A DNA stretch of 47,089 nt. It comes from Desulfobacterales bacterium (lineage in GTDB: Bacteria; Desulfobacterota; Desulfobacteria; Desulfobacterales; JAAELO01). Of this stretch, positions 1-47,089 are shown in pieces. The stretch is from positions 1 through 47,089 of the forward strand of contig JAAELO010000462.1 of the NCBI GenBank assembly GCA_024226555.1, written 5' to 3'. A model generated the notes under the pieces. It ran no database searches. It saw nothing but the letters and a program-made list of their open reading frames with translations, and had not been told where the DNA came from. Made by a program: the position numbers and the translations under genes. The first letter of the stretch is position 1, and every line of letters begins with the position of its first letter.

Positions 1-141
1 GGAGAAGTGGAGTGGCAACAAAGAAAAAAGCAGTAAAGAAGAAAGCAACACCTAAAAAAGCAGCACCAAAGAAAACGGCTAAGAAAAAAGCAACTAAATC
101 AAGACGGGCTGAACCATTCACGGGGTTAAACAATGGACAAA
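1..141. repeat. Terminal overlap, first copy (circular contig)
   Basis: Bases 1-141 are identical to 46949-47089. The copy cuts through genes: it holds the last codons of the coiled-coil gene that starts at 46719 (its stop falls at 55 here) and most of the lysine-rich gene at 12-173. A repeat of exactly 141 bases is what a de Bruijn assembler with k=141 leaves when it closes a circle, so I read it as an assembly overlap and not a packaged terminal repeat. That is inference; a true direct terminal repeat of this length is possible. Confidence 0.9.
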
Positions 142-173
142 AAGTCAAACTTAAAAAGCGGATGGCCTCTTAA
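12..173 (+). CDS. Lysine/alanine-rich histone H1-like small protein
   Basis: This 53-residue gene starts at GTG 12. AAGGAG lies just before it, visible across the circle join at 46947-46952. Residues 2-33 are almost only Lys, Ala, Thr and Pro in KKA/KKAT steps, like the tail of histone H1, AlgP or chlamydial Hc1. The last 20 residues are less repetitive and end in KRMAS. Such tails bind nucleic acid without sequence specificity, so a DNA-condensing or packaged nucleoid protein is plausible but not shown. It overlaps the next gene by 41 bases in another frame and the preceding coiled-coil gene by 44 bases. Confidence 0.75.
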   Translation: MATKKKAVKKKATPKKAAPKKTAKKKATKSRRAEPFTGLNNGQKVKLKKRMAS

Positions 174-819
174 AACTTCAATACTACTTGCGTTTTCAAG
201 TATATTTATGATCCCACTATGGTATTGTAATATTCCTGATGAACAATGGTGGCGTCTATTCTTCATCAACAAGGACATGCAGATAGTAGGATTCTGCTTA
301 CTGTCGTTCATTCTCTGCAATTACAAACATCTTGAGCTTAAAACAGCATTATTCCTCACCCTAATCTGGCGCACCTCTGTACTTCTAATCAACACATTCT
401 CATTCGATGCTAATATTTCAACTTGGATTCTCGCACCATTGGTCTTGGTCTATGCTGTTTGGCTCATTAGGTTGGCAAGAATATCACATAAGGAGGACAA
501 AGAACCGGAAGATGGGGAAGCGTTTTATATTTTCGTTGGGGTAAATTCAATCCTTGGGGTAGTACAAGCAGTCTTCATGCCTTGGCACCATCCGAGATAC
601 GAAACAAGAATGATTAGCGATGGTGACAGGGTGTGGTCTGTATATCATGGAAAGTTCAACGAGGCCCCGATAGAATGCACCGACCTTAAAAAGATTAACG
701 GTGTACGCATTCCTTTAGGTAAGCAATTATCAAAGAAAGACTATGTAAAATTGTATGGCATGGTTGGGCATCCGGCCGTAAGAGGTGTCAGGGATTGCAG
801 AAAGCTATTGATAATATAA
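133..819 (+). CDS. Polytopic membrane protein, function unknown
   Basis: The 228-residue product has about five hydrophobic segments, near residues 15-33, 49-64, 70-88, 97-115 and 130-146. A soluble C-terminal part of about 75 residues is rich in Gly, Lys and Tyr. I do not recognise a family. It starts inside the lysine-rich gene and sits between it and the terminase genes. An inner-membrane role such as superinfection exclusion or lysis timing is possible, but nothing in the sequence decides it. Confidence 0.75.
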   Translation: MDKKSNLKSGWPLKTSILLAFSSIFMIPLWYCNIPDEQWWRLFFINKDMQIVGFCLLSFILCNYKHLELKTALFLTLIWRTSVLLINTFSFDANISTWILAPLVLVYAVWLIRLARISHKEDKEPEDGEAFYIFVGVNSILGVVQAVFMPWHHPRYETRMISDGDRVWSVYHGKFNEAPIECTDLKKINGVRIPLGKQLSKKDYVKLYGMVGHPAVRGVRDCRKLLII

Positions 820-859
820 TAAAAACAATGTATTATGATAATCAGAAGAGGGAAAAGAA

Positions 860-1111
860 ATGAACGGGTTTTTAGGCTCTGCACTTGGTGGAAGTATTGG
901 TGTTGCATTTCAATCACAAAATGCCCAAGGATATGGAGATAAACAGACTTCTATGCAACAGCAAAGTTTAAATAGACTAAGAGTGCATAGTGAAAATATT
1001 AAACCAAAGAACCAAAAAAAAGAAAAACTCACTATTGATGACATCACTTATAAACCCGGATTAGGCGTATTTGGGAAATATTTTAAAGAGGTTAAACTAT
1101 GGCATACATAA
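860..1111 (+). CDS. Hypothetical protein, 83 aa
   Basis: The start has an AGAGGG Shine-Dalgarno. The N-terminus is Gly/Ala-rich (residues 4-17, possibly a short amphipathic or membrane-active helix), followed by a Gln-rich polar stretch and a Lys-rich segment. It overlaps the next start by 13 bases. No family was recognised. It belongs to the run of genes just before terminase. Confidence 0.6.
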   Translation: MNGFLGSALGGSIGVAFQSQNAQGYGDKQTSMQQQSLNRLRVHSENIKPKNQKKEKLTIDDITYKPGLGVFGKYFKEVKLWHT

Positions 1112-1431
1112 ATCTGTCAGATCAATCAAACGAATTACCGGGTAGACGATATCAGGAAACTCTAAGCGCCGGCACTAATGGAACATGGCTTATTCTTGAT
1201 ACAATGGGAAAGGATGATACTCTCACTGTAAGTCTTTCGATTACTTCAGGAACAGGATCTATTGAATTTACAAACGAAGACATAGATTCAGTTAAAAACG
1301 ACACGGCAACAGGCAAGACATGGCCTGACGGAACAGTAAACGAAACCAAATATCGTTGTGCTGCTTCTACAATCACAGCAGTTCGGCCAGTGAGAGCAAC
1401 AGGAACTATTAAATTCTCGGCATCGTTATAA
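1099..1431 (+). CDS. Beta-rich small protein, possible virion decoration protein
   Basis: The 110-residue product is rich in Thr, Ser, Gly and alternating hydrophobics, the pattern of a small all-beta domain. It has no signal peptide or membrane segment. It ends 15 bases before the small terminase gene. Small beta proteins in this position are often capsid decoration or head-fibre proteins. The assignment rests on composition and location only. Confidence 0.65.
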   Translation: MAYINLSDQSNELPGRRYQETLSAGTNGTWLILDTMGKDDTLTVSLSITSGTGSIEFTNEDIDSVKNDTATGKTWPDGTVNETKYRCAASTITAVRPVRATGTIKFSASL

Positions 1432-1446
1432 GAACAGGGGAGGACA

Positions 1447-1869
1447 ATGGCAACAAGCAGCAATATAGGTAGACCGCTGAAGTACAAAACAGTTGAAGAG
1501 ATTGAACCTTTGATAGAAAAGTATTTTGACGACTGTAAGAAAAACGAAGACCCATATACTGTGACAGGGTTAGCCTATGCCCTTGATACAAGTCGCAAGA
1601 CCCTTATGGAATATGAAGGTAGGTCTGAGTTTAGTAACACAATAAAAAAAGCTAAGGACAGATGTGAACTATATGCAGAGAAGAAACTTTACAAAGGTGG
1701 CAGTGTAGCAGGTGTTATTTTTAGCATGAAAAACAATTACGGATGGACTGATAACATTAAGCTTGATGCAGATGTTAAAACAAAGAAAACAGACCTTACA
1801 CATGAAGAAATTGACAAGCTGATTGAAGAAAAGCAGGAAAGTATCAAGCAAATTGAAGAAAACAGCTAA
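1447..1869 (+). CDS. terS: Terminase small subunit
   Basis: This is the 140-residue DNA-recognition subunit of the packaging motor. The N-terminus has GRPLKY, then a helical region with a helix-turn-helix-like stretch near residues 38-60 (TGLAYALDTSRKTLMEYE). Next come an oligomerisation-type helix and the YGWTDN motif seen in P22 gp3-type small terminases. The C-terminus is a charged coiled coil. The gene has a GGGGAGG Shine-Dalgarno. It is separated from the large subunit by a GIY-YIG nuclease gene, a 75-residue gene and a small insertion, an unusual spread for terS and terL. Confidence 0.88.
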   Translation: MATSSNIGRPLKYKTVEEIEPLIEKYFDDCKKNEDPYTVTGLAYALDTSRKTLMEYEGRSEFSNTIKKAKDRCELYAEKKLYKGGSVAGVIFSMKNNYGWTDNIKLDADVKTKKTDLTHEEIDKLIEEKQESIKQIEENS

Positions 1870-1878
1870 AGGTAAATA

Positions 1879-2355
1879 ATGAAAGAGCTTACAAGAGAGT
1901 TTAGAATAGACAAGAAGGAAGCATATGATTGTATACTAAAACATGGTAATGATATAAACATTCGCCTGTTGGAATCGCAATATTCAACCTTTAAAGCTGT
2001 CGAAGAAGAAATATTATCAATGAAAGACATTCTGTTCAGTTCAGAATACATAATGCAGGGTCTCGAGGCTTTTACAACTATACCATTTATTAAAAGGCCA
2101 TTTATCTATTTTCTGTATGATGGTGAAACATTGGTTTATATAGGCAAGACCTTGAATTTAGCAGCAAGAATAGGGACACATATATCAGACAATGAAAAGG
2201 TTTTTGATAGGGTAGGATATAAAAACGTTGATAAATCTATACTTTCACTGGTTGAAGAGGTTAACATATATCATTACAAACCAGTGTATAACAAATTAGT
2301 ATGGTCTAACGTTGATTTATTTAAAAATGTGCTAAAAATGTGTGTATTTGAATAA
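1879..2355 (+). CDS. GIY-YIG family endonuclease (free-standing)
   Basis: In this 158-residue protein the C-terminal half carries the GIY-YIG signature in the form IYFLYDG...LVYIGKT. It is followed by R and H residues (AARIGTH) and a late N in the KPVYN segment. The N-terminal 65 residues look like a helical DNA-binding extension. Such stand-alone nucleases usually spread as selfish homing elements. Its position between the two terminase genes fits an insertion that did not break a coding sequence. Confidence is high for the fold and moderate for the homing role. Confidence 0.85.
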   Translation: MKELTREFRIDKKEAYDCILKHGNDINIRLLESQYSTFKAVEEEILSMKDILFSSEYIMQGLEAFTTIPFIKRPFIYFLYDGETLVYIGKTLNLAARIGTHISDNEKVFDRVGYKNVDKSILSLVEEVNIYHYKPVYNKLVWSNVDLFKNVLKMCVFE

Positions 2356-2412
2356 TCAATATAATCAAATACATATAAAAACTGAGTCAACTTCTTACAC
2401 GGGGTGGAGACA

Positions 2413-2640
2413 ATGAGAAAAGAGGATAAAGTAAAATTGAGGATAACAGACTCTAAAACAAAGAAGAGGCATAAATTTGATGAGTCAAGGAGGCAATATT
2501 CAGAGAACTTCCCAAGAGTTATTGCAGAATCTTTTGTTTTAACTCCAACAGATTTGAGGGTTGTGGGCCAAGGGCTTTGTATTAACTCAATGCTCAGTAA
2601 TCCAATTGTAAGAGACACACAAAATAGGTTGTTTGGTTGA
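2413..2640 (+). CDS. Hypothetical basic protein, 75 aa
   Basis: ATG 2413 is preferred over an upstream in-frame GTG at 2404, because GGTGGAG lies directly before the ATG. The product is basic and polar (many Lys, Arg and Asp) with no membrane segment. Its TGA stop overlaps a TTG in the sequence TTGA. That TTG matches the start of the large terminase gene 148 bases downstream, so terL probably once began here, translationally coupled to this gene. No family was recognised. Confidence 0.65.
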   Translation: MRKEDKVKLRITDSKTKKRHKFDESRRQYSENFPRVIAESFVLTPTDLRVVGQGLCINSMLSNPIVRDTQNRLFG

Positions 2641-2653
2641 ACATAGAAGAAAA
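2637..2653. repeat. 17-bp direct repeat, vestigial copy of the terL start
   Basis: Bases 2637-2653 (TTGAACATAGAAGAAAA) are identical to 2785-2801, where the same bases form the TTG start and first codons of terL. In this upstream copy the reading frame continues for 12 more codons and then stops. The 131 bases between the copies hold the inverted-repeat element. The arrangement looks like an insertion that duplicated its target. Confidence 0.85.
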
Positions 2654-2685
2654 GCGAACCCAATTATTTGGGCCAGGGAGACAAT

Positions 2686-2766
2686 GGTAATATCAAAGAG
2701 TGGAAGGCGGGACCATAAGTTGATGGATAAACCATAAATAGCCAGGAGTACAGCTTTGATATTACC
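2686..2766 (+). ncRNA. 81-nt inverted-repeat structured element before terL
   Basis: A perfect 13-bp inverted repeat (GGTAATATCAAAG at 2686-2698 and its complement at 2754-2766) encloses 55 bases. A smaller hairpin CCAT-N6-ATGG and two CCATAA motifs lie inside. A possible 17-codon reading frame with an AGGGAG site runs from ATG 2684 to a TAA at 2735-2737, partly inside the stem. The element lies in the RNA leader of terL, 18 bases before its start. It could be a cis-regulatory RNA, an attenuator with a leader peptide, or a small inserted element. I do not recognise it as a known riboswitch or ribozyme. Confidence 0.5.
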
Positions 2767-2784
2767 TTATTTAAAGGGACTTAC

Positions 2785-2801
2785 TTGAACATAGAAGAAA
2801 A
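2785..2801. repeat. 17-bp direct repeat, functional copy at the terL start
   Basis: This is the second copy of the 17-bp repeat described at 2637-2653. Here the TTG is the start codon of terL, preceded by AAAGGGA at 2774-2780. Confidence 0.85.
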
Positions 2802-4365
2802 AATGGAATTACTTGAACTCTTAACTGAGAAAGAAAGACGCTTGAATGAAATAGATATAAATGATCCTCGCATGAAAGATAAATGGTGGAGAATGAACAA
2901 TCTTTATTACATTATTAATGAGAATGCAGAAAAGATACTATTTCAGCCTAAGCTTAGAGATGTTCAAACAGCCTTGTTCAATGACCCACACAACAGAAAG
3001 CTTGTTTTAAAAGCAAGACAGCATGGTGTTACAACATACTATTGCATAGACTATCTTGATAACGCTATGTTTAAAAAAAACATAAGCTGTGGAATCATTG
3101 CACATAATAAGGATGATGCACAAATATTCTTCGCCGACAAAGTCAAGTATGCATTTGACAATCTGCGTTGCCCGGAGTTAATTGTAAAACTTGCACCATC
3201 TAAAGACAGTAGTCGCGAGCTTGTTTTCGCTAACAACTCTTCTATTCGTGTTGGTACTTCGCTAAGATCAACAACATTACAGTATTTACACATATCAGAA
3301 TACGGTAAGATTTGTGCAAAGTATCCTGAAAAAGCAAGGGAGATTCGAACCGGAGCATTAAATACTGTTCATGGGAACAATGAAATTACAATAGAGTCAA
3401 CCGCTGAGGGCAGGGATGGTGATTTTTACCGCATGTGTACCAAAGCACAGAACAACGAGAAGCAGGGCAAAGAATTAACACAGATGGACTTTAAGCCATT
3501 CTTCTTTTCCTGGTTTCAAAAGCCAGAGTACAGGCTTGATATAGATAGCGTATCTATTCCACCGACTATGATAGAATACTTCATGGATCTTTACCATAAG
3601 CACGGCATTAAATTGGATGACGCACAAAGGGCCTGGTACGTTAAGAAGTACGAAACACAGCAAGACGAAATGAAACGGGAATTTCCATCTACACCGGAGG
3701 AAGCGTTCGAGGCTGCTATTATCGGTGCTTATTATGGTGTTCAAATGGCAAGAGTTCGTGAACAACGTAGACTCGGAGCATTTCCACATAATCCTAATGC
3801 CCTTGTTTATACTGGATGGGATATAGGCTATAACGATGCCATGACAATATGGTTTTTTCAACTTGATAATAATATGGTCAACATTATAGATTATTACGAG
3901 AATAGTGGCGAAGAGATGGGGCACTATGTTGAGTTATTAAAAGAAAAGGGCTATATTTACGGCGATCACTATGCACCACATGATATTAGTAAGCATGATG
4001 TTATGTCAGGGAAAACAAGGATAAGAAGAGCAAAAGAAGACTTTGACATATCATTTATTAGAATTGAACGTGCTATGAATGTTGTAGAGGACATCAACGA
4101 AGTACGAAGAATGTTTTACAAGTTCAGATTTAATGAGGTGACAACAGAACGAGGTGTTGCCGCACTTGATAATTATCGTAAAGAATGGAATGAACACCTC
4201 GTTTGTTTTAGGAAAACACCATTACATAATTGGGCCTCAGATGGTGCAGACGGATTGAGAACACTAACACATGCAGTACTCAGGCTAACAGATTACGCTT
4301 ATTATGAAGAAGAAGAAGCACAAGCGAGCTATAAAACAGGCAGAAACATACACGGCGGGTATTAA
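2785..4365 (+). CDS. terL: Terminase large subunit
   Basis: The 526-residue product is the packaging ATPase-nuclease. The ATPase half has a Walker A variant KARQHGVTT near residue 76. The Walker B region reads HISEYGK near residue 170, the non-canonical form common in this terminase branch. The nuclease half has GWDIGYND near 342, a Gly-Asp-His segment near 398 and SDGADGLR near 484, matching the RNase H-like catalytic centre. The start is TTG with an AAAGGGA site. The upstream context suggests the start was moved by a local insertion. The stop is followed directly by the portal ATG. Confidence 0.93.
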   Translation: MNIEEKMELLELLTEKERRLNEIDINDPRMKDKWWRMNNLYYIINENAEKILFQPKLRDVQTALFNDPHNRKLVLKARQHGVTTYYCIDYLDNAMFKKNISCGIIAHNKDDAQIFFADKVKYAFDNLRCPELIVKLAPSKDSSRELVFANNSSIRVGTSLRSTTLQYLHISEYGKICAKYPEKAREIRTGALNTVHGNNEITIESTAEGRDGDFYRMCTKAQNNEKQGKELTQMDFKPFFFSWFQKPEYRLDIDSVSIPPTMIEYFMDLYHKHGIKLDDAQRAWYVKKYETQQDEMKREFPSTPEEAFEAAIIGAYYGVQMARVREQRRLGAFPHNPNALVYTGWDIGYNDAMTIWFFQLDNNMVNIIDYYENSGEEMGHYVELLKEKGYIYGDHYAPHDISKHDVMSGKTRIRRAKEDFDISFIRIERAMNVVEDINEVRRMFYKFRFNEVTTERGVAALDNYRKEWNEHLVCFRKTPLHNWASDGADGLRTLTHAVLRLTDYAYYEEEEAQASYKTGRNIHGGY

Positions 4366-6453
4366 ATGAAAAGCTTAAAAGAACTATTAAAGATCGCAGA
4401 GAAAAATAATATAGCTGAAGATCTCGACGAGCAAAGGTTACATGAAATTGGTTCAATGTGTAACGACGGGTACAAAGACGACTTAATATCCTGTACTGAT
4501 CGTTTCGCAGCCTTAAAAGACTATATTGAAATAGCCAAACAGGTTGTACAATCAAAAACAGACCCTTGGCCTGGCGCTGCAAATGCGAAGTTCCCCCTGT
4601 TAACTGTTGCCGCTATGCAGTTTAACGCCAGGTCATACCCTGCTTTGATTCCTGCGGGTAAAGTTGTTAACGCAAGGCACTTTGGAGAGGACACAACCGG
4701 CGAAAAGGTAGACAGAGCAAGAAGACTATCAGAGCACATGAGCTATCAACTATTATATGGTATAGATGATTGGCAGGAAAACATGGATACTCTGTTGTTA
4801 CAGATTCCTATTGTCGGTATGATGTTTAAGAAGACATACAGAGATACAGTTAAACGGCGGACTGCCTCAAGTCTTCTTATGCCTGACCAACTTGTTATGA
4901 ATAACGATTCGACTAAGACAGTGGAAACATGCCCCAGAGTAACAGAACTTTTAACACGTCACCCATACCAGATTCAGGGCAACATGGAGTCAGGTCTATG
5001 GCTTGATATTGATTTAGTTTATGACGATGAAGAAAACGAAGAAGTTGAAGAGATTCTTGAACAGCATGCTCTATTAGATATTTACGACGATGGTAACAAA
5101 GAACCGTATATCGTAACGATTCACAAAGAAACAGGTAAAGTATTACGAATTAAAGCCGGATTTGATGAAGATACGATATTTATTGAGCATAACAACGACT
5201 ATAAATCATACGGTGAAGTTAGACGATCTATTGAAAATCAGAACATGGCAACACAGCGTCAAAACATGGAATCCGCACAGGTTGCAGCAGAAGCACAGGC
5301 GAACGGAGTTGGTCAACCTGCTATCACGCTAAAGCCAATACCTGAACTTAAAACATCAGGAATAACACCACTGTGTGTTGAAAAGATTCAATTTTATACA
5401 GAATATGGGTATCTACCAAGCTTTGATGGTAAATATTATAAGGCTGGTTTAGGCGATTTAATATCATCTCTTTCAGGGCTAATTGATACAAACCTTAATC
5501 AGATGTTAGATGCCGGAACACTTGCAAATTTACAGGGTGGGCTAAGACAGAAGATAGGAAAAGGTAAAGCCGGAAAGATTCCATTAAGACCAGGCGAGTT
5601 CCCTGAAGTTGATACTGGAGGCGTACCACTTAGAGATTCAATATACCAGTTTAATTTCCCAGGCCCATCTCAAGTATTGTTTGCATTACTTGGCATGTTG
5701 ATTGATGCAGCAAGGGATATCACAAGTATTAAAGATATTATGGTCGGCGAAGCTCCACAGGGAGAGACAGCGACAACAACCATGATTAAGCGTGAGGAAG
5801 GCATGAAAGTATTCTCAGCTATTTACAAGAGAATACATCGTTCTATGTCTAAAGAGTTTAAAAAGCTCTATACACTTAATCGCAAGTATTTGAAACAAGG
5901 GGAATATTTCCGGTTCGGAGATAGTCAGTCTTATATTAGCGCAGTTGACTATGAGGACGACAGCCTTGATGTTATTCCGGTAGCTGACCCTAACGAAAGC
6001 ACAATGCAAGAACGGTTAATGAAAGCTGAGGCCCTAATGAACTTTCTTGGTGATCCTGACGCTAACCCTGTAGAGATTAAAAAGAATTACATCACTGCAA
6101 TGGGTTTTGCTGAAGAAGAGTACGCAAGATTCTTCCCAGGCGCACAACCTACACCACCACCACCTGAAGCACTTAAGATTATGGCAGAAGTGAAAGAGAT
6201 AGAGGGTAAAATAGAAAGTCTTAAATTTGATAACGCTCTAAAACAGGCTAAGATAATTGAGACTATCGCAAACGCAGAATCGAAAGAGATAGGCACACAG
6301 TTGGATATATACAAGCAAGCAATGGAGGAATTACTAAATGGAGTACAGTCAAGCGGAGTTGAGGGAATGGGCAGCGGATCCGAGGGCAAAGGAGGTTTAC
6401 AAGCTACTGCACCTGGAATGGTTGGCGGACAAGCGCAAGGCATTTTGGAATAA
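4366..6453 (+). CDS. Portal protein (P22-like)
   Basis: This 695-residue protein should form the dodecameric ring through which DNA enters and leaves the head. The motif DPWPGAANAKFPLL near residues 66-79 and the following ARSYPALIPAG are typical of P22-type portals. A central acidic region, the core near residues 340-480 and a long C-terminal helix follow. The final 40 residues are Gly/Ser-rich and overlap the next gene by 116 bases in another frame. P22 gp1 is 725 residues, so the size fits. It follows terL directly. Confidence 0.9.
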   Translation: MKSLKELLKIAEKNNIAEDLDEQRLHEIGSMCNDGYKDDLISCTDRFAALKDYIEIAKQVVQSKTDPWPGAANAKFPLLTVAAMQFNARSYPALIPAGKVVNARHFGEDTTGEKVDRARRLSEHMSYQLLYGIDDWQENMDTLLLQIPIVGMMFKKTYRDTVKRRTASSLLMPDQLVMNNDSTKTVETCPRVTELLTRHPYQIQGNMESGLWLDIDLVYDDEENEEVEEILEQHALLDIYDDGNKEPYIVTIHKETGKVLRIKAGFDEDTIFIEHNNDYKSYGEVRRSIENQNMATQRQNMESAQVAAEAQANGVGQPAITLKPIPELKTSGITPLCVEKIQFYTEYGYLPSFDGKYYKAGLGDLISSLSGLIDTNLNQMLDAGTLANLQGGLRQKIGKGKAGKIPLRPGEFPEVDTGGVPLRDSIYQFNFPGPSQVLFALLGMLIDAARDITSIKDIMVGEAPQGETATTTMIKREEGMKVFSAIYKRIHRSMSKEFKKLYTLNRKYLKQGEYFRFGDSQSYISAVDYEDDSLDVIPVADPNESTMQERLMKAEALMNFLGDPDANPVEIKKNYITAMGFAEEEYARFFPGAQPTPPPPEALKIMAEVKEIEGKIESLKFDNALKQAKIIETIANAESKEIGTQLDIYKQAMEELLNGVQSSGVEGMGSGSEGKGGLQATAPGMVGGQAQGILE

Positions 6454-6571
6454 AATGCAAAACGGTAGTTTAAGTCACGACGAGATAGCAGTAGAAGCCG
6501 GGAAAGTTTCCGGTTTTAAAGAGGCAATAGAGGACAGCATTGATATTTTACAATATTTAAAGGAGAGTTAA
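6338..6571 (+). CDS. Helical small protein overlapping the portal gene
   Basis: The 77-residue protein starts at ATG 6338 with a clear GGAGGA site. Its first 116 bases lie inside the portal gene in another frame. It is predicted nearly all helical (REWAADPRAKEVYKLL, then EAGKVSGFKEAIEDSID) and looks like a genuine protein, not a shadow: the part beyond the portal stop continues the same amphipathic pattern. Similar small helical proteins occur between portal and scaffold genes in related phages. Function unknown. Confidence 0.78.
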   Translation: MEYSQAELREWAADPRAKEVYKLLHLEWLADKRKAFWNKMQNGSLSHDEIAVEAGKVSGFKEAIEDSIDILQYLKES

Positions 6572-6572
6572 G

Positions 6573-6878
6573 ATGAGCAAGGCGGGACTAATTCCGGTAG
6601 AATACAAGGTTATTGTTTTACCTGATCCGATTGAAGAAAAAGCGGGCGAAGGTGTTATTATTAAAGCAGAAACAACGCTTGATACTGACAAGAGAATGCA
6701 GACAAGAGGCACATTAATTGATTACTCAGACATGGCTTTTGAGGGTATGCCGTGTAAATTACCTAAAAGGGGCGACCGCATTGAATACGCTATGTATTCA
6801 GGGCAATACTTCGAAGGTGACGACGGGCAAGAGTATATCATCATGAATGACAAGGACATAGTGGGTTTTTGGGGGTAA
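6573..6878 (+). CDS. GroES-like co-chaperonin
   Basis: This 101-residue protein has the Cpn10 layout. The N-terminal strand ends in KVIVLPDPIEEK, followed by a mobile-loop region EKAGEGVIIKAE with a hydrophobic VII triad in place of the IVL of GroES. A TRGTLIDYS strand and RGDRIEY complete the barrel. No GroEL gene is present, so it should act with the host GroEL, as T4 gp31 does for capsid folding. It lies between the portal and scaffold genes, consistent with assisting the major capsid protein. Confidence 0.85.
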   Translation: MSKAGLIPVEYKVIVLPDPIEEKAGEGVIIKAETTLDTDKRMQTRGTLIDYSDMAFEGMPCKLPKRGDRIEYAMYSGQYFEGDDGQEYIIMNDKDIVGFWG

Positions 6879-6879
6879 T

Positions 6880-7152
6880 GTGAGCTATTATATTACTAAA
6901 AAAATAGCAACACTTGTAAAAATCAATAAAGCTCTTAAACTGCAACAAAAAAAAGATTATAAAAAGATAAAAGAGCTTGAAAACTATATATTCTCATTAA
7001 AATACGGCCCAAAGGGCGACCGTATAATGTATAGTTTTCTAAATGAGTATCAAGATGCTTTAAAGGATAATGCAAATTTACGGAAAAGTATTTATGAAAC
7101 GAAGTGTAAGATAGATGGTAGACAGGGTATATATGAAAGGGAGAAAATATGA
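6880..7152 (+). CDS. Coiled-coil protein, 90 aa
   Basis: The start is GTG 6880, five bases after GGGGG. The product is Lys-rich, with heptad-like helices over residues 10-40 and 60-80. It overlaps the scaffold gene by four bases (ATGA). It has no recognised family. A head-assembly accessory role is suggested only by its location. Confidence 0.6.
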   Translation: MSYYITKKIATLVKINKALKLQQKKDYKKIKELENYIFSLKYGPKGDRIMYSFLNEYQDALKDNANLRKSIYETKCKIDGRQGIYEREKI

Positions 7153-7916
7153 GTAATCAAGAAGAAAAAGCAAGGGCACAAGGTTGGGTTCCACAAGAAG
7201 AATACAAAGGTGATTCTGACAATTGGAAAACAGCAGAGCAATTCATTGAAGTCGGTGAAAAGATTTCCGGCGTACAAAAAGAACGTAACGACAGACTATT
7301 AGATGAAGTTAAAAAATTAACACAGCAGGTCAGCGGATATCAAAACCAGTTTTCAGAGTTTAAAGATATCCATTCGAAAGAACTTGCAGCGGTTAGAGAG
7401 GACTCTTACAACAAAGCTCTTTTAAAACTAAAAGAAAAACAGGTGGAAGCAGTAGAAAACGCAGATGTTGAAGAGTTTGAAAAAACACAGGCCAAGATTG
7501 ACAATTTGAAGAAGCCTGAGAAGCCTGAAACGACTAAAGACCCAGTTGTAAACAACGCACCACCAAAGGAATTTGTTGAATTTGCTGATAAAAACAAATG
7601 GTACAGCACAGACAAAGACTTGACTGAATACGCAGATTTTATCGGGAGTCGTGAAGCAAAGAATCACAGTGACCCGGCATCATTCTATGCAGCAGTTGAA
7701 AGCAAGGTTAAGGCACAATTTCCAGATAAGTTTAAAGTAAAAGAAGAGGTTCCAGACGTTGAATCATCATCATCGGGGACACCAACTAAACAAGCTTCAG
7801 GAAAGCATAAGTTTAAAGACTTACCAGAGGACGCAAAAAAGGCATGTAAAAAATATGTTGCTGCTGGTCTTTACAAAAGTGAAGCTGAATATATGAAAGA
7901 ATATCACGGAGAATAG
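7149..7916 (+). CDS. Scaffolding-like head assembly protein
   Basis: The 255-residue protein opens with KARAQGWVPQEEYKGD, then WKTAEQFIEVGEK, the usual opening of podovirus scaffold proteins. A long coiled coil follows (residues 45-130), then a segment with Pro and acidic residues, a C-terminal helical domain and a Lys-rich tail. Scaffolds guide capsid assembly and leave before maturation. It lies just upstream of the capsid genes. The exact family is uncertain because scaffolds diverge fast. Confidence 0.75.
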   Translation: MSNQEEKARAQGWVPQEEYKGDSDNWKTAEQFIEVGEKISGVQKERNDRLLDEVKKLTQQVSGYQNQFSEFKDIHSKELAAVREDSYNKALLKLKEKQVEAVENADVEEFEKTQAKIDNLKKPEKPETTKDPVVNNAPPKEFVEFADKNKWYSTDKDLTEYADFIGSREAKNHSDPASFYAAVESKVKAQFPDKFKVKEEVPDVESSSSGTPTKQASGKHKFKDLPEDAKKACKKYVAAGLYKSEAEYMKEYHGE

Positions 7917-7920
7917 AGAA

Positions 7921-8352
7921 ATGGCAAAGAGAAAAGAAAGAGTTGGACTTGGCATGTACAAAAAAGAAATGACAATACCAACAGGGCTTGTAAAGAAAGG
8001 TTATGTACCACGTTGGATTAATGACGATGGTGATAGAATAGAGGTCGCTCGGAACGGTGGTTATGATTATGTATATGATAACCGCACAGAAAAAACCCAG
8101 GTAGGAGAGAAGACCGATAACGGTAATAGTGATATCGGCTCTAAAATATCGAGAATAGTGGATAAGTCAGCAAGACTCGGCGCACCCATGAGAGCTTATT
8201 TGATGCAAATCAAGAAAGAGTATTATGATGAGGATCAGAAAGCAAAAATGGCGAAAGTCGATGAAATGGATAATGTTATAAAGCATGGTAAAAACGGGAT
8301 TGATAAGAAAGATTCCGGTGATTTTTACGCAGAAATGAACTATAAAACATAA
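7921..8352 (+). CDS. Conserved head-module protein, 143 aa
   Basis: The product begins with a basic segment followed by GYVPRWINDDGDRIE and GGYDYV, a combination I associate with a small conserved protein found next to the capsid gene of many podoviruses. The C-terminal half is a charged helix (residues 90-135). It starts five bases after the scaffold stop. It is probably a head-assembly or minor structural component. Its precise role is unknown. Confidence 0.7.
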   Translation: MAKRKERVGLGMYKKEMTIPTGLVKKGYVPRWINDDGDRIEVARNGGYDYVYDNRTEKTQVGEKTDNGNSDIGSKISRIVDKSARLGAPMRAYLMQIKKEYYDEDQKAKMAKVDEMDNVIKHGKNGIDKKDSGDFYAEMNYKT

Positions 8353-8367
8353 AAAGAGGTAATATAA

Positions 8368-8979
8368 ATGGCAAATACAAGCGGTGCATTTGGGCTTAGC
8401 CCAGTAAGGCATCTAAACGGAGCACCTTGGAGTGGAAACACTGTAAAGTGCTATATCAGTGCGCAGTACGCCACAGCACTATTCGTAGGTGATCCTATTC
8501 TTCTTTCTCCTACATTGGCAGAAAAAGACGTGACAGGCGTTCACCCAACTATTAATAAATCAGCTGGGACAGCTGGTATTATTGCTCGTGGTGTTATCGT
8601 TTCTTTTGAACCAAACAGAGACGATCTAACAAAAACATACAACCCGGCATCCACAGAAGGCTACGCTTATGTGAGTATGGATGAGGATGTTGTTTATGAA
8701 ATTCGTGGTGATGGCGGTGGAACACTTACAAAAGCTGTTCCGGGTCAGAATGCTGTAATGATTGCAACTACAGCTGGTAGTACTGTTACAGGTCTTTCAG
8801 GAATGAATCTCGATGAAGGAACCACAACAGCGCCGAACACAACACAGAATTTCACATTGCATGTAATCGGTATTAAAGACACAGCAGATAACGCACTCGG
8901 TAGCGATGCAGTTTATGACGTTGTTCTAAATACTCCAACCCTTGCTGCCGGAAAATATCTCGGCATCACAGCATCATAA
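8368..8979 (+). CDS. Structural protein before the capsid gene, 203 aa
   Basis: The protein is beta-rich and starts SGAFGLSPVRHLNGAPWSG. It contains several Gly/Thr-rich strands and a C-terminal LAAGKYLGI. Proteins with this opening are usually encoded directly upstream of the major capsid gene and are probably decoration or stabilising proteins. The start has an AAAGAGG site. The gap to the capsid gene holds GGAGG. The decoration role is inferred. Confidence 0.72.
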   Translation: MANTSGAFGLSPVRHLNGAPWSGNTVKCYISAQYATALFVGDPILLSPTLAEKDVTGVHPTINKSAGTAGIIARGVIVSFEPNRDDLTKTYNPASTEGYAYVSMDEDVVYEIRGDGGGTLTKAVPGQNAVMIATTAGSTVTGLSGMNLDEGTTTAPNTTQNFTLHVIGIKDTADNALGSDAVYDVVLNTPTLAAGKYLGITAS

Positions 8980-8990
8980 GGAGGTAGACT

Positions 8991-9902
8991 ATGTCAGGTG
9001 TTATATCAACAGGAAATCATCCTAAAGCGTTATGGCCTGGAGTTAAGGCTTGGTTTGGCAGAACATATGATGAATGGGACGTAAAATATACCGACCTATT
9101 CTCTATGGATACATCATCGCAGAATTATGAAGAGCTTGTGGAAGCTACAGGTTTCGGACTTGCACCCGTTAAGAATCAGGGAACAAGTACCACATACGAT
9201 TCTGAAACACAGGGTACTATTAACCGTTTCGTACATGTCGCTTACTCACTTGGTTACATCGTAACCCGTGAAGAGTTTGACGATGATCTATATGAAATGG
9301 TTTCAAAGCGTCGTGCTCCGGCTATTGCATTTTCTATGCGACAGACTAAAGAAATTGTAGCGGCGAATGTTTATAATCGTGCTTTTTCAAGCTCTTACAC
9401 TTACGGTGATGGTGTTTCGCTTATTAACAGCTCTCATCCAAATGTTTCAGGTAATCAGTCTAACGTGTTGGCTGTTGCTGCTGACTTTTCTGAATCTTCA
9501 CTTGAAGATATGACAATTCAGATGATGAATGCAACAAACTCAAGAGGCTTAAATATTCCTATCAGACCTACATGTTTGATTGGTCCTACAAGTCTTGTTT
9601 ATGAATTTGAGCGTGTTCTCAAGTCGAGGCTACAGCCTGATACAGCAAACAATGCTATTAACGCATTGGCTGCTAAGGGAATTGTACCTAAAACCTCAAT
9701 TAATCCATATCTTACTGATACTGATGCGTGGTTTATGAGGGGTAATGTACCAAACGGTATGACGGGATTTGATAGAGTTAAAGGGGGCGCACTTACACAG
9801 GATACTGATTTTGATACTGATAACCTGAAAGCTAAAGATTATCAGCGTTACAGTTTCGGTGTTGGTGATTTCCGTGATATTTGGGGAACCCCAGGTGCTT
9901 AA
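8991..9902 (+). CDS. Major capsid protein
   Basis: The 303-residue protein resembles Mu gpT-type capsid proteins with the HK97 fold. It has an N-terminal WFGRTYDEWDVKYTDLF region, the HVAYSLGYIVTREEFDDDLYE spine-helix region near residues 80-104, and a C-terminal domain ending in FGVGDFRDIWGTPGA. It has no long N-terminal delta domain, which fits the separate scaffold gene. A strong GGAGG site precedes the ATG and a stable hairpin follows the stop, as expected for the most abundant virion protein. Confidence 0.9.
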   Translation: MSGVISTGNHPKALWPGVKAWFGRTYDEWDVKYTDLFSMDTSSQNYEELVEATGFGLAPVKNQGTSTTYDSETQGTINRFVHVAYSLGYIVTREEFDDDLYEMVSKRRAPAIAFSMRQTKEIVAANVYNRAFSSSYTYGDGVSLINSSHPNVSGNQSNVLAVAADFSESSLEDMTIQMMNATNSRGLNIPIRPTCLIGPTSLVYEFERVLKSRLQPDTANNAINALAAKGIVPKTSINPYLTDTDAWFMRGNVPNGMTGFDRVKGGALTQDTDFDTDNLKAKDYQRYSFGVGDFRDIWGTPGA

Positions 9903-9915
9903 TTAAATTATACTG

Positions 9916-9940
9916 GTGCGGGTGTTAATAGCGCCCGCAC
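9916..9940 (+). terminator. Hairpin after the capsid gene
   Basis: GTGCGGGTG pairs with CGCCCGCAC (nine pairs, one G-U) around a 7-base loop. No U-run follows and the next gene starts 21 bases later. It more likely stabilises the capsid mRNA end or partly attenuates downstream transcription than acts as a full terminator. Confidence 0.6.
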
Positions 9941-9960
9941 TGCTCTAAAGGAGTGGTATT

Positions 9961-10362
9961 ATGTTAAAAAAAATGAATCTTACAAACTCCCCAAACGGTA
10001 TTCAGAGTTTTTTTGTTTCAAACAATGCAGTTGAGAAAACAGCAGCATATACAGTAGTAATTACAACAGATTCCGGTAAAACATTTGCCTCAAAGACTGA
10101 CGGAGTTGTTTTTACTCTTCCAGCTATCGCAATAGGTAATACTGTAACATTCGTAAATACTGCTGAAGACGGCCTTAATACATTAACTGTAAGTCCTAAC
10201 GCTTCAGACGGTATTACTTACGCCGGATCATCTACAGACGATAAGGATATTATCAACACAAAAGCGACAAGTAAAAAAGGTGACTACGTTACCCTTGCAA
10301 GTCTTGACGGGACTACAGCATGGCAGGTTGTCGATGTTCGTGGTATATGGGCTAAGGAGTAA
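9961..10362 (+). CDS. Beta-rich virion protein, 133 aa
   Basis: The protein has the strand pattern AAYTVVITTDSGKTFASKTDG, a central FTLPAIAIGNTVTFVN and a C-terminal WQVVDVRGIWAKE. This layout occurs in small phage capsid-surface and fibre-base proteins. An AAAGGAG site precedes the start. It is placed between the capsid and tail-hub genes, so a decoration or head-fibre role is likely but unproven. Confidence 0.68.
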   Translation: MLKKMNLTNSPNGIQSFFVSNNAVEKTAAYTVVITTDSGKTFASKTDGVVFTLPAIAIGNTVTFVNTAEDGLNTLTVSPNASDGITYAGSSTDDKDIINTKATSKKGDYVTLASLDGTTAWQVVDVRGIWAKE

Positions 10363-10365
10363 TCA

Positions 10366-10617
10366 ATGATAATTCCTTTTAAAACAAATCTTGTTGACGG
10401 TGACGAAAATGTTATGGATTTAACAGGCTTGAATCCGTCTGAAATAAGATTTAATTATAAATCAAGAAGTATATCAATAGTCTGTAAAGATGAATATACT
10501 CTTGAAGATCTCGACGGTCTTTCATGGCAAGAAATTAAAAAACTTGTTATAGAGAATGAAGGAACGTGGGATAATAAAGCCTCTGGAATAGAATATTTAA
10601 TAGGGAGGTCTAAATAA
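10366..10617 (+). CDS. Hypothetical acidic protein, 83 aa
   Basis: It starts three bases after the previous stop, and its final TAA shares bases with the next ATG (TAATG). The protein is acidic, with beta strands at the front (EIRFNYKSRSISIVC) and a helix in WQEIKKLVIENEG. No family was recognised. It is translationally coupled within the structural operon. Confidence 0.6.
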   Translation: MIIPFKTNLVDGDENVMDLTGLNPSEIRFNYKSRSISIVCKDEYTLEDLDGLSWQEIKKLVIENEGTWDNKASGIEYLIGRSK

Positions 10618-11255
10618 TGTCTGGACAGAAAACAAAATTTATAAATCCTGATAATGTTGATCCTGATGGATTAGCTGAAGCTCAGGCGGTTAGTGGTGCA
10701 GGTGCTTTGACTCTTAACGGTGCTTTAATCGTTGACGGTACGTTTACGGCAGACTATGCAAGACGAATTGGTATCTTGAGTGCCGGGAATGATTCAGGAA
10801 TTACATTTACAATAGTAGGCACTGATGCCGATGGATTCGCAATATCTGAAGCTGTAACCGGAGCGTCTGCAGCGCCTGGGACAGCTGAAAGTGTTTTATA
10901 TTTTAAAACAGTTGCAAGTGTTACAGCAAGTGGAGCGGCAGCCGGCAACGTTTCCGTAGGCACTGTTGATGAAATCGCTACAAACACATTTACACTAGAT
11001 AATTATAATACTGATGGTGCAACAATATCTGTTGAAGATATAACCGGAACTATTGATTTTAGTATTGATGAAACTTTCACAGACTTTCAAAACTATCAGC
11101 CAATAGAGTTTTATGATGTTGTAGCTTTCACTACTAAGACAGCAGCTACAAGGGGCATTCTCATGACACATGCAACAGGTTTTAGGCTTCGTGTAAACTC
11201 TTATACCAATGGTGCTGATCTGAAAATTGTCATTAATCAAGATAGGCCGAGGTAA
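10617..11255 (+). CDS. Beta-sandwich structural protein, 212 aa
   Basis: Most of the protein is alternating Ala/Gly/Thr/Val strands (for example GALTLNGALIVDGTFTADYA) with a repeated two-domain feel. A more polar C-terminal domain contains FRLRVNSYTNGADLKIVI. There are no charged coiled coils and no enzyme motif. It is probably a minor virion or decoration protein. Start codon overlap with the preceding stop suggests coupled translation. Confidence 0.65.
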   Translation: MSGQKTKFINPDNVDPDGLAEAQAVSGAGALTLNGALIVDGTFTADYARRIGILSAGNDSGITFTIVGTDADGFAISEAVTGASAAPGTAESVLYFKTVASVTASGAAAGNVSVGTVDEIATNTFTLDNYNTDGATISVEDITGTIDFSIDETFTDFQNYQPIEFYDVVAFTTKTAATRGILMTHATGFRLRVNSYTNGADLKIVINQDRPR

Positions 11256-11257
11256 AT

Positions 11258-11488
11258 ATGTCTGGTGGTGACTACCGAGTAATATGTGATTACAGTGGTT
11301 TCAAGGTTTGGCGGTCCCAATGTCGTTTGACTTGGGACGGCTACCTTGTAAAGTCTGAATTTTGGGAACCAAGGCAACCACAGGATTTTGTAAGGGGCGT
11401 AAAGGATGATCAAACTGTTCCTATTGCTCGCCCTGAACAAGAAGATACTTTTTTATCGGCTAATGAAGTGAAAAGGGGCGACTTATGA
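11258..11488 (+). CDS. Conserved small head-tail module protein, 76 aa
   Basis: The core is YRVICDYSGFKVWRSQCRLTWDG followed by SEFWEPRQPQDFVRG. This compact motif set is familiar from small proteins encoded between capsid and tail-hub genes. It overlaps the gp4-like gene by four bases (ATGA). The two Cys are not arranged as a zinc site. The role is unknown and probably structural. Confidence 0.7.
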   Translation: MSGGDYRVICDYSGFKVWRSQCRLTWDGYLVKSEFWEPRQPQDFVRGVKDDQTVPIARPEQEDTFLSANEVKRGDL

Positions 11489-12480
11489 CCGTTTCAGGAA
11501 ACACAACTTTTGATTTAACACGAAACGAAATAATCCGGCTTGCTCTGTTAGAATGCAACGGAACAGAGCCGGATGAAGCCGTTGAAACAAGACAACAGGA
11601 AGACGCTTCAAAGTTTCTTAACATGATTGTTAAGAGATTGAGCGTAAAACACCCGTTGTTCGGTGTTATTGACTATACAATACCCCTGTATGATAGAAAA
11701 CAGTCCTATACTATCGGAGCAGGTGGTAATAGAAATGTAAATCGGCCAGTATCAGTAACAGATGCAAGGCGACAGGATTCAAGCGGGAATGAAACACCAA
11801 TATGGCAGATGGCACGAAAAGACTATATGGATTTACCGCTAAAATCATCAACAGGACTTGTTAACCAGTTTTGTTATGATAAGCAGCTTAATTTAGGTGT
11901 GTTGTATGTGTGGCCCGTATCAACTGCAACATCAACAAAACTATCGGATGGTTCTACAGATCAATGGACTAATTCCGGTGCTGTTCCAGGTGAATATTAC
12001 TACACTGGCTCAGATATAAGCGCAGAACCTGTTTATGTTTTTGCTAATGAAGTAGAATTAACTCAGGGTACATTGGGGAGCCTTGCGAATGGTGAATATG
12101 CTTGGGGTGACAATGACACTATCGGCAATGATACTCTTTATGTTAAAACTGCTGTAGGAGATCCAGACGCACAAGCAGACGGATATTTGAAAGTGCTTGT
12201 CAACATGCCGGATAGAATTATTATAACAGCAAATAGAACACTTGACGATTTTACAACCAGCGCAGACACACCGGACTTTCCACAGGAAGCTCTTGAAATG
12301 CTTGTGGCTGTTCTTGCTGCTAAATTATCAATACAGTATTCACCACAAAGAGTACAATTGCTTAAAATTGAGGCTGATACAGCCCTTATTGATTACTTTA
12401 GTAATGATAGTGAAGATGTTGGTTTTCAGATACAACCAAGTTTCAACGGATCTCGATCACAGGGGGCTATGTATGCCTGA
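11485..12480 (+). CDS. P22 gp4-like head-to-tail adaptor with inserted beta domain
   Basis: The N-terminal 150 residues (EIIRLALLECN, ETRQQEDASKFLNMIVKRLS) and the C-terminal block with TLDDFTTSADTPDFPQEALEMLVAVLAAKLS match gp4-type adaptors that plug the portal. At 331 residues it is twice the 166 of P22 gp4. The extra length lies at about residues 150-247, a Gly/Asn-rich beta region with GSLANGEYAWGDND and TLYVKT. The 3' end overlaps the gp10-like gene by eight bases. Confidence 0.8.
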   Translation: MTVSGNTTFDLTRNEIIRLALLECNGTEPDEAVETRQQEDASKFLNMIVKRLSVKHPLFGVIDYTIPLYDRKQSYTIGAGGNRNVNRPVSVTDARRQDSSGNETPIWQMARKDYMDLPLKSSTGLVNQFCYDKQLNLGVLYVWPVSTATSTKLSDGSTDQWTNSGAVPGEYYYTGSDISAEPVYVFANEVELTQGTLGSLANGEYAWGDNDTIGNDTLYVKTAVGDPDAQADGYLKVLVNMPDRIIITANRTLDDFTTSADTPDFPQEALEMLVAVLAAKLSIQYSPQRVQLLKIEADTALIDYFSNDSEDVGFQIQPSFNGSRSQGAMYA

Positions 12481-13894
12481 TTTACCACTTAACCAAAAAC
12501 CATATACCAATGTGCCGGACATAGGTAATACTGTCGCTATTCAGGGTTTTATAGACGCTGACAAGGACGACTTTATGAATAACACCTTTAGGCATGGTTT
12601 AGGTGGCAATACAAATAATTATTTTGCTAATATATCAAGTAAAAAGATAGATGGTATATTTGACATAATAAATTATGGTTTCGCCGCTGTATTCTCAGGT
12701 GGTAGGCTTTACAAGGTTACAGAAGACGGTACAGCAACAGAGATAACAGGCGTAACAATAAATACTGGTATCATGGTTTCATTTGCTGACTTCGGTGATG
12801 TTGGTTTTTTTTGTAATAACAGTGCTATATTAAAATGGACATACGCTGATAGTACATGTTCATTTATAGCAGATACAGACGCACCGACAGACGCTATATT
12901 TTTAGGATTTCTTAATCAATATTTAATAGCGTTAAAAGCAAATTCACAGCGTTTTGAGTTTGCTGATGTTGGTGATCCTGACAAATGGTTAGGAGAGGGT
13001 TACATCGCAGAGTCAAGACCAGACTTAGCAGTATGTTTGTTTTCTGCATTCGGTGAAATTTTGATTCCAGGGACAAAGACTTTAGAGAATTGGGCTGATT
13101 CAGGTGATCCCACGTCACCGTTTCAGAGAATACCCGGGACAATAACGGAACGTGGTTCACTTTCACCATATAGTTTCGCCCAAGTTGATAACAGTTATTT
13201 TTTTATAGATTCTGATAGGCGTGTTATAAGGTTAGCGGGGAGAGATCCACAAGTTATATCTAATCCATTTGATAATGAATTTCAAAGTTTATCATCTGTT
13301 GCAGACGCTATTGGTTTTCATTTTAATGCTGAAGGTTCAACAAAATACGTTATAACTTTTCCTGATGCACAAAAAACGTTTGCTTATGATTATAAATTAG
13401 ACTTTTGGTCGGAGTGGTCGTACTGGAATCATACAACAGGAACGAGATCAGATTATATTGGCCGAACTGGTTGTTTTATCCCTAAATGGAATAAGTATAT
13501 TGTCGGATCAAATGCAACTGGTAAACTGTATATTGCATCAAGGGAATATAGCAAAGACGAAGGTACAGACATTATCCCTGAAATAATAACATCAAGGGTT
13601 GATTGGGGTTCGCAAAACAGAAAAGCATCATCAAAACTTAGAATTAAAATAGAACGTGGTACAAATGGAGTACTTGATACAGATGCGCCAAAGATTTATT
13701 TTGCGAAGCGTGACGATGGAAAAAAACAATGGAGCCGAGATAGGGAAATTGATTTAGGTATAGCCGGAGACACATATTCATATGCCACTTTTCGTCAATT
13801 AGGTACATATAGAGATAGACAATACAGATTTAGAATGCAGGGAGCAATTTCAACTATTTCACGAGCAACCGAGGAAATTGAGGCTATAACATGA
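12473..13894 (+). CDS. P22 gp10-like tail hub / DNA stabilisation protein
   Basis: The start is ATG 12473, just before the gp4 stop. The open frame extends 77 codons upstream, but those codons run antiparallel to real gp4 sense and look nothing like protein. The 473-residue product is almost exactly the length of P22 gp10 (472). It opens PDLPLNQKPYTNVPDIGNTVAIQGF, followed by a beta-propeller-like array (YGFAAVFSGGRLYKV, FGDVGFFCNN) and a late region with LDFWSEW. It should close the head and carry the needle and tailspikes. Confidence 0.85.
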   Translation: MPDLPLNQKPYTNVPDIGNTVAIQGFIDADKDDFMNNTFRHGLGGNTNNYFANISSKKIDGIFDIINYGFAAVFSGGRLYKVTEDGTATEITGVTINTGIMVSFADFGDVGFFCNNSAILKWTYADSTCSFIADTDAPTDAIFLGFLNQYLIALKANSQRFEFADVGDPDKWLGEGYIAESRPDLAVCLFSAFGEILIPGTKTLENWADSGDPTSPFQRIPGTITERGSLSPYSFAQVDNSYFFIDSDRRVIRLAGRDPQVISNPFDNEFQSLSSVADAIGFHFNAEGSTKYVITFPDAQKTFAYDYKLDFWSEWSYWNHTTGTRSDYIGRTGCFIPKWNKYIVGSNATGKLYIASREYSKDEGTDIIPEIITSRVDWGSQNRKASSKLRIKIERGTNGVLDTDAPKIYFAKRDDGKKQWSRDREIDLGIAGDTYSYATFRQLGTYRDRQYRFRMQGAISTISRATEEIEAIT

Positions 13895-14823
13895 CAACAA
13901 AAAGACCTGTTATCACAACAAACATACAAGACCAGTTTCGCAATAATAGAGAAATGCAAAGATTCCTAATGGATTTGTCGGGGATCACAAGCGAAACAGC
14001 AGAGTTAAAAAATAAATTAAACATAATTTCTGCCGTTGCTGATATAGACAACCCTGTCGAGCTTGCTAAATTAAACGCTGAATTATCAGGAGTTATGCTT
14101 ATTGCGATAAAATCAGGTGTCTACACTCTGTATGAATACAGTTTGATATCATTAACAGAAAATTCACCTTACATTGTTTCAGGTTCGTCGGGGTCTTGGG
14201 TTGCTGTCGGTGGGAAATATATCAACAGTGATTTAAATGTTAACGGAAGCTTAGAAGCAAAGACAACTTTAAATGTTGCTGGCGTGTCAACAATGAACGG
14301 TGCTCTTAATGCAAAGACAACTTTGAATGTTACTGGCGTGTCAACAATGAACGGTGCTCTTAATGCGAAAGATGCACTAACAGTTGACGGTATTTCAACA
14401 TTTAAAGAAAAAGGAACATTTCAAAAAGACCTCGATGTTACATTAAATACTAATATCGGTGGAACGTTAAACGTTGATGGGCACACCGATCTCAATAGTA
14501 CAATAGAGGTTGACGGTGTTTCAACATTTAAGTCAAGAGCCAAATTCGAAAATAACATTGCTGTTGATTTTAATGCCACAGTCGGTGGAACATTAGGTGT
14601 TACCGGAACAACAAGTGTTGGTTCACTATCTGCGTTAGCTATAGGAACAGGAACATTAAATTGTATTTCTGTTGCAACGTTTCGAAATGTCATAGCACTT
14701 TACACACCAATTTCAACACCATCTGCTCCATCAAGCGGCGGTGTATTGTACATTGATAGTTCAGACGGTGATTTTAAAATAAGATTTTCAAATGGAACAA
14801 TACGAACAATAGCGACTAATTAG
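13891..14823 (+). CDS. Trimeric beta-helix fibre, likely tail needle or short fibre
   Basis: The 310-residue protein follows gp10, where P22 carries its tail needle gene. Residues 1-50 form a helical N-terminus with QDQFRNNREMQRFLMDLSG. Residues 115-250 are repeats of about 18 residues of the type TLNVxGVSTMNGALNAK. The C-terminus (GGVLYIDSSDGDFKIRFSNGTIRTI) is a tip often seen on phage fibres. The start overlaps the gp10 stop (ATGA). Needle versus side fibre cannot be decided from sequence. Confidence 0.7.
   Translation: MTTKRPVITTNIQDQFRNNREMQRFLMDLSGITSETAELKNKLNIISAVADIDNPVELAKLNAELSGVMLIAIKSGVYTLYEYSLISLTENSPYIVSGSSGSWVAVGGKYINSDLNVNGSLEAKTTLNVAGVSTMNGALNAKTTLNVTGVSTMNGALNAKDALTVDGISTFKEKGTFQKDLDVTLNTNIGGTLNVDGHTDLNSTIEVDGVSTFKSRAKFENNIAVDFNATVGGTLGVTGTTSVGSLSALAIGTGTLNCISVATFRNVIALYTPISTPSAPSSGGVLYIDSSDGDFKIRFSNGTIRTIATN
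14257..14364 (+). repeat. Two tandem 54-bp repeats in the fibre gene
   Basis: Copies 14257-14310 and 14311-14364 differ at a few bases. Each encodes 18 residues (AKTTLNV...STMNGALN). A third, diverged copy follows. The period fits one or two turns of a trimeric beta-helix and offers a simple route to length change by slippage or recombination. Confidence 0.85.
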
Positions 14824-14833
14824 GAGCAAATAT

Positions 14834-15592
14834 ATGGGTAGATTTTCGATAAAAGATGTTCTTGACCCAGGTGGTGCTGTGATTGATAAAGTATCTGGTG
14901 GAAATAAAACGACAAAAGACATCTTAAATATTGCTACAGCCGGCATTGATCCAACGACCGCTATATATAGAGGTATGGAAGATCCAGATAGCGTGTCAAG
15001 TTATTTAGCCGACCCTATGGACTTATTCGGCAAAAGAGCAGATGCAGCACTTGATGAACAACAGAGAGTCGCTGAAGGTTCAGCGGCAGCCGGGATATCA
15101 AGCTTAGAGCAACAGCAAAAACAAATTGAAGAACTTTATGCACCATATTATGATCAAGCTGTTTCTGCGCTACCGCAATTACAAGCTATGATAATGGGTG
15201 GAGATGTTGACTATACACCATCAAAGCTATACGACTACCAAAAAGAGATTGGCGAGAGAAATATTAGGCGACGTCAAGCCTCTAAAGGTCAATTAGGATC
15301 AACAGCAACAAAGACTAAATTGGCTTCTTTTTATGGTGATCTTGCAGCAGAGGAAGCCGAACGTGCATATGGTGGTTATCTTTCTCAAGTCAAAATGGGG
15401 ACAGGAGCAGAAAGCGCAGTTTCAGCATCAGGAGAAAGGACAGCCACGAACGTTGGATCACTTTACGGCAATTTAGGTCAGCAGCAACAAGCCATATATG
15501 GTAATTATGGAACAGCAAGACAATCAGCTTATTCAGGGTTAGCAAATACATTATCCGGTTTAAGTCAATATATGATGACACAGGGGGGCTAA
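14834..15592 (+). CDS. DNA ejection protein (P22 gp7-like)
   Basis: The 252-residue protein has a central helical region with EEQ/LEQQQKQIEELYAPYYDQA, then YDYQKEIGERNIRRRQASKGQLGSTATKTK and a Gly/Ala/Ser/Tyr-rich C-terminus. LYAPYYDQA followed by RRRQASKGQ and Gly-rich sequence is typical of virion proteins released into the host envelope during DNA delivery. It is the first of four genes in the ejection block. The specific match to gp7 is by motif and order. Confidence 0.72.
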   Translation: MGRFSIKDVLDPGGAVIDKVSGGNKTTKDILNIATAGIDPTTAIYRGMEDPDSVSSYLADPMDLFGKRADAALDEQQRVAEGSAAAGISSLEQQQKQIEELYAPYYDQAVSALPQLQAMIMGGDVDYTPSKLYDYQKEIGERNIRRRQASKGQLGSTATKTKLASFYGDLAAEEAERAYGGYLSQVKMGTGAESAVSASGERTATNVGSLYGNLGQQQQAIYGNYGTARQSAYSGLANTLSGLSQYMMTQGG

Positions 15593-15593
15593 C

Positions 15594-16253
15594 ATGGCTT
15601 TTTGGGCAGCAATTCCAATGATTGCGAGTACGGGTTCAGGTATAGCGGGGCAAAAAGCCGCACAAGATGCAGCTATTAGTGGCGCTGAATCATCCGCAAG
15701 AATCGAACAAATGAACCGAGAGTATCAACAGAAAGTTTTTGATAAAAATATAGAAGCTCAGAAACCTTTTTATGAAGCCGGTAAAACCGCTATAGACCCT
15801 TATGCAAGAGCGGTTAGAGGCGAAGGCAACGCAATGTCAAGTGGTCTTGCTCAAATGCAAAAAGGTTTACTTGCTAAAGATACAGCATCTATGTCTGATT
15901 ATGTTAAAAATCTAACATCCGGCAGACTTGAGGCAGAAGAGGGCGAGAAATACAAGGGCAGATTACTTGATTTACAGCAAATAGGATTAGGCGTTTCTGG
16001 ATCAGCTGGCCGTACAGCTTCTAATTTAGGCACATCATTAGCTCAGTCATACGCACGTGAGGGGCAAACAGAATTAGCGGCACGTATGGGAGAACAGACA
16101 GCATTAAGCAATATGTGGACTCAAACAATGGATACTCTGTCGGGACTACCTGCTTATTATGAAGCGTCGAAAGGTCAGCAAAGCAGTAGACAAAAACCAG
16201 ATTATGGCTATGGCTCCGGTCTAAATCAACCGTACGGAAACAACATCGCCTAA
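15594..16253 (+). CDS. Second ejection-type protein, 219 aa
   Basis: The protein has the same design as its upstream neighbour: a Gly/Ala-rich N-terminus, a helix NREYQQKVFDKNIEAQKPFYEAGK, then GVSGSAGRTASNLGTSLAQSYA and a Tyr/Gly/Ser-rich end. It starts just after the neighbour's TAA with GGGGGG as ribosome site. It may be a distant paralogue of the upstream gene. A role as an internal virion protein ejected with the DNA is likely. Confidence 0.68.
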   Translation: MAFWAAIPMIASTGSGIAGQKAAQDAAISGAESSARIEQMNREYQQKVFDKNIEAQKPFYEAGKTAIDPYARAVRGEGNAMSSGLAQMQKGLLAKDTASMSDYVKNLTSGRLEAEEGEKYKGRLLDLQQIGLGVSGSAGRTASNLGTSLAQSYAREGQTELAARMGEQTALSNMWTQTMDTLSGLPAYYEASKGQQSSRQKPDYGYGSGLNQPYGNNIA

Positions 16254-16263
16254 AGGGGGATAA

Positions 16264-17514
16264 ATGGCACAACAAAGATATGTAGGGCAAGATATAGGCG
16301 GTTTCGGTAGGCTGGCAGATATGAAACTCAGATTAAGAGGGGAAGCACGAGCAGACCAGGCAGCAGAAATGCGGAGCCAGCTTTCTAATATCCAACTTCA
16401 GCAAGCAAGATCAAACATGGAAGAATTGGGACGACGAAAGCAAATACAAAGCGGTTTAACAGCATTAAACCAAAATCTTCCTGAAGGTGAAAACAGTTTC
16501 ACAGCCTCATATAAATACTTAATGGAAAATGACCCGAAAATGGCTAATGATTACATGAACAGCCAAAGTGAGAGAATAGAGCAAATTTATAAAATGGATA
16601 CTCAGGCAGGGGCAGATGCTTTTAACGACACTATCGGGCGTGTAATGAATACAACAGTTAGCCCCGTACCCGGCAAAGACGATCTTGTAAAGGCCACAGA
16701 CACAAGCACAGGGAGACAGTCATATTTACAGAAGACTGCTAAGGGGTTTGTCCCTTATTCAATGCCTGAAGGAATGACTATTGAAGAATCTGAAGGAATA
16801 GAACCAATACCTGATGCAAAACTTGAGTATTGGGCACGACAAAAGATAGCTACCGGCAAAAAAATATTCAATGTCAGAGGTAAAAAGGCTAATGAAATAA
16901 ACAGACAAATTGAAGAAAAAGTTGCAGAAATACAACTTGCAGAGGGTGTAACAGGTGAGGAAACAGCATATTTACAGGAAGATAGAAAAGCAATACAAAA
17001 ATCAATAGCAGCACAAGAGAAACAACGTGGTTCAATGACAAGTTTTGTTGAAAATCTTGGCAAACAAATTGATCATGTTGCGACTGTTGCAAAAAATATA
17101 AAAACAATGGATACAAGATTGTTCAATATGCCTGTAAGATTTGTTAAAAGAAAATTTATAGGTAGCCCAGAGTTGTCAAAATATGAGGTATATCTTGGTG
17201 AAATTCAGTCAGAGATAGGAAAATTATCATCAGGTTCAACAGCCTCAGTATCAGAATTATCTGAAGGTGCAAGGGTAAAATGGGAAGGCATCCTTGATGA
17301 GAACTTAAGTATTGAAGATATGCTTGAAGTATTGGAAGAAGTAAAAGAGGCTGGATTCATACGCCTTGAAAGTGTTGACGAAGGATTAAGAGAATCAAGG
17401 TCAAGATTACGTGATATAGGCGGTGGTGGGACACTCAAAGATAAATTAACAAAACCTGTCGATTATGATACCGCAACAGATGAAGAACTTTTTAAGATAC
17501 TAAAGGGTAAATAA
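16264..17514 (+). CDS. Internal virion protein, 416 aa
   Basis: The product is largely helical, with coiled-coil stretches near residues 25-60, 210-245 and 330-390. It has no enzyme motif or membrane segment. Its last codon shares bases with the start of the next gene. Order and helical content match the middle gene of three-protein ejection complexes (P22 gp20 position). Sequence alone does not identify it further. Confidence 0.65.
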   Translation: MAQQRYVGQDIGGFGRLADMKLRLRGEARADQAAEMRSQLSNIQLQQARSNMEELGRRKQIQSGLTALNQNLPEGENSFTASYKYLMENDPKMANDYMNSQSERIEQIYKMDTQAGADAFNDTIGRVMNTTVSPVPGKDDLVKATDTSTGRQSYLQKTAKGFVPYSMPEGMTIEESEGIEPIPDAKLEYWARQKIATGKKIFNVRGKKANEINRQIEEKVAEIQLAEGVTGEETAYLQEDRKAIQKSIAAQEKQRGSMTSFVENLGKQIDHVATVAKNIKTMDTRLFNMPVRFVKRKFIGSPELSKYEVYLGEIQSEIGKLSSGSTASVSELSEGARVKWEGILDENLSIEDMLEVLEEVKEAGFIRLESVDEGLRESRSRLRDIGGGGTLKDKLTKPVDYDTATDEELFKILKGK

Positions 17515-19067
17515 TGGCATTTACACAAGAACAATATAAAGCTTTTAATGAATTATATGAAAGGGGTTCATTGTCAGAAGATCAAACCAAATCTTTTGAA
17601 ACTCTTAAAGATCGTGGTGCTTTTGATGAATATATTTCTCCAAAAGTAGATGATATAAAGCCTACAATTGATGTGCCAAAAGAACCTGTTAAAACATTCG
17701 GGCAACGTGCTCTTGAAACTGCTGAGCCAGCTGTTGAAACATTAAAAAATATAGGTCGTGTTTATCCAGCTCTTGAAACAGCAGCCAATCTCGTAACTTC
17801 TACTTATGGTATCCCTGCCTCTGGCGTTGCTGGTTTAATGGCATTACCTTTTGGTGTAGAAAAATCAAAAAAAGCTATAGAAGCAACACAAAAAGCTCTT
17901 GTATATGAGCCACAGACAGAAAAGGGAGCTGAATTAACAGAGGCTACAGCATATCCTTTTACAAAATTAGAAGAAGGAGCCGAAGCTGTAGGTAAACCAA
18001 TATCCGAGGCTGGATATCCTAAAACAGCAACGGCTTTACACACAGCCATAACAGGCGCACCAGCTGTATTAGGTGCTCGTAAAACAATATCTAAACCTCT
18101 AAAAGCTATAGACGCAAAAACAAAAGCTATTGTTCGTAAAAATATCAATAAAGCTGTTAGACCTGCTGTTGCAGGTAAAAGAACAGCATCACAAACAAAA
18201 GCGTATTATGATAAAGCAACAACAGCCGTTGAAGAGATTGTAAGAAATAAAGAGAATCTTGATATTGTAAACGCATCTGGAGAAAAAACAAAGGGTTTGC
18301 CTAAAACATTAGATGAATTTTCACAAGCTGTTGAACAAACAAAAAGAAATGTTTTTACAGAATATGATGCTCTTGCAAAAAAGGCCGATATTCTTGGTGA
18401 TAGTCCAGGTGGTATAAAAGTAAATCTTGATAAAACAGCCACTAAACTTGATCCAGTTTTAAACAATAAAATTTTAAAAGATATGTCTCCTGAAACAATT
18501 GAATATGCTAAAACAAGAATTGAATCACTGAAGGGCAGAAAGAATTATACAGCACTTGAAACACAAGAAGCAATTCAATTTTTAAATCAAACCCTTGAAA
18601 ATTTTTACAGAGATCCTACACCAGCATTAAAAGGTAAGGCCCTTGTAGATTCCATGATCGCTAATGATCTAAGGGCACAACTCGACGCATCTATAACAAA
18701 GGCGACAGGTAAAGAATATAGCCAATTAAAGAAAGCATATGGTGCATTAAAAACAATTGAAAAAGATGTAAATAGACGAGCAATTGTTGATAGTCGTAAA
18801 AATAATAAAGGTTTAATAGATTTCTCTGATATATTCACAGGTGGCCATGTAATAGCTGGAATGTTGAGATCTGAACCAGCAGCAGCAGCAGGTGGCTTGG
18901 CATCAAAAGGAATAGCAAGTTATTATAAAATGTTAAATGACCCAAATAAAATGGTTAAGACAATGTTTAAAGATGTTGAAGCTCTTGGTAAGACAAAACA
19001 AAAAAGTATTGCTCCAGCGACAATAGGTATAACAGGAACAGCAATAGCACAAAACAAGGAGAAATAA
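17514..19067 (+). CDS. Large ejection protein (gp16 position), 517 aa
   Basis: The N-terminal 50 residues are a short helical repeat with FNELYERG and FETLKDRGAF. An Ala/Gly-rich moderately hydrophobic region follows, including residues 95-125 (YGIPASGVAGLMALPFG), then long helices and a Gly/Ala-rich hydrophobic segment near 440-470. That is the expected look of a protein that inserts into the host membrane to form a DNA channel. Stop and start codons overlap on both sides (TAATG). Confidence 0.65.
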   Translation: MAFTQEQYKAFNELYERGSLSEDQTKSFETLKDRGAFDEYISPKVDDIKPTIDVPKEPVKTFGQRALETAEPAVETLKNIGRVYPALETAANLVTSTYGIPASGVAGLMALPFGVEKSKKAIEATQKALVYEPQTEKGAELTEATAYPFTKLEEGAEAVGKPISEAGYPKTATALHTAITGAPAVLGARKTISKPLKAIDAKTKAIVRKNINKAVRPAVAGKRTASQTKAYYDKATTAVEEIVRNKENLDIVNASGEKTKGLPKTLDEFSQAVEQTKRNVFTEYDALAKKADILGDSPGGIKVNLDKTATKLDPVLNNKILKDMSPETIEYAKTRIESLKGRKNYTALETQEAIQFLNQTLENFYRDPTPALKGKALVDSMIANDLRAQLDASITKATGKEYSQLKKAYGALKTIEKDVNRRAIVDSRKNNKGLIDFSDIFTGGHVIAGMLRSEPAAAAGGLASKGIASYYKMLNDPNKMVKTMFKDVEALGKTKQKSIAPATIGITGTAIAQNKEK

Positions 19068-21376
19068 TGGCAACAGAAGCATTACAAATAGATGCACTAT
19101 GGGCAGGGTTAAACGATCCTGACACTGGTCAATCATATTCAGGGGCTATTGTAGGTTTCTTTGAAGCTGGAACAACAACACCAAAAGCTGTTTGGCTTGA
19201 CAAAGAAAAAACATTACCCACAACCGCCGGACTTGCTCAAACAACACTAAGCTCTAACGGCATCGCTAAAGTTTTCGGAAGTGGATCTTATAAAATAAAC
19301 ATCTATGCTCCAACAGATACAGGCTTAACAACACCGTTGTCAGGCTCAATTGACGGTGCAACCTATCTATCACCGTACAGCGATAGCTATGATACAATAG
19401 CTGATTTAAAAGCCTCGACTATTTCCTATGACATAGGCACTAAAATAAATGTTTATGGATATTATACCAAAGGAGATGTTGGTCTTAGAGTTTATGAAGT
19501 TGTAGCAACCGGAACCGGAACAGACGACGGTGGAACATACATAACATCAACCGACACCTTAAGACAATATCACCTGATTGATTATAATGTATGGTCTTTT
19601 GAGCTTTTCGGCGCAAAGGGTAACGGATCTGATAGTGATGTAACAGCTTTCAACGCTGCTATTGCGGCCTCAATTAGTTACAGCGAAAGTACAATATTTG
19701 GTACTTTCGGAAAAACATATAATCTTGATGTAATTGTATCAATAATACAAAGTGACTTGGGCATTGATTTTAGGGGTGCAACAGTAATAGGTGTGGCTTT
19801 ATGTCTACAGTGGAACGGCGTGGCAGGTTACACAGATAAATCAGGTGTTTGGACAGGTGTGCCGACTGGTAATTTTGTAAGAAACGGTAAATTCTATAAT
19901 ACCGAATTACCATATGCACAATATCAGCGTGGTTTTGTGATGGAGAATATGTCACAGACTGGAGTGTCAAACACGGCGTTGACCGTTTCATGTTGTCAAG
20001 ATAGTACATTCAGAAACATTGATATAGCTGGTGGTCAGGCTGAGGGTGGACAGTTTGCGGCATTATTTTTACATTCAAACAATACAGTTGTAGAAAATGT
20101 ATATATGCACGATTATGCTTATTATTACGCCATGCAGTTTAAAGGCGGCCGAGATAACATAGCCATGAATTGTAATAGTGTAAACGTGAAAGCACCAGTT
20201 GCAGACCCAGGAAAAACAGCTTTTATGGTTGCATATTATACAAGAGGAGACTCACCAGGGGGACCATCAGGAACAGGATCAGTTTTAAGTAAATACCCTT
20301 ATCTTTCAACATCATCAGACCCTTGGACTGATCCAGATGATCAGAGAGCCACACTTAACACAAAATATATTAACTGTAATGCTTATAACTCTAATGGTAT
20401 TGGCTATGATTGTATTGAAAGCCAGGGCGTGTCAATAACAAGATGTTCAATATTTGATACGAACGGAGGTATTCTACTAAGAACAAAGGGAAATGTACCA
20501 ACAACACCAGAGCACCCTGTCAGTACAAATTGGGGTAAAGAAAAAGATTTCCTTGTTGATGATGTAAGAATGAAAAACCTTGGAACGTTGGCATATCCTG
20601 GCCGTGGCATTAGAGTTCAAAATGATACTTACAACTACGGGCAAGCGTTACCTCCATTGATCCCATACAATCCTTTCACCGGTATAGTGATTAAAAATGT
20701 ACAGATGGAAAACATATCTCTTGACGGTATAAGTATTGTCGCTACTCAAGGTGCGAAAGTAACAAATTGCAGAATCGAAAACTGTAACACTGTTGGATAT
20801 TCTACAAATAATTATTCGGGTCTTGTATCAAGACAAAACGATGGAATTTATATTGATAATGTAACATCGGTTGATACACAAAGCACACCGACAACTTATT
20901 ATACAATGGTTTCATCAAACACCATGCCTGCAACAGATGGAACAAACAGACCGACAAATATAACAAATTGCTATAACAAGGGCGGCACAAACGCCTATGG
21001 TTTCGCTCTGTGGGCAGGTGAGAATTATTTCGGTAACACACCTGCCGACGCAATTACAACAACAACTGTTGCAGCAGACACAAACGAAGACGTAAGACTC
21101 GAAGTGTTAAGCTCAACCGAGCGAGCAGTAACAGCAGAAATATTTAGCCCACAGTTAAAAAATTATTACAAAATATCAGGTCTGTTTTCATGTGACGCTG
21201 CTGGTGCTATAACACAAAACGGAGCAACAACAGAGATTGCAAAAATAGAGACAACGGCCGGTTGTTCTGTTTCTTTCAACGTCGTATTAGCTAATTACCT
21301 AAGAATACAAGTTGACAGCAACAGTAACGACGCAACGTGGTATGTTAAATGGGAGAGTGTAAAAACAATATTATGA
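19067..21376 (+). CDS. Tailspike with pectate-lyase-type beta-helix
   Basis: The 769-residue receptor-binding spike has an N-terminal virion-binding module of about 105 residues (GAIVGFFEAGTTTPKAVWLDKEK). A linker follows, then FELFGAKGNGSDSDVTAFNAAI near 178-200, the entry of the pectate-lyase-3 beta-helix. The helix runs to about 640 with repeated N/T/G turns and is followed by a C-terminal beta domain. Such spikes usually bind and cut surface polysaccharide. Catalytic residues cannot be assigned by eye. The stop overlaps the endolysin start. Confidence 0.85.
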   Translation: MATEALQIDALWAGLNDPDTGQSYSGAIVGFFEAGTTTPKAVWLDKEKTLPTTAGLAQTTLSSNGIAKVFGSGSYKINIYAPTDTGLTTPLSGSIDGATYLSPYSDSYDTIADLKASTISYDIGTKINVYGYYTKGDVGLRVYEVVATGTGTDDGGTYITSTDTLRQYHLIDYNVWSFELFGAKGNGSDSDVTAFNAAIAASISYSESTIFGTFGKTYNLDVIVSIIQSDLGIDFRGATVIGVALCLQWNGVAGYTDKSGVWTGVPTGNFVRNGKFYNTELPYAQYQRGFVMENMSQTGVSNTALTVSCCQDSTFRNIDIAGGQAEGGQFAALFLHSNNTVVENVYMHDYAYYYAMQFKGGRDNIAMNCNSVNVKAPVADPGKTAFMVAYYTRGDSPGGPSGTGSVLSKYPYLSTSSDPWTDPDDQRATLNTKYINCNAYNSNGIGYDCIESQGVSITRCSIFDTNGGILLRTKGNVPTTPEHPVSTNWGKEKDFLVDDVRMKNLGTLAYPGRGIRVQNDTYNYGQALPPLIPYNPFTGIVIKNVQMENISLDGISIVATQGAKVTNCRIENCNTVGYSTNNYSGLVSRQNDGIYIDNVTSVDTQSTPTTYYTMVSSNTMPATDGTNRPTNITNCYNKGGTNAYGFALWAGENYFGNTPADAITTTTVAADTNEDVRLEVLSSTERAVTAEIFSPQLKNYYKISGLFSCDAAGAITQNGATTEIAKIETTAGCSVSFNVVLANYLRIQVDSNSNDATWYVKWESVKTIL

Positions 21377-21762
21377 TATGGAAATTATCTAAGAACTCAT
21401 TGAAAAATAGAACAGGAATTGACCATAAACTTATTGAAATAAATGAACTTGCCTTAACCATAAGTCCTATTGATTTCGGTATTCCTAAATATGGTGGGTT
21501 AAGGACCGACAAAGAGCAATATAAGTTATTTATTGACGGTGGTTCTAAGTGTGACGGATACAATAAAAAAAGCTATCACCAGACAGGCAAAGCACTTGAT
21601 TTTTACGCATATGTTAACGGCCATGCTTCATGGGAAGAACATCATTTAACAACGGTTGCAGCAGCGCATTTGCAAGCTGCCTCGATATTAGGATATAAAC
21701 TTGAGTGGGGTGGCTTCTGGAAAAACTTCAGAGACTTTCCTCACCTACAATTGAAGGACTAG
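21373..21762 (+). CDS. Endolysin, M15 L-alanyl-D-glutamate peptidase
   Basis: The start is ATG 21373, overlapping the tailspike stop (ATGA). An in-frame ATG at 21349 also exists, but WKLSKNSLK right after the chosen start matches the T5 endolysin opening. The zinc-peptidase motif is H69-x6-D76 (YHQTGKALDF) with the second His at 124 (DFPHLQ). At 129 residues it matches the single-domain T5-type enzyme. It cuts the peptide stems of peptidoglycan, has no signal peptide, and therefore needs the holin gene next to it. Confidence 0.88.
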   Translation: MIWKLSKNSLKNRTGIDHKLIEINELALTISPIDFGIPKYGGLRTDKEQYKLFIDGGSKCDGYNKKSYHQTGKALDFYAYVNGHASWEEHHLTTVAAAHLQAASILGYKLEWGGFWKNFRDFPHLQLKD

Positions 21763-21766
21763 AAAA

Positions 21767-22192
21767 TTGGGATTCTGGAGCGTAATAACAGGCGCAAAAG
21801 CGATAGACACAACAACGAAGATAGCAGAGAAAACAACAGACGGGATTATTTCCGGACTTGATAAGATTTTCTATACTAAAGAAGAGCAAGCAGAGACATT
21901 AACAAGGCGTCTTGAAATTGCTGATAAAATAGCAACTACACATATCAAGTTGATGGAAGCAACAGCAAGCGAAACGACTACAAGAAGTATCACACGGCGC
22001 ATTGTTGCTATATTCGTGATGATATTGACGTTTATCAGCATGTTTTCTATGGGTTTAGTTTGGAAATTGGACAAGGAATGGGCCTTATTTATGCTCGAAC
22101 TTGTTAAGCATTTTCAAATTGGAGTAGCTTTTATCAGTGTTATCTTTTTCTTTTTTGGAAATTATTTGATTGGAAAGTTCACAAAGAAGTAG
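21767..22192 (+). CDS. Holin, GTA/3TM type
   Basis: The start is TTG 21767, directly after the endolysin stop and preceded by GAAGGA. The 141-residue product has an amphipathic N-terminal helix (GFWSVITGAKAID), a charged linker (residues 36-78) and two strong membrane segments near 79-98 and 116-135, then a basic KFTKK end. This matches gene-transfer-agent style holins. It should permeabilise the inner membrane and release the endolysin. It is the last gene of the late plus-strand block. Confidence 0.8.
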   Translation: MGFWSVITGAKAIDTTTKIAEKTTDGIISGLDKIFYTKEEQAETLTRRLEIADKIATTHIKLMEATASETTTRSITRRIVAIFVMILTFISMFSMGLVWKLDKEWALFMLELVKHFQIGVAFISVIFFFFGNYLIGKFTKK

Positions 22193-22194
22193 AC

Positions 22195-22225
22195 TTCAGA
22201 TAGTGCAATAAACGCACTATCTGAA
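22195..22225. terminator. Terminator hairpin between convergent operons
   Basis: A perfect 12-bp stem (TTCAGATAGTGC and its complement) has a 7-base loop. It lies three bases after the holin stop and 34 bases beyond the last minus-strand gene. A second smaller hairpin (ACAAATA/TATTTGT) occupies 22238-22259. Together they probably end transcription from both sides. U-runs are weak. Confidence 0.78.
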
Positions 22226-22258
22226 ACAAAACTTTTGACAAATAGACCCCCTTATTTG

Positions 22259-22663
22259 TTAATCTTCATATAAGTCGTCAATATTATTATGTATAATTTT
22301 ATCAATTTCTGGATCAGTAGAAACTTGTGAACCTAAAATAGCTTCACAAATACTTACAATATCTGTTTCGAATTTTAGTTCAGGGTAAACCCCCGACACT
22401 TTCAGCGTTGCAGTATGATGAATTTTGCAGTGACAATGGACGCAAAGAGTTATTAAATTATCCGGTCTATCCTTGCCTCCCTGCGATCTGTATAAAATAT
22501 GATGTGGGAGATCCAAAGGCCATCCGTTCGAGCAATATGGATTCTGACATCTGTTATCATCTCTCATATACACCTCAGCATAAATACTTTTCAACCTCTC
22601 AGGACTAACGCCCCGTTTCTTTTTCTTCTTTTTCCCTGGCTTGGGGATCGGGTATACTTCCAT
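22259..22663 (-). CDS. HNH endonuclease, 134 aa
   Basis: A Lys-rich N-terminus (GKKKKKKRG) leads into an HNH module. It has CQNPYC, the paired His in PHHILYRSQGGKD, the central N in PDNLITLC and CHCKIHH with the last metal site. Cys pairs (C-x4-C and C-x2-C) suggest a structural zinc. It is the last gene of the minus-strand accessory block and shares the leader GGAGGTTAAACGATG with another gene here. It may act in DNA processing or as a selfish nuclease. Confidence 0.85.
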   Translation of the reverse strand: MEVYPIPKPGKKKKKKRGVSPERLKSIYAEVYMRDDNRCQNPYCSNGWPLDLPHHILYRSQGGKDRPDNLITLCVHCHCKIHHTATLKVSGVYPELKFETDIVSICEAILGSQVSTDPEIDKIIHNNIDDLYED

Positions 22664-22666
22664 CGT

Positions 22667-22846
22667 TTAACCTCCATGAATACATTTATCTGTTTCGGCA
22701 ACCAAAAAATAAGCATTCTTACCTGCACGCCAAGCTTCACGAATAGGTGTTAGTTGTTCTTGAATTTCCATTTTATCAAATTCTTCATATATTCCAAAAC
22801 ATGCTGCTACACATCTTCTCATACTTGTTTTTGTTTTTTTATCCAT
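22667..22846 (-). CDS. Hypothetical protein, 59 aa
   Basis: The start at 22846 has GGAGG six bases ahead. The product starts MDKKTKTSMRRC and contains EEFDKMEIQEQL and FLVAETDKC. It is polar and probably helical, with three Cys. Its start overlaps the upstream gene by eight bases, and its stop sits in the ribosome site of the HNH gene. No family was recognised. Confidence 0.65.
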   Translation of the reverse strand: MDKKTKTSMRRCVAACFGIYEEFDKMEIQEQLTPIREAWRAGKNAYFLVAETDKCIHGG

Positions 22847-23069
22847 CGTAACCTCCTATATTAAGCCTTGCACAGCCTATTTTATAATCAACATAATCCA
22901 TAAATTTCATAACCTGAATGGATCTTTCAAGCGTATCAAAATTAGAAAGACTATCTTTGAAATATATAACAAGATCATAGCAATAGTTTTTTGCCATAGT
23001 AAGTTGTGACTCTTTCGTACAAGATGAAATAACTTTATTTATTTTTGTCAATATTTCTGGCTTTGTCAT
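22839..23069 (-). CDS. Hypothetical protein, 76 aa
   Basis: A mainly helical protein with three Cys and a basic-acidic mix. The leader GGAGGTTAAACG before its ATG is identical to that of the HNH gene at 22663. It overlaps the next gene by eight bases. No family was recognised. Confidence 0.65.
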   Translation of the reverse strand: MTKPEILTKINKVISSCTKESQLTMAKNYCYDLVIYFKDSLSNFDTLERSIQVMKFMDYVDYKIGCARLNIGGYDG

Positions 23070-23080
23070 CGTTTAACCTC

Positions 23081-23503
23081 CTATAAATATTCATCAATTA
23101 CTTTTGCTGGTGGCACTTGCATACTAAAATAATGCCACACCCAATCAATAACCTGTGTAATAAACTGAGACATTTCCGGTTCGAGATAATCAGCGAGAGA
23201 TTTCACCTTGATGAAATTTCCGCTGATATCTGTAGACTTAATTCCAAACTCTTCCTTGAGAAAATAATGCCAATCTGCTTGGCTTAACCCGGTATCAGCA
23301 AGCATTTCTTTTTCAAGCCATGGCAGTATGCCGCCCCGATAATAACCCATCTGTTTCAAGCTCTTTTTAGGCTTGTATTTCTCGAATGTGACCTTAACCC
23401 GCTTATACTTTCCAAGCTTCCCGGGTAAATTCTGCAAATCAAATTTTTTTTCCCAATTAAACTTACCGTCTGAAGGGTTGCAGTAAAGGATATGTTTTTT
23501 CAT
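23081..23503 (-). CDS. Possible NinB/Orf-like recombination protein, 140 aa
   Basis: The N-terminus is beta-rich, followed by KRVKVTFEKYKPKKSLKQMGYYRGGILPWLEKEM. This resembles phage proteins with a 'rS.kQn.yyw' motif grouped with NinB/recombination mediators. The rest is helical with many Trp and Phe. ATG 23503 overlaps the stop of the tiny membrane gene upstream (ATGA), which favours it. An in-frame GTG at 23515 with an AAGGA site is the alternative (144 aa). The gene sits in the same block as Rad52, which supports a recombination role. The match is weak. Confidence 0.5.
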   Translation of the reverse strand: MKKHILYCNPSDGKFNWEKKFDLQNLPGKLGKYKRVKVTFEKYKPKKSLKQMGYYRGGILPWLEKEMLADTGLSQADWHYFLKEEFGIKSTDISGNFIKVKSLADYLEPEMSQFITQVIDWVWHYFSMQVPPAKVIDEYL

Positions 23504-23604
23504 GAAAACAACCACTCTATTATATCCTTAATGAAAATAATAACTTGAAAACCGAACCAAACCAAAAATAAAAAAGACGCTATTGTTAATGCAAGATGTA
23601 TCAT
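23500..23604 (-). CDS. Tiny membrane protein, 34 aa
   Basis: The sequence reads MIHLALTIASFLFLVWF and on to a charged IKDIIEWLFS end: one transmembrane helix (residues 3-27) and a short tail. The ATG overlaps the preceding stop, and its own TGA overlaps the next ATG. AGGAG lies eight bases before the start. Coupling on both sides and a clean hydrophobic pattern argue that it is real. Confidence 0.6.
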   Translation of the reverse strand: MIHLALTIASFLFLVWFGFQVIIFIKDIIEWLFS

Positions 23605-23834
23605 TTTAAAAGCTCCTCTAATTTTACGATTCTATCCTCTAATTTTTTTAATTTATCTATTTCTTTTTTTATGCCAATAGAGCAAATACTACAATCGCTA
23701 TCGCAAGATGCTTTACATTGCGCACAGATATCTTCATCGAGTGTTGAGCCTAATTGTTTTAGTGGTTCTCTCATCTTGTTTATCCTTTTGTTAAAAAACG
23801 CAATTATCCCATTAATCTTTTTTTCTAAGTACAA
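23601..23834 (-). CDS. Cysteine-rich coiled-coil protein, 77 aa
   Basis: Residues 35-52 hold six Cys (CAQCKASCDSDCSICSIG), a likely zinc or redox cluster. The C-terminal 25 residues form a Lys/Glu/Leu coiled coil. It starts inside the end of the HNH gene at 23812 and its stop overlaps the tiny membrane gene. Function unknown. Confidence 0.65.
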   Translation of the reverse strand: MYLEKKINGIIAFFNKRINKMREPLKQLGSTLDEDICAQCKASCDSDCSICSIGIKKEIDKLKKLEDRIVKLEELLK

Positions 23835-24288
23835 TTTTTTGTTTAAATTCTACCTTTTTAACTTGTTGTTTTTTCTTCTTTTTTCGTTTTTTCTTTTTTT
23901 TAGGCTTTACGAATGGTGCATTTTTATACTCCATTCTAAAACACCATGGAACACCAACCAATTCCTCATGTTCAAGTCTTAAAAACTTCTCCAAGTTTGA
24001 TTCTTTTCTCAAACCATGAGCTTTCATATGGTGATTACCGCAAAGTATAATAAGATCTGTATCAAGTTCTTCACCACCAAATCTATCATAATTAATATGA
24101 TGAACCTGTACACCCCTCTTTTCACCGCATATTTCACATTGTTTACCACGGCTTTTAAAAAGTCTTTGTCTAATCTCTTCCCATTCAGGCGAATTTATAA
24201 AGGCTCTATGTTCTTTTTGTCTTTTAGATAACTTATTAGTGGATTGTTGACAGGTATAGTTTTTTTTGGTATTTAATATATTAGTCAA
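23812..24288 (-). CDS. HNH endonuclease with lysine-rich tail
   Basis: The start is TTG (24288) with a GGAGAAG site. The core has WEEIRQRLFKSRGKQCEICG, then VQVHHINYDRFGGEE, DLIILCGNHHMKAHG: the CxxC pair, the HH of the active site and the closing N-H of an HNH nuclease. The C-terminal 35 residues are nearly all Lys, Arg and Val (basic DNA-binding tail). It is likely a nicking or homing enzyme. It lies below a hairpin that separates it from the Rad52 group. Confidence 0.83.
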   Translation of the reverse strand: MTNILNTKKNYTCQQSTNKLSKRQKEHRAFINSPEWEEIRQRLFKSRGKQCEICGEKRGVQVHHINYDRFGGEELDTDLIILCGNHHMKAHGLRKESNLEKFLRLEHEELVGVPWCFRMEYKNAPFVKPKKKKKRKKKKKQQVKKVEFKQKIVLRKKD

Positions 24289-24319
24289 TTTAACTTCTCC
24301 AATAAGTTATTTTGATATT

Positions 24320-24351
24320 AAGGTCGGACATCTTGTAAATGTTCCGACCTT
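24320..24351. terminator. Hairpin upstream of the HNH gene
   Basis: AAGGTCGGA (24320-24328) pairs with TCCGACCTT (24343-24351). A T-rich run follows on the plus strand (TTTGTTTTAT). On the minus strand it lies after the stop of the 80-residue gene and could partly terminate that transcript. The direction is uncertain. Confidence 0.55.
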
Positions 24352-24382
24352 TGTTTTATATTTACATTATTTCAGGCACTTG

Positions 24383-24625
24383 TCAATCATCTTTCTGTAG
24401 CCAATCTTCTTCTATTTCTTCGATGAACCATTCATCATGAACATTGTCCTCAAGAATTTCATAATCACTCTGAATACCATCAGAACAGTGGTGGCATAAA
24501 TAACCTGTGGGCTGACACTCCTGCATAAACTCATCAAAAACCTCCTTACTGGTCTTACCCTCCACATCAATATCCGCTTCAAACTCCGCGCTTGCTCCGA
24601 CCGGTAACCACATTTTAATTTTCAT
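24383..24625 (-). CDS. Acidic hypothetical protein, 80 aa
   Basis: The N-terminus is beta-strand-like (MKIKMWLPVG, EFEADIDVEGKTSKEVFDEF). A CHHC segment near residue 44 and a very acidic C-terminus (EEIEEDWLQKDD) follow. Its leader is GGAGTGTAAACGATG, part of the ACG-ATG leader set. The acidic tail may mimic DNA or contact a partner, but this is speculation. Confidence 0.65.
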   Translation of the reverse strand: MKIKMWLPVGASAEFEADIDVEGKTSKEVFDEFMQECQPTGYLCHHCSDGIQSDYEILEDNVHDEWFIEEIEEDWLQKDD

Positions 24626-24638
24626 CGTTTACACTCCT

Positions 24639-25343
24639 TTATTTAATATTATCAAGAAAAGCCTGAAAGACTCCATCAACCTTCTCTATGAAATCAGTAA
24701 GCATTCCTTCATTCATATCAGCAATTTCAACAACAGGCTCTTTTATCGCCTCACAATAAAACTTTGATATTTGTATTTTTTCATTATCTGTAAGGTCTTT
24801 TTCATCAAGTAACACATTGAGCTTATAAACCAAGTCAGGTTTATTGTCTGTAAGGTCTTCTATAGGTGGCAATGCCCATGCAGGTAGCTGAGGTGTATCC
24901 CATTTATAATAAGTACGCTTTTTATCCTTTGCGATATGACACCCACTATTTTGACCACCTGCATTAATCTTAACAAAAGTAGATTCAAGATTGTATAAAT
25001 ATCGACCAATACCCCACTGTACCCCGGCTCTCTTCATTGCACCAGACAGACCACCTTTTACCGCCTCAATCTGTGTACTCGCTGCACCATCCCACTTTGT
25101 AACCCATTCATCTTCTATTTTAATAGAAATTCCACAGAGTATCCCACCGTCGGGAGCCTTTTCATAATGATTTTTCCACATGCCAGGGCCACAAACATCG
25201 TCGAGCCTATCCATTATAGCCCTGTTAGTTACATAACAAAGAGCCATAGCCCATATATTACCATCTTTCTTTGTTCCATCTCTACCAATACGCCACTCTA
25301 CGTCTTCAGCTTTAAACGGCTCTCTTAATTGCTGTAAATCCAT
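24639..25343 (-). CDS. Rad52-type single-strand annealing protein
   Basis: The N-terminal 125 residues match the Rad52/Rad22 core: LREPFKAEDVEWRIGR, ALCYVTNRAIMDRLDDVCGPGMW, the GGILCGISIKI strand and AVKGGLSGAMKRAGVQWGIGRYLY. The C-terminal 80 residues are helical and family-variable. It should pair complementary single strands during phage recombination and repair, working with SSB. The gene starts inside a 53-residue zinc-protein gene and leads the central minus-strand group. The 234 residues suit phage Rad52 proteins. Confidence 0.88.
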   Translation of the reverse strand: MDLQQLREPFKAEDVEWRIGRDGTKKDGNIWAMALCYVTNRAIMDRLDDVCGPGMWKNHYEKAPDGGILCGISIKIEDEWVTKWDGAASTQIEAVKGGLSGAMKRAGVQWGIGRYLYNLESTFVKINAGGQNSGCHIAKDKKRTYYKWDTPQLPAWALPPIEDLTDNKPDLVYKLNVLLDEKDLTDNEKIQISKFYCEAIKEPVVEIADMNEGMLTDFIEKVDGVFQAFLDNIK

Positions 25344-25473
25344 GATATTCCCCTAAAAATTCTAATTGTCTTTCCTTAGCTTCATCCTTGCCACACTCGC
25401 ACTTGCTGCCATCTGCTAAATGATATGTACTATTGCATTTGCTGCATGACATCACGGTCCACGGTTCAACCAT
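25312..25473 (-). CDS. Zinc-ribbon microprotein, 53 aa
   Basis: It starts at 25473 with AGGAGGG ahead. The sequence has CSKC at 10-13 and CECG at 25-28, a four-Cys zinc ribbon. Its last 32 bases overlap the Rad52 gene in another frame. Function unknown. Position suggests a link to recombination. Confidence 0.62.
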   Translation of the reverse strand: MVEPWTVMSCSKCNSTYHLADGSKCECGKDEAKERQLEFLGEYHGFTAIKRAV

Positions 25474-25488
25474 CTTAACACCCTCCTA

Positions 25489-25761
25489 TTAAATCCGTAT
25501 ATCTTTATGAACCTTAATTGACGTTATCATCCAATTATAACCGCAGAATTTATTTGTAACTTTTTCACGGGGCAAAGCTTCCCTGATTTCTACATTAGCA
25601 CCCCAACCATCACCAAAATTATAATAATAATTACCGATAAATTCACGGTTCTTTTTTGAATCAGTTTTAGTGAATACCTTTGTAAACTTGTCTTTATCAC
25701 CTGACCATCTGCCGTTCCAGCTATTATTATTTGGCATTGTTAACTCTGCTATTAGTCGCAT
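25489..25761 (-). CDS. Hypothetical protein, 90 aa
   Basis: The start at 25761 has GGAGGG six bases before it, which supports a 35-base overlap with the upstream gene. The product is Asn/Lys/Tyr-rich with FIGNYYYNFGDGWGANVEI, probably beta. No family was recognised. Confidence 0.62.
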   Translation of the reverse strand: MRLIAELTMPNNNSWNGRWSGDKDKFTKVFTKTDSKKNREFIGNYYYNFGDGWGANVEIREALPREKVTNKFCGYNWMITSIKVHKDIRI

Positions 25762-26047
25762 TTAACACCCTCCATTCTTTTATATGCTTAGCCAGGGCCT
25801 CAGCCCCCATTGCCTTTTTAATTACTTCGCAGTTTACAGTTATTTGGAAAGGCGCATCCTCCGGTAAAAAAACATATTGCCCGGCGGCCGTTGTATCGAA
25901 TTTACACATATTTTTAAGTGCTTCCTCTCTTATCACACGTTCGAGAGTTGTTCCCCGGTGATTATTGGCATGGCCATTTACAATTTTAACACTATCAGGA
26001 TCAACTTCTACTCTCGTTTCGAATACTTCAAATATTCTGACTATCAT
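25727..26047 (-). CDS. Hypothetical protein, 106 aa
   Basis: Beta strands at the start (MIVRIFEVFETRVEV) are followed by helices (TLERVIREEALKN and AMGAEALAKHIKEW). An AGGAG site precedes it. It is the first gene after the hairpin terminator at 26129, so it may have its own weak promoter in 26050-26125. I found no convincing -35/-10 pair there. Function unknown. Confidence 0.62.
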   Translation of the reverse strand: MIVRIFEVFETRVEVDPDSVKIVNGHANNHRGTTLERVIREEALKNMCKFDTTAAGQYVFLPEDAPFQITVNCEVIKKAMGAEALAKHIKEWRVLNATNSRVNNAK

Positions 26048-26128
26048 TTTAGGTTCTCCTGTGTTATATATTGTTTACACAACTTATTTAGTAACAATCT
26101 TTCATCGTTTTACTCCATCGTTTAGTTA

Positions 26129-26158
26129 AAGGCTCGGTGTTCTTCAGCACCGAGCCTT
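26129..26158. terminator. Strong bidirectional intrinsic terminator
   Basis: AAGGCTCGGTG and its exact complement form an 11-bp stem with an 8-base loop. On the plus strand TTACCTTTTTTG follows. On the minus strand it stands 50 bases after the stop of the DnaJ-zinc gene and would end the transcript from the divergent promoter at 26623. Confidence 0.82.
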
Positions 26159-26209
26159 ACCTTTTTTGATCTGCAAATTAACTATTTATACATAAACCTC
26201 CTTATATTT

Positions 26210-26431
26210 TCACCTTAAACAACATACTCCGAAACAAATTTTATCATCTGTTTCACAATCTACAATTAACTCTGTATCCTCCTCTTCATCACATTCATCA
26301 CAAGGTACATACTCAACACCTGATCCACCACATGAATCGCATATTGAACCATCGTACCCACCTTCTCCACTGCCGTTACAAGTACAGCATATATCTTCTA
26401 CAAAACCAGTATCTTCGCAATTATCGCACAT
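26210..26431 (-). CDS. DnaJ-type zinc-finger protein, 73 aa
   Basis: Four CxxC units, two with the DnaJ CxxCxGxG form (CCTCNGSGEG, CDSCGGSGVE), are followed by CDEC and an acidic tail. There is no J domain, so this is not DnaJ itself. Small proteins of this kind are common in phage early regions. They probably bind zinc and a protein or RNA partner. Only the 49-residue gene separates it from the divergent promoter. Confidence 0.75.
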   Translation of the reverse strand: MCDNCEDTGFVEDICCTCNGSGEGGYDGSICDSCGGSGVEYVPCDECDEEEDTELIVDCETDDKICFGVCCLR

Positions 26432-26432
26432 G

Positions 26433-26582
26433 CTATTTGCCCTCCATCTGCTTTAAGTGCTCTCTATAATTTGATACAGTGTACAACCCGCAGTTTTCAC
26501 ATTTAAGTTTTCTCTGATCGCATACTAATAAACTACATATTGTATCAAGTGCTTCGTCTAATTTTTCGCCTTTGGTTTTCAT
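26433..26582 (-). CDS. Small Cys-containing protein, 49 aa
   Basis: The start at 26582 has GGAG nearby. The sequence begins MKTKGEKLDEALDTICSLLVC and contains CENCG, so it may hold one zinc with four Cys. It is the first gene of the minus-strand unit from the divergent promoter and ends two bases before the DnaJ-zinc gene. Function unknown. Confidence 0.6.
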   Translation of the reverse strand: MKTKGEKLDEALDTICSLLVCDQRKLKCENCGLYTVSNYREHLKQMEGK

Positions 26583-26622
26583 ATCGTCACTCCTTAAAGT
26601 TAATTTCGTTTGTTGTGACTAC

Positions 26623-26651
26623 ATAATTGCATGGGTGGTTTTAGATGTCAA
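26623..26651 (-). promoter_or_regulatory. Minus-strand sigma70-type promoter
   Basis: On the minus strand TTGACA (26651-26646), 17 bases, AATTAT (26628-26623). It lies 41 bases before the 49-residue gene. It is back to back with the plus-strand promoter at 26686. Confidence 0.62.
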
Positions 26652-26659
26652 GAGGAATT

Positions 26660-26717
26660 TGTAATATTTTGTAATAAAATAACACTTGACAGCAACATTG
26701 ATGTAATGTATTGTAAC
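26660..26717. promoter_or_regulatory. Two pairs of TGTAAT operator-like boxes
   Basis: TGTAATATTTTGTAAT (26660-26675) and TGTAATGTATTGTAAC (26702-26717) share 13 of 16 bases. Inside each pair the GTAA units are 10 bases apart, about one DNA turn. The pairs are 42 bases apart, about four turns. The first pair lies between the two -35 boxes; the second covers the plus-strand -10. Good candidate for cooperative binding by the adjacent HTH protein. Confidence 0.55.
26686..26714 (+). promoter_or_regulatory. Plus-strand early promoter
   Basis: TTGACA (26686-26691), 17 bases, TATTGT (26709-26714). It is followed by a short leader and AAGGAGG before the TTG start of the HTH gene at 26744. Confidence 0.72.
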
Positions 26718-26743
26718 TCACAACATTAATTAAGGAGGCGAAA

Positions 26744-26968
26744 TTGAGAGACTTTTATACAAGACAGGAATTAGCAAAAGAAATGAATGTAGGTGTTCGC
26801 ACTATAGATAAATGGAAGAGAGAGTTTGGACTACCTTATCATAAATTCGGTAGCGAAGTTGTTTTTAAAAAAGATGAATTTGAGCAATGGGGAAAAGATA
26901 GGGCAGACGCTGAAATTAAAAAGAAAAAGCTTTTATTAGAGGTTGAGAAACAAAAGGAGCGGAAATGA
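26744..26968 (+). CDS. MerR/excisionase-like HTH DNA-binding protein
   Basis: The start is TTG with AAGGAGG five bases ahead. Residues 5-45 (YTRQELAKEMNVGVRTIDKWKREFGLPYHKFGSEVVFKKDEF) form the winged HTH of the HTH_17/excisionase family. A Lys/Glu coiled coil ends the protein. As first gene of the early plus operon beside paired operator boxes it is probably its own regulator. No integrase gene is present, so a role in excision is unlikely. Confidence 0.82.
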   Translation: MRDFYTRQELAKEMNVGVRTIDKWKREFGLPYHKFGSEVVFKKDEFEQWGKDRADAEIKKKKLLLEVEKQKERK

Positions 26969-27189
26969 GACTATTTAAATTCCCTAAAGAAGAGGTCAGA
27001 TTCGAATGCGAAGTTGAAGACAATAAGAAAGGTTGCCCATGCGGTAAATCAACAAGAATAATCCGCCTTTCGATGTATGAAAACAACGCACTACTTGAAA
27101 ACTGTGGAACAACCACAGGACCAAAGGCAGCCATTTACATACTTAGAAATGCAATGGGAATTGCCGTTTGTGAAGACCATATAAGATAA
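26965..27189 (+). CDS. Hypothetical protein, 74 aa
   Basis: It starts in ATGA overlap with the HTH gene. The product carries GCPCGKSTRI near residue 23 and a late Cys in AVCEDHIR, possibly a zinc site. It is beta-rich. No family was recognised. Confidence 0.62.
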   Translation: MRLFKFPKEEVRFECEVEDNKKGCPCGKSTRIIRLSMYENNALLENCGTTTGPKAAIYILRNAMGIAVCEDHIR

Positions 27190-27201
27190 GGAGCGGAAAC
27201 A

Positions 27202-27384
27202 ATGAAATACATAGTCGAATTAGAGGAAGGAGTTTATATCGCACCTTGGGACGGTGACCCAGGCAGAACGCATGTTAAAGAAAATGCCACAAGGTTTAAA
27301 AACATTTCACTCGCATACAAGGCTATTAGTAAAGCATTTGAATGTAGAAACTTTAATAATCCGAGAGTAATAGAGGAATCATGA
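27202..27384 (+). CDS. Hypothetical protein, 60 aa
   Basis: GGAGCGGAAACA precedes the ATG. The opening KYIVELEEGVYIAPWDGDPGRT followed by a helix with AYKAISKAFE is a pattern of small phage proteins of unknown role. It overlaps the next start (ATGA). Confidence 0.6.
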   Translation: MKYIVELEEGVYIAPWDGDPGRTHVKENATRFKNISLAYKAISKAFECRNFNNPRVIEES

Positions 27385-27620
27385 AAACAATAATAACAGA
27401 TGAAGAAATTGAAAAAGTTCACGGAAACTCTAATTTCGGTGGAATGGATAAACGAGATGTTGTTAACCAAGGTATATTAAAATGTGCAGCAGGTTATTAT
27501 CAGGGACAAACATCAACACTAATAATCGCAGCGCATGGCCTTACAAATGAAAAATATGAATTGACTCCAAAGGGCAAGGCTTATCTTTGGGCAGCATTTA
27601 AAAATAAAATTAGCGTATAG
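27381..27620 (+). CDS. Hypothetical protein, 79 aa
   Basis: A compact protein with a helical N-terminus and YELTPKGKAYLWAAFK at the end, the look of a winged-helix wing and last helix. A DNA-binding role is possible but the N-terminal helices are not diagnostic. Its start overlaps the gene before it. Confidence 0.55.
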   Translation: MKTIITDEEIEKVHGNSNFGGMDKRDVVNQGILKCAAGYYQGQTSTLIIAAHGLTNEKYELTPKGKAYLWAAFKNKISV

Positions 27621-27629
27621 GAGAGAATC

Positions 27630-27791
27630 ATGAAATCAATAATAAAACTAATACTACTAATCATAATCGACTCTGTATCCGGCAAGCTTATATTAATGTT
27701 CCCATACGAATTGCGGGCGGCTGCATTCATGGCATTCATGGGGCTGATTTGTTTTAACGGATATGTGATATTTTATGGTGAGGGGGAATGA
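27630..27791 (+). CDS. Small membrane protein, 53 aa
   Basis: The sequence opens MKSIIKLILLIIIDSVSG, then MFPYELRAAAFMAFMGLICF: two hydrophobic helices (residues 4-16 and 30-48). A GGAGAG site precedes the start. Its stop overlaps the next start. It is probably an inner-membrane microprotein. Function unknown. Confidence 0.6.
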   Translation: MKSIIKLILLIIIDSVSGKLILMFPYELRAAAFMAFMGLICFNGYVIFYGEGE

Positions 27792-28168
27792 TGGAATTAA
27801 CAAATAATCAAAAAGGATACATAAACATGATAAACCTAAATGATTACCAAGTAGGCCAGAAACTTTATTTTTATAATATGGAATCTGCGATTTACTTAAG
27901 AGTCGAAAGAATAAACAAAAAAACAATAACTATGAAAGGCCCATTGCATGATCAATCTAAAAACAAACTTTCCGAAGCTGGAATGGTAAAGCAGTGCAAT
28001 GATTATTATACATACCATATTTGCAGCTATAAAACATATCGTAAGTTAAAAGAGCAGTTTTCGGTAGGAGAAAAATTTAATGAACTTTTCATGTATGAAC
28101 CAGAAGGATTGTCGACAGAAGCTAAGAAAAAAATGATTTCAATATTGTATCAGGATAAGAACAAATAA
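27788..28168 (+). CDS. Hypothetical protein, 126 aa
   Basis: Two adjacent ATGs start the gene. The middle has a beta-barrel-like pattern (LNDYQVGQKLYFYNMESAIYLRVERINKKTITMKG), followed by helices. No family was recognised. It is the last gene before the internal promoter at 28186. Confidence 0.6.
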   Translation: MMELTNNQKGYINMINLNDYQVGQKLYFYNMESAIYLRVERINKKTITMKGPLHDQSKNKLSEAGMVKQCNDYYTYHICSYKTYRKLKEQFSVGEKFNELFMYEPEGLSTEAKKKMISILYQDKNK

Positions 28169-28185
28169 CAACTCAAACTCTACAC

Positions 28186-28214
28186 TTGACACGTTCGGCT
28201 TATAAGCGTAGAGT
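28186..28214 (+). promoter_or_regulatory. Internal early promoter with operator-like spacer
   Basis: TTGACA (28186-28191), 17 bases, TAGAGT (28209-28214). The spacer contains the palindrome GCTTATAAGC. ACTCTAC (28177-28183) and GTAGAGT (28208-28214) form an outer inverted repeat. The region aligns with the promoter at 31695 (16 of 23 bases after the -35). Confidence 0.65.
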
Positions 28215-28242
28215 AAGTAAGAAATAAAAAAGGAGTAAGCGA

Positions 28243-28488
28243 ATGTTTAACCCAATGCAATCAAGAAATACAGGTCCAGGTGGTGAAGATTTTGGAAATA
28301 AAGAAGAGGCACCAATGTTTAAAAAATCGTATAAAAAGCAATTGGTAAGTATGATTTCCGAGTTTAGAGAGTTGGGCGCAACTTATAAAGAAATAAGAAC
28401 ATATTTAAACGGCCATGAATTTAAAACGCCTAACGGCAAACAATGGTCAGACGCTTATGTATTTATATTTTATAAGAAGAATAAATAA
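28243..28488 (+). CDS. Small protein with recombinase-like HTH fragment, 81 aa
   Basis: Residues 40-76 (ATYKEIRTYLNGHEFKTPNGKQWSDAYVFIF) resemble the DNA-binding 'LN..G..TP.G..W....V' segment found after the catalytic part of large serine recombinases. No catalytic domain is present. It is probably a stand-alone DNA-binding protein. It is the first gene of the replication operon from the promoter at 28186. Confidence 0.6.
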   Translation: MFNPMQSRNTGPGGEDFGNKEEAPMFKKSYKKQLVSMISEFRELGATYKEIRTYLNGHEFKTPNGKQWSDAYVFIFYKKNK

Positions 28489-28491
28489 GAA

Positions 28492-28512
28492 AAGCCCACT
28501 CGACATGGGCTT
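28492..28512 (+). other. Short hairpin after the HTH-fragment gene
   Basis: AAGCCCA and TGGGCTT form a 7-bp stem with a 7-base loop, three bases past the stop. No U-run follows, so it may be a weak attenuator before the replication genes. Confidence 0.4.
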
Positions 28513-28583
28513 GACTGGTGGAACTATTAACTTAAACCCACCTTACCTAAAAACACATTAAAAGTCAATAAGGATACATAACA

Positions 28584-28763
28584 ATGCATACAGCTAAAGA
28601 TTTTCTTGATAAAATGATTGAAAATAGAAAAATATATGAAGATGAATCTAAAAATCCATTAAAAAAATACGCACGATGCAAAATGCTTCTTTTTGAAATG
28701 AATTTATCAAATAACGCATATGATAAAATAATACAAATACTCATTGAAGAGCTTGGTATATAA
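28584..28763 (+). CDS. Hypothetical helical protein, 59 aa
   Basis: The start is ATG 28584 with AAGGAT upstream. The protein is fully helical and charged (KDFLDKMIENRKIYEDE, AYDKIIQILIEELG). It is 12 bases before the replication initiator gene. Small helical partners of initiators exist, but nothing here proves such a role. Confidence 0.55.
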   Translation: MHTAKDFLDKMIENRKIYEDESKNPLKKYARCKMLLFEMNLSNNAYDKIIQILIEELGI

Positions 28764-28775
28764 AAGGATTACAAT

Positions 28776-29414
28776 ATGAATCATTCATTTAATGTAGAAA
28801 TTGCAAAGATTTATGGTGTTGATGGAGCTATTATTGTAGAAAATCTTTACTTTTGGATTGCAAAAAATAGAGCCAACGAAAAGCACTACCACGATGGGCA
28901 ATACTGGACATATAACAGTGTCAATGCTTTTACTGTATTATTTCCTTATTGGTCATATAAACAAATAAGGAGAATATTAGATAATCTAATAAAAAAAGGC
29001 GCTATAAATACAGGAAATTATAATAAAGTTGGGTATGACAAAACAAAATGGTATGGTTTAAGCCAACATATATTTGATGTCTACCATTTGGGCACTTCCA
29101 TTTGCCCAAATGGGCACACCGATTCGCCCAAAAGGGCACATCCAATTACCCAAAAGGGCAAACCTATACCAGATATAAACACAAATATAAACACAGGTAT
29201 ATTTAAAAACCCAACAATCGAAGAGATAAAAACTTACTGCCACGAAAGAAAAAATAAAATAGATCCTGAACACTTCTTTGATTATCAGGTATCAAGAGGT
29301 TGGATTCTTAGTAACGGTAAAAAAATGAAATGTTGGAAAGCTACGATACGAACATGGGAAAAGAACGATAAAAAAACTCCACAAAAACAAATGTACGCAA
29401 CATTCGAGGACTAA
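28776..29414 (+). CDS. O-like replication initiator (winged helix)
   Basis: The N-terminal domain (residues 1-105) is the phage winged-helix initiator type: GAIIVENLYFWIAKN, YWTYNSVNAFTVLFPYWSYKQIRRILDNLIKKGAI. A flexible linker at 106-145 coincides with the DNA iterons. The C-terminal domain holds FFDYQVSRGWILSNGKKMKCWKATIRTWEKN, typical for helicase-loading replication proteins. It should bind the origin inside its own gene and recruit the helicase encoded next. The order initiator-helicase supports this. Confidence 0.85.
   Translation: MNHSFNVEIAKIYGVDGAIIVENLYFWIAKNRANEKHYHDGQYWTYNSVNAFTVLFPYWSYKQIRRILDNLIKKGAINTGNYNKVGYDKTKWYGLSQHIFDVYHLGTSICPNGHTDSPKRAHPITQKGKPIPDINTNINTGIFKNPTIEEIKTYCHERKNKIDPEHFFDYQVSRGWILSNGKKMKCWKATIRTWEKNDKKTPQKQMYATFED
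29081..29168 (+). repeat. Four 22-bp iterons, replication origin candidate
   Basis: GGGCA recurs at 29090, 29112, 29134 and 29156, exactly 22 bases apart (two DNA turns). Copies 2 and 3 contain GCCCAAAWGGGCA; copy 4 starts CCCAAAAGGGCA; copy 1 keeps the right half. Since 22 is not a multiple of three, the encoded peptide does not repeat, so selection is on DNA. The arrangement mirrors the lambda origin inside gene O. Confidence 0.85.
29169..29213 (+). other. AT-rich unwinding region beside the iterons
   Basis: This A/T-dominated stretch directly after the iterons has ATATAAACACA twice (29173-29183 and 29185-29195, 12 bases apart). Lambda-type origins place their easily melted segment in the same relative position. 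Confidence 0.65.
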
Positions 29415-29415
29415 A

Positions 29416-30690
29416 ATGTTAAACCACTTATACAAGAAAGAAATTGAAAACACAGTTCTATCAAGCTTTATCTATGAAAATGATGATTTCTTTTCAAGTG
29501 AATTTAACGAAAATCAATTCACTGAAAACAGGATTCTTGTTTTCCAGTCAATAAGAGAAATATTGAATTCAGGCAATGAAGCTGATCTGGTTTCTTTAAG
29601 TGAAAATCTTACAGGGAAAGTTAAAATAACCGAACTAACAACAATAGTTGATTCACCTGTATCAACAACAAACTTAGATTATCATTACAAGACACTCGAG
29701 AATGCCCGTTTAAGACGAGAAATGTATCAGGCGTACACTAACGGCTTAGACATGATTAAAAATGGCTTAAAACCCCTTGAAATTGATTCGCATGTAAAGT
29801 CAAAAATAATTAATATTGAAACTCATGAACCTGTAAAAGCTTTTGATCTTGCAATGTCAACCTATGAAGAAATAGTTGATGAGGCGAAAAACGGTAAAGA
29901 AATAGGGCTTAAAACCGGAATGAGGCGACTCGACAACAGGATGAACGGGTTTTGCCCACAGGAATTAATTGTTGTTGCCGGCCGGCCTGGAACCGGTAAA
30001 ACTTCAATTGTTGCAAACTGGATGAGAAACTTTGGTTTTTTCAATGAGCCTGGCATTGTCTTCAGCCTTGAAATGTCAAACCGTCAGTTAATGCGGAGAA
30101 TGATGTGTGATATGGGTTCAGTAGATGGTAAATATCTTTTTAGAGGCCAGATTAAATTCGGAAAAAACTCAAACATCTGGAAAACTCTTGAAAAAACATC
30201 ATCGAAAATATCAGAGATGCCTATTCAGTTTGATGATACCGCAAACATGACAATTGATAAGATTTACAGCAGGGCTAAGAAAGCAAAAACACTTAACAAT
30301 ATTAAGTATGTTGTGATTGATCACCTTGGGCTTATTTCCGGTTGGACCACACCAGGGCAGGAGGCAAAAGCAGAGATAACAAGAATGTGTAAAATGATGG
30401 CAAAAGATCTTGATTGTGTTGTTATTATCTTATCTCAGATGAACAGGAATATTGAAAAGAGGGAAGGGCGAGAACCAAAAATGTCAGACTTGAGGGACGC
30501 AGGGAGTATTGAACAAGATGCTGATATAATAATATTTCCTGATGTACCAGAGAAGAATGTAAACGGAACAAAGGATGATGAATTTGAGCTGGCTGATCTT
30601 TACATTGCAAAAACTCGGCGTGGTCGTGTCGGGAAAATTGATCAGATGAACTGGCAAGGCCATTATTTCAGGTATTCGGATAAAAACTAA
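29416..30690 (+). CDS. dnaB: DnaB-type replicative helicase
   Basis: The 424-residue protein has an N-terminal helical domain (KEIENTVLSSFIYEND, about residues 1-110), a linker and a RecA-like motor. Walker A is GRPGTGKTS near residue 189. KYVVIDHLGLISG is Walker B, and VVIILSQMNRNIEKREGREPKMSDLRDAGSIEQDADII carries the DnaB H4 and arginine-finger region. It unwinds the fork in 5'-3' direction. It is loaded by the neighbouring O-like protein. No primase domain is fused. Confidence 0.93.
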   Translation: MLNHLYKKEIENTVLSSFIYENDDFFSSEFNENQFTENRILVFQSIREILNSGNEADLVSLSENLTGKVKITELTTIVDSPVSTTNLDYHYKTLENARLRREMYQAYTNGLDMIKNGLKPLEIDSHVKSKIINIETHEPVKAFDLAMSTYEEIVDEAKNGKEIGLKTGMRRLDNRMNGFCPQELIVVAGRPGTGKTSIVANWMRNFGFFNEPGIVFSLEMSNRQLMRRMMCDMGSVDGKYLFRGQIKFGKNSNIWKTLEKTSSKISEMPIQFDDTANMTIDKIYSRAKKAKTLNNIKYVVIDHLGLISGWTTPGQEAKAEITRMCKMMAKDLDCVVIILSQMNRNIEKREGREPKMSDLRDAGSIEQDADIIIFPDVPEKNVNGTKDDEFELADLYIAKTRRGRVGKIDQMNWQGHYFRYSDKN

Positions 30691-30717
30691 TTATAATTTA
30701 ACTAAGAGGATTGAATA

Positions 30718-31227
30718 ATGGATAACATTAAAAAAATAGGTGTAAAATTAACAAGAGCAGAAAGAAGAGGCCGTAAAATAATAATAGTGATTGAGCCTGA
30801 TTTATTTAGTAGCGAGGTTTTTGGAGTGACACCTTTTTACGATGAGGGAGACGAAAAGAATCAACTTCAAAATGCTCAGTTCGTTGTAAATATAACAGAA
30901 GAAGATTATAAAGTAGATGCAAATGTAAGCTATACAGGGTGTCACTACACAAAAGGGCATACCCAACTACACAGCTTAAGCGAATGCGCTCTTAGTAAGA
31001 AGGATGTAGCTTTGAATTGGTTTTTAACTGAAGAAGAGAAATATTATACAGAGGATCGCATACAGCAAATATTAAAACTGTGGGTTGAAGATGAAGAATT
31101 TTATAAAAAATTGGTAGAAATATCTACAAGAAGAAAAAAAGAATTTAAAATATTGGAGTTTAATAAAATTAAAGAACGCTACGAGATAGCTCTTGGTGAG
31201 TTCGATAAAGCACTAAAGGCGTTTTGA
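30718..31227 (+). CDS. Hypothetical protein, 169 aa
   Basis: The N-terminal half is beta-rich and basic (VKLTRAERRGRKIIIVIEPDLF); the C-terminal third is a charged helix (EFYKKLVEISTRRKKEFKILEF). It lies 27 bases after the helicase gene in the same operon. No family was recognised. Confidence 0.62.
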   Translation: MDNIKKIGVKLTRAERRGRKIIIVIEPDLFSSEVFGVTPFYDEGDEKNQLQNAQFVVNITEEDYKVDANVSYTGCHYTKGHTQLHSLSECALSKKDVALNWFLTEEEKYYTEDRIQQILKLWVEDEEFYKKLVEISTRRKKEFKILEFNKIKERYEIALGEFDKALKAF

Positions 31228-31280
31228 TAAATGAAATACATAAACAAAATATTGTTGAATAATAACAAAGGAGACTAACG

Positions 31281-31676
31281 ATGAATAAAATGTATGCAGA
31301 ATTGGACAGCCGGATACAGAAAAACAAAGAAACTCTTATTAATTTCGGAAAATCAAAAGGCATGTATTACACAGAATACGTATACGAAAGCCTTAAAACG
31401 AAAACAGTCAAAGCAGTTAGACAGGAAATGAAAGATTTCGGTATCGTAAGACCGCCGGATATTGAAACAATAAGAAGCGTGAAATTTAGGGTTGAGCGAC
31501 AACTTGAGACTGTCGGAAATGAAAAAAAGAAAATATGTATGAAATGTAATCATAGGGTGGTTGGTGATGGATTACATAGTCACTGCACCAAATGCTTTGA
31601 AGATAATAAGAAAATAGACAGCCGAAGCGATTTCCGAGAAGCCCCGTTGAGAATGACTCATGGTGCTTATTATTAA
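31281..31676 (+). CDS. Hypothetical protein with C-terminal zinc ribbon, 131 aa
   Basis: The leader is GGAGACTAACGATG. The first 95 residues are helical and basic. CMKC near residue 91 and HCTKC near 108 form a four-Cys/His zinc ribbon. The protein may bind DNA or RNA. It ends just before the promoter at 31695. Confidence 0.65.
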   Translation: MNKMYAELDSRIQKNKETLINFGKSKGMYYTEYVYESLKTKTVKAVRQEMKDFGIVRPPDIETIRSVKFRVERQLETVGNEKKKICMKCNHRVVGDGLHSHCTKCFEDNKKIDSRSDFREAPLRMTHGAYY

Positions 31677-31694
31677 AATAATATCAAATATGTG

Positions 31695-31723
31695 TTGACA
31701 CTTTACGCTTAACAACGTAAAGT
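31695..31723 (+). promoter_or_regulatory. Early promoter with 26-bp palindromic operator
   Basis: TTGACA (31695-31700), 17 bases, TAAAGT (31718-31723). CACTTTACG (31699-31707) and CGTAAAGTG (31716-31724) form a perfect 9-bp inverted repeat with an 8-base centre, covering the spacer and -10 box, a classic repressor position. Confidence 0.72.
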
Positions 31724-31749
31724 GAAACATAAACTAAAAGGAGGGCAAC

Positions 31750-31950
31750 ATGAAAGACCACAGAGGGCGGCACTCAATAAGAAACGGAGAGCAAAACAGA
31801 AAGAAAGTCAAAGAATGGATGATAAAAAATCCTGACGCAACAATGAGGCAATGCGAGAAAGACCTCGGTTTGTGCCATGTAACAGTGCGAAAGCATATTA
31901 AGGCGATTAAGGAAGATTACGACGAAATATTAAAGCGACAGGGGGATTGA
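31750..31950 (+). CDS. HTH DNA-binding protein, 66 aa
   Basis: The segment ATMRQCEKDLGLCHVTVRKHIKAIKED (residues 30-56) is a helix-turn-helix of the replication/regulator type. The N-terminus is basic. AAAGGAGGG precedes the ATG. Directly behind a promoter with a 26-bp palindrome, it is a good candidate for the autoregulator of that promoter. This is inference from position. Confidence 0.75.
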   Translation: MKDHRGRHSIRNGEQNRKKVKEWMIKNPDATMRQCEKDLGLCHVTVRKHIKAIKEDYDEILKRQGD

Positions 31951-31953
31951 TAA

Positions 31954-32019
31954 GTGGATAACACTGTTAGATTAGAATATTTTAATGGAAAAGAGTGGGA
32001 GCGACAGGGGGAGCGATGA
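31954..32019 (+). CDS. Possible 21-aa microprotein
   Basis: GTG 31954 follows AGGGGGA. The frame encodes MDNTVRLEYFNGKEWERQGER and its TGA overlaps the next ATG (ATGA). The opening looks like the start of a beta domain, so this may be the leftover 5' end of a longer gene. Confidence 0.35.
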   Translation: MDNTVRLEYFNGKEWERQGER

Positions 32020-32183
32020 AAACAGCAGACAAAGAAGACATAATAACATTTGATGATGAGCCAGATATAGAAGCAATTCCTTGTCCTGTGTGTGGAGCGA
32101 TTTTAATAACATCTTACGGCGAAGATAATATTGATAATGTCGAAAAATGTAAGATTTGCAAGGAAGAATTTGAAATAATATGA
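32016..32183 (+). CDS. Zinc-ribbon protein, 55 aa
   Basis: ATG 32016 with GGGGGAG is preferred over an in-frame GTG at 31995. CPVC and CKIC (residues 23-26 and 46-49) make a zinc ribbon around an acidic linker. The last six codons (EEFEII) and nearby bases recur as a 21-bp repeat 385 bases downstream. Confidence 0.65.
   Translation: MKTADKEDIITFDDEPDIEAIPCPVCGAILITSYGEDNIDNVEKCKICKEEFEII
32161..32181. repeat. 21-bp direct repeat, copy 1
   Basis: The bases from AGGAAGAATTTG to ATAATAT are identical to 32546-32566. Copy 1 encodes the end of the zinc-ribbon gene; copy 2 is non-coding. The repeats bracket the 103-residue gene. Confidence 0.85.
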
Positions 32184-32231
32184 AGCTTTAAGATTAGATA
32201 GTTATTTTAAAATATATAAAAGGTGATTAAC

Positions 32232-32543
32232 ATGGCAACTAAAAAACAACACAAAGAAATAGAAAATGATTATTATTACATGGTTAGAACCCACGGCGAA
32301 CCGTCAGATTTGACAGGTGGCTTTGTTGAAGGAGATAAGCTTGAGGATTTACTGAAGAAACCGACAATAACAACGGCTTATAATATCTATAAAAGTTTAC
32401 TTCAATATGGCTTTCAATCTCCAACAGATTATTTATGGTGGTGTGATCGCACAAGACATGAATATGGGTGCGGTGAATCTACATATAAAGACGTATCTCA
32501 AGATAAAAGAGCTGTTGAAATACATGATAAATATCATTGCTAA
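32232..32543 (+). CDS. Hypothetical protein, 103 aa
   Basis: ATG 32232 has AAGGTGA five bases ahead; a GTG at 32223 is less likely. The product is aromatic-rich (DYYYMVRTHGEP, YLWWCDRTRHEYGCG) and probably globular. It lies between two 21-bp repeats, so it may be a recently inserted gene cassette. No family was recognised. Confidence 0.6.
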   Translation: MATKKQHKEIENDYYYMVRTHGEPSDLTGGFVEGDKLEDLLKKPTITTAYNIYKSLLQYGFQSPTDYLWWCDRTRHEYGCGESTYKDVSQDKRAVEIHDKYHC

Positions 32544-32545
32544 TG

Positions 32546-32566
32546 AGGAAGAATTTGAAATAATAT
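32546..32566. repeat. 21-bp direct repeat, copy 2
   Basis: This is the second copy of the repeat at 32161-32181. It looks like a truncated 3' end of the zinc-ribbon gene: an in-frame stop follows directly (TAG), as TGA does in copy 1. Confidence 0.85.
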
Positions 32567-32574
32567 AGGGGGAT

Positions 32575-33060
32575 ATGATGAAAGAGAAGATTTGTTTTGG
32601 TAAGACTAAAGCCGAAATACCAAGATGCGAAACTTGCGATCTACTTGGGTATTGTGCCCCACGAAAGGAGTTTGACCGGACATGTGAAGCTGGCTACAAC
32701 TACAAACTCGCTACAGAAGAAGAAATTCCTTCTGAGTATGAGTGGGTGAAAGAAAGGTTTAATGCTCTAACTTTAAATATAGAAGATTTTGATAATGAGG
32801 ATGATATTGTTCTTGGTGTCGAATATGCAAAACATAAAAAATGGCTCGAAGAAAACAAGCCGTCAAAGTGGGAGCAGTGCACCAGGGAGAATACGAAGGT
32901 GGGAGATACTGTGAGACATCCGTCAGGTATTGATAAGCCAATGATTATAGAACATATTGTGCGTGAGTCCGATTATTGTTCGGTATATTATCCTGAAGAA
33001 AATAGAACAGTCTTTAATTTTGCGTTAAAATCATTGCAAATAAACACACAAGGAGAATAA
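32575..33060 (+). CDS. Hypothetical protein with N-terminal Cys cluster, 161 aa
   Basis: Four Cys in the first 45 residues (CFGKTKAEIPRCETCDLLGYC) suggest zinc or a metal cluster. A helical middle is followed by a beta C-terminus with KVGDTVRHPSGIDKPMIIEHIV, which resembles a small barrel. GGGGG precedes the two adjacent ATGs. Function unknown. Confidence 0.65.
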   Translation: MMKEKICFGKTKAEIPRCETCDLLGYCAPRKEFDRTCEAGYNYKLATEEEIPSEYEWVKERFNALTLNIEDFDNEDDIVLGVEYAKHKKWLEENKPSKWEQCTRENTKVGDTVRHPSGIDKPMIIEHIVRESDYCSVYYPEENRTVFNFALKSLQINTQGE

Positions 33061-33064
33061 CAAA

Positions 33065-33349
33065 ATGGCATTATTTATAAAACTCAACAACGACTTTGTA
33101 ATAACATCTTCACCATTTGCTTTAGTCCTTTGCTTGGCTAAGGAAAAAGGGAAAGAATCAAAAAATGTAGGTGAACAGTATCTTGAAAAGATTGGTGAGT
33201 ATTCATCGCTTGAGGGCGTTTTAAACGGGTATCTTTTTTACTCAATCATTAAATCAGACTGTAGCGACGTGAAAGAGCTTAAAGAGCTTATAAAAGAGGT
33301 TAAGGCTGAAATTAAAGAACTATCAAATATAGAAAAAGGAGATAAATAA
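33065..33349 (+). CDS. Conserved small phage protein, 94 aa (possible DUF5405-like)
   Basis: The pattern of a beta opening (FIKLNNDFVITSSPFALVLCLAKEKGKES), a Tyr/Gly turn and a C-terminal coiled coil (VKELKELIKEVKAEIKELS) is familiar from small early proteins in phages of low-GC hosts. I link it loosely to DUF5405. The stop overlaps an ATG that starts a short dead-end frame. Confidence 0.55.
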   Translation: MALFIKLNNDFVITSSPFALVLCLAKEKGKESKNVGEQYLEKIGEYSSLEGVLNGYLFYSIIKSDCSDVKELKELIKEVKAEIKELSNIEKGDK

Positions 33350-33384
33350 TGAACTCATGTGATTTTGAACTGTTGTATTATTAA
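33349..33384 (+). pseudogene. Gene-start remnant (11 codons)
   Basis: ATG 33349 overlaps the preceding stop (TAATG) and has AAAGGAG, but the frame stops after MNSCDFELLYY. The HNH gene starts 55 bases later. This may be the 5' end of a gene interrupted when the HNH element arrived, or a leader peptide. Confidence 0.3.
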
Positions 33385-33438
33385 AACATTTACTTTATAC
33401 TGTACACCTGTTATTAATATATAAAAAAGGAGTATTGT

Positions 33439-33948
33439 ATGAATAGTTATAAAGAATTATATTTATTAGGGAAGAGTTTGAATGATATTTCAAGAGAGAT
33501 AAATATTCCGCAAAGCACTATAAGAAGAAATCTTATTAAAGACGGAGTAATTCTTAGGTCTAACAAAGAATCAATTAAATTAGCAGGGTCTCAGGGAAAG
33601 ATGGCACGAAGCCACAAGAGAATTATTACAAAAGAATGGCGTAAAAATATCAGTACTGGAAAAATTAATGGTGCTAATAAATGGGCTAAAGGAAGAAGCT
33701 TAAAACCAAATGGTTATATAGAAATAACAAGGGGTGAAAACAAAGGCAGGGGGGAGCATGTTGTTGTTATGGAAAGCATTATAGGTAGAAGGTTGTATGC
33801 TAACGAATGTGTCCACCATAAGGATTTTGTTAGGTCAAATAATAAACCAACTAATTTAGAATTGATGACAAGATCAGAACATTTAAAACTTCACAGAAAA
33901 TTAGATAATCATAGAAGAATAAGAGATAAGAAAGGGAGATTTTTATAA
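33439..33948 (+). CDS. HNH homing endonuclease with N-terminal HTH
   Basis: Residues 12-35 (KSLNDISREINIPQSTIRRNL) form a helix-turn-helix. The C-terminal part has YIEITRGENKGRGEHVVVMESIIGRRLYANECVHHKDFVRSNNKPTNLELMTRSEHLKLH, the HNH-3/NUMOD-type nuclease with HH, N and H. The stop overlaps the SSB start (TAATG). A selfish free-standing nuclease next to SSB is a common arrangement. Confidence 0.87.
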   Translation: MNSYKELYLLGKSLNDISREINIPQSTIRRNLIKDGVILRSNKESIKLAGSQGKMARSHKRIITKEWRKNISTGKINGANKWAKGRSLKPNGYIEITRGENKGRGEHVVVMESIIGRRLYANECVHHKDFVRSNNKPTNLELMTRSEHLKLHRKLDNHRRIRDKKGRFL

Positions 33949-34505
33949 TGGCATCATTAAATAAAGTAATACTAATCTGCTCATTGGGTAGGGATCCTGA
34001 GACTTCATACAGTCAAACAGGCGTAGCATGTACAAAATTAAGCGGGGCAACTACAGAACGATGGAATGACAAAAATACCGGAGAGAAAAAAGAACGCACT
34101 GAATGGCATAGAATAACGTTTTGGGGTAAGCAGGCTGAGACATTGGCAAGGTATACATCAAAAGGTTCTTCGCTCTATATTGAGGGCAAGTTGCAAACTT
34201 CACAATATGAGAAAAACGGCGAAAAGAGGTATAGTACTGAGATAATTGGAACTATCTTTCAATTCATCGGCAGCAAGAACGACAACCAGCAGCAAGGCCA
34301 GGGCTTTCAGCAACAGGGGAATTTTCAGCAGCCACAGCATAATAATAATTTCCCGTCACCACCGGACTACAAGTCAGATCAGCAGCCACAGCAGGGAGGA
34401 TTCCAAGGCCAGAATCAAGGCTTTCAAAATACAGGCTTTCATGGCGCTACACAGCAACAGCCACAGGATAATTTTCAGCAACAGGACTCAGATTTGCCAT
34501 TTTGA
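33948..34505 (+). CDS. ssb: Single-stranded DNA-binding protein
   Basis: The OB fold spans residues 1-110 (NKVILICSLGRDPETSYSQTG, RTEWHRITFWGKQAETLARYTSKGSSLYIEGKLQT). A long Gln/Gly/Asn-rich linker follows and the classic acidic tip DSDLPF, which binds partner enzymes, ends it. The 185 residues match bacterial SSB. It should protect single strands during replication and work with the Rad52 annealer. Confidence 0.95.
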   Translation: MASLNKVILICSLGRDPETSYSQTGVACTKLSGATTERWNDKNTGEKKERTEWHRITFWGKQAETLARYTSKGSSLYIEGKLQTSQYEKNGEKRYSTEIIGTIFQFIGSKNDNQQQGQGFQQQGNFQQPQHNNNFPSPPDYKSDQQPQQGGFQGQNQGFQNTGFHGATQQQPQDNFQQQDSDLPF

Positions 34506-34551
34506 TAAGTACTTGAAATAACACATAATATTAACTAAAGGAGCGTAAACG

Positions 34552-34654
34552 ATGAAAAAGAAATTATCTTAAACTTGACATAACACATGCAGCGGTTCTA
34601 TTCGATATATTAGGTGCTTTTAAAATTGATTTTAATGTTGTTTTCCCAGAATAG
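34552..34654 (+). pseudogene. Frameshifted small gene (A-run)
   Basis: ATG 34552, with GGAG and the ACG-ATG leader, stops after six codons. One base fewer in the A-run right after ATG would open a 33-residue frame ending at TAG 34652, with LDITHAAVLFDILGAFKIDF, which looks like real protein. Either a decayed gene, a phase-variable one, or an assembly error. TTGACA at 34574 lacks a good -10. Confidence 0.5.
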
Positions 34655-34664
34655 GAGAAAAACG

Positions 34665-34772
34665 ATGGAGATGAAAGAAGAGACGAAAAGGAATATTTTT
34701 CTTGCAATGTGTAGTTTTGTAGCTGGTATTGTTTGTAGAATTATCATGGAGGTTGTGGAATGGCTAAAATAA
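34665..34772 (+). CDS. Small membrane protein, 35 aa
   Basis: The leader is GGAGAAAAACGATG. The sequence has a charged start MEMKEETKRN, one membrane helix (IFLAMCSFVAGIVCRII) and an EVVEWLK end. It overlaps the next gene by 13 bases. Function unknown. Confidence 0.55.
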   Translation: MEMKEETKRNIFLAMCSFVAGIVCRIIMEVVEWLK

Positions 34773-34993
34773 ACAAACTATTTGTGAGTTTTTCGTATGT
34801 TGCCAAAAATGGCGGTGTTATTTGCGAGGAAGCATTTGGTCGTGAGATTCTTAAATACAGATCAATACCAACATGCGAAAGGGATCTTCAAAGCATTGAG
34901 AGTGAAATTGATAGTATATACGGAATCGGCTATGACGCTTTTTCATCAACACTAACCAATTTTGTACAAGTCGAAAGCAGCGGGGGCATATAA
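34760..34993 (+). CDS. Hypothetical protein, 77 aa
   Basis: A GGAGG site lies inside the end of the preceding gene. The product starts with beta strands (KLFVSFSYVAKNGGVICEEAFG) and continues with a helix (CERDLQSIESEIDSIYG). Its stop abuts the nuclease start. No family was recognised. Confidence 0.6.
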   Translation: MAKINKLFVSFSYVAKNGGVICEEAFGREILKYRSIPTCERDLQSIESEIDSIYGIGYDAFSSTLTNFVQVESSGGI

Positions 34994-35509
34994 ATGGCTA
35001 AAATAGAATATGACGGTATGACCTTCGATTCTGAAGAGGAAATTTGGTTCTGGCATTGGTTAACAGAAGCTTGGAAACACGGGCTAATCGAAGGCTTCAG
35101 ACGATGTCAAAGAAGCTACACACTAAGCACAAAGCAAACATATACATACACTGAGCAGCTTAAGACGAAGGTGAAGACAACAGAAAAGCATTTACTTCAT
35201 CCACATGTGTTTACGCCTGATTTTAGAACGTTTGGAGGCAGTTGGTTTCTTGATAAAAAATTAGGTGGTGATGAGCATGTTATTGACGTGAAGGGGACAT
35301 ATTCAAAGTTCCATGATCAGAAATCATTCTCTATCAATCAAAAGTTTATGTATGAGAAATACGGAATATACGTTCATGTCGTAAAGCCTGTTGAGCTGTT
35401 TAAAAAGACTTTTGTGCCGGAGTTGGTTAGATACACAAAGAAAACAGGCAAAGTGCAGAAAAGATACATAAACACGCCTACAATTAAAGAATATTTGGGG
35501 GTGAAATGA
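34994..35509 (+). CDS. PDDEXK-family nuclease, 171 aa
   Basis: The core motif is FTPDF (residues 75-79) and HVIDVKG (about 95-101), the D-x(n)-D-x-K active site of PDDEXK enzymes. The leading E-rich helix (DSEEEIWFWHWLTEA) supplies the first acid. FSINQKFMYEKYGIYVHVV forms the closing helix-strand. The fold resembles DUF1064/phage endonuclease I-type resolvases. It probably cleaves branched or unmethylated DNA in recombination. It follows SSB in the same operon. Confidence 0.78.
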   Translation: MAKIEYDGMTFDSEEEIWFWHWLTEAWKHGLIEGFRRCQRSYTLSTKQTYTYTEQLKTKVKTTEKHLLHPHVFTPDFRTFGGSWFLDKKLGGDEHVIDVKGTYSKFHDQKSFSINQKFMYEKYGIYVHVVKPVELFKKTFVPELVRYTKKTGKVQKRYINTPTIKEYLGVK

Positions 35510-35700
35510 AAATTGTTATAATGGGTATTACATTGTTGTGTTTTATTGTAATAGTTACTTCGTCAGCAATTATAAGTGTTGTTTCTTTTGGGCAAGGCCA
35601 CAAACAAGGCCAAATCGAAGCACTAACCGGAACCATAAAATATCACTTAGTAACTCACGAAGACCAAACGGTTACGTGGGAAGAGATTGAGGGGGAATAA
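35506..35700 (+). CDS. Single-pass membrane protein, 64 aa
   Basis: Residues 3-27 (IVIMGITLLCFIVIVTSSAIISVVS) are one membrane helix, followed by a short soluble domain of about 35 residues. The start overlaps the nuclease stop (ATGA). Function unknown; the arrangement suits a signal-anchor protein facing the periplasm. Confidence 0.62.
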   Translation: MKIVIMGITLLCFIVIVTSSAIISVVSFGQGHKQGQIEALTGTIKYHLVTHEDQTVTWEEIEGE

Positions 35701-35979
35701 ATGATTAAATATATTCTAATGAAGTGGTTTGGATATAACTATTGGTATCGTGTCAAGCTTCAATATATATGTAATAATAGTAAAATATTCTATCAGGAGA
35801 TGCAAATAGGATTTACAAAAAAAAATGATATCTTAGATGGAGAAGGTATTAAAAAATATTTCTTCAGCGAAAGTAATGTATTTGAAAACAATTCTCTTGA
35901 TGATTATCACATGGGCATTTGGCATGTAGAAGTTCAATGTTATCTTGGTTTTTTAAAAAAAGGTGAAATAAATGAGTGA
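35701..35979 (+). CDS. Hypothetical protein, 92 aa
   Basis: Aromatic-rich beta protein (KWFGYNYWYRVKLQYIC). It starts directly after the previous stop and overlaps the next gene by eight bases. No family was recognised. Confidence 0.58.
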   Translation: MIKYILMKWFGYNYWYRVKLQYICNNSKIFYQEMQIGFTKKNDILDGEGIKKYFFSESNVFENNSLDDYHMGIWHVEVQCYLGFLKKGEINE

Positions 35980-36283
35980 AGAACAAGCAAAATACAATAA
36001 AACAATAACATTCACAGACCTCGGAAAATATGTTTTCGGGTTTTGCATGCAGAAGATTATTAGAGATTCGCATAAACCTGACCCGCTTACACTTGATATT
36101 GATTATCTGAAAGAGAGATGCGATCAGGAGAGAAACGAAAGACTAAAAGCCTATAGAATATGGGAACGAAACAAGACAGACAGAAATGCTAAGGCTTTTA
36201 TTGATGAAATAGCGGACGAAATTGATTTTTTAATTTTCCAGGCGGGGAAGGTTGCCGGGTATACAAGCATGGAGAGAAAGTGA
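35972..36283 (+). CDS. Hypothetical helical protein, 103 aa
   Basis: The protein is largely helical and charged (DYLKERCDQERNERLKAYRIWERN). It is the last gene of the early plus operon. Its stop lies one base before the stop of the convergent RHH gene, with no terminator between them, so transcripts may read into antisense of the regulator. Function unknown. Confidence 0.6.
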   Translation: MSEEQAKYNKTITFTDLGKYVFGFCMQKIIRDSHKPDPLTLDIDYLKERCDQERNERLKAYRIWERNKTDRNAKAFIDEIADEIDFLIFQAGKVAGYTSMERK

Positions 36284-36484
36284 TCATTTCTTAAAACTCT
36301 TACTAAAATTATCTGTAAAATGTCTTACGGCCAATTCAATAATCTTTCCGTGGGACATTTTATTTTTCTTGCAATACTCCCGAAACTTCTTCAAAAAAAA
36401 AGGATCAATAATTGTAGAAAAAGGAACTCTTCTTTTTTCTGCTGCTATCGGTTTTCTTCCTTGACCCGGTTTATTCTTACTCAT
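36284..36484 (-). CDS. Ribbon-helix-helix (CopG-like) repressor, 66 aa
   Basis: After a basic N-terminus (KPGQGRKPIAAEKRR) comes VPFSTIIDPFFLKKFREYCKKNKMSHGKIIELAVRHF, the ribbon strand plus two helices of an RHH regulator. GAGG lies before the ATG. Direct repeats lie in the intergenic region to its right, one copy covering the -10 of the divergent fibre promoter. It probably represses the adhesin locus and itself. Confidence 0.78.
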   Translation of the reverse strand: MSKNKPGQGRKPIAAEKRRVPFSTIIDPFFLKKFREYCKKNKMSHGKIIELAVRHFTDNFSKSFKK

Positions 36485-36496
36485 TAAATTACCTCA

Positions 36497-36573
36497 TTAC
36501 ATATAATATCAATATGTTATTAAATATCATGTTGTTAAAATAATTGACAGTATTATTATTTTTACATATAATA
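36497..36573. promoter_or_regulatory. Repeated operator-like motifs between RHH and fibre genes
   Basis: TTACATATAATA occurs at 36497-36508 and 36562-36573. The second copy overlaps the -10 box of the fibre promoter; the first lies just upstream of the RHH gene. ATGTTRTTAAA occurs at 36514-36524 and 36529-36539, 15 bases apart. Tandem short sites are usual for RHH dimers. Confidence 0.6.
36544..36572 (+). promoter_or_regulatory. Consensus sigma70 promoter for the adhesin locus
   Basis: TTGACA (36544-36549), 17 bases, TATAAT (36567-36572): a perfect match to the consensus, the strongest promoter seen here. It lies 46 bases before the ATG at 36619. Confidence 0.85.
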
Positions 36574-36618
36574 ACTGTGGAAAGATATTTAAAATAAAAC
36601 AAACGGGTGAAAAAAATA

Positions 36619-37776
36619 ATGACATGTTCGATAATTCCTCCTCTTTTTGATAACCTTTTTGAAAACTTATTTGATGGATTATTTGATCAAGATATATTTT
36701 CTTTAATCTGGAACGGAGCTCCCTACAGCGGCACTGTATTCACACGTTCCGGCATCGCATATGCATCAGACCCCGCAGGCAATCCGGTCGAAGTAGCTGC
36801 AAACGTTCCGGCGTATGAATACAGCACCGGAGTGAAGCAATACAGAAATTATTCGGGAACTGGAACACTACCTTTTCCACCGGGCACATCGACAACAATA
36901 CAGCCAAGCACCCTATCCCTCAGCACAACAGCCGAAAAGCCTTGGAGCATACCATCGCTCGACGCTACTCCGGTTAATATTGCGTATGGGCTTGAGGGGT
37001 TGTTTAATGGGGTGGGTAATGGGGTGCAACTATATGATACTGATATTCAGACTATTTATGGTCAATGCACGTATAACGAATTAACAAATGAATATCATAT
37101 TAATTCTGACGGTACTGATTCAGGCGTTTTATTTGATGTGCTTAGCTTAAATAGTAACTACGAAACGTGTATAGTCATTACAGAGATAACAACACTCGGT
37201 GGTGGGCTGAGAATAGAAACAGGGGACACCGATATCTCAGTTGAAGACATTGGGGGAACGTGTATTCGTGCGAACTCTGTTAATTCGACAATACTAAAAG
37301 TTAAAAGATCAGCCGGAATTACCGATATAAAATTTAAAATAATATCTATCAGAAAAGTATCCCCCGCTATCGGCAGAATCATAGGAGAAACATACATACC
37401 CCACTCATTAACCGAAGACCTGCCGATTGTGCAGTTTACAACAGGTAGTTTTGTCCCCTTGTATGTCGAAGCCACCACCGGATTACTAAAAGGCACAGAC
37501 GGCACAAACACATGTGTCAGCCCTTCAGCTTTAGTTGCCGGCACAGCCTATAATTTTATTTTCACGTGGGAAGTTGATAGAATGTGGATAACCCTTGGTA
37601 CAACATTAGGAACAGAGGCAACATTTGCCGGAACTTTCCCGGATACAGGGGCTGATGTTTTCGGATTAACAAACGGAATATACCAAACAGCTCGAGCGTT
37701 GTATTTTGATAATGATCTCGACTCTGGCAATAATGAATATCTTACAACTTACTTAGCATCATTTTTAGGAGGCTAA
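36619..37776 (+). CDS. Putative adhesin / receptor-binding protein, 385 aa
   Basis: ATG 36619 has GGGTGA eight bases ahead; the frame is also open from GTG 36607. The N-terminus is an odd repeat of Leu/Phe/Asp (LFDNLFENLFDGLFDQ). Then SGTVFTRSGIAYASDPAGNPVEVAANVPAYEY follows the pattern found in many phage fibre and head-spike proteins ('F.R...aty.d..G......n.p...yd'). The remainder is all beta. Hand-counted GC over 36721-36960 is about 53 percent, far above its surroundings. The role in host binding is inferred. Confidence 0.7.
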   Translation: MTCSIIPPLFDNLFENLFDGLFDQDIFSLIWNGAPYSGTVFTRSGIAYASDPAGNPVEVAANVPAYEYSTGVKQYRNYSGTGTLPFPPGTSTTIQPSTLSLSTTAEKPWSIPSLDATPVNIAYGLEGLFNGVGNGVQLYDTDIQTIYGQCTYNELTNEYHINSDGTDSGVLFDVLSLNSNYETCIVITEITTLGGGLRIETGDTDISVEDIGGTCIRANSVNSTILKVKRSAGITDIKFKIISIRKVSPAIGRIIGETYIPHSLTEDLPIVQFTTGSFVPLYVEATTGLLKGTDGTNTCVSPSALVAGTAYNFIFTWEVDRMWITLGTTLGTEATFAGTFPDTGADVFGLTNGIYQTARALYFDNDLDSGNNEYLTTYLASFLGG

Positions 37777-37779
37777 ACA

Positions 37780-40700
37780 GTGGCGAAAATAACATATGCC
37801 GACAAGACAAATAGAATACCCGTTGCAGATCCAGACCAACAGGTATCAGCTGAGAACATGAATGAGATCAAAGACTCTGTTAACGAGGTGTATGACGGGG
37901 CAAATGACAACATCACAAACACGTACATCCCTATCAAGCTTTCAGGCGCTTTTGCAAACGCTCCGATTCATTGGTCGGGTGTATCCGGGCAAGATATCGT
38001 TTTCGATGAGGCGATTGATTTACCGCCAGGAACGATGAAAATCGGGGAGGGTCAATCAACTTCTGCAATCGGGGTTATTCCGTTTTGGACATCATCACTT
38101 ACTGGGTATACGTACTCAGGAATACTGCACAGATATAATACGACAACCGGGTCGGTTGATCGTCCGTTTACCTCTTCATTTGCAGGGGCCACTGATATAG
38201 TTGTTTCCGGTGGTACAGATTCGGTCCCCCTGACCGGTACAATCCCAATAACAACGACCGCTATTGAGGCAATACTTGCGTTTAAATTCTTGACCGATCC
38301 ATCAGCAACGGTTAACGGTATAAGGGTCGTGGTAACGTCTGTTGCTACGGGAAACCCGTTATATTATTATCCAACAAAGGCCAAGTATCTTGCCGGGGAG
38401 GGAAATGATCTTACCGCAGATGGTTCAGGTAATATATCGGTCGATATATCGCACGCACCCCTCGGGCTTTTATCCGGTCAAGCTCTAACTTACACATACG
38501 CCGCCGACTCAGGAGTAATCAAGGGGACAGGTGTAATCCCTGCTCTTACAATCTCACGAATGATAACAACATTGAAAAGCGTTATTATTGATGATGGATC
38601 TGGAAATGTCAGTGTTGATGGAGATGTTCATGTTGGTCGCAATGTTGTAGTTAACGGAACAATAACATCACAATCCACAGAGAATCTACTTGTAACAGAC
38701 AATCATATCCTCTTAAACAACGGCTATGTATCAACGGCAGCTATAAGCGGTGGCGTAGTTCACAATCTACAGTCAACTGGTCTTACTGATACCGTTACGG
38801 CTGGTGCTTTCGTTGCGGGAGTGGCATCAACAAGCAATCCTACAGTGGCGACAGTCGGCGCAACAACATTTGCAGAAAACGATATAGTCATGATTAATAC
38901 AAGTGCCGATAATAATGGACTTTACGAGGTCCATAGTCAAGCGGCAAATCTGCTTACAATTCGTGGTGTCGGCACGATCCCAACAGTTGAAGGATTCACG
39001 AATAATCAATTTATCGCCTCAGCTTCAGACAGTGCGACAATAACAAAAGTAAATGTTGCTGTTCTATGCTCAGACACTGACGGCGATTGGCGGCAGGGTA
39101 AAGGCTCAGTAACACCTATAACTTTTGCTGATATCGGCGATGATCTGTGGAGTAGGACCGGTACAGTATTAAGCCCGTTGACCTCTGGCGATAACATCAC
39201 TACAACTGGTAATATTGCTGTTGGAACAACAACACAATTAGGTAAACTTAATGTATTTGGTGATACGTATATTGGCGACGAAACAGCAGACGTATATTTG
39301 ACTGGTGTCCCTGCATCTGGCGGTGATTTTAATATCAAACAAACCAGTGGCGCTGGTAAAATTAAATTTGTAAGTAACGGTAACGCTGATTTAGTAACTA
39401 TCCAAAATGATGGAGACATGGGGATTGGAAAAGTCCCTACTGAGAAGTTAGACGTTAATGGAATAGCAAAGGCAATAACTTTTTCCGGTGATCTGAACGG
39501 AACCATAAATACTGCGACAACGGGTACTACACAATCAGCCGCTGACAATAGCACAAAGATTGCGACAACTGCTTATGTAGATACTGCTGTCGGAGAAGAA
39601 GATATTTGGGACAGGTCAGGAACAACTATAAGTCCAAAGACAGCTGGTGATGATGTAACAACCACTGGTGATATAGCAGCAGGTAATATTGCAGTAGGTA
39701 ATAATCTTGGTATTAGCCAGAGTGCTACAACCCTTGTAGTTGGGAATACTGCCGGCTATGATGCTAAAATGTATTTTGGTCAAGCAACTAACACAAATCT
39801 GGTATTAGCATGGGATTACGATGCCACACCAGCAGACTCAGTTGCAAGAATGACCACATGGGGATACGCTAATGATTTATACATAGACGGTAAAACTTTA
39901 ATATTACAGGGTTCATCCGGTGGGAATATAGCGGTAGGTAAAGCAACGGCAGATACTAAACTTGATGTAAGTGGAGATGCTAAAGCAGATACTTTTGTTG
40001 GTGCATATGCAAACACAAAGACACTAAATACCTGTGAATCATTAGATGATTTTGGTTCAACCTTAGGGAGTTTTGCTCTATCAAGTAATAGTAAACTTGG
40101 TTCTTATTCTGTTGCCGGAACTTATCCAGCAACATCAACAGCGTCCCGTGCTATATACAGCACAAAGGATTACGGGGACCTAACAGACTTTGCAAATGAT
40201 AATGATTTCTTTGAATTTTGGTTTTATGTGTCTTCTGTATCTGATTTAGATGTAACCAATATTTACATTGAACTTGGTAATACACAAGATACAGCAGAGT
40301 ATGAGTGGAACCAAACACATTTGCCAACGCTTGTAGATGGTTGGAATAAGGTAGCATTAAGGATGGGAGACGCCACTCAAGGTCCAGTAAATTGGGCATC
40401 TGGTGTTGATCATTTTAGAATATTTTTTAGGGGTACTGGAACTAATGCGGCATTCAATGTATCTATTGATGACATGAGAATGACATCCAATAGAAAGGAA
40501 TCAGTACCAAGGGACTTAACTTTAAATGGCGACATTGTATCATTCGGGAACGCAACATTAGATTCCAACGAAACGGAAGGTGACATACTTGCAATAAACG
40601 GCAATGACCTAACAGCCGGAACAGCTATTTCAATAAATTCTACAAGTAACAGCGATATTACAAGAAACTTTGTGGAAATAAGGCACAGCGGTACTGGTGG

Positions 40701-43044
40701 AAATACTCACGGGATTGATATGAACCTTGGTGATTCTAATGGTACTATGTTTGCAGGTTCTTCGAGCAATACAACGCAACCTGGGTTAAGATTAGACTGT
40801 AATGATTTGACATATGGTGCTGTTGCTCACTTTGCTTCAATGTCGACCGATACTAATATTAGAAAATTAGTACACATTCAAAATGCAAGTGCACTTGCAA
40901 CAGGAACAACTGGTTTAGTCATTGACCAGGCATCAACAGGAAAAGCAATTTCCACAAATGGTAATATCACAGCCGGATCATATGATGGTGTTCTAAATGA
41001 TGGCGTAACTGCAACAACTCAATCTGCCGGGGACAACTCAACTAAAGTTGCGACAACAGCCTATTCCGATGCAATACCAAACATTTACAGTGCAAACGGT
41101 GAGCTTGCATCAACAAGACATGTAGTAGGGGAAAATAGTAAAAGTCTTACAGTTGAGATGTTTGATCCAACAGAGAGCAATTATACAACAAAGACTGCTA
41201 TCATACAGCAAGATGATCAAATTGATCTTTTGCAGGTTACAGGTAATGGGTCTGGTGATGAAGGTGCATACTTAGGTATTCGGCTGGGTCAAGGGTCCAC
41301 AAATAAACTTGAATTTATAGATGAAAAATACACCAAGGGCGCTGTTTACAATGCTGATTATTCAGCAAACTTTACCGACAGATCTATTGTTGATAAAGCC
41401 TTTGTCGATAACGCTATTTCAGGGTTAAATCCAAGTGGTACACATGACATATTAATAGCAGCAGACCTTGAGGCTCTTGCAACCAGTAAAATCATAACGG
41501 TAACTACTGGCACAACACTTACATTAAATATCAAAGGTGCTATATCATCCGACACAAGATACGTTATTGAAAGTGGTGGCAGATTAAATTTAAATTATGC
41601 TCTAAGTGGTAGTTACACATATACTGAAACTGGCACACAAGACCAATTCACAAGCACCCAAGGTTCTCTATTTATTCGGAACGGCAGTATGACGGCAACA
41701 GGTACACTTTCAACTTTATTCAACAATACCTTCAATAGTCCTTTTCAAGTGGTGAACATTAAAGGCACTATATTTACCGGGTATCATGGCGGTGCCCTTA
41801 CAGGGTGGGGCTCTTTCACTTTTGATGGTTCCCCAATTGTAGATTATAGAGATTCTCTTACAGTATCAGGACATGCAGGTTTAAAATGTATAAATGTGTC
41901 TGGGTATTCTTACACTGTATTTCCTAACAAACCCGTATTCGATATTAAACGTGGTTATGGTGGCACAGCCGTAAATGTTTTTAGTTTAGGTTCATGGTCG
42001 CTTTATGGTGGTTCTTTTCTACGCATTGATCCTGGCGTGGGTGATAGTTCGAAAAACCTAATTGACGGCATAGTGATTAATTTGGGGGATCTATTAGATA
42101 CATCAGGAACATCAGGAACGTTCACAGCTGTTGCGGATGCTTCTTTTAGTACTGTGACTATAAATAATGTAACATCATCCGGCGGTAATGCGAGGTTTAA
42201 TTGTACTATCGTGCCATCTTTTTCAGTCGGGCAAGAGGTCACAATAGTCGGTTTCCTAACATACACTGCGTATAACAAAAGCAGCATTGTAACTGCAACA
42301 GATGGTTCGACTTATTTTGAGATTGATTCAACTCCTTATATCGGGTCTGAAAATGGTACTGGTAACTTTGGGTCTTCCACTGTGACATTAACGGATACAG
42401 GCACAACATTAGCAAACGGAGATACGATAACACTTGACACCCCAGTAACTCACATGTATCAAGGTGGCACAAATGTCTATAATAAGCAGACTAACAGCGT
42501 ACAAGTAAATGCAACATGGAATGCAACTGCAACAGGTACATGGAGTAAAGCAGGTTTAAATTGTGCCGATCCACGTGTCTTATGTAATAACAACCCTGGT
42601 TTTACCGATAGTACATATATAGGTAGTTTCCATGTTAACGGAAATACGACTGCGACAACGGTATCTGTTATCAATACTTGGTACGACTTAGATCTTAATT
42701 CATCTGCTGTTGCATCCAGTAACATGGAGCGATGGAAACTTACTGATAATGATGCCGGTGAAATTAAATATATAGGGAATGAGCCTTTCTCCGGCAATCT
42801 TGCTGCGAGCATAACAGGGGGAGGAGAAGTAGGTGCCCAAACTTATTTATTTAGGGCAGTTGTTAATGGGTCACCAACTTCTGATGGAATCAGTGCTGGT
42901 ACCACTACTCCTGCGGGTTTAAGAAACGTTGCATTAATAACGCCTATTGTTGTGAGTAACGGTGATTTGGTTAGAATACAGGTACAGAATACAGTTGGAA
43001 CAAACAACTTCACAGTTAATGAAATAGCCGTAAACATTCAATAA
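37780..43044 (+). CDS. Giant tail fibre, 1754 aa
   Basis: GTG start with AGGAGG. The N-terminus (KITYADKTNRIPVADPDQQVSAENMNEIKDSVNEVYD) is a common fibre attachment helix. Beta repeats follow. The known fibre motif TTQSAADNSTKIATTAYVD is present near residue 582 and again near 1077. Residues about 746-907 look like a jelly-roll carbohydrate-binding module (FFEFWFYVSSVSDLDVTNIYIEL). The C-terminal 60 residues form another beta domain. No catalytic motif was seen. It is the largest gene and sits away from the structural block. Confidence 0.85.
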   Translation: MAKITYADKTNRIPVADPDQQVSAENMNEIKDSVNEVYDGANDNITNTYIPIKLSGAFANAPIHWSGVSGQDIVFDEAIDLPPGTMKIGEGQSTSAIGVIPFWTSSLTGYTYSGILHRYNTTTGSVDRPFTSSFAGATDIVVSGGTDSVPLTGTIPITTTAIEAILAFKFLTDPSATVNGIRVVVTSVATGNPLYYYPTKAKYLAGEGNDLTADGSGNISVDISHAPLGLLSGQALTYTYAADSGVIKGTGVIPALTISRMITTLKSVIIDDGSGNVSVDGDVHVGRNVVVNGTITSQSTENLLVTDNHILLNNGYVSTAAISGGVVHNLQSTGLTDTVTAGAFVAGVASTSNPTVATVGATTFAENDIVMINTSADNNGLYEVHSQAANLLTIRGVGTIPTVEGFTNNQFIASASDSATITKVNVAVLCSDTDGDWRQGKGSVTPITFADIGDDLWSRTGTVLSPLTSGDNITTTGNIAVGTTTQLGKLNVFGDTYIGDETADVYLTGVPASGGDFNIKQTSGAGKIKFVSNGNADLVTIQNDGDMGIGKVPTEKLDVNGIAKAITFSGDLNGTINTATTGTTQSAADNSTKIATTAYVDTAVGEEDIWDRSGTTISPKTAGDDVTTTGDIAAGNIAVGNNLGISQSATTLVVGNTAGYDAKMYFGQATNTNLVLAWDYDATPADSVARMTTWGYANDLYIDGKTLILQGSSGGNIAVGKATADTKLDVSGDAKADTFVGAYANTKTLNTCESLDDFGSTLGSFALSSNSKLGSYSVAGTYPATSTASRAIYSTKDYGDLTDFANDNDFFEFWFYVSSVSDLDVTNIYIELGNTQDTAEYEWNQTHLPTLVDGWNKVALRMGDATQGPVNWASGVDHFRIFFRGTGTNAAFNVSIDDMRMTSNRKESVPRDLTLNGDIVSFGNATLDSNETEGDILAINGNDLTAGTAISINSTSNSDITRNFVEIRHSGTGGNTHGIDMNLGDSNGTMFAGSSSNTTQPGLRLDCNDLTYGAVAHFASMSTDTNIRKLVHIQNASALATGTTGLVIDQASTGKAISTNGNITAGSYDGVLNDGVTATTQSAGDNSTKVATTAYSDAIPNIYSANGELASTRHVVGENSKSLTVEMFDPTESNYTTKTAIIQQDDQIDLLQVTGNGSGDEGAYLGIRLGQGSTNKLEFIDEKYTKGAVYNADYSANFTDRSIVDKAFVDNAISGLNPSGTHDILIAADLEALATSKIITVTTGTTLTLNIKGAISSDTRYVIESGGRLNLNYALSGSYTYTETGTQDQFTSTQGSLFIRNGSMTATGTLSTLFNNTFNSPFQVVNIKGTIFTGYHGGALTGWGSFTFDGSPIVDYRDSLTVSGHAGLKCINVSGYSYTVFPNKPVFDIKRGYGGTAVNVFSLGSWSLYGGSFLRIDPGVGDSSKNLIDGIVINLGDLLDTSGTSGTFTAVADASFSTVTINNVTSSGGNARFNCTIVPSFSVGQEVTIVGFLTYTAYNKSSIVTATDGSTYFEIDSTPYIGSENGTGNFGSSTVTLTDTGTTLANGDTITLDTPVTHMYQGGTNVYNKQTNSVQVNATWNATATGTWSKAGLNCADPRVLCNNNPGFTDSTYIGSFHVNGNTTATTVSVINTWYDLDLNSSAVASSNMERWKLTDNDAGEIKYIGNEPFSGNLAASITGGGEVGAQTYLFRAVVNGSPTSDGISAGTTTPAGLRNVALITPIVVSNGDLVRIQVQNTVGTNNFTVNEIAVNIQ

Positions 43045-43068
43045 ATAAGGGAAACAATCTAACAAACA

Positions 43069-43097
43069 CTCCCGGAACAGTTAACGCTTTCCGGGAG
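43069..43097. terminator. Terminator between fibre gene and minus operon
   Basis: CTCCCGGAA and TTCCGGGAG form a 9-bp stem around 11 bases, followed on the plus strand by CTTTCTCCTTT. It lies 24 bases after the fibre stop and 21 bases beyond the last minus-strand gene, so it can serve both. Confidence 0.8.
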
Positions 43098-43117
43098 CTT
43101 TCTCCTTTAATGTGGTA
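43098..43117 (-). repeat. Truncated cassette leader
   Basis: Twenty bases identical to the central part of the 31-bp leader found at 43452 and 44020, including its AAAGGAG ribosome site. Here it runs straight into the terminator and has no gene behind it. Confidence 0.85.
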
Positions 43118-43118
43118 G

Positions 43119-43454
43119 TCAAGATTTAATGTTCTCTTTATCAACAAGCAACTTCCATTTATTATAATATTCTATATTATCAAAAAAGGTCGCTTCTTTT
43201 TTCATTATCTCAATTATTTTTTCATTAGAATGCTCTGCATGTTCCCAACAATCGCATCCAGAACAAGACCCATAATAATAATTATATGAAAAAATACGAC
43301 CATCATTTAATAAAACATCTATATCAACATATCCTTGATAGTCTGATTCATAATTACAACTTAAAATCTTATCTCCACCAAGTTCTTCTATTAAATCCTC
43401 TAATATATCTGTGTATCTCGCTTGCTCACAAACTTCTGTTATTTTTTCTTTCAT
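43119..43454 (-). CDS. Hypothetical acidic protein, 111 aa
   Basis: Helical ends flank a beta/aromatic middle with YNYYYGSCSGCDCWEHAEH, a Cys/His group that may bind a metal. It is preceded by the full 31-bp leader and followed by a truncated one. It is the last gene of the methyltransferase-ligase unit. No family was recognised. Confidence 0.65.
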   Translation of the reverse strand: MKEKITEVCEQARYTDILEDLIEELGGDKILSCNYESDYQGYVDIDVLLNDGRIFSYNYYYGSCSGCDCWEHAEHSNEKIIEIMKKEATFFDNIEYYNKWKLLVDKENIKS

Positions 43455-43482
43455 CGTCTTTCTCCTTTAATGTGGTATGTTA
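43452..43482 (-). repeat. 31-bp cassette leader, copy 2
   Basis: Identical to 44020-44050 over all 31 bases. Read on the minus strand it begins with the stop codon of the ligase gene (TAA), contains AAAGGAG and ends with the ATG of the next gene. Confidence 0.9.
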
Positions 43483-44022
43483 TCTTTTAAGGCCAAAATC
43501 AGTTTTTCTTATCTTTGCTTTTCGCCCGTCTGGATGATGAAAGACAATCCCTTCAATATTTTCAGGTCTTAAATACTCTCTCATACCATAAAAATCTAGC
43601 GGTATATCTATATATATCGGAGTGTCTTTGTGGTTGATAAGTTTATGTTTTACGAATCCCTCAATATTACCCTGTATTTTGGGGCCTAAAAGTTCATACG
43701 TTCCATTTGTTTTATCAGTCAATCGTTCGTATGCTTCCATGTGAAATTTATCTTCAGCTATGACAACAGGAACCCAACCGAAATATTTACCGGTGTTTGG
43801 GTCATAATCCATTTTAATAAAATCATTCGGTAATTTCTTATTCTTCTTTACCGTTCTACGTTTGTATAGAATGTAATCTTTAATCATGCAGCAAGTACCA
43901 TCATATTTTCTGTGTGGCTCTCCTTCTCCATTAAAGACCCAATCACATGACGGGTCTTTTTCTCTTGTGACAAGTGACATATTTTCTGGATTCTTTTTAA
44001 ATATTGTTTTCATTTTTTCCAT
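43480..44022 (-). CDS. RLIG1/DUF5565-like RNA ligase
   Basis: The 180-residue protein carries nucleotidyltransferase motif I as K39-Y-D-G-T-C-C, the same KxDGTCC form as the catalytic site of human RLIG1 (C12orf29). GTYELLGPKIQGN is a plausible motif III, EGIVF (157-161) is motif IV and KIRK (170-173) motif V. It should adenylate itself on Lys39 and seal RNA ends. It lacks the extra domains of RLIG1 (325 residues). It could repair tRNA cut by host defence nucleases, as T4 Rnl1 does; that role is inferred. Confidence 0.78.
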   Translation of the reverse strand: MEKMKTIFKKNPENMSLVTREKDPSCDWVFNGEGEPHRKYDGTCCMIKDYILYKRRTVKKNKKLPNDFIKMDYDPNTGKYFGWVPVVIAEDKFHMEAYERLTDKTNGTYELLGPKIQGNIEGFVKHKLINHKDTPIYIDIPLDFYGMREYLRPENIEGIVFHHPDGRKAKIRKTDFGLKR

Positions 44023-44050
44023 CGTCTTTCTCCTTTAATGTGGTATGTTA
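44020..44050 (-). repeat. 31-bp cassette leader, copy 1
   Basis: On the minus strand this element starts with the stop codon of the methyltransferase, includes AAAGGAG and ends at the ATG of the RNA ligase. It is identical to 43452-43482. Confidence 0.9.
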
Positions 44051-44716
44051 AAATAACTTTAGTTGCTTGTTTTCTGCTTCGATTCGCTTGGCGATGATCT
44101 CGCAATATTTCTCTTCACGTTCGATTAAAATATATTTTCTTTTTCCAAGATCTTCACAGGCCAAACCTGTTGTCCCTGAACCTGCAAATGGATCAAGTAT
44201 TGTTTGATTTTCTGAAGAGTATTTTAGCAAGATTTGTTTGAATAAACCTACAGGTTTTTGTGTAGGATGACATTTTTTTTCTTTATGTTTTCCGCTATTT
44301 TCCTGAAGCATTCCATGCCATCTATATTTAAAATATCGTACAGCAGTGTTAAAATTTGTCCATGCTAATTCACAATCTGCAAAATCTGTTTTACCGTTAT
44401 CCTTATCCCAAACAAGCCAACAAGAAGAATTTTTAAGATATTCAATAAAATAATTGCCACCAAATATTATTTGATTTTTCGATACTTTGGTTATTAATTC
44501 AAAACATTCTTTTGAAGGTATTTCATTATCCCATGCATCATTCCCATAATCTTTTGATATAGCAAGTTTACTCCTACTTTTGTTTTTACCTGCTGCTTCA
44601 CCAATCCCATAAGGCGGATCAGTCAAAGCCAAATCAACCTTTTCTAATATAGGCATAATTTTAAGACAATCTCCATGGTAAAGCTTTCCGTTTTCGTTCT
44701 CGTAGTATGGTTTCAT
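44048..44716 (-). CDS. DNA methyltransferase, N4/N6 beta class
   Basis: DPPY (33-36) is the catalytic motif and lies before DPFAGSGTT (175-183), the AdoMet-binding loop, which defines the beta order. GDCLKIM and the HPTQKP segment are also typical. At 222 residues there is little room for a target-recognition domain, so it may modify a short sequence. No restriction partner lies beside it. It probably protects phage DNA from host restriction. It leads the ligase and 111-residue genes in one unit. Confidence 0.9.
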   Translation of the reverse strand: MKPYYENENGKLYHGDCLKIMPILEKVDLALTDPPYGIGEAAGKNKSRSKLAISKDYGNDAWDNEIPSKECFELITKVSKNQIIFGGNYFIEYLKNSSCWLVWDKDNGKTDFADCELAWTNFNTAVRYFKYRWHGMLQENSGKHKEKKCHPTQKPVGLFKQILLKYSSENQTILDPFAGSGTTGLACEDLGKRKYILIEREEKYCEIIAKRIEAENKQLKLF

Positions 44717-44858
44717 GTTTCTCCTTTATTATTAGACGCAATTCCACCCCTCTCTGTTAAGCACCCCTACTAACTACACGGGTTAAAGCTAAAGTATATC
44801 TAAAGCCAAGCTCAACAAAATAAATAAAAACCATGCAGGTAAAAAAAAGTCGTCTTTA

Positions 44859-45413
44859 TCAGGTGCAAATTAAGGCTCTTTCTTTCAAAAACATATATGC
44901 AGAAGATGATGTGTTGCATGTATTAAAGTTGTATTTAACCTCTGCTTCCCATCTATCAATAACAGCAGTATGCTTGTATTTACGCCTTTTGAATGGAATT
45001 TTTACGCCATTAACTTCCATATGAGCTCTCCACTTTTGGCTATTTTTATTAAAAGAAACGCCCTTTACTTTGCTTGTATTGTTTTTTTGTAAAGAATTAT
45101 TTCTAACATTACATTGATGTGAGGCATGTCTTAGGTTAGACCATGAATTATCTGTTTTAATTCTATTTTTATGATCAACAACAAACTCAGGGAAATATCC
45201 TTCCACATATAAATATGCTAATCTATTAGCCCTATAAATACGATTATCTATACATATAACTATATATCCTGTAGGCTTAGTATAGCCAGCCTCAAAGCCA
45301 ATTATTGCATTAGATGAACGAGTAATCCTGTTGGTAAATATTCCAGTCCCAACATCATAATGTAGTAATTCGTGCAGTCTTTTTTGGGTAAGTATTTCTG
45401 GTTTTTTCTTCAT
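44859..45413 (-). CDS. HNH endonuclease with AP2 domain
   Basis: The front has YDVGTGIFTNR and the HNH core RANRLAYLYVEGYFPEFVVDHKNRIKTDNSWSNLRHASHQCNVRN. The C-terminal part VKGVSFNKNSQKWRAHMEVNGVKIPFKR..KYKHTAVIDRWEAEVKY is an AP2 DNA-binding domain. This two-part design is typical of homing nucleases. It is read from a promoter at 45511-45539 through a structured leader. The 143 bases behind it (44717-44858) hold only the ribosome site of the methyltransferase and no gene I can see. Confidence 0.88.
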   Translation of the reverse strand: MKKKPEILTQKRLHELLHYDVGTGIFTNRITRSSNAIIGFEAGYTKPTGYIVICIDNRIYRANRLAYLYVEGYFPEFVVDHKNRIKTDNSWSNLRHASHQCNVRNNSLQKNNTSKVKGVSFNKNSQKWRAHMEVNGVKIPFKRRKYKHTAVIDRWEAEVKYNFNTCNTSSSAYMFLKERALICT

Positions 45414-45440
45414 AAAGCCTCCTTAGCTTTTCCTATTTAG

Positions 45441-45495
45441 TGATGATAAAAGGGTAGTAGGATTCTACCCCGTTCGACCGCTAAGTCTATTATCA
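45441..45495 (-). other. Structured leader of the AP2/HNH gene
   Basis: TGATGATA (45441-45448) pairs with TATTATCA (45488-45495) with one G-U-type pair. Inside, GGGTAG and CTACCC form a hairpin with a 7-base loop. The 55-base unit lies between the promoter and the ribosome site, so it would be in the mRNA leader. It is not a tRNA. Confidence 0.45.
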
Positions 45496-45510
45496 TAATT
45501 GATTGTTGTT

Positions 45511-45539
45511 ATTAGACCATGTTTTACATTTATTGTCAA
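45511..45539 (-). promoter_or_regulatory. Minus-strand promoter before the AP2/HNH gene
   Basis: On the minus strand TTGACA (45539-45534), 17 bases, TCTAAT (45516-45511). It starts directly behind the Cro-like gene and would produce a leader of about 90 bases. Confidence 0.68.
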
Positions 45540-45540
45540 T

Positions 45541-45729
45541 TCAATCATTTACTTGTATATCAATTAACTGCTCTGTTGTAAGCTTCATCAGCATTTTAGT
45601 CTGTCGCTGTATATTCCTTTGACCGTTAGCAAGGTAAAATATCGCTGACGGTGTCAAGCCAAGTAATTTTGCGTACTCGGCTTGAGTTTTAATGTCTCGC
45701 TTGAGCATGTCTTTTTTTATTGGGTTCAT
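45541..45729 (-). CDS. Cro/CI-type HTH protein, 62 aa
   Basis: The segment TQAEYAKLLGLTPSAIFYLANGQRNIQRQT (residues 15-44) is a lambda-repressor-like helix-turn-helix with the recognition helix in SAIFYLANGQR. It has no dimerisation or cleavage domain, so it resembles Cro more than CI. It may act on one of the early promoters. There is no sign of an immunity region with integrase, so lysogeny is not implied. Confidence 0.78.
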   Translation of the reverse strand: MNPIKKDMLKRDIKTQAEYAKLLGLTPSAIFYLANGQRNIQRQTKMLMKLTTEQLIDIQVND

Positions 45730-45766
45730 ATTATCCTTTTAAGTCTCCCTTCATTTGTGCATCAAG

Positions 45767-46171
45767 TTAATAATTTTCTTTAAATTTCCGCTCAATTTCC
45801 AATAACCATTCTTCATGATATTCTGAGAAGTCTCCTTCTTCAATACATTCTGATACCATTTCGCTCAATGTCAATTCGGTTTCAGTTTCAGGATTTAAAA
45901 ACATTCCGTTATCTGATTGCTCTTCAGTCTGCGTATAAAATCCCTCTGAATAATTGTCAGATTGTACGTTGCCTATTCCCCAACATGGGAATGTTATATA
46001 TTTTTCAGATGGGTCCATTGGCATGCTGTTTTGCGACATAATTGTTGTCTTTCCATCTTCCCAAACCAACAACTTCATTCCAAAATCATTAAAAGCTAAG
46101 TCTTTATGGAACTCTATAAAGTTAATCTCATTTTTTACAGTTTCGATAATTTCGTTGATAGATTTTTCCAT
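45767..46171 (-). CDS. Acidic hypothetical protein, 134 aa
   Basis: The protein is strongly acidic (many Glu and Asp, EEGDFSEYHEEW near the end) with a beta middle. Acidic early proteins sometimes mimic DNA and block host nucleases, but there is no specific motif here. It is first in its minus-strand unit, behind the promoter at 46233. Confidence 0.62.
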   Translation of the reverse strand: MEKSINEIIETVKNEINFIEFHKDLAFNDFGMKLLVWEDGKTTIMSQNSMPMDPSEKYITFPCWGIGNVQSDNYSEGFYTQTEEQSDNGMFLNPETETELTLSEMVSECIEEGDFSEYHEEWLLEIERKFKENY

Positions 46172-46232
46172 GTCGCTTCTCCCTGTTAGTTGTTTATGTT
46201 TCTCATTATTAAATACTCACTCTCTTGATTAT

Positions 46233-46261
46233 AGAATAACAGAGTTAAATAACTAAGTCAA
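46233..46261 (-). promoter_or_regulatory. Minus-strand promoter before the acidic protein gene
   Basis: On the minus strand TTGACT (46261-46256), 17 bases, TATTCT (46238-46233). An ATAATC overlaps it just downstream. It probably drives the acidic protein and the Cro-like gene. Confidence 0.5.
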
Positions 46262-46288
46262 GTGAATAAACAAAACAATATGATATTA

Positions 46289-46317
46289 TTTACATTATTT
46301 CCGCAATATGCTATTTT
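46289..46317 (+). promoter_or_regulatory. Possible plus-strand promoter before the lipoprotein gene
   Basis: TTTACA (46289-46294), 17 bases, TATTTT (46312-46317). Transcription would start near the ATG at 46323, giving an almost leaderless message. There is indeed no clear ribosome site before that ATG. Confidence 0.4.
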
Positions 46318-46322
46318 AATTC

Positions 46323-46679
46323 ATGAAAATAAATGCAATAACAATCTCGCTGCTACTATTTCTTACTTCGTGCGTTGCTGATCATCGTAACGCACAGGTG
46401 AGAGCTGTGGAGCATTTAGCAAGGCTTGAATATCAGGTTGAAACCTTAGAGCATAACCCCAACATCATTATCATGGATTCCCTAAAAGAACTTAATGAAA
46501 AATGGTTTAGCCTTACCGGGAAAGATAAGCACATATATGGCTTTTATTCTTACCCTGGCAAAACAATATACTTGAGAAAGCACGGTAGTTTTAACACTGT
46601 AAAGCATGAGTATTTACACTATTATTTACATCAACTTTGCGTGCCTGTTGAAAATCATCACAGGATCATTGATAATTAA
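46323..46679 (+). CDS. Lipoprotein with HExxH metallopeptidase motif, 118 aa
   Basis: Residues 1-17 are a lipoprotein signal (ISLLLFLTSC, acylated Cys17; no Asp at +2, so outer membrane is expected). HEYLH at 95-99 matches the zinc-binding HExxH of metallopeptidases, with His103, His112 and His113 as candidate third ligands. A short coiled coil (residues 22-45) precedes it. It opens the plus-strand block that leads to the late genes. Envelope modification or exclusion of other phages is possible; not shown. Confidence 0.7.
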   Translation: MKINAITISLLLFLTSCVADHRNAQVRAVEHLARLEYQVETLEHNPNIIIMDSLKELNEKWFSLTGKDKHIYGFYSYPGKTIYLRKHGSFNTVKHEYLHYYLHQLCVPVENHHRIIDN

Positions 46680-46718
46680 CCTATTGATATTAATTAGAGT
46701 ATGTGATATGAAAAATAT

Positions 46719-47003
46719 ATGGACATAACACCCTTAATAAAAACTGTATTCGGAGAGTATCAAGCACATGTCTTTTCAATTATTGCTGTGCTCGCAAGAA
46801 TGCAATATAATGTTAACAAAACAATAGCTGTTCAAGATATAAAGCTTACTAATATTAAGGAAGATGTAAAAATAAATACTACTAAAATAGAAAAGCATGA
46901 CACACAGATACACAATCTTGACAATAAGGTATCGCTATTAGAATTAAAGGAGAAGTGGAGTGGCAACAAAGAAAAAAGCAGTAAAGAAGAAAGCAACACC
47001 TAA
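46719..47003 (+). CDS. Membrane-anchored coiled-coil protein, 94 aa
   Basis: A hydrophobic segment at residues 12-26 (YQAHVFSIIAVLARM) is followed by a coiled coil (residues 35-78; TKIEKHDTQIHNLDNKVSLLELKEK) and a Lys/Ser/Glu tail. The layout resembles XhlA-type hemolysin or accessory lysis proteins. The gene ends in the repeated contig end (stop equals base 55 of the first copy) and overlaps the lysine-rich gene by 44 bases. Confidence 0.65.
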   Translation: MDITPLIKTVFGEYQAHVFSIIAVLARMQYNVNKTIAVQDIKLTNIKEDVKINTTKIEKHDTQIHNLDNKVSLLELKEKWSGNKEKSSKEESNT

Positions 47004-47089
47004 AAAAGCAGCACCAAAGAAAACGGCTAAGAAAAAAGCAACTAAATCAAGACGGGCTGAACCATTCACGGGGTTAAACAATGGACAAA
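46949..47089. repeat. Terminal overlap, second copy
   Basis: Identical to bases 1-141. It contains the end of the coiled-coil gene and a cut-off copy of the lysine-rich gene starting at GTG 46960. Count these genes once. Confidence 0.9.

Follow-up and report, generated by a model that had tools for sequence, protein, structure and literature searches.

At the junction between a small open frame, called gene A here, and the gene for the large terminase subunit (terL), two copies of the initial 17 nt of terL enclose a unique segment of 131 nt. All positions given below refer to the window, i.e., the whole stretch of DNA that was analyzed (47,089 nt). We hold, with about even confidence, that this is a small variable segment of an operon junction, and that its 17-bp repeat was left by a local illegitimate event and not by a dedicated mobile element. 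Either illegitimate recombination between short homologies or template switching in the course of replication would account for such an event. An earlier interpretation made from the letters alone (the sequence-only reading) had proposed that a small element entered the junction and duplicated its target. A rearrangement with a 17-bp duplication does fit the sequence, and other boundary repeats in the same genome add to its plausibility, whereas the dedicated element is the part of that proposal that we do not retain.

The two ends of the window are identical (bases 1-141 equal bases 46949-47089), and it is probably a complete phage genome, either circular or terminally redundant. On the + strand, the order of genes around the terminase is terS (small subunit, 1447-1869; PF16677, E 3.7e-19; phrog_606, E 3.1e-23), a GIY-YIG endonuclease gene (1879-2355; PF01541, E 2e-05, 25.2 bits with a cut-off of 22.6), gene A (2413-2640, an open frame of 75 codons without known relatives), the segment (2654-2784), and terL (2785-4365), whose product of 526 aa matches phrog_2472, phrog_26724 and phrog_2. 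The gene directly 5' of the segment is gene A, not terS. The portal gene (4366-6453) lies downstream of terL, and a gene for a GroES-type co-chaperonin (6573-6878; phrog_3188, E 5.7e-06) is located behind it. Searches with gene A returned no relatives in phages or viral contigs, and none were found for the portal protein in viral contigs. It should be mentioned that the source assembly is fragmented (904 contigs, 7.69 Mb), as would suit a metagenome assembly artefact in which, for example, two strain variants were joined. Assembly words are usually longer than 17 nt, however, so that a repeat of this length falls below them, and the window closes on itself through its 141-nt overlap; we consider such an artefact very improbable.

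The repeated sequence, TTGAACATAGAAGAAAA, is present at 2637-2653 (copy 1) and at 2785-2801 (copy 2) with all 17 nt identical (100%) and a spacing of 148. No direct repeat of 17 nt within 200 nt appeared in any of 200 dinucleotide-preserving shuffles of the window, and the repeat is not due to chance. Identity between the copies starts exactly at the terL start codon and stops after 17 nt. The 30 nt upstream of copy 1 show no relationship to those upstream of copy 2 (their score was equalled by 1608 of 2000 shuffles), and evidence for a longer, diverged copy beyond the 17 bp is weak (114 of 2000 shuffles over the following 30 nt and 688 of 2000 over 40 nt); a value as low as 12 of 2000 was reached only where the extension test took in some of the identical 17 nt. 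Within the window the exact 17-mer occurs at 2637 and 2785 only, and two more sites appear when three mismatches are allowed. As the sequence-only reading had described, the upstream TTG (2637) overlaps the TGA stop codon of gene A (2638-2640) in the form TTGA. Used as a start, this TTG opens a separate frame of only 17 codons with its stop at 2688, and it is the second copy that opens the terminase frame, as both the PHROG matches and the alignment with the closest relative confirm. This relative, a viral contig designated L002, encodes a TerL protein that aligns from residue 1, at its own TTG, with the TTG at 2785. Because this close relative aligns from that very codon, copy 2 is, judged by the alignment, the real and conserved terL start.

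A Shine-Dalgarno-like AAGGGA (2774-2779, + strand) lies 5' of terL inside the segment. Its best duplex reaches -5.0 kcal/mol, compared with -3.1 kcal/mol for copy 1 and a weaker -2.5 kcal/mol for terL of L002. The 300 random positions used as a reference had a median of -2.2, with -5.7 and -8.3 as the 10% and 1% quantiles, and the value for copy 2, which falls between the 10% and 25% quantiles, is therefore not exceptional. Since the match in L002 is weaker still, any gain for terL translation is only putative. According to the reading that we prefer, the stop codon of gene A would earlier have overlapped the terL start (TTGA), and after the event that start would have stood in two copies with 131 nt in between. 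Ribosomes leaving gene A would now meet a dead-end start of 17 codons at copy 1, and terL would be started at copy 2 from the Shine-Dalgarno sequence of the segment. The predicted effect is that terL became separated from the gene A stop and that another Shine-Dalgarno-like sequence was placed before it. The event may have been an insertion or a loss from something longer, as none of the relatives found has gene A and terL joined without a segment between them.

Only one close relative of the terL gene was detected, namely L002. A search of phages with the TerL protein gave 441 records, all below 60% identity, and among viral contigs L002 (about 72-73%) was followed by matches of 56, 50 and 50%. 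When a two-row TerL alignment served as the query against viral contigs, L002 and three matches of 26-36% were obtained, and the L002 protein itself retrieved L002 and one match of 23%. In genome contigs, the alignment hit 37 loci (best 47%). Among the 96 genomes of the relatives set, terL was found in the own genome together with three distant matches (35-45%), and among 395 genomes of the phylum, at E ≤ 1e-130, in the own genome only. It was also observed that in 27 of the 37 loci in bacterial genomes (L044 and L046-L071) the match to the window TerL stops at residue 308. A terL gene split at this residue was considered, but in L044, the sole locus opened, the gene is not split and continues as one protein of 564 aa; the C-terminal part in these loci may come from another family.

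Further examination of L002 bears on a comparison of junctions in relatives, which the sequence-only reading had put forward as a check. L002 carries neither the 17-nt repeat of the window nor its pair of inverted-repeat arms, and no direct repeat of at least 13 nt at a spacing of 60-1500 nt is present in its 4136 bases. An empty site was not found: L002, the one close relative, has a different stretch of 136 nt at the position of the segment, containing a 47-codon gene that overlaps both the preceding gene (ATGA) and terL (TTGA), and an empty gene A-terL junction was absent among all relatives found. DNA similarity between the window and L002 begins at about 2782, i.e., at about the terL start. 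The occurrence of a stretch of nearly equal length in L002 could mean that the slot is old.

These observations give rise to the main rival explanation, in which a small gene decayed in an old slot. The ancestor would have possessed gene A, a coupled gene B and terL, as L002 does now; in the window, gene B would have acquired a stop at 2735, its frame still running to the terL TTGA, and copy 1 would be a secondary local copy of the terL start. The place of the 47-codon gene in L002, with its TTGA overlap with terL, agrees with this model, as do the similar slot lengths (144 nt in the window and 136 nt in L002) and two weak protein alignments to L002, one of the window frame 2633-2785 with the 47-codon protein (30 of 1000 shuffles as good) and one of gene A with its L002 counterpart (33 of 1000). 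At the nucleotide level, however, the two slots are not more similar than shuffled sequences (153 of 1000 as good in local and 196 of 1000 in global alignment), and the DNA similarity to L002 starts only at terL. We regard decay of a former gene as a possible but less probable explanation than the local event; by order of our confidence, it is followed by a functional hairpin leader.

The latter possibility arises from an inverted repeat within the segment. The arms GGTAATATCAAAG (2686-2698, + strand) and CTTTGATATTACC (2754-2766, + strand) pair at 13 of 13 positions and enclose 55 nt, giving a total of 81 nt, in agreement with the perfect 13-bp repeat described in the sequence-only reading. 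A 13-bp inverted repeat with a loop of at most 60 nt arose anywhere in the window in 13 of 200 shuffles (mean 0.08 per shuffle), and the repeat is only moderately unusual and not decisive by itself. The 17-codon frame that had been noticed between the copies also exists (2684-2737, + strand; ATG at 2684, stop at 2735). At -8.2 kcal/mol, its Shine-Dalgarno match surpasses any other within the segment; in the same frame, the sequence runs open back to a TTG at 2633 (34 codons). The left arm consists of the last base of this ATG and the next four codons, and the right arm ends 18 nt before the terL TTG.

If functional, the hairpin and the strongly initiated 17-codon frame would form a structured leader that tunes terL translation by attenuation, re-initiation or RNA processing. 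The predicted fold of 2684-2770 was more stable than all 200 shuffles (z -3.0), and two stretches with one arm each, 2600-2740 and 2740-2880, had z values of 0.17 and -0.10, which favors such a leader, as does the start of the left arm at the last base of an ATG with a strong Shine-Dalgarno match. The limits of the 2684-2770 fold, however, were chosen after the repeat had been seen, and the advantage shrinks with wider limits (z -2.01 with 9 of 200 shuffles as stable for 2654-2784; z -1.53 with 17 of 200 for the whole 165 nt of 2637-2801). Moreover, the right arm ends before AAGGGA, so that the long stem would leave the terL Shine-Dalgarno sequence uncovered; Rfam gave no match at the gathering threshold in the whole window, and a homologue that could be used for covariation was not found. 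A permissive Rfam search of 2560-2860 yielded three sub-threshold matches (best E 1.2) to microRNA and lncRNA families, which were taken as chance. A regulatory hairpin controlling terL is possible in the light of these predicted folds, yet as an account of the segment we rate it unlikely. Under the local event as well, translation of the 17-codon frame might help or hinder terL, its first codons forming the left arm of the hairpin.

The sequence-only reading had also suggested a miniature mobile element. In favor of it, a direct repeat, which would be the target duplication of 17 bp, flanks a segment holding an inverted repeat. The arms, however, are not terminal and sit 32 and 18 nt inside the 17-bp copies. 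In addition, the segment occurs at a single place in its own 7.69-Mb assembly, it has no match at E ≤ 1 among plasmids, and the exact arm pair was found in none of the viral contigs scanned, a search which diverged arms would escape. With an inverted repeat that is not terminal, a single copy and no related sequence in the assembly, phages or plasmids searched, a mobile element is unlikely, and we place it last among the explanations considered, at a very low probability.

Other searches for the segment and its surroundings were also performed. The segment gave 72 phage records, of which the 20 listed match over 19-26 nt at E about 5. The 17-mer was found in 25 stretches of viral contigs, none of which contains a terL relative (0 of 25, tblastn), and these matches were dismissed as chance, though three of them (L010, L024 and L027) extend over 32-33 nt at about 91%. 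A query with the DNA of 1860-4400 retrieved two phage records, each as a piece of 104-143 nt within terL. In 389 genomes of the order, 2413-2900 was found in the own genome, and three matches of 35-43 nt internal to terL (E about 4e-4 to 8e-4) were attributed to chance. A tandem duplication of gene A as the origin of the segment was rejected, the similarity being no better than that of shuffles (614 of 2000 for nucleotides; 645 and 848 of 2000 for protein). The best match of the segment within the window is 6517-6570, the end of another frame, and was equalled by 1 of 400 shuffles but also by 2.7% of real stretches; an origin of the right half of the segment from this region is suggestive only. 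No paper describing this segment was found in the literature, as judged by titles and the beginnings of abstracts.

With regard to other phages, the interval between terS and terL varies. In L003, terS (phrog_309) overlaps the terL frame, and in L088 a terS with 49% identity overlaps a phrog_38 terL. L086 has a terS with 63% identity, and between this gene and the large frame that follows, an HNH endonuclease gene is located on the opposite strand. Judged by eye, that large frame resembles a terL, but its match is to a PHROG of unknown function. The window interval holds the GIY-YIG gene, gene A and the segment, and the junction therefore gains material. For 43 stretches bearing terL and for the window, the frames upstream were surveyed for their distances only, and rows whose match started past residue 60 were dropped.

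Besides the terL repeat, the window contains other direct repeats at gene boundaries. With simple sequence excluded, and with frames of at least 40 codons assigned mechanically, longest first, there are, in the window as a whole, six pairs of direct repeats (four families) of at least 15 nt at distances of 60-1500 nt, and all six touch predicted frame ends at both copies (within 12 nt), compared with 1-2% expected by chance. Two further pairs, 14279/14333 and 34325/34379, lie inside genes at a distance of 54 nt, below the spacing limit, and are outside this count. The clearest case is 32161-32181/32546-32566, where 21 nt from the end of one gene (stop codon 32181-32183) are found again just behind the gene that follows (32223-32543). 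Judged by eye, the second copy leads, with the frame unchanged, to a stop codon, as though the gene 32223-32543 had entered the boundary. On the - strand, a leader of 20-31 nt with a ribosome-binding site is present in three copies (43098, 43458 and 44026) around two genes, one for a 111-aa protein without Pfam match, the other with a match to RLIG1 (PF17720). No gene is led by the copy at 43098, which, by eye, adjoins a terminator-like hairpin. Apart from letters of ribosome-binding sites and starts, no common sequence among the families is obvious by eye. Further short repeats were seen at gene starts or ends, namely 22661/23067 (15 nt), 34759/34993 (13 nt) and 31934/32000 (13 nt), and 22259-22663 encodes an HNH endonuclease (PF01844). 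Single pairs of 13 nt can be due to chance, since such a pair arose within 200 nt in 57 of 200 shuffles.

It is conceivable, though we think it doubtful, that in phages of this type small genes come and go via short boundary repeats and that the terL segment, 32161/32546 and 43098/43458/44026 reflect one process. Each gain would copy the local boundary, i.e., a start or stop together with a ribosome-binding site, with the new gene placed between the two copies, and the flanking copies could later recombine the gene out again. In the 25 viral stretches that contain the 17-mer (272,100 bases), 7 of 26 repeat pairs, located in 4 of the 25 stretches, were boundary pairs, and such repeats are therefore not peculiar to this phage. 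If the model is true, the pattern would be a readable record of small-gene uptake in which ribosome-binding sites are kept.

We also compared the segment with known systems. MITEs are recognized by terminal inverted repeats next to the target duplication and by related copies elsewhere. The arms of the segment are not terminal, and no further copy turned up in its own assembly, in plasmids or, for the exact arm pair, in the viral contigs scanned. The mobile regulatory cassettes of T4-type phages are reportedly short non-coding boundary sequences linked to gene shuffling; in the present case no second copy of the segment was found. Free-standing endonuclease genes beside the terminase are reported in PMC12724721, where HNH genes lie between terL and the portal gene in Skunavirus. 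The GIY-YIG gene next to the terminase genes is similar to these, whereas the 131-nt segment encodes no endonuclease and is situated in the terS-terL interval. Phage translation starts with short repeats and inverted repeats are also known from the start-associated sequences (SAS/ESAS) of cluster K mycobacteriophages. According to PMC3203893, these form one 13-bp repeat family with 11 to 19 copies per genome, and about half have 17-bp inverted repeats with spacers of mostly 4-13 bp. In the window, the sequences differ from one boundary to the next, the loop has a length of 55 nt, and the 17-mer is not shared by a multitude of gene starts. The segment also resembles the microdiversity loci, short segments that are not a known element and are flanked by a direct repeat of less than 30 bp. 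As stated in PMC2884548, 10 to 18% of the small variable segments in the compared bacterial genomes are flanked by direct repeats, most of them under 30 bp, which are ascribed to replication slippage (short-homology illegitimate recombination) and read mainly as sites of deletion. Those loci were defined on aligned bacterial genomes, whereas here a single phage genome without an aligned empty site is concerned; the direct repeat at both ends of the segment is nevertheless what such flanked segments display. Genomes are known to vary by small segments of this sort, enclosed by short direct repeats, and the one described here by itself records a small-scale change of the genome in a packaging operon.
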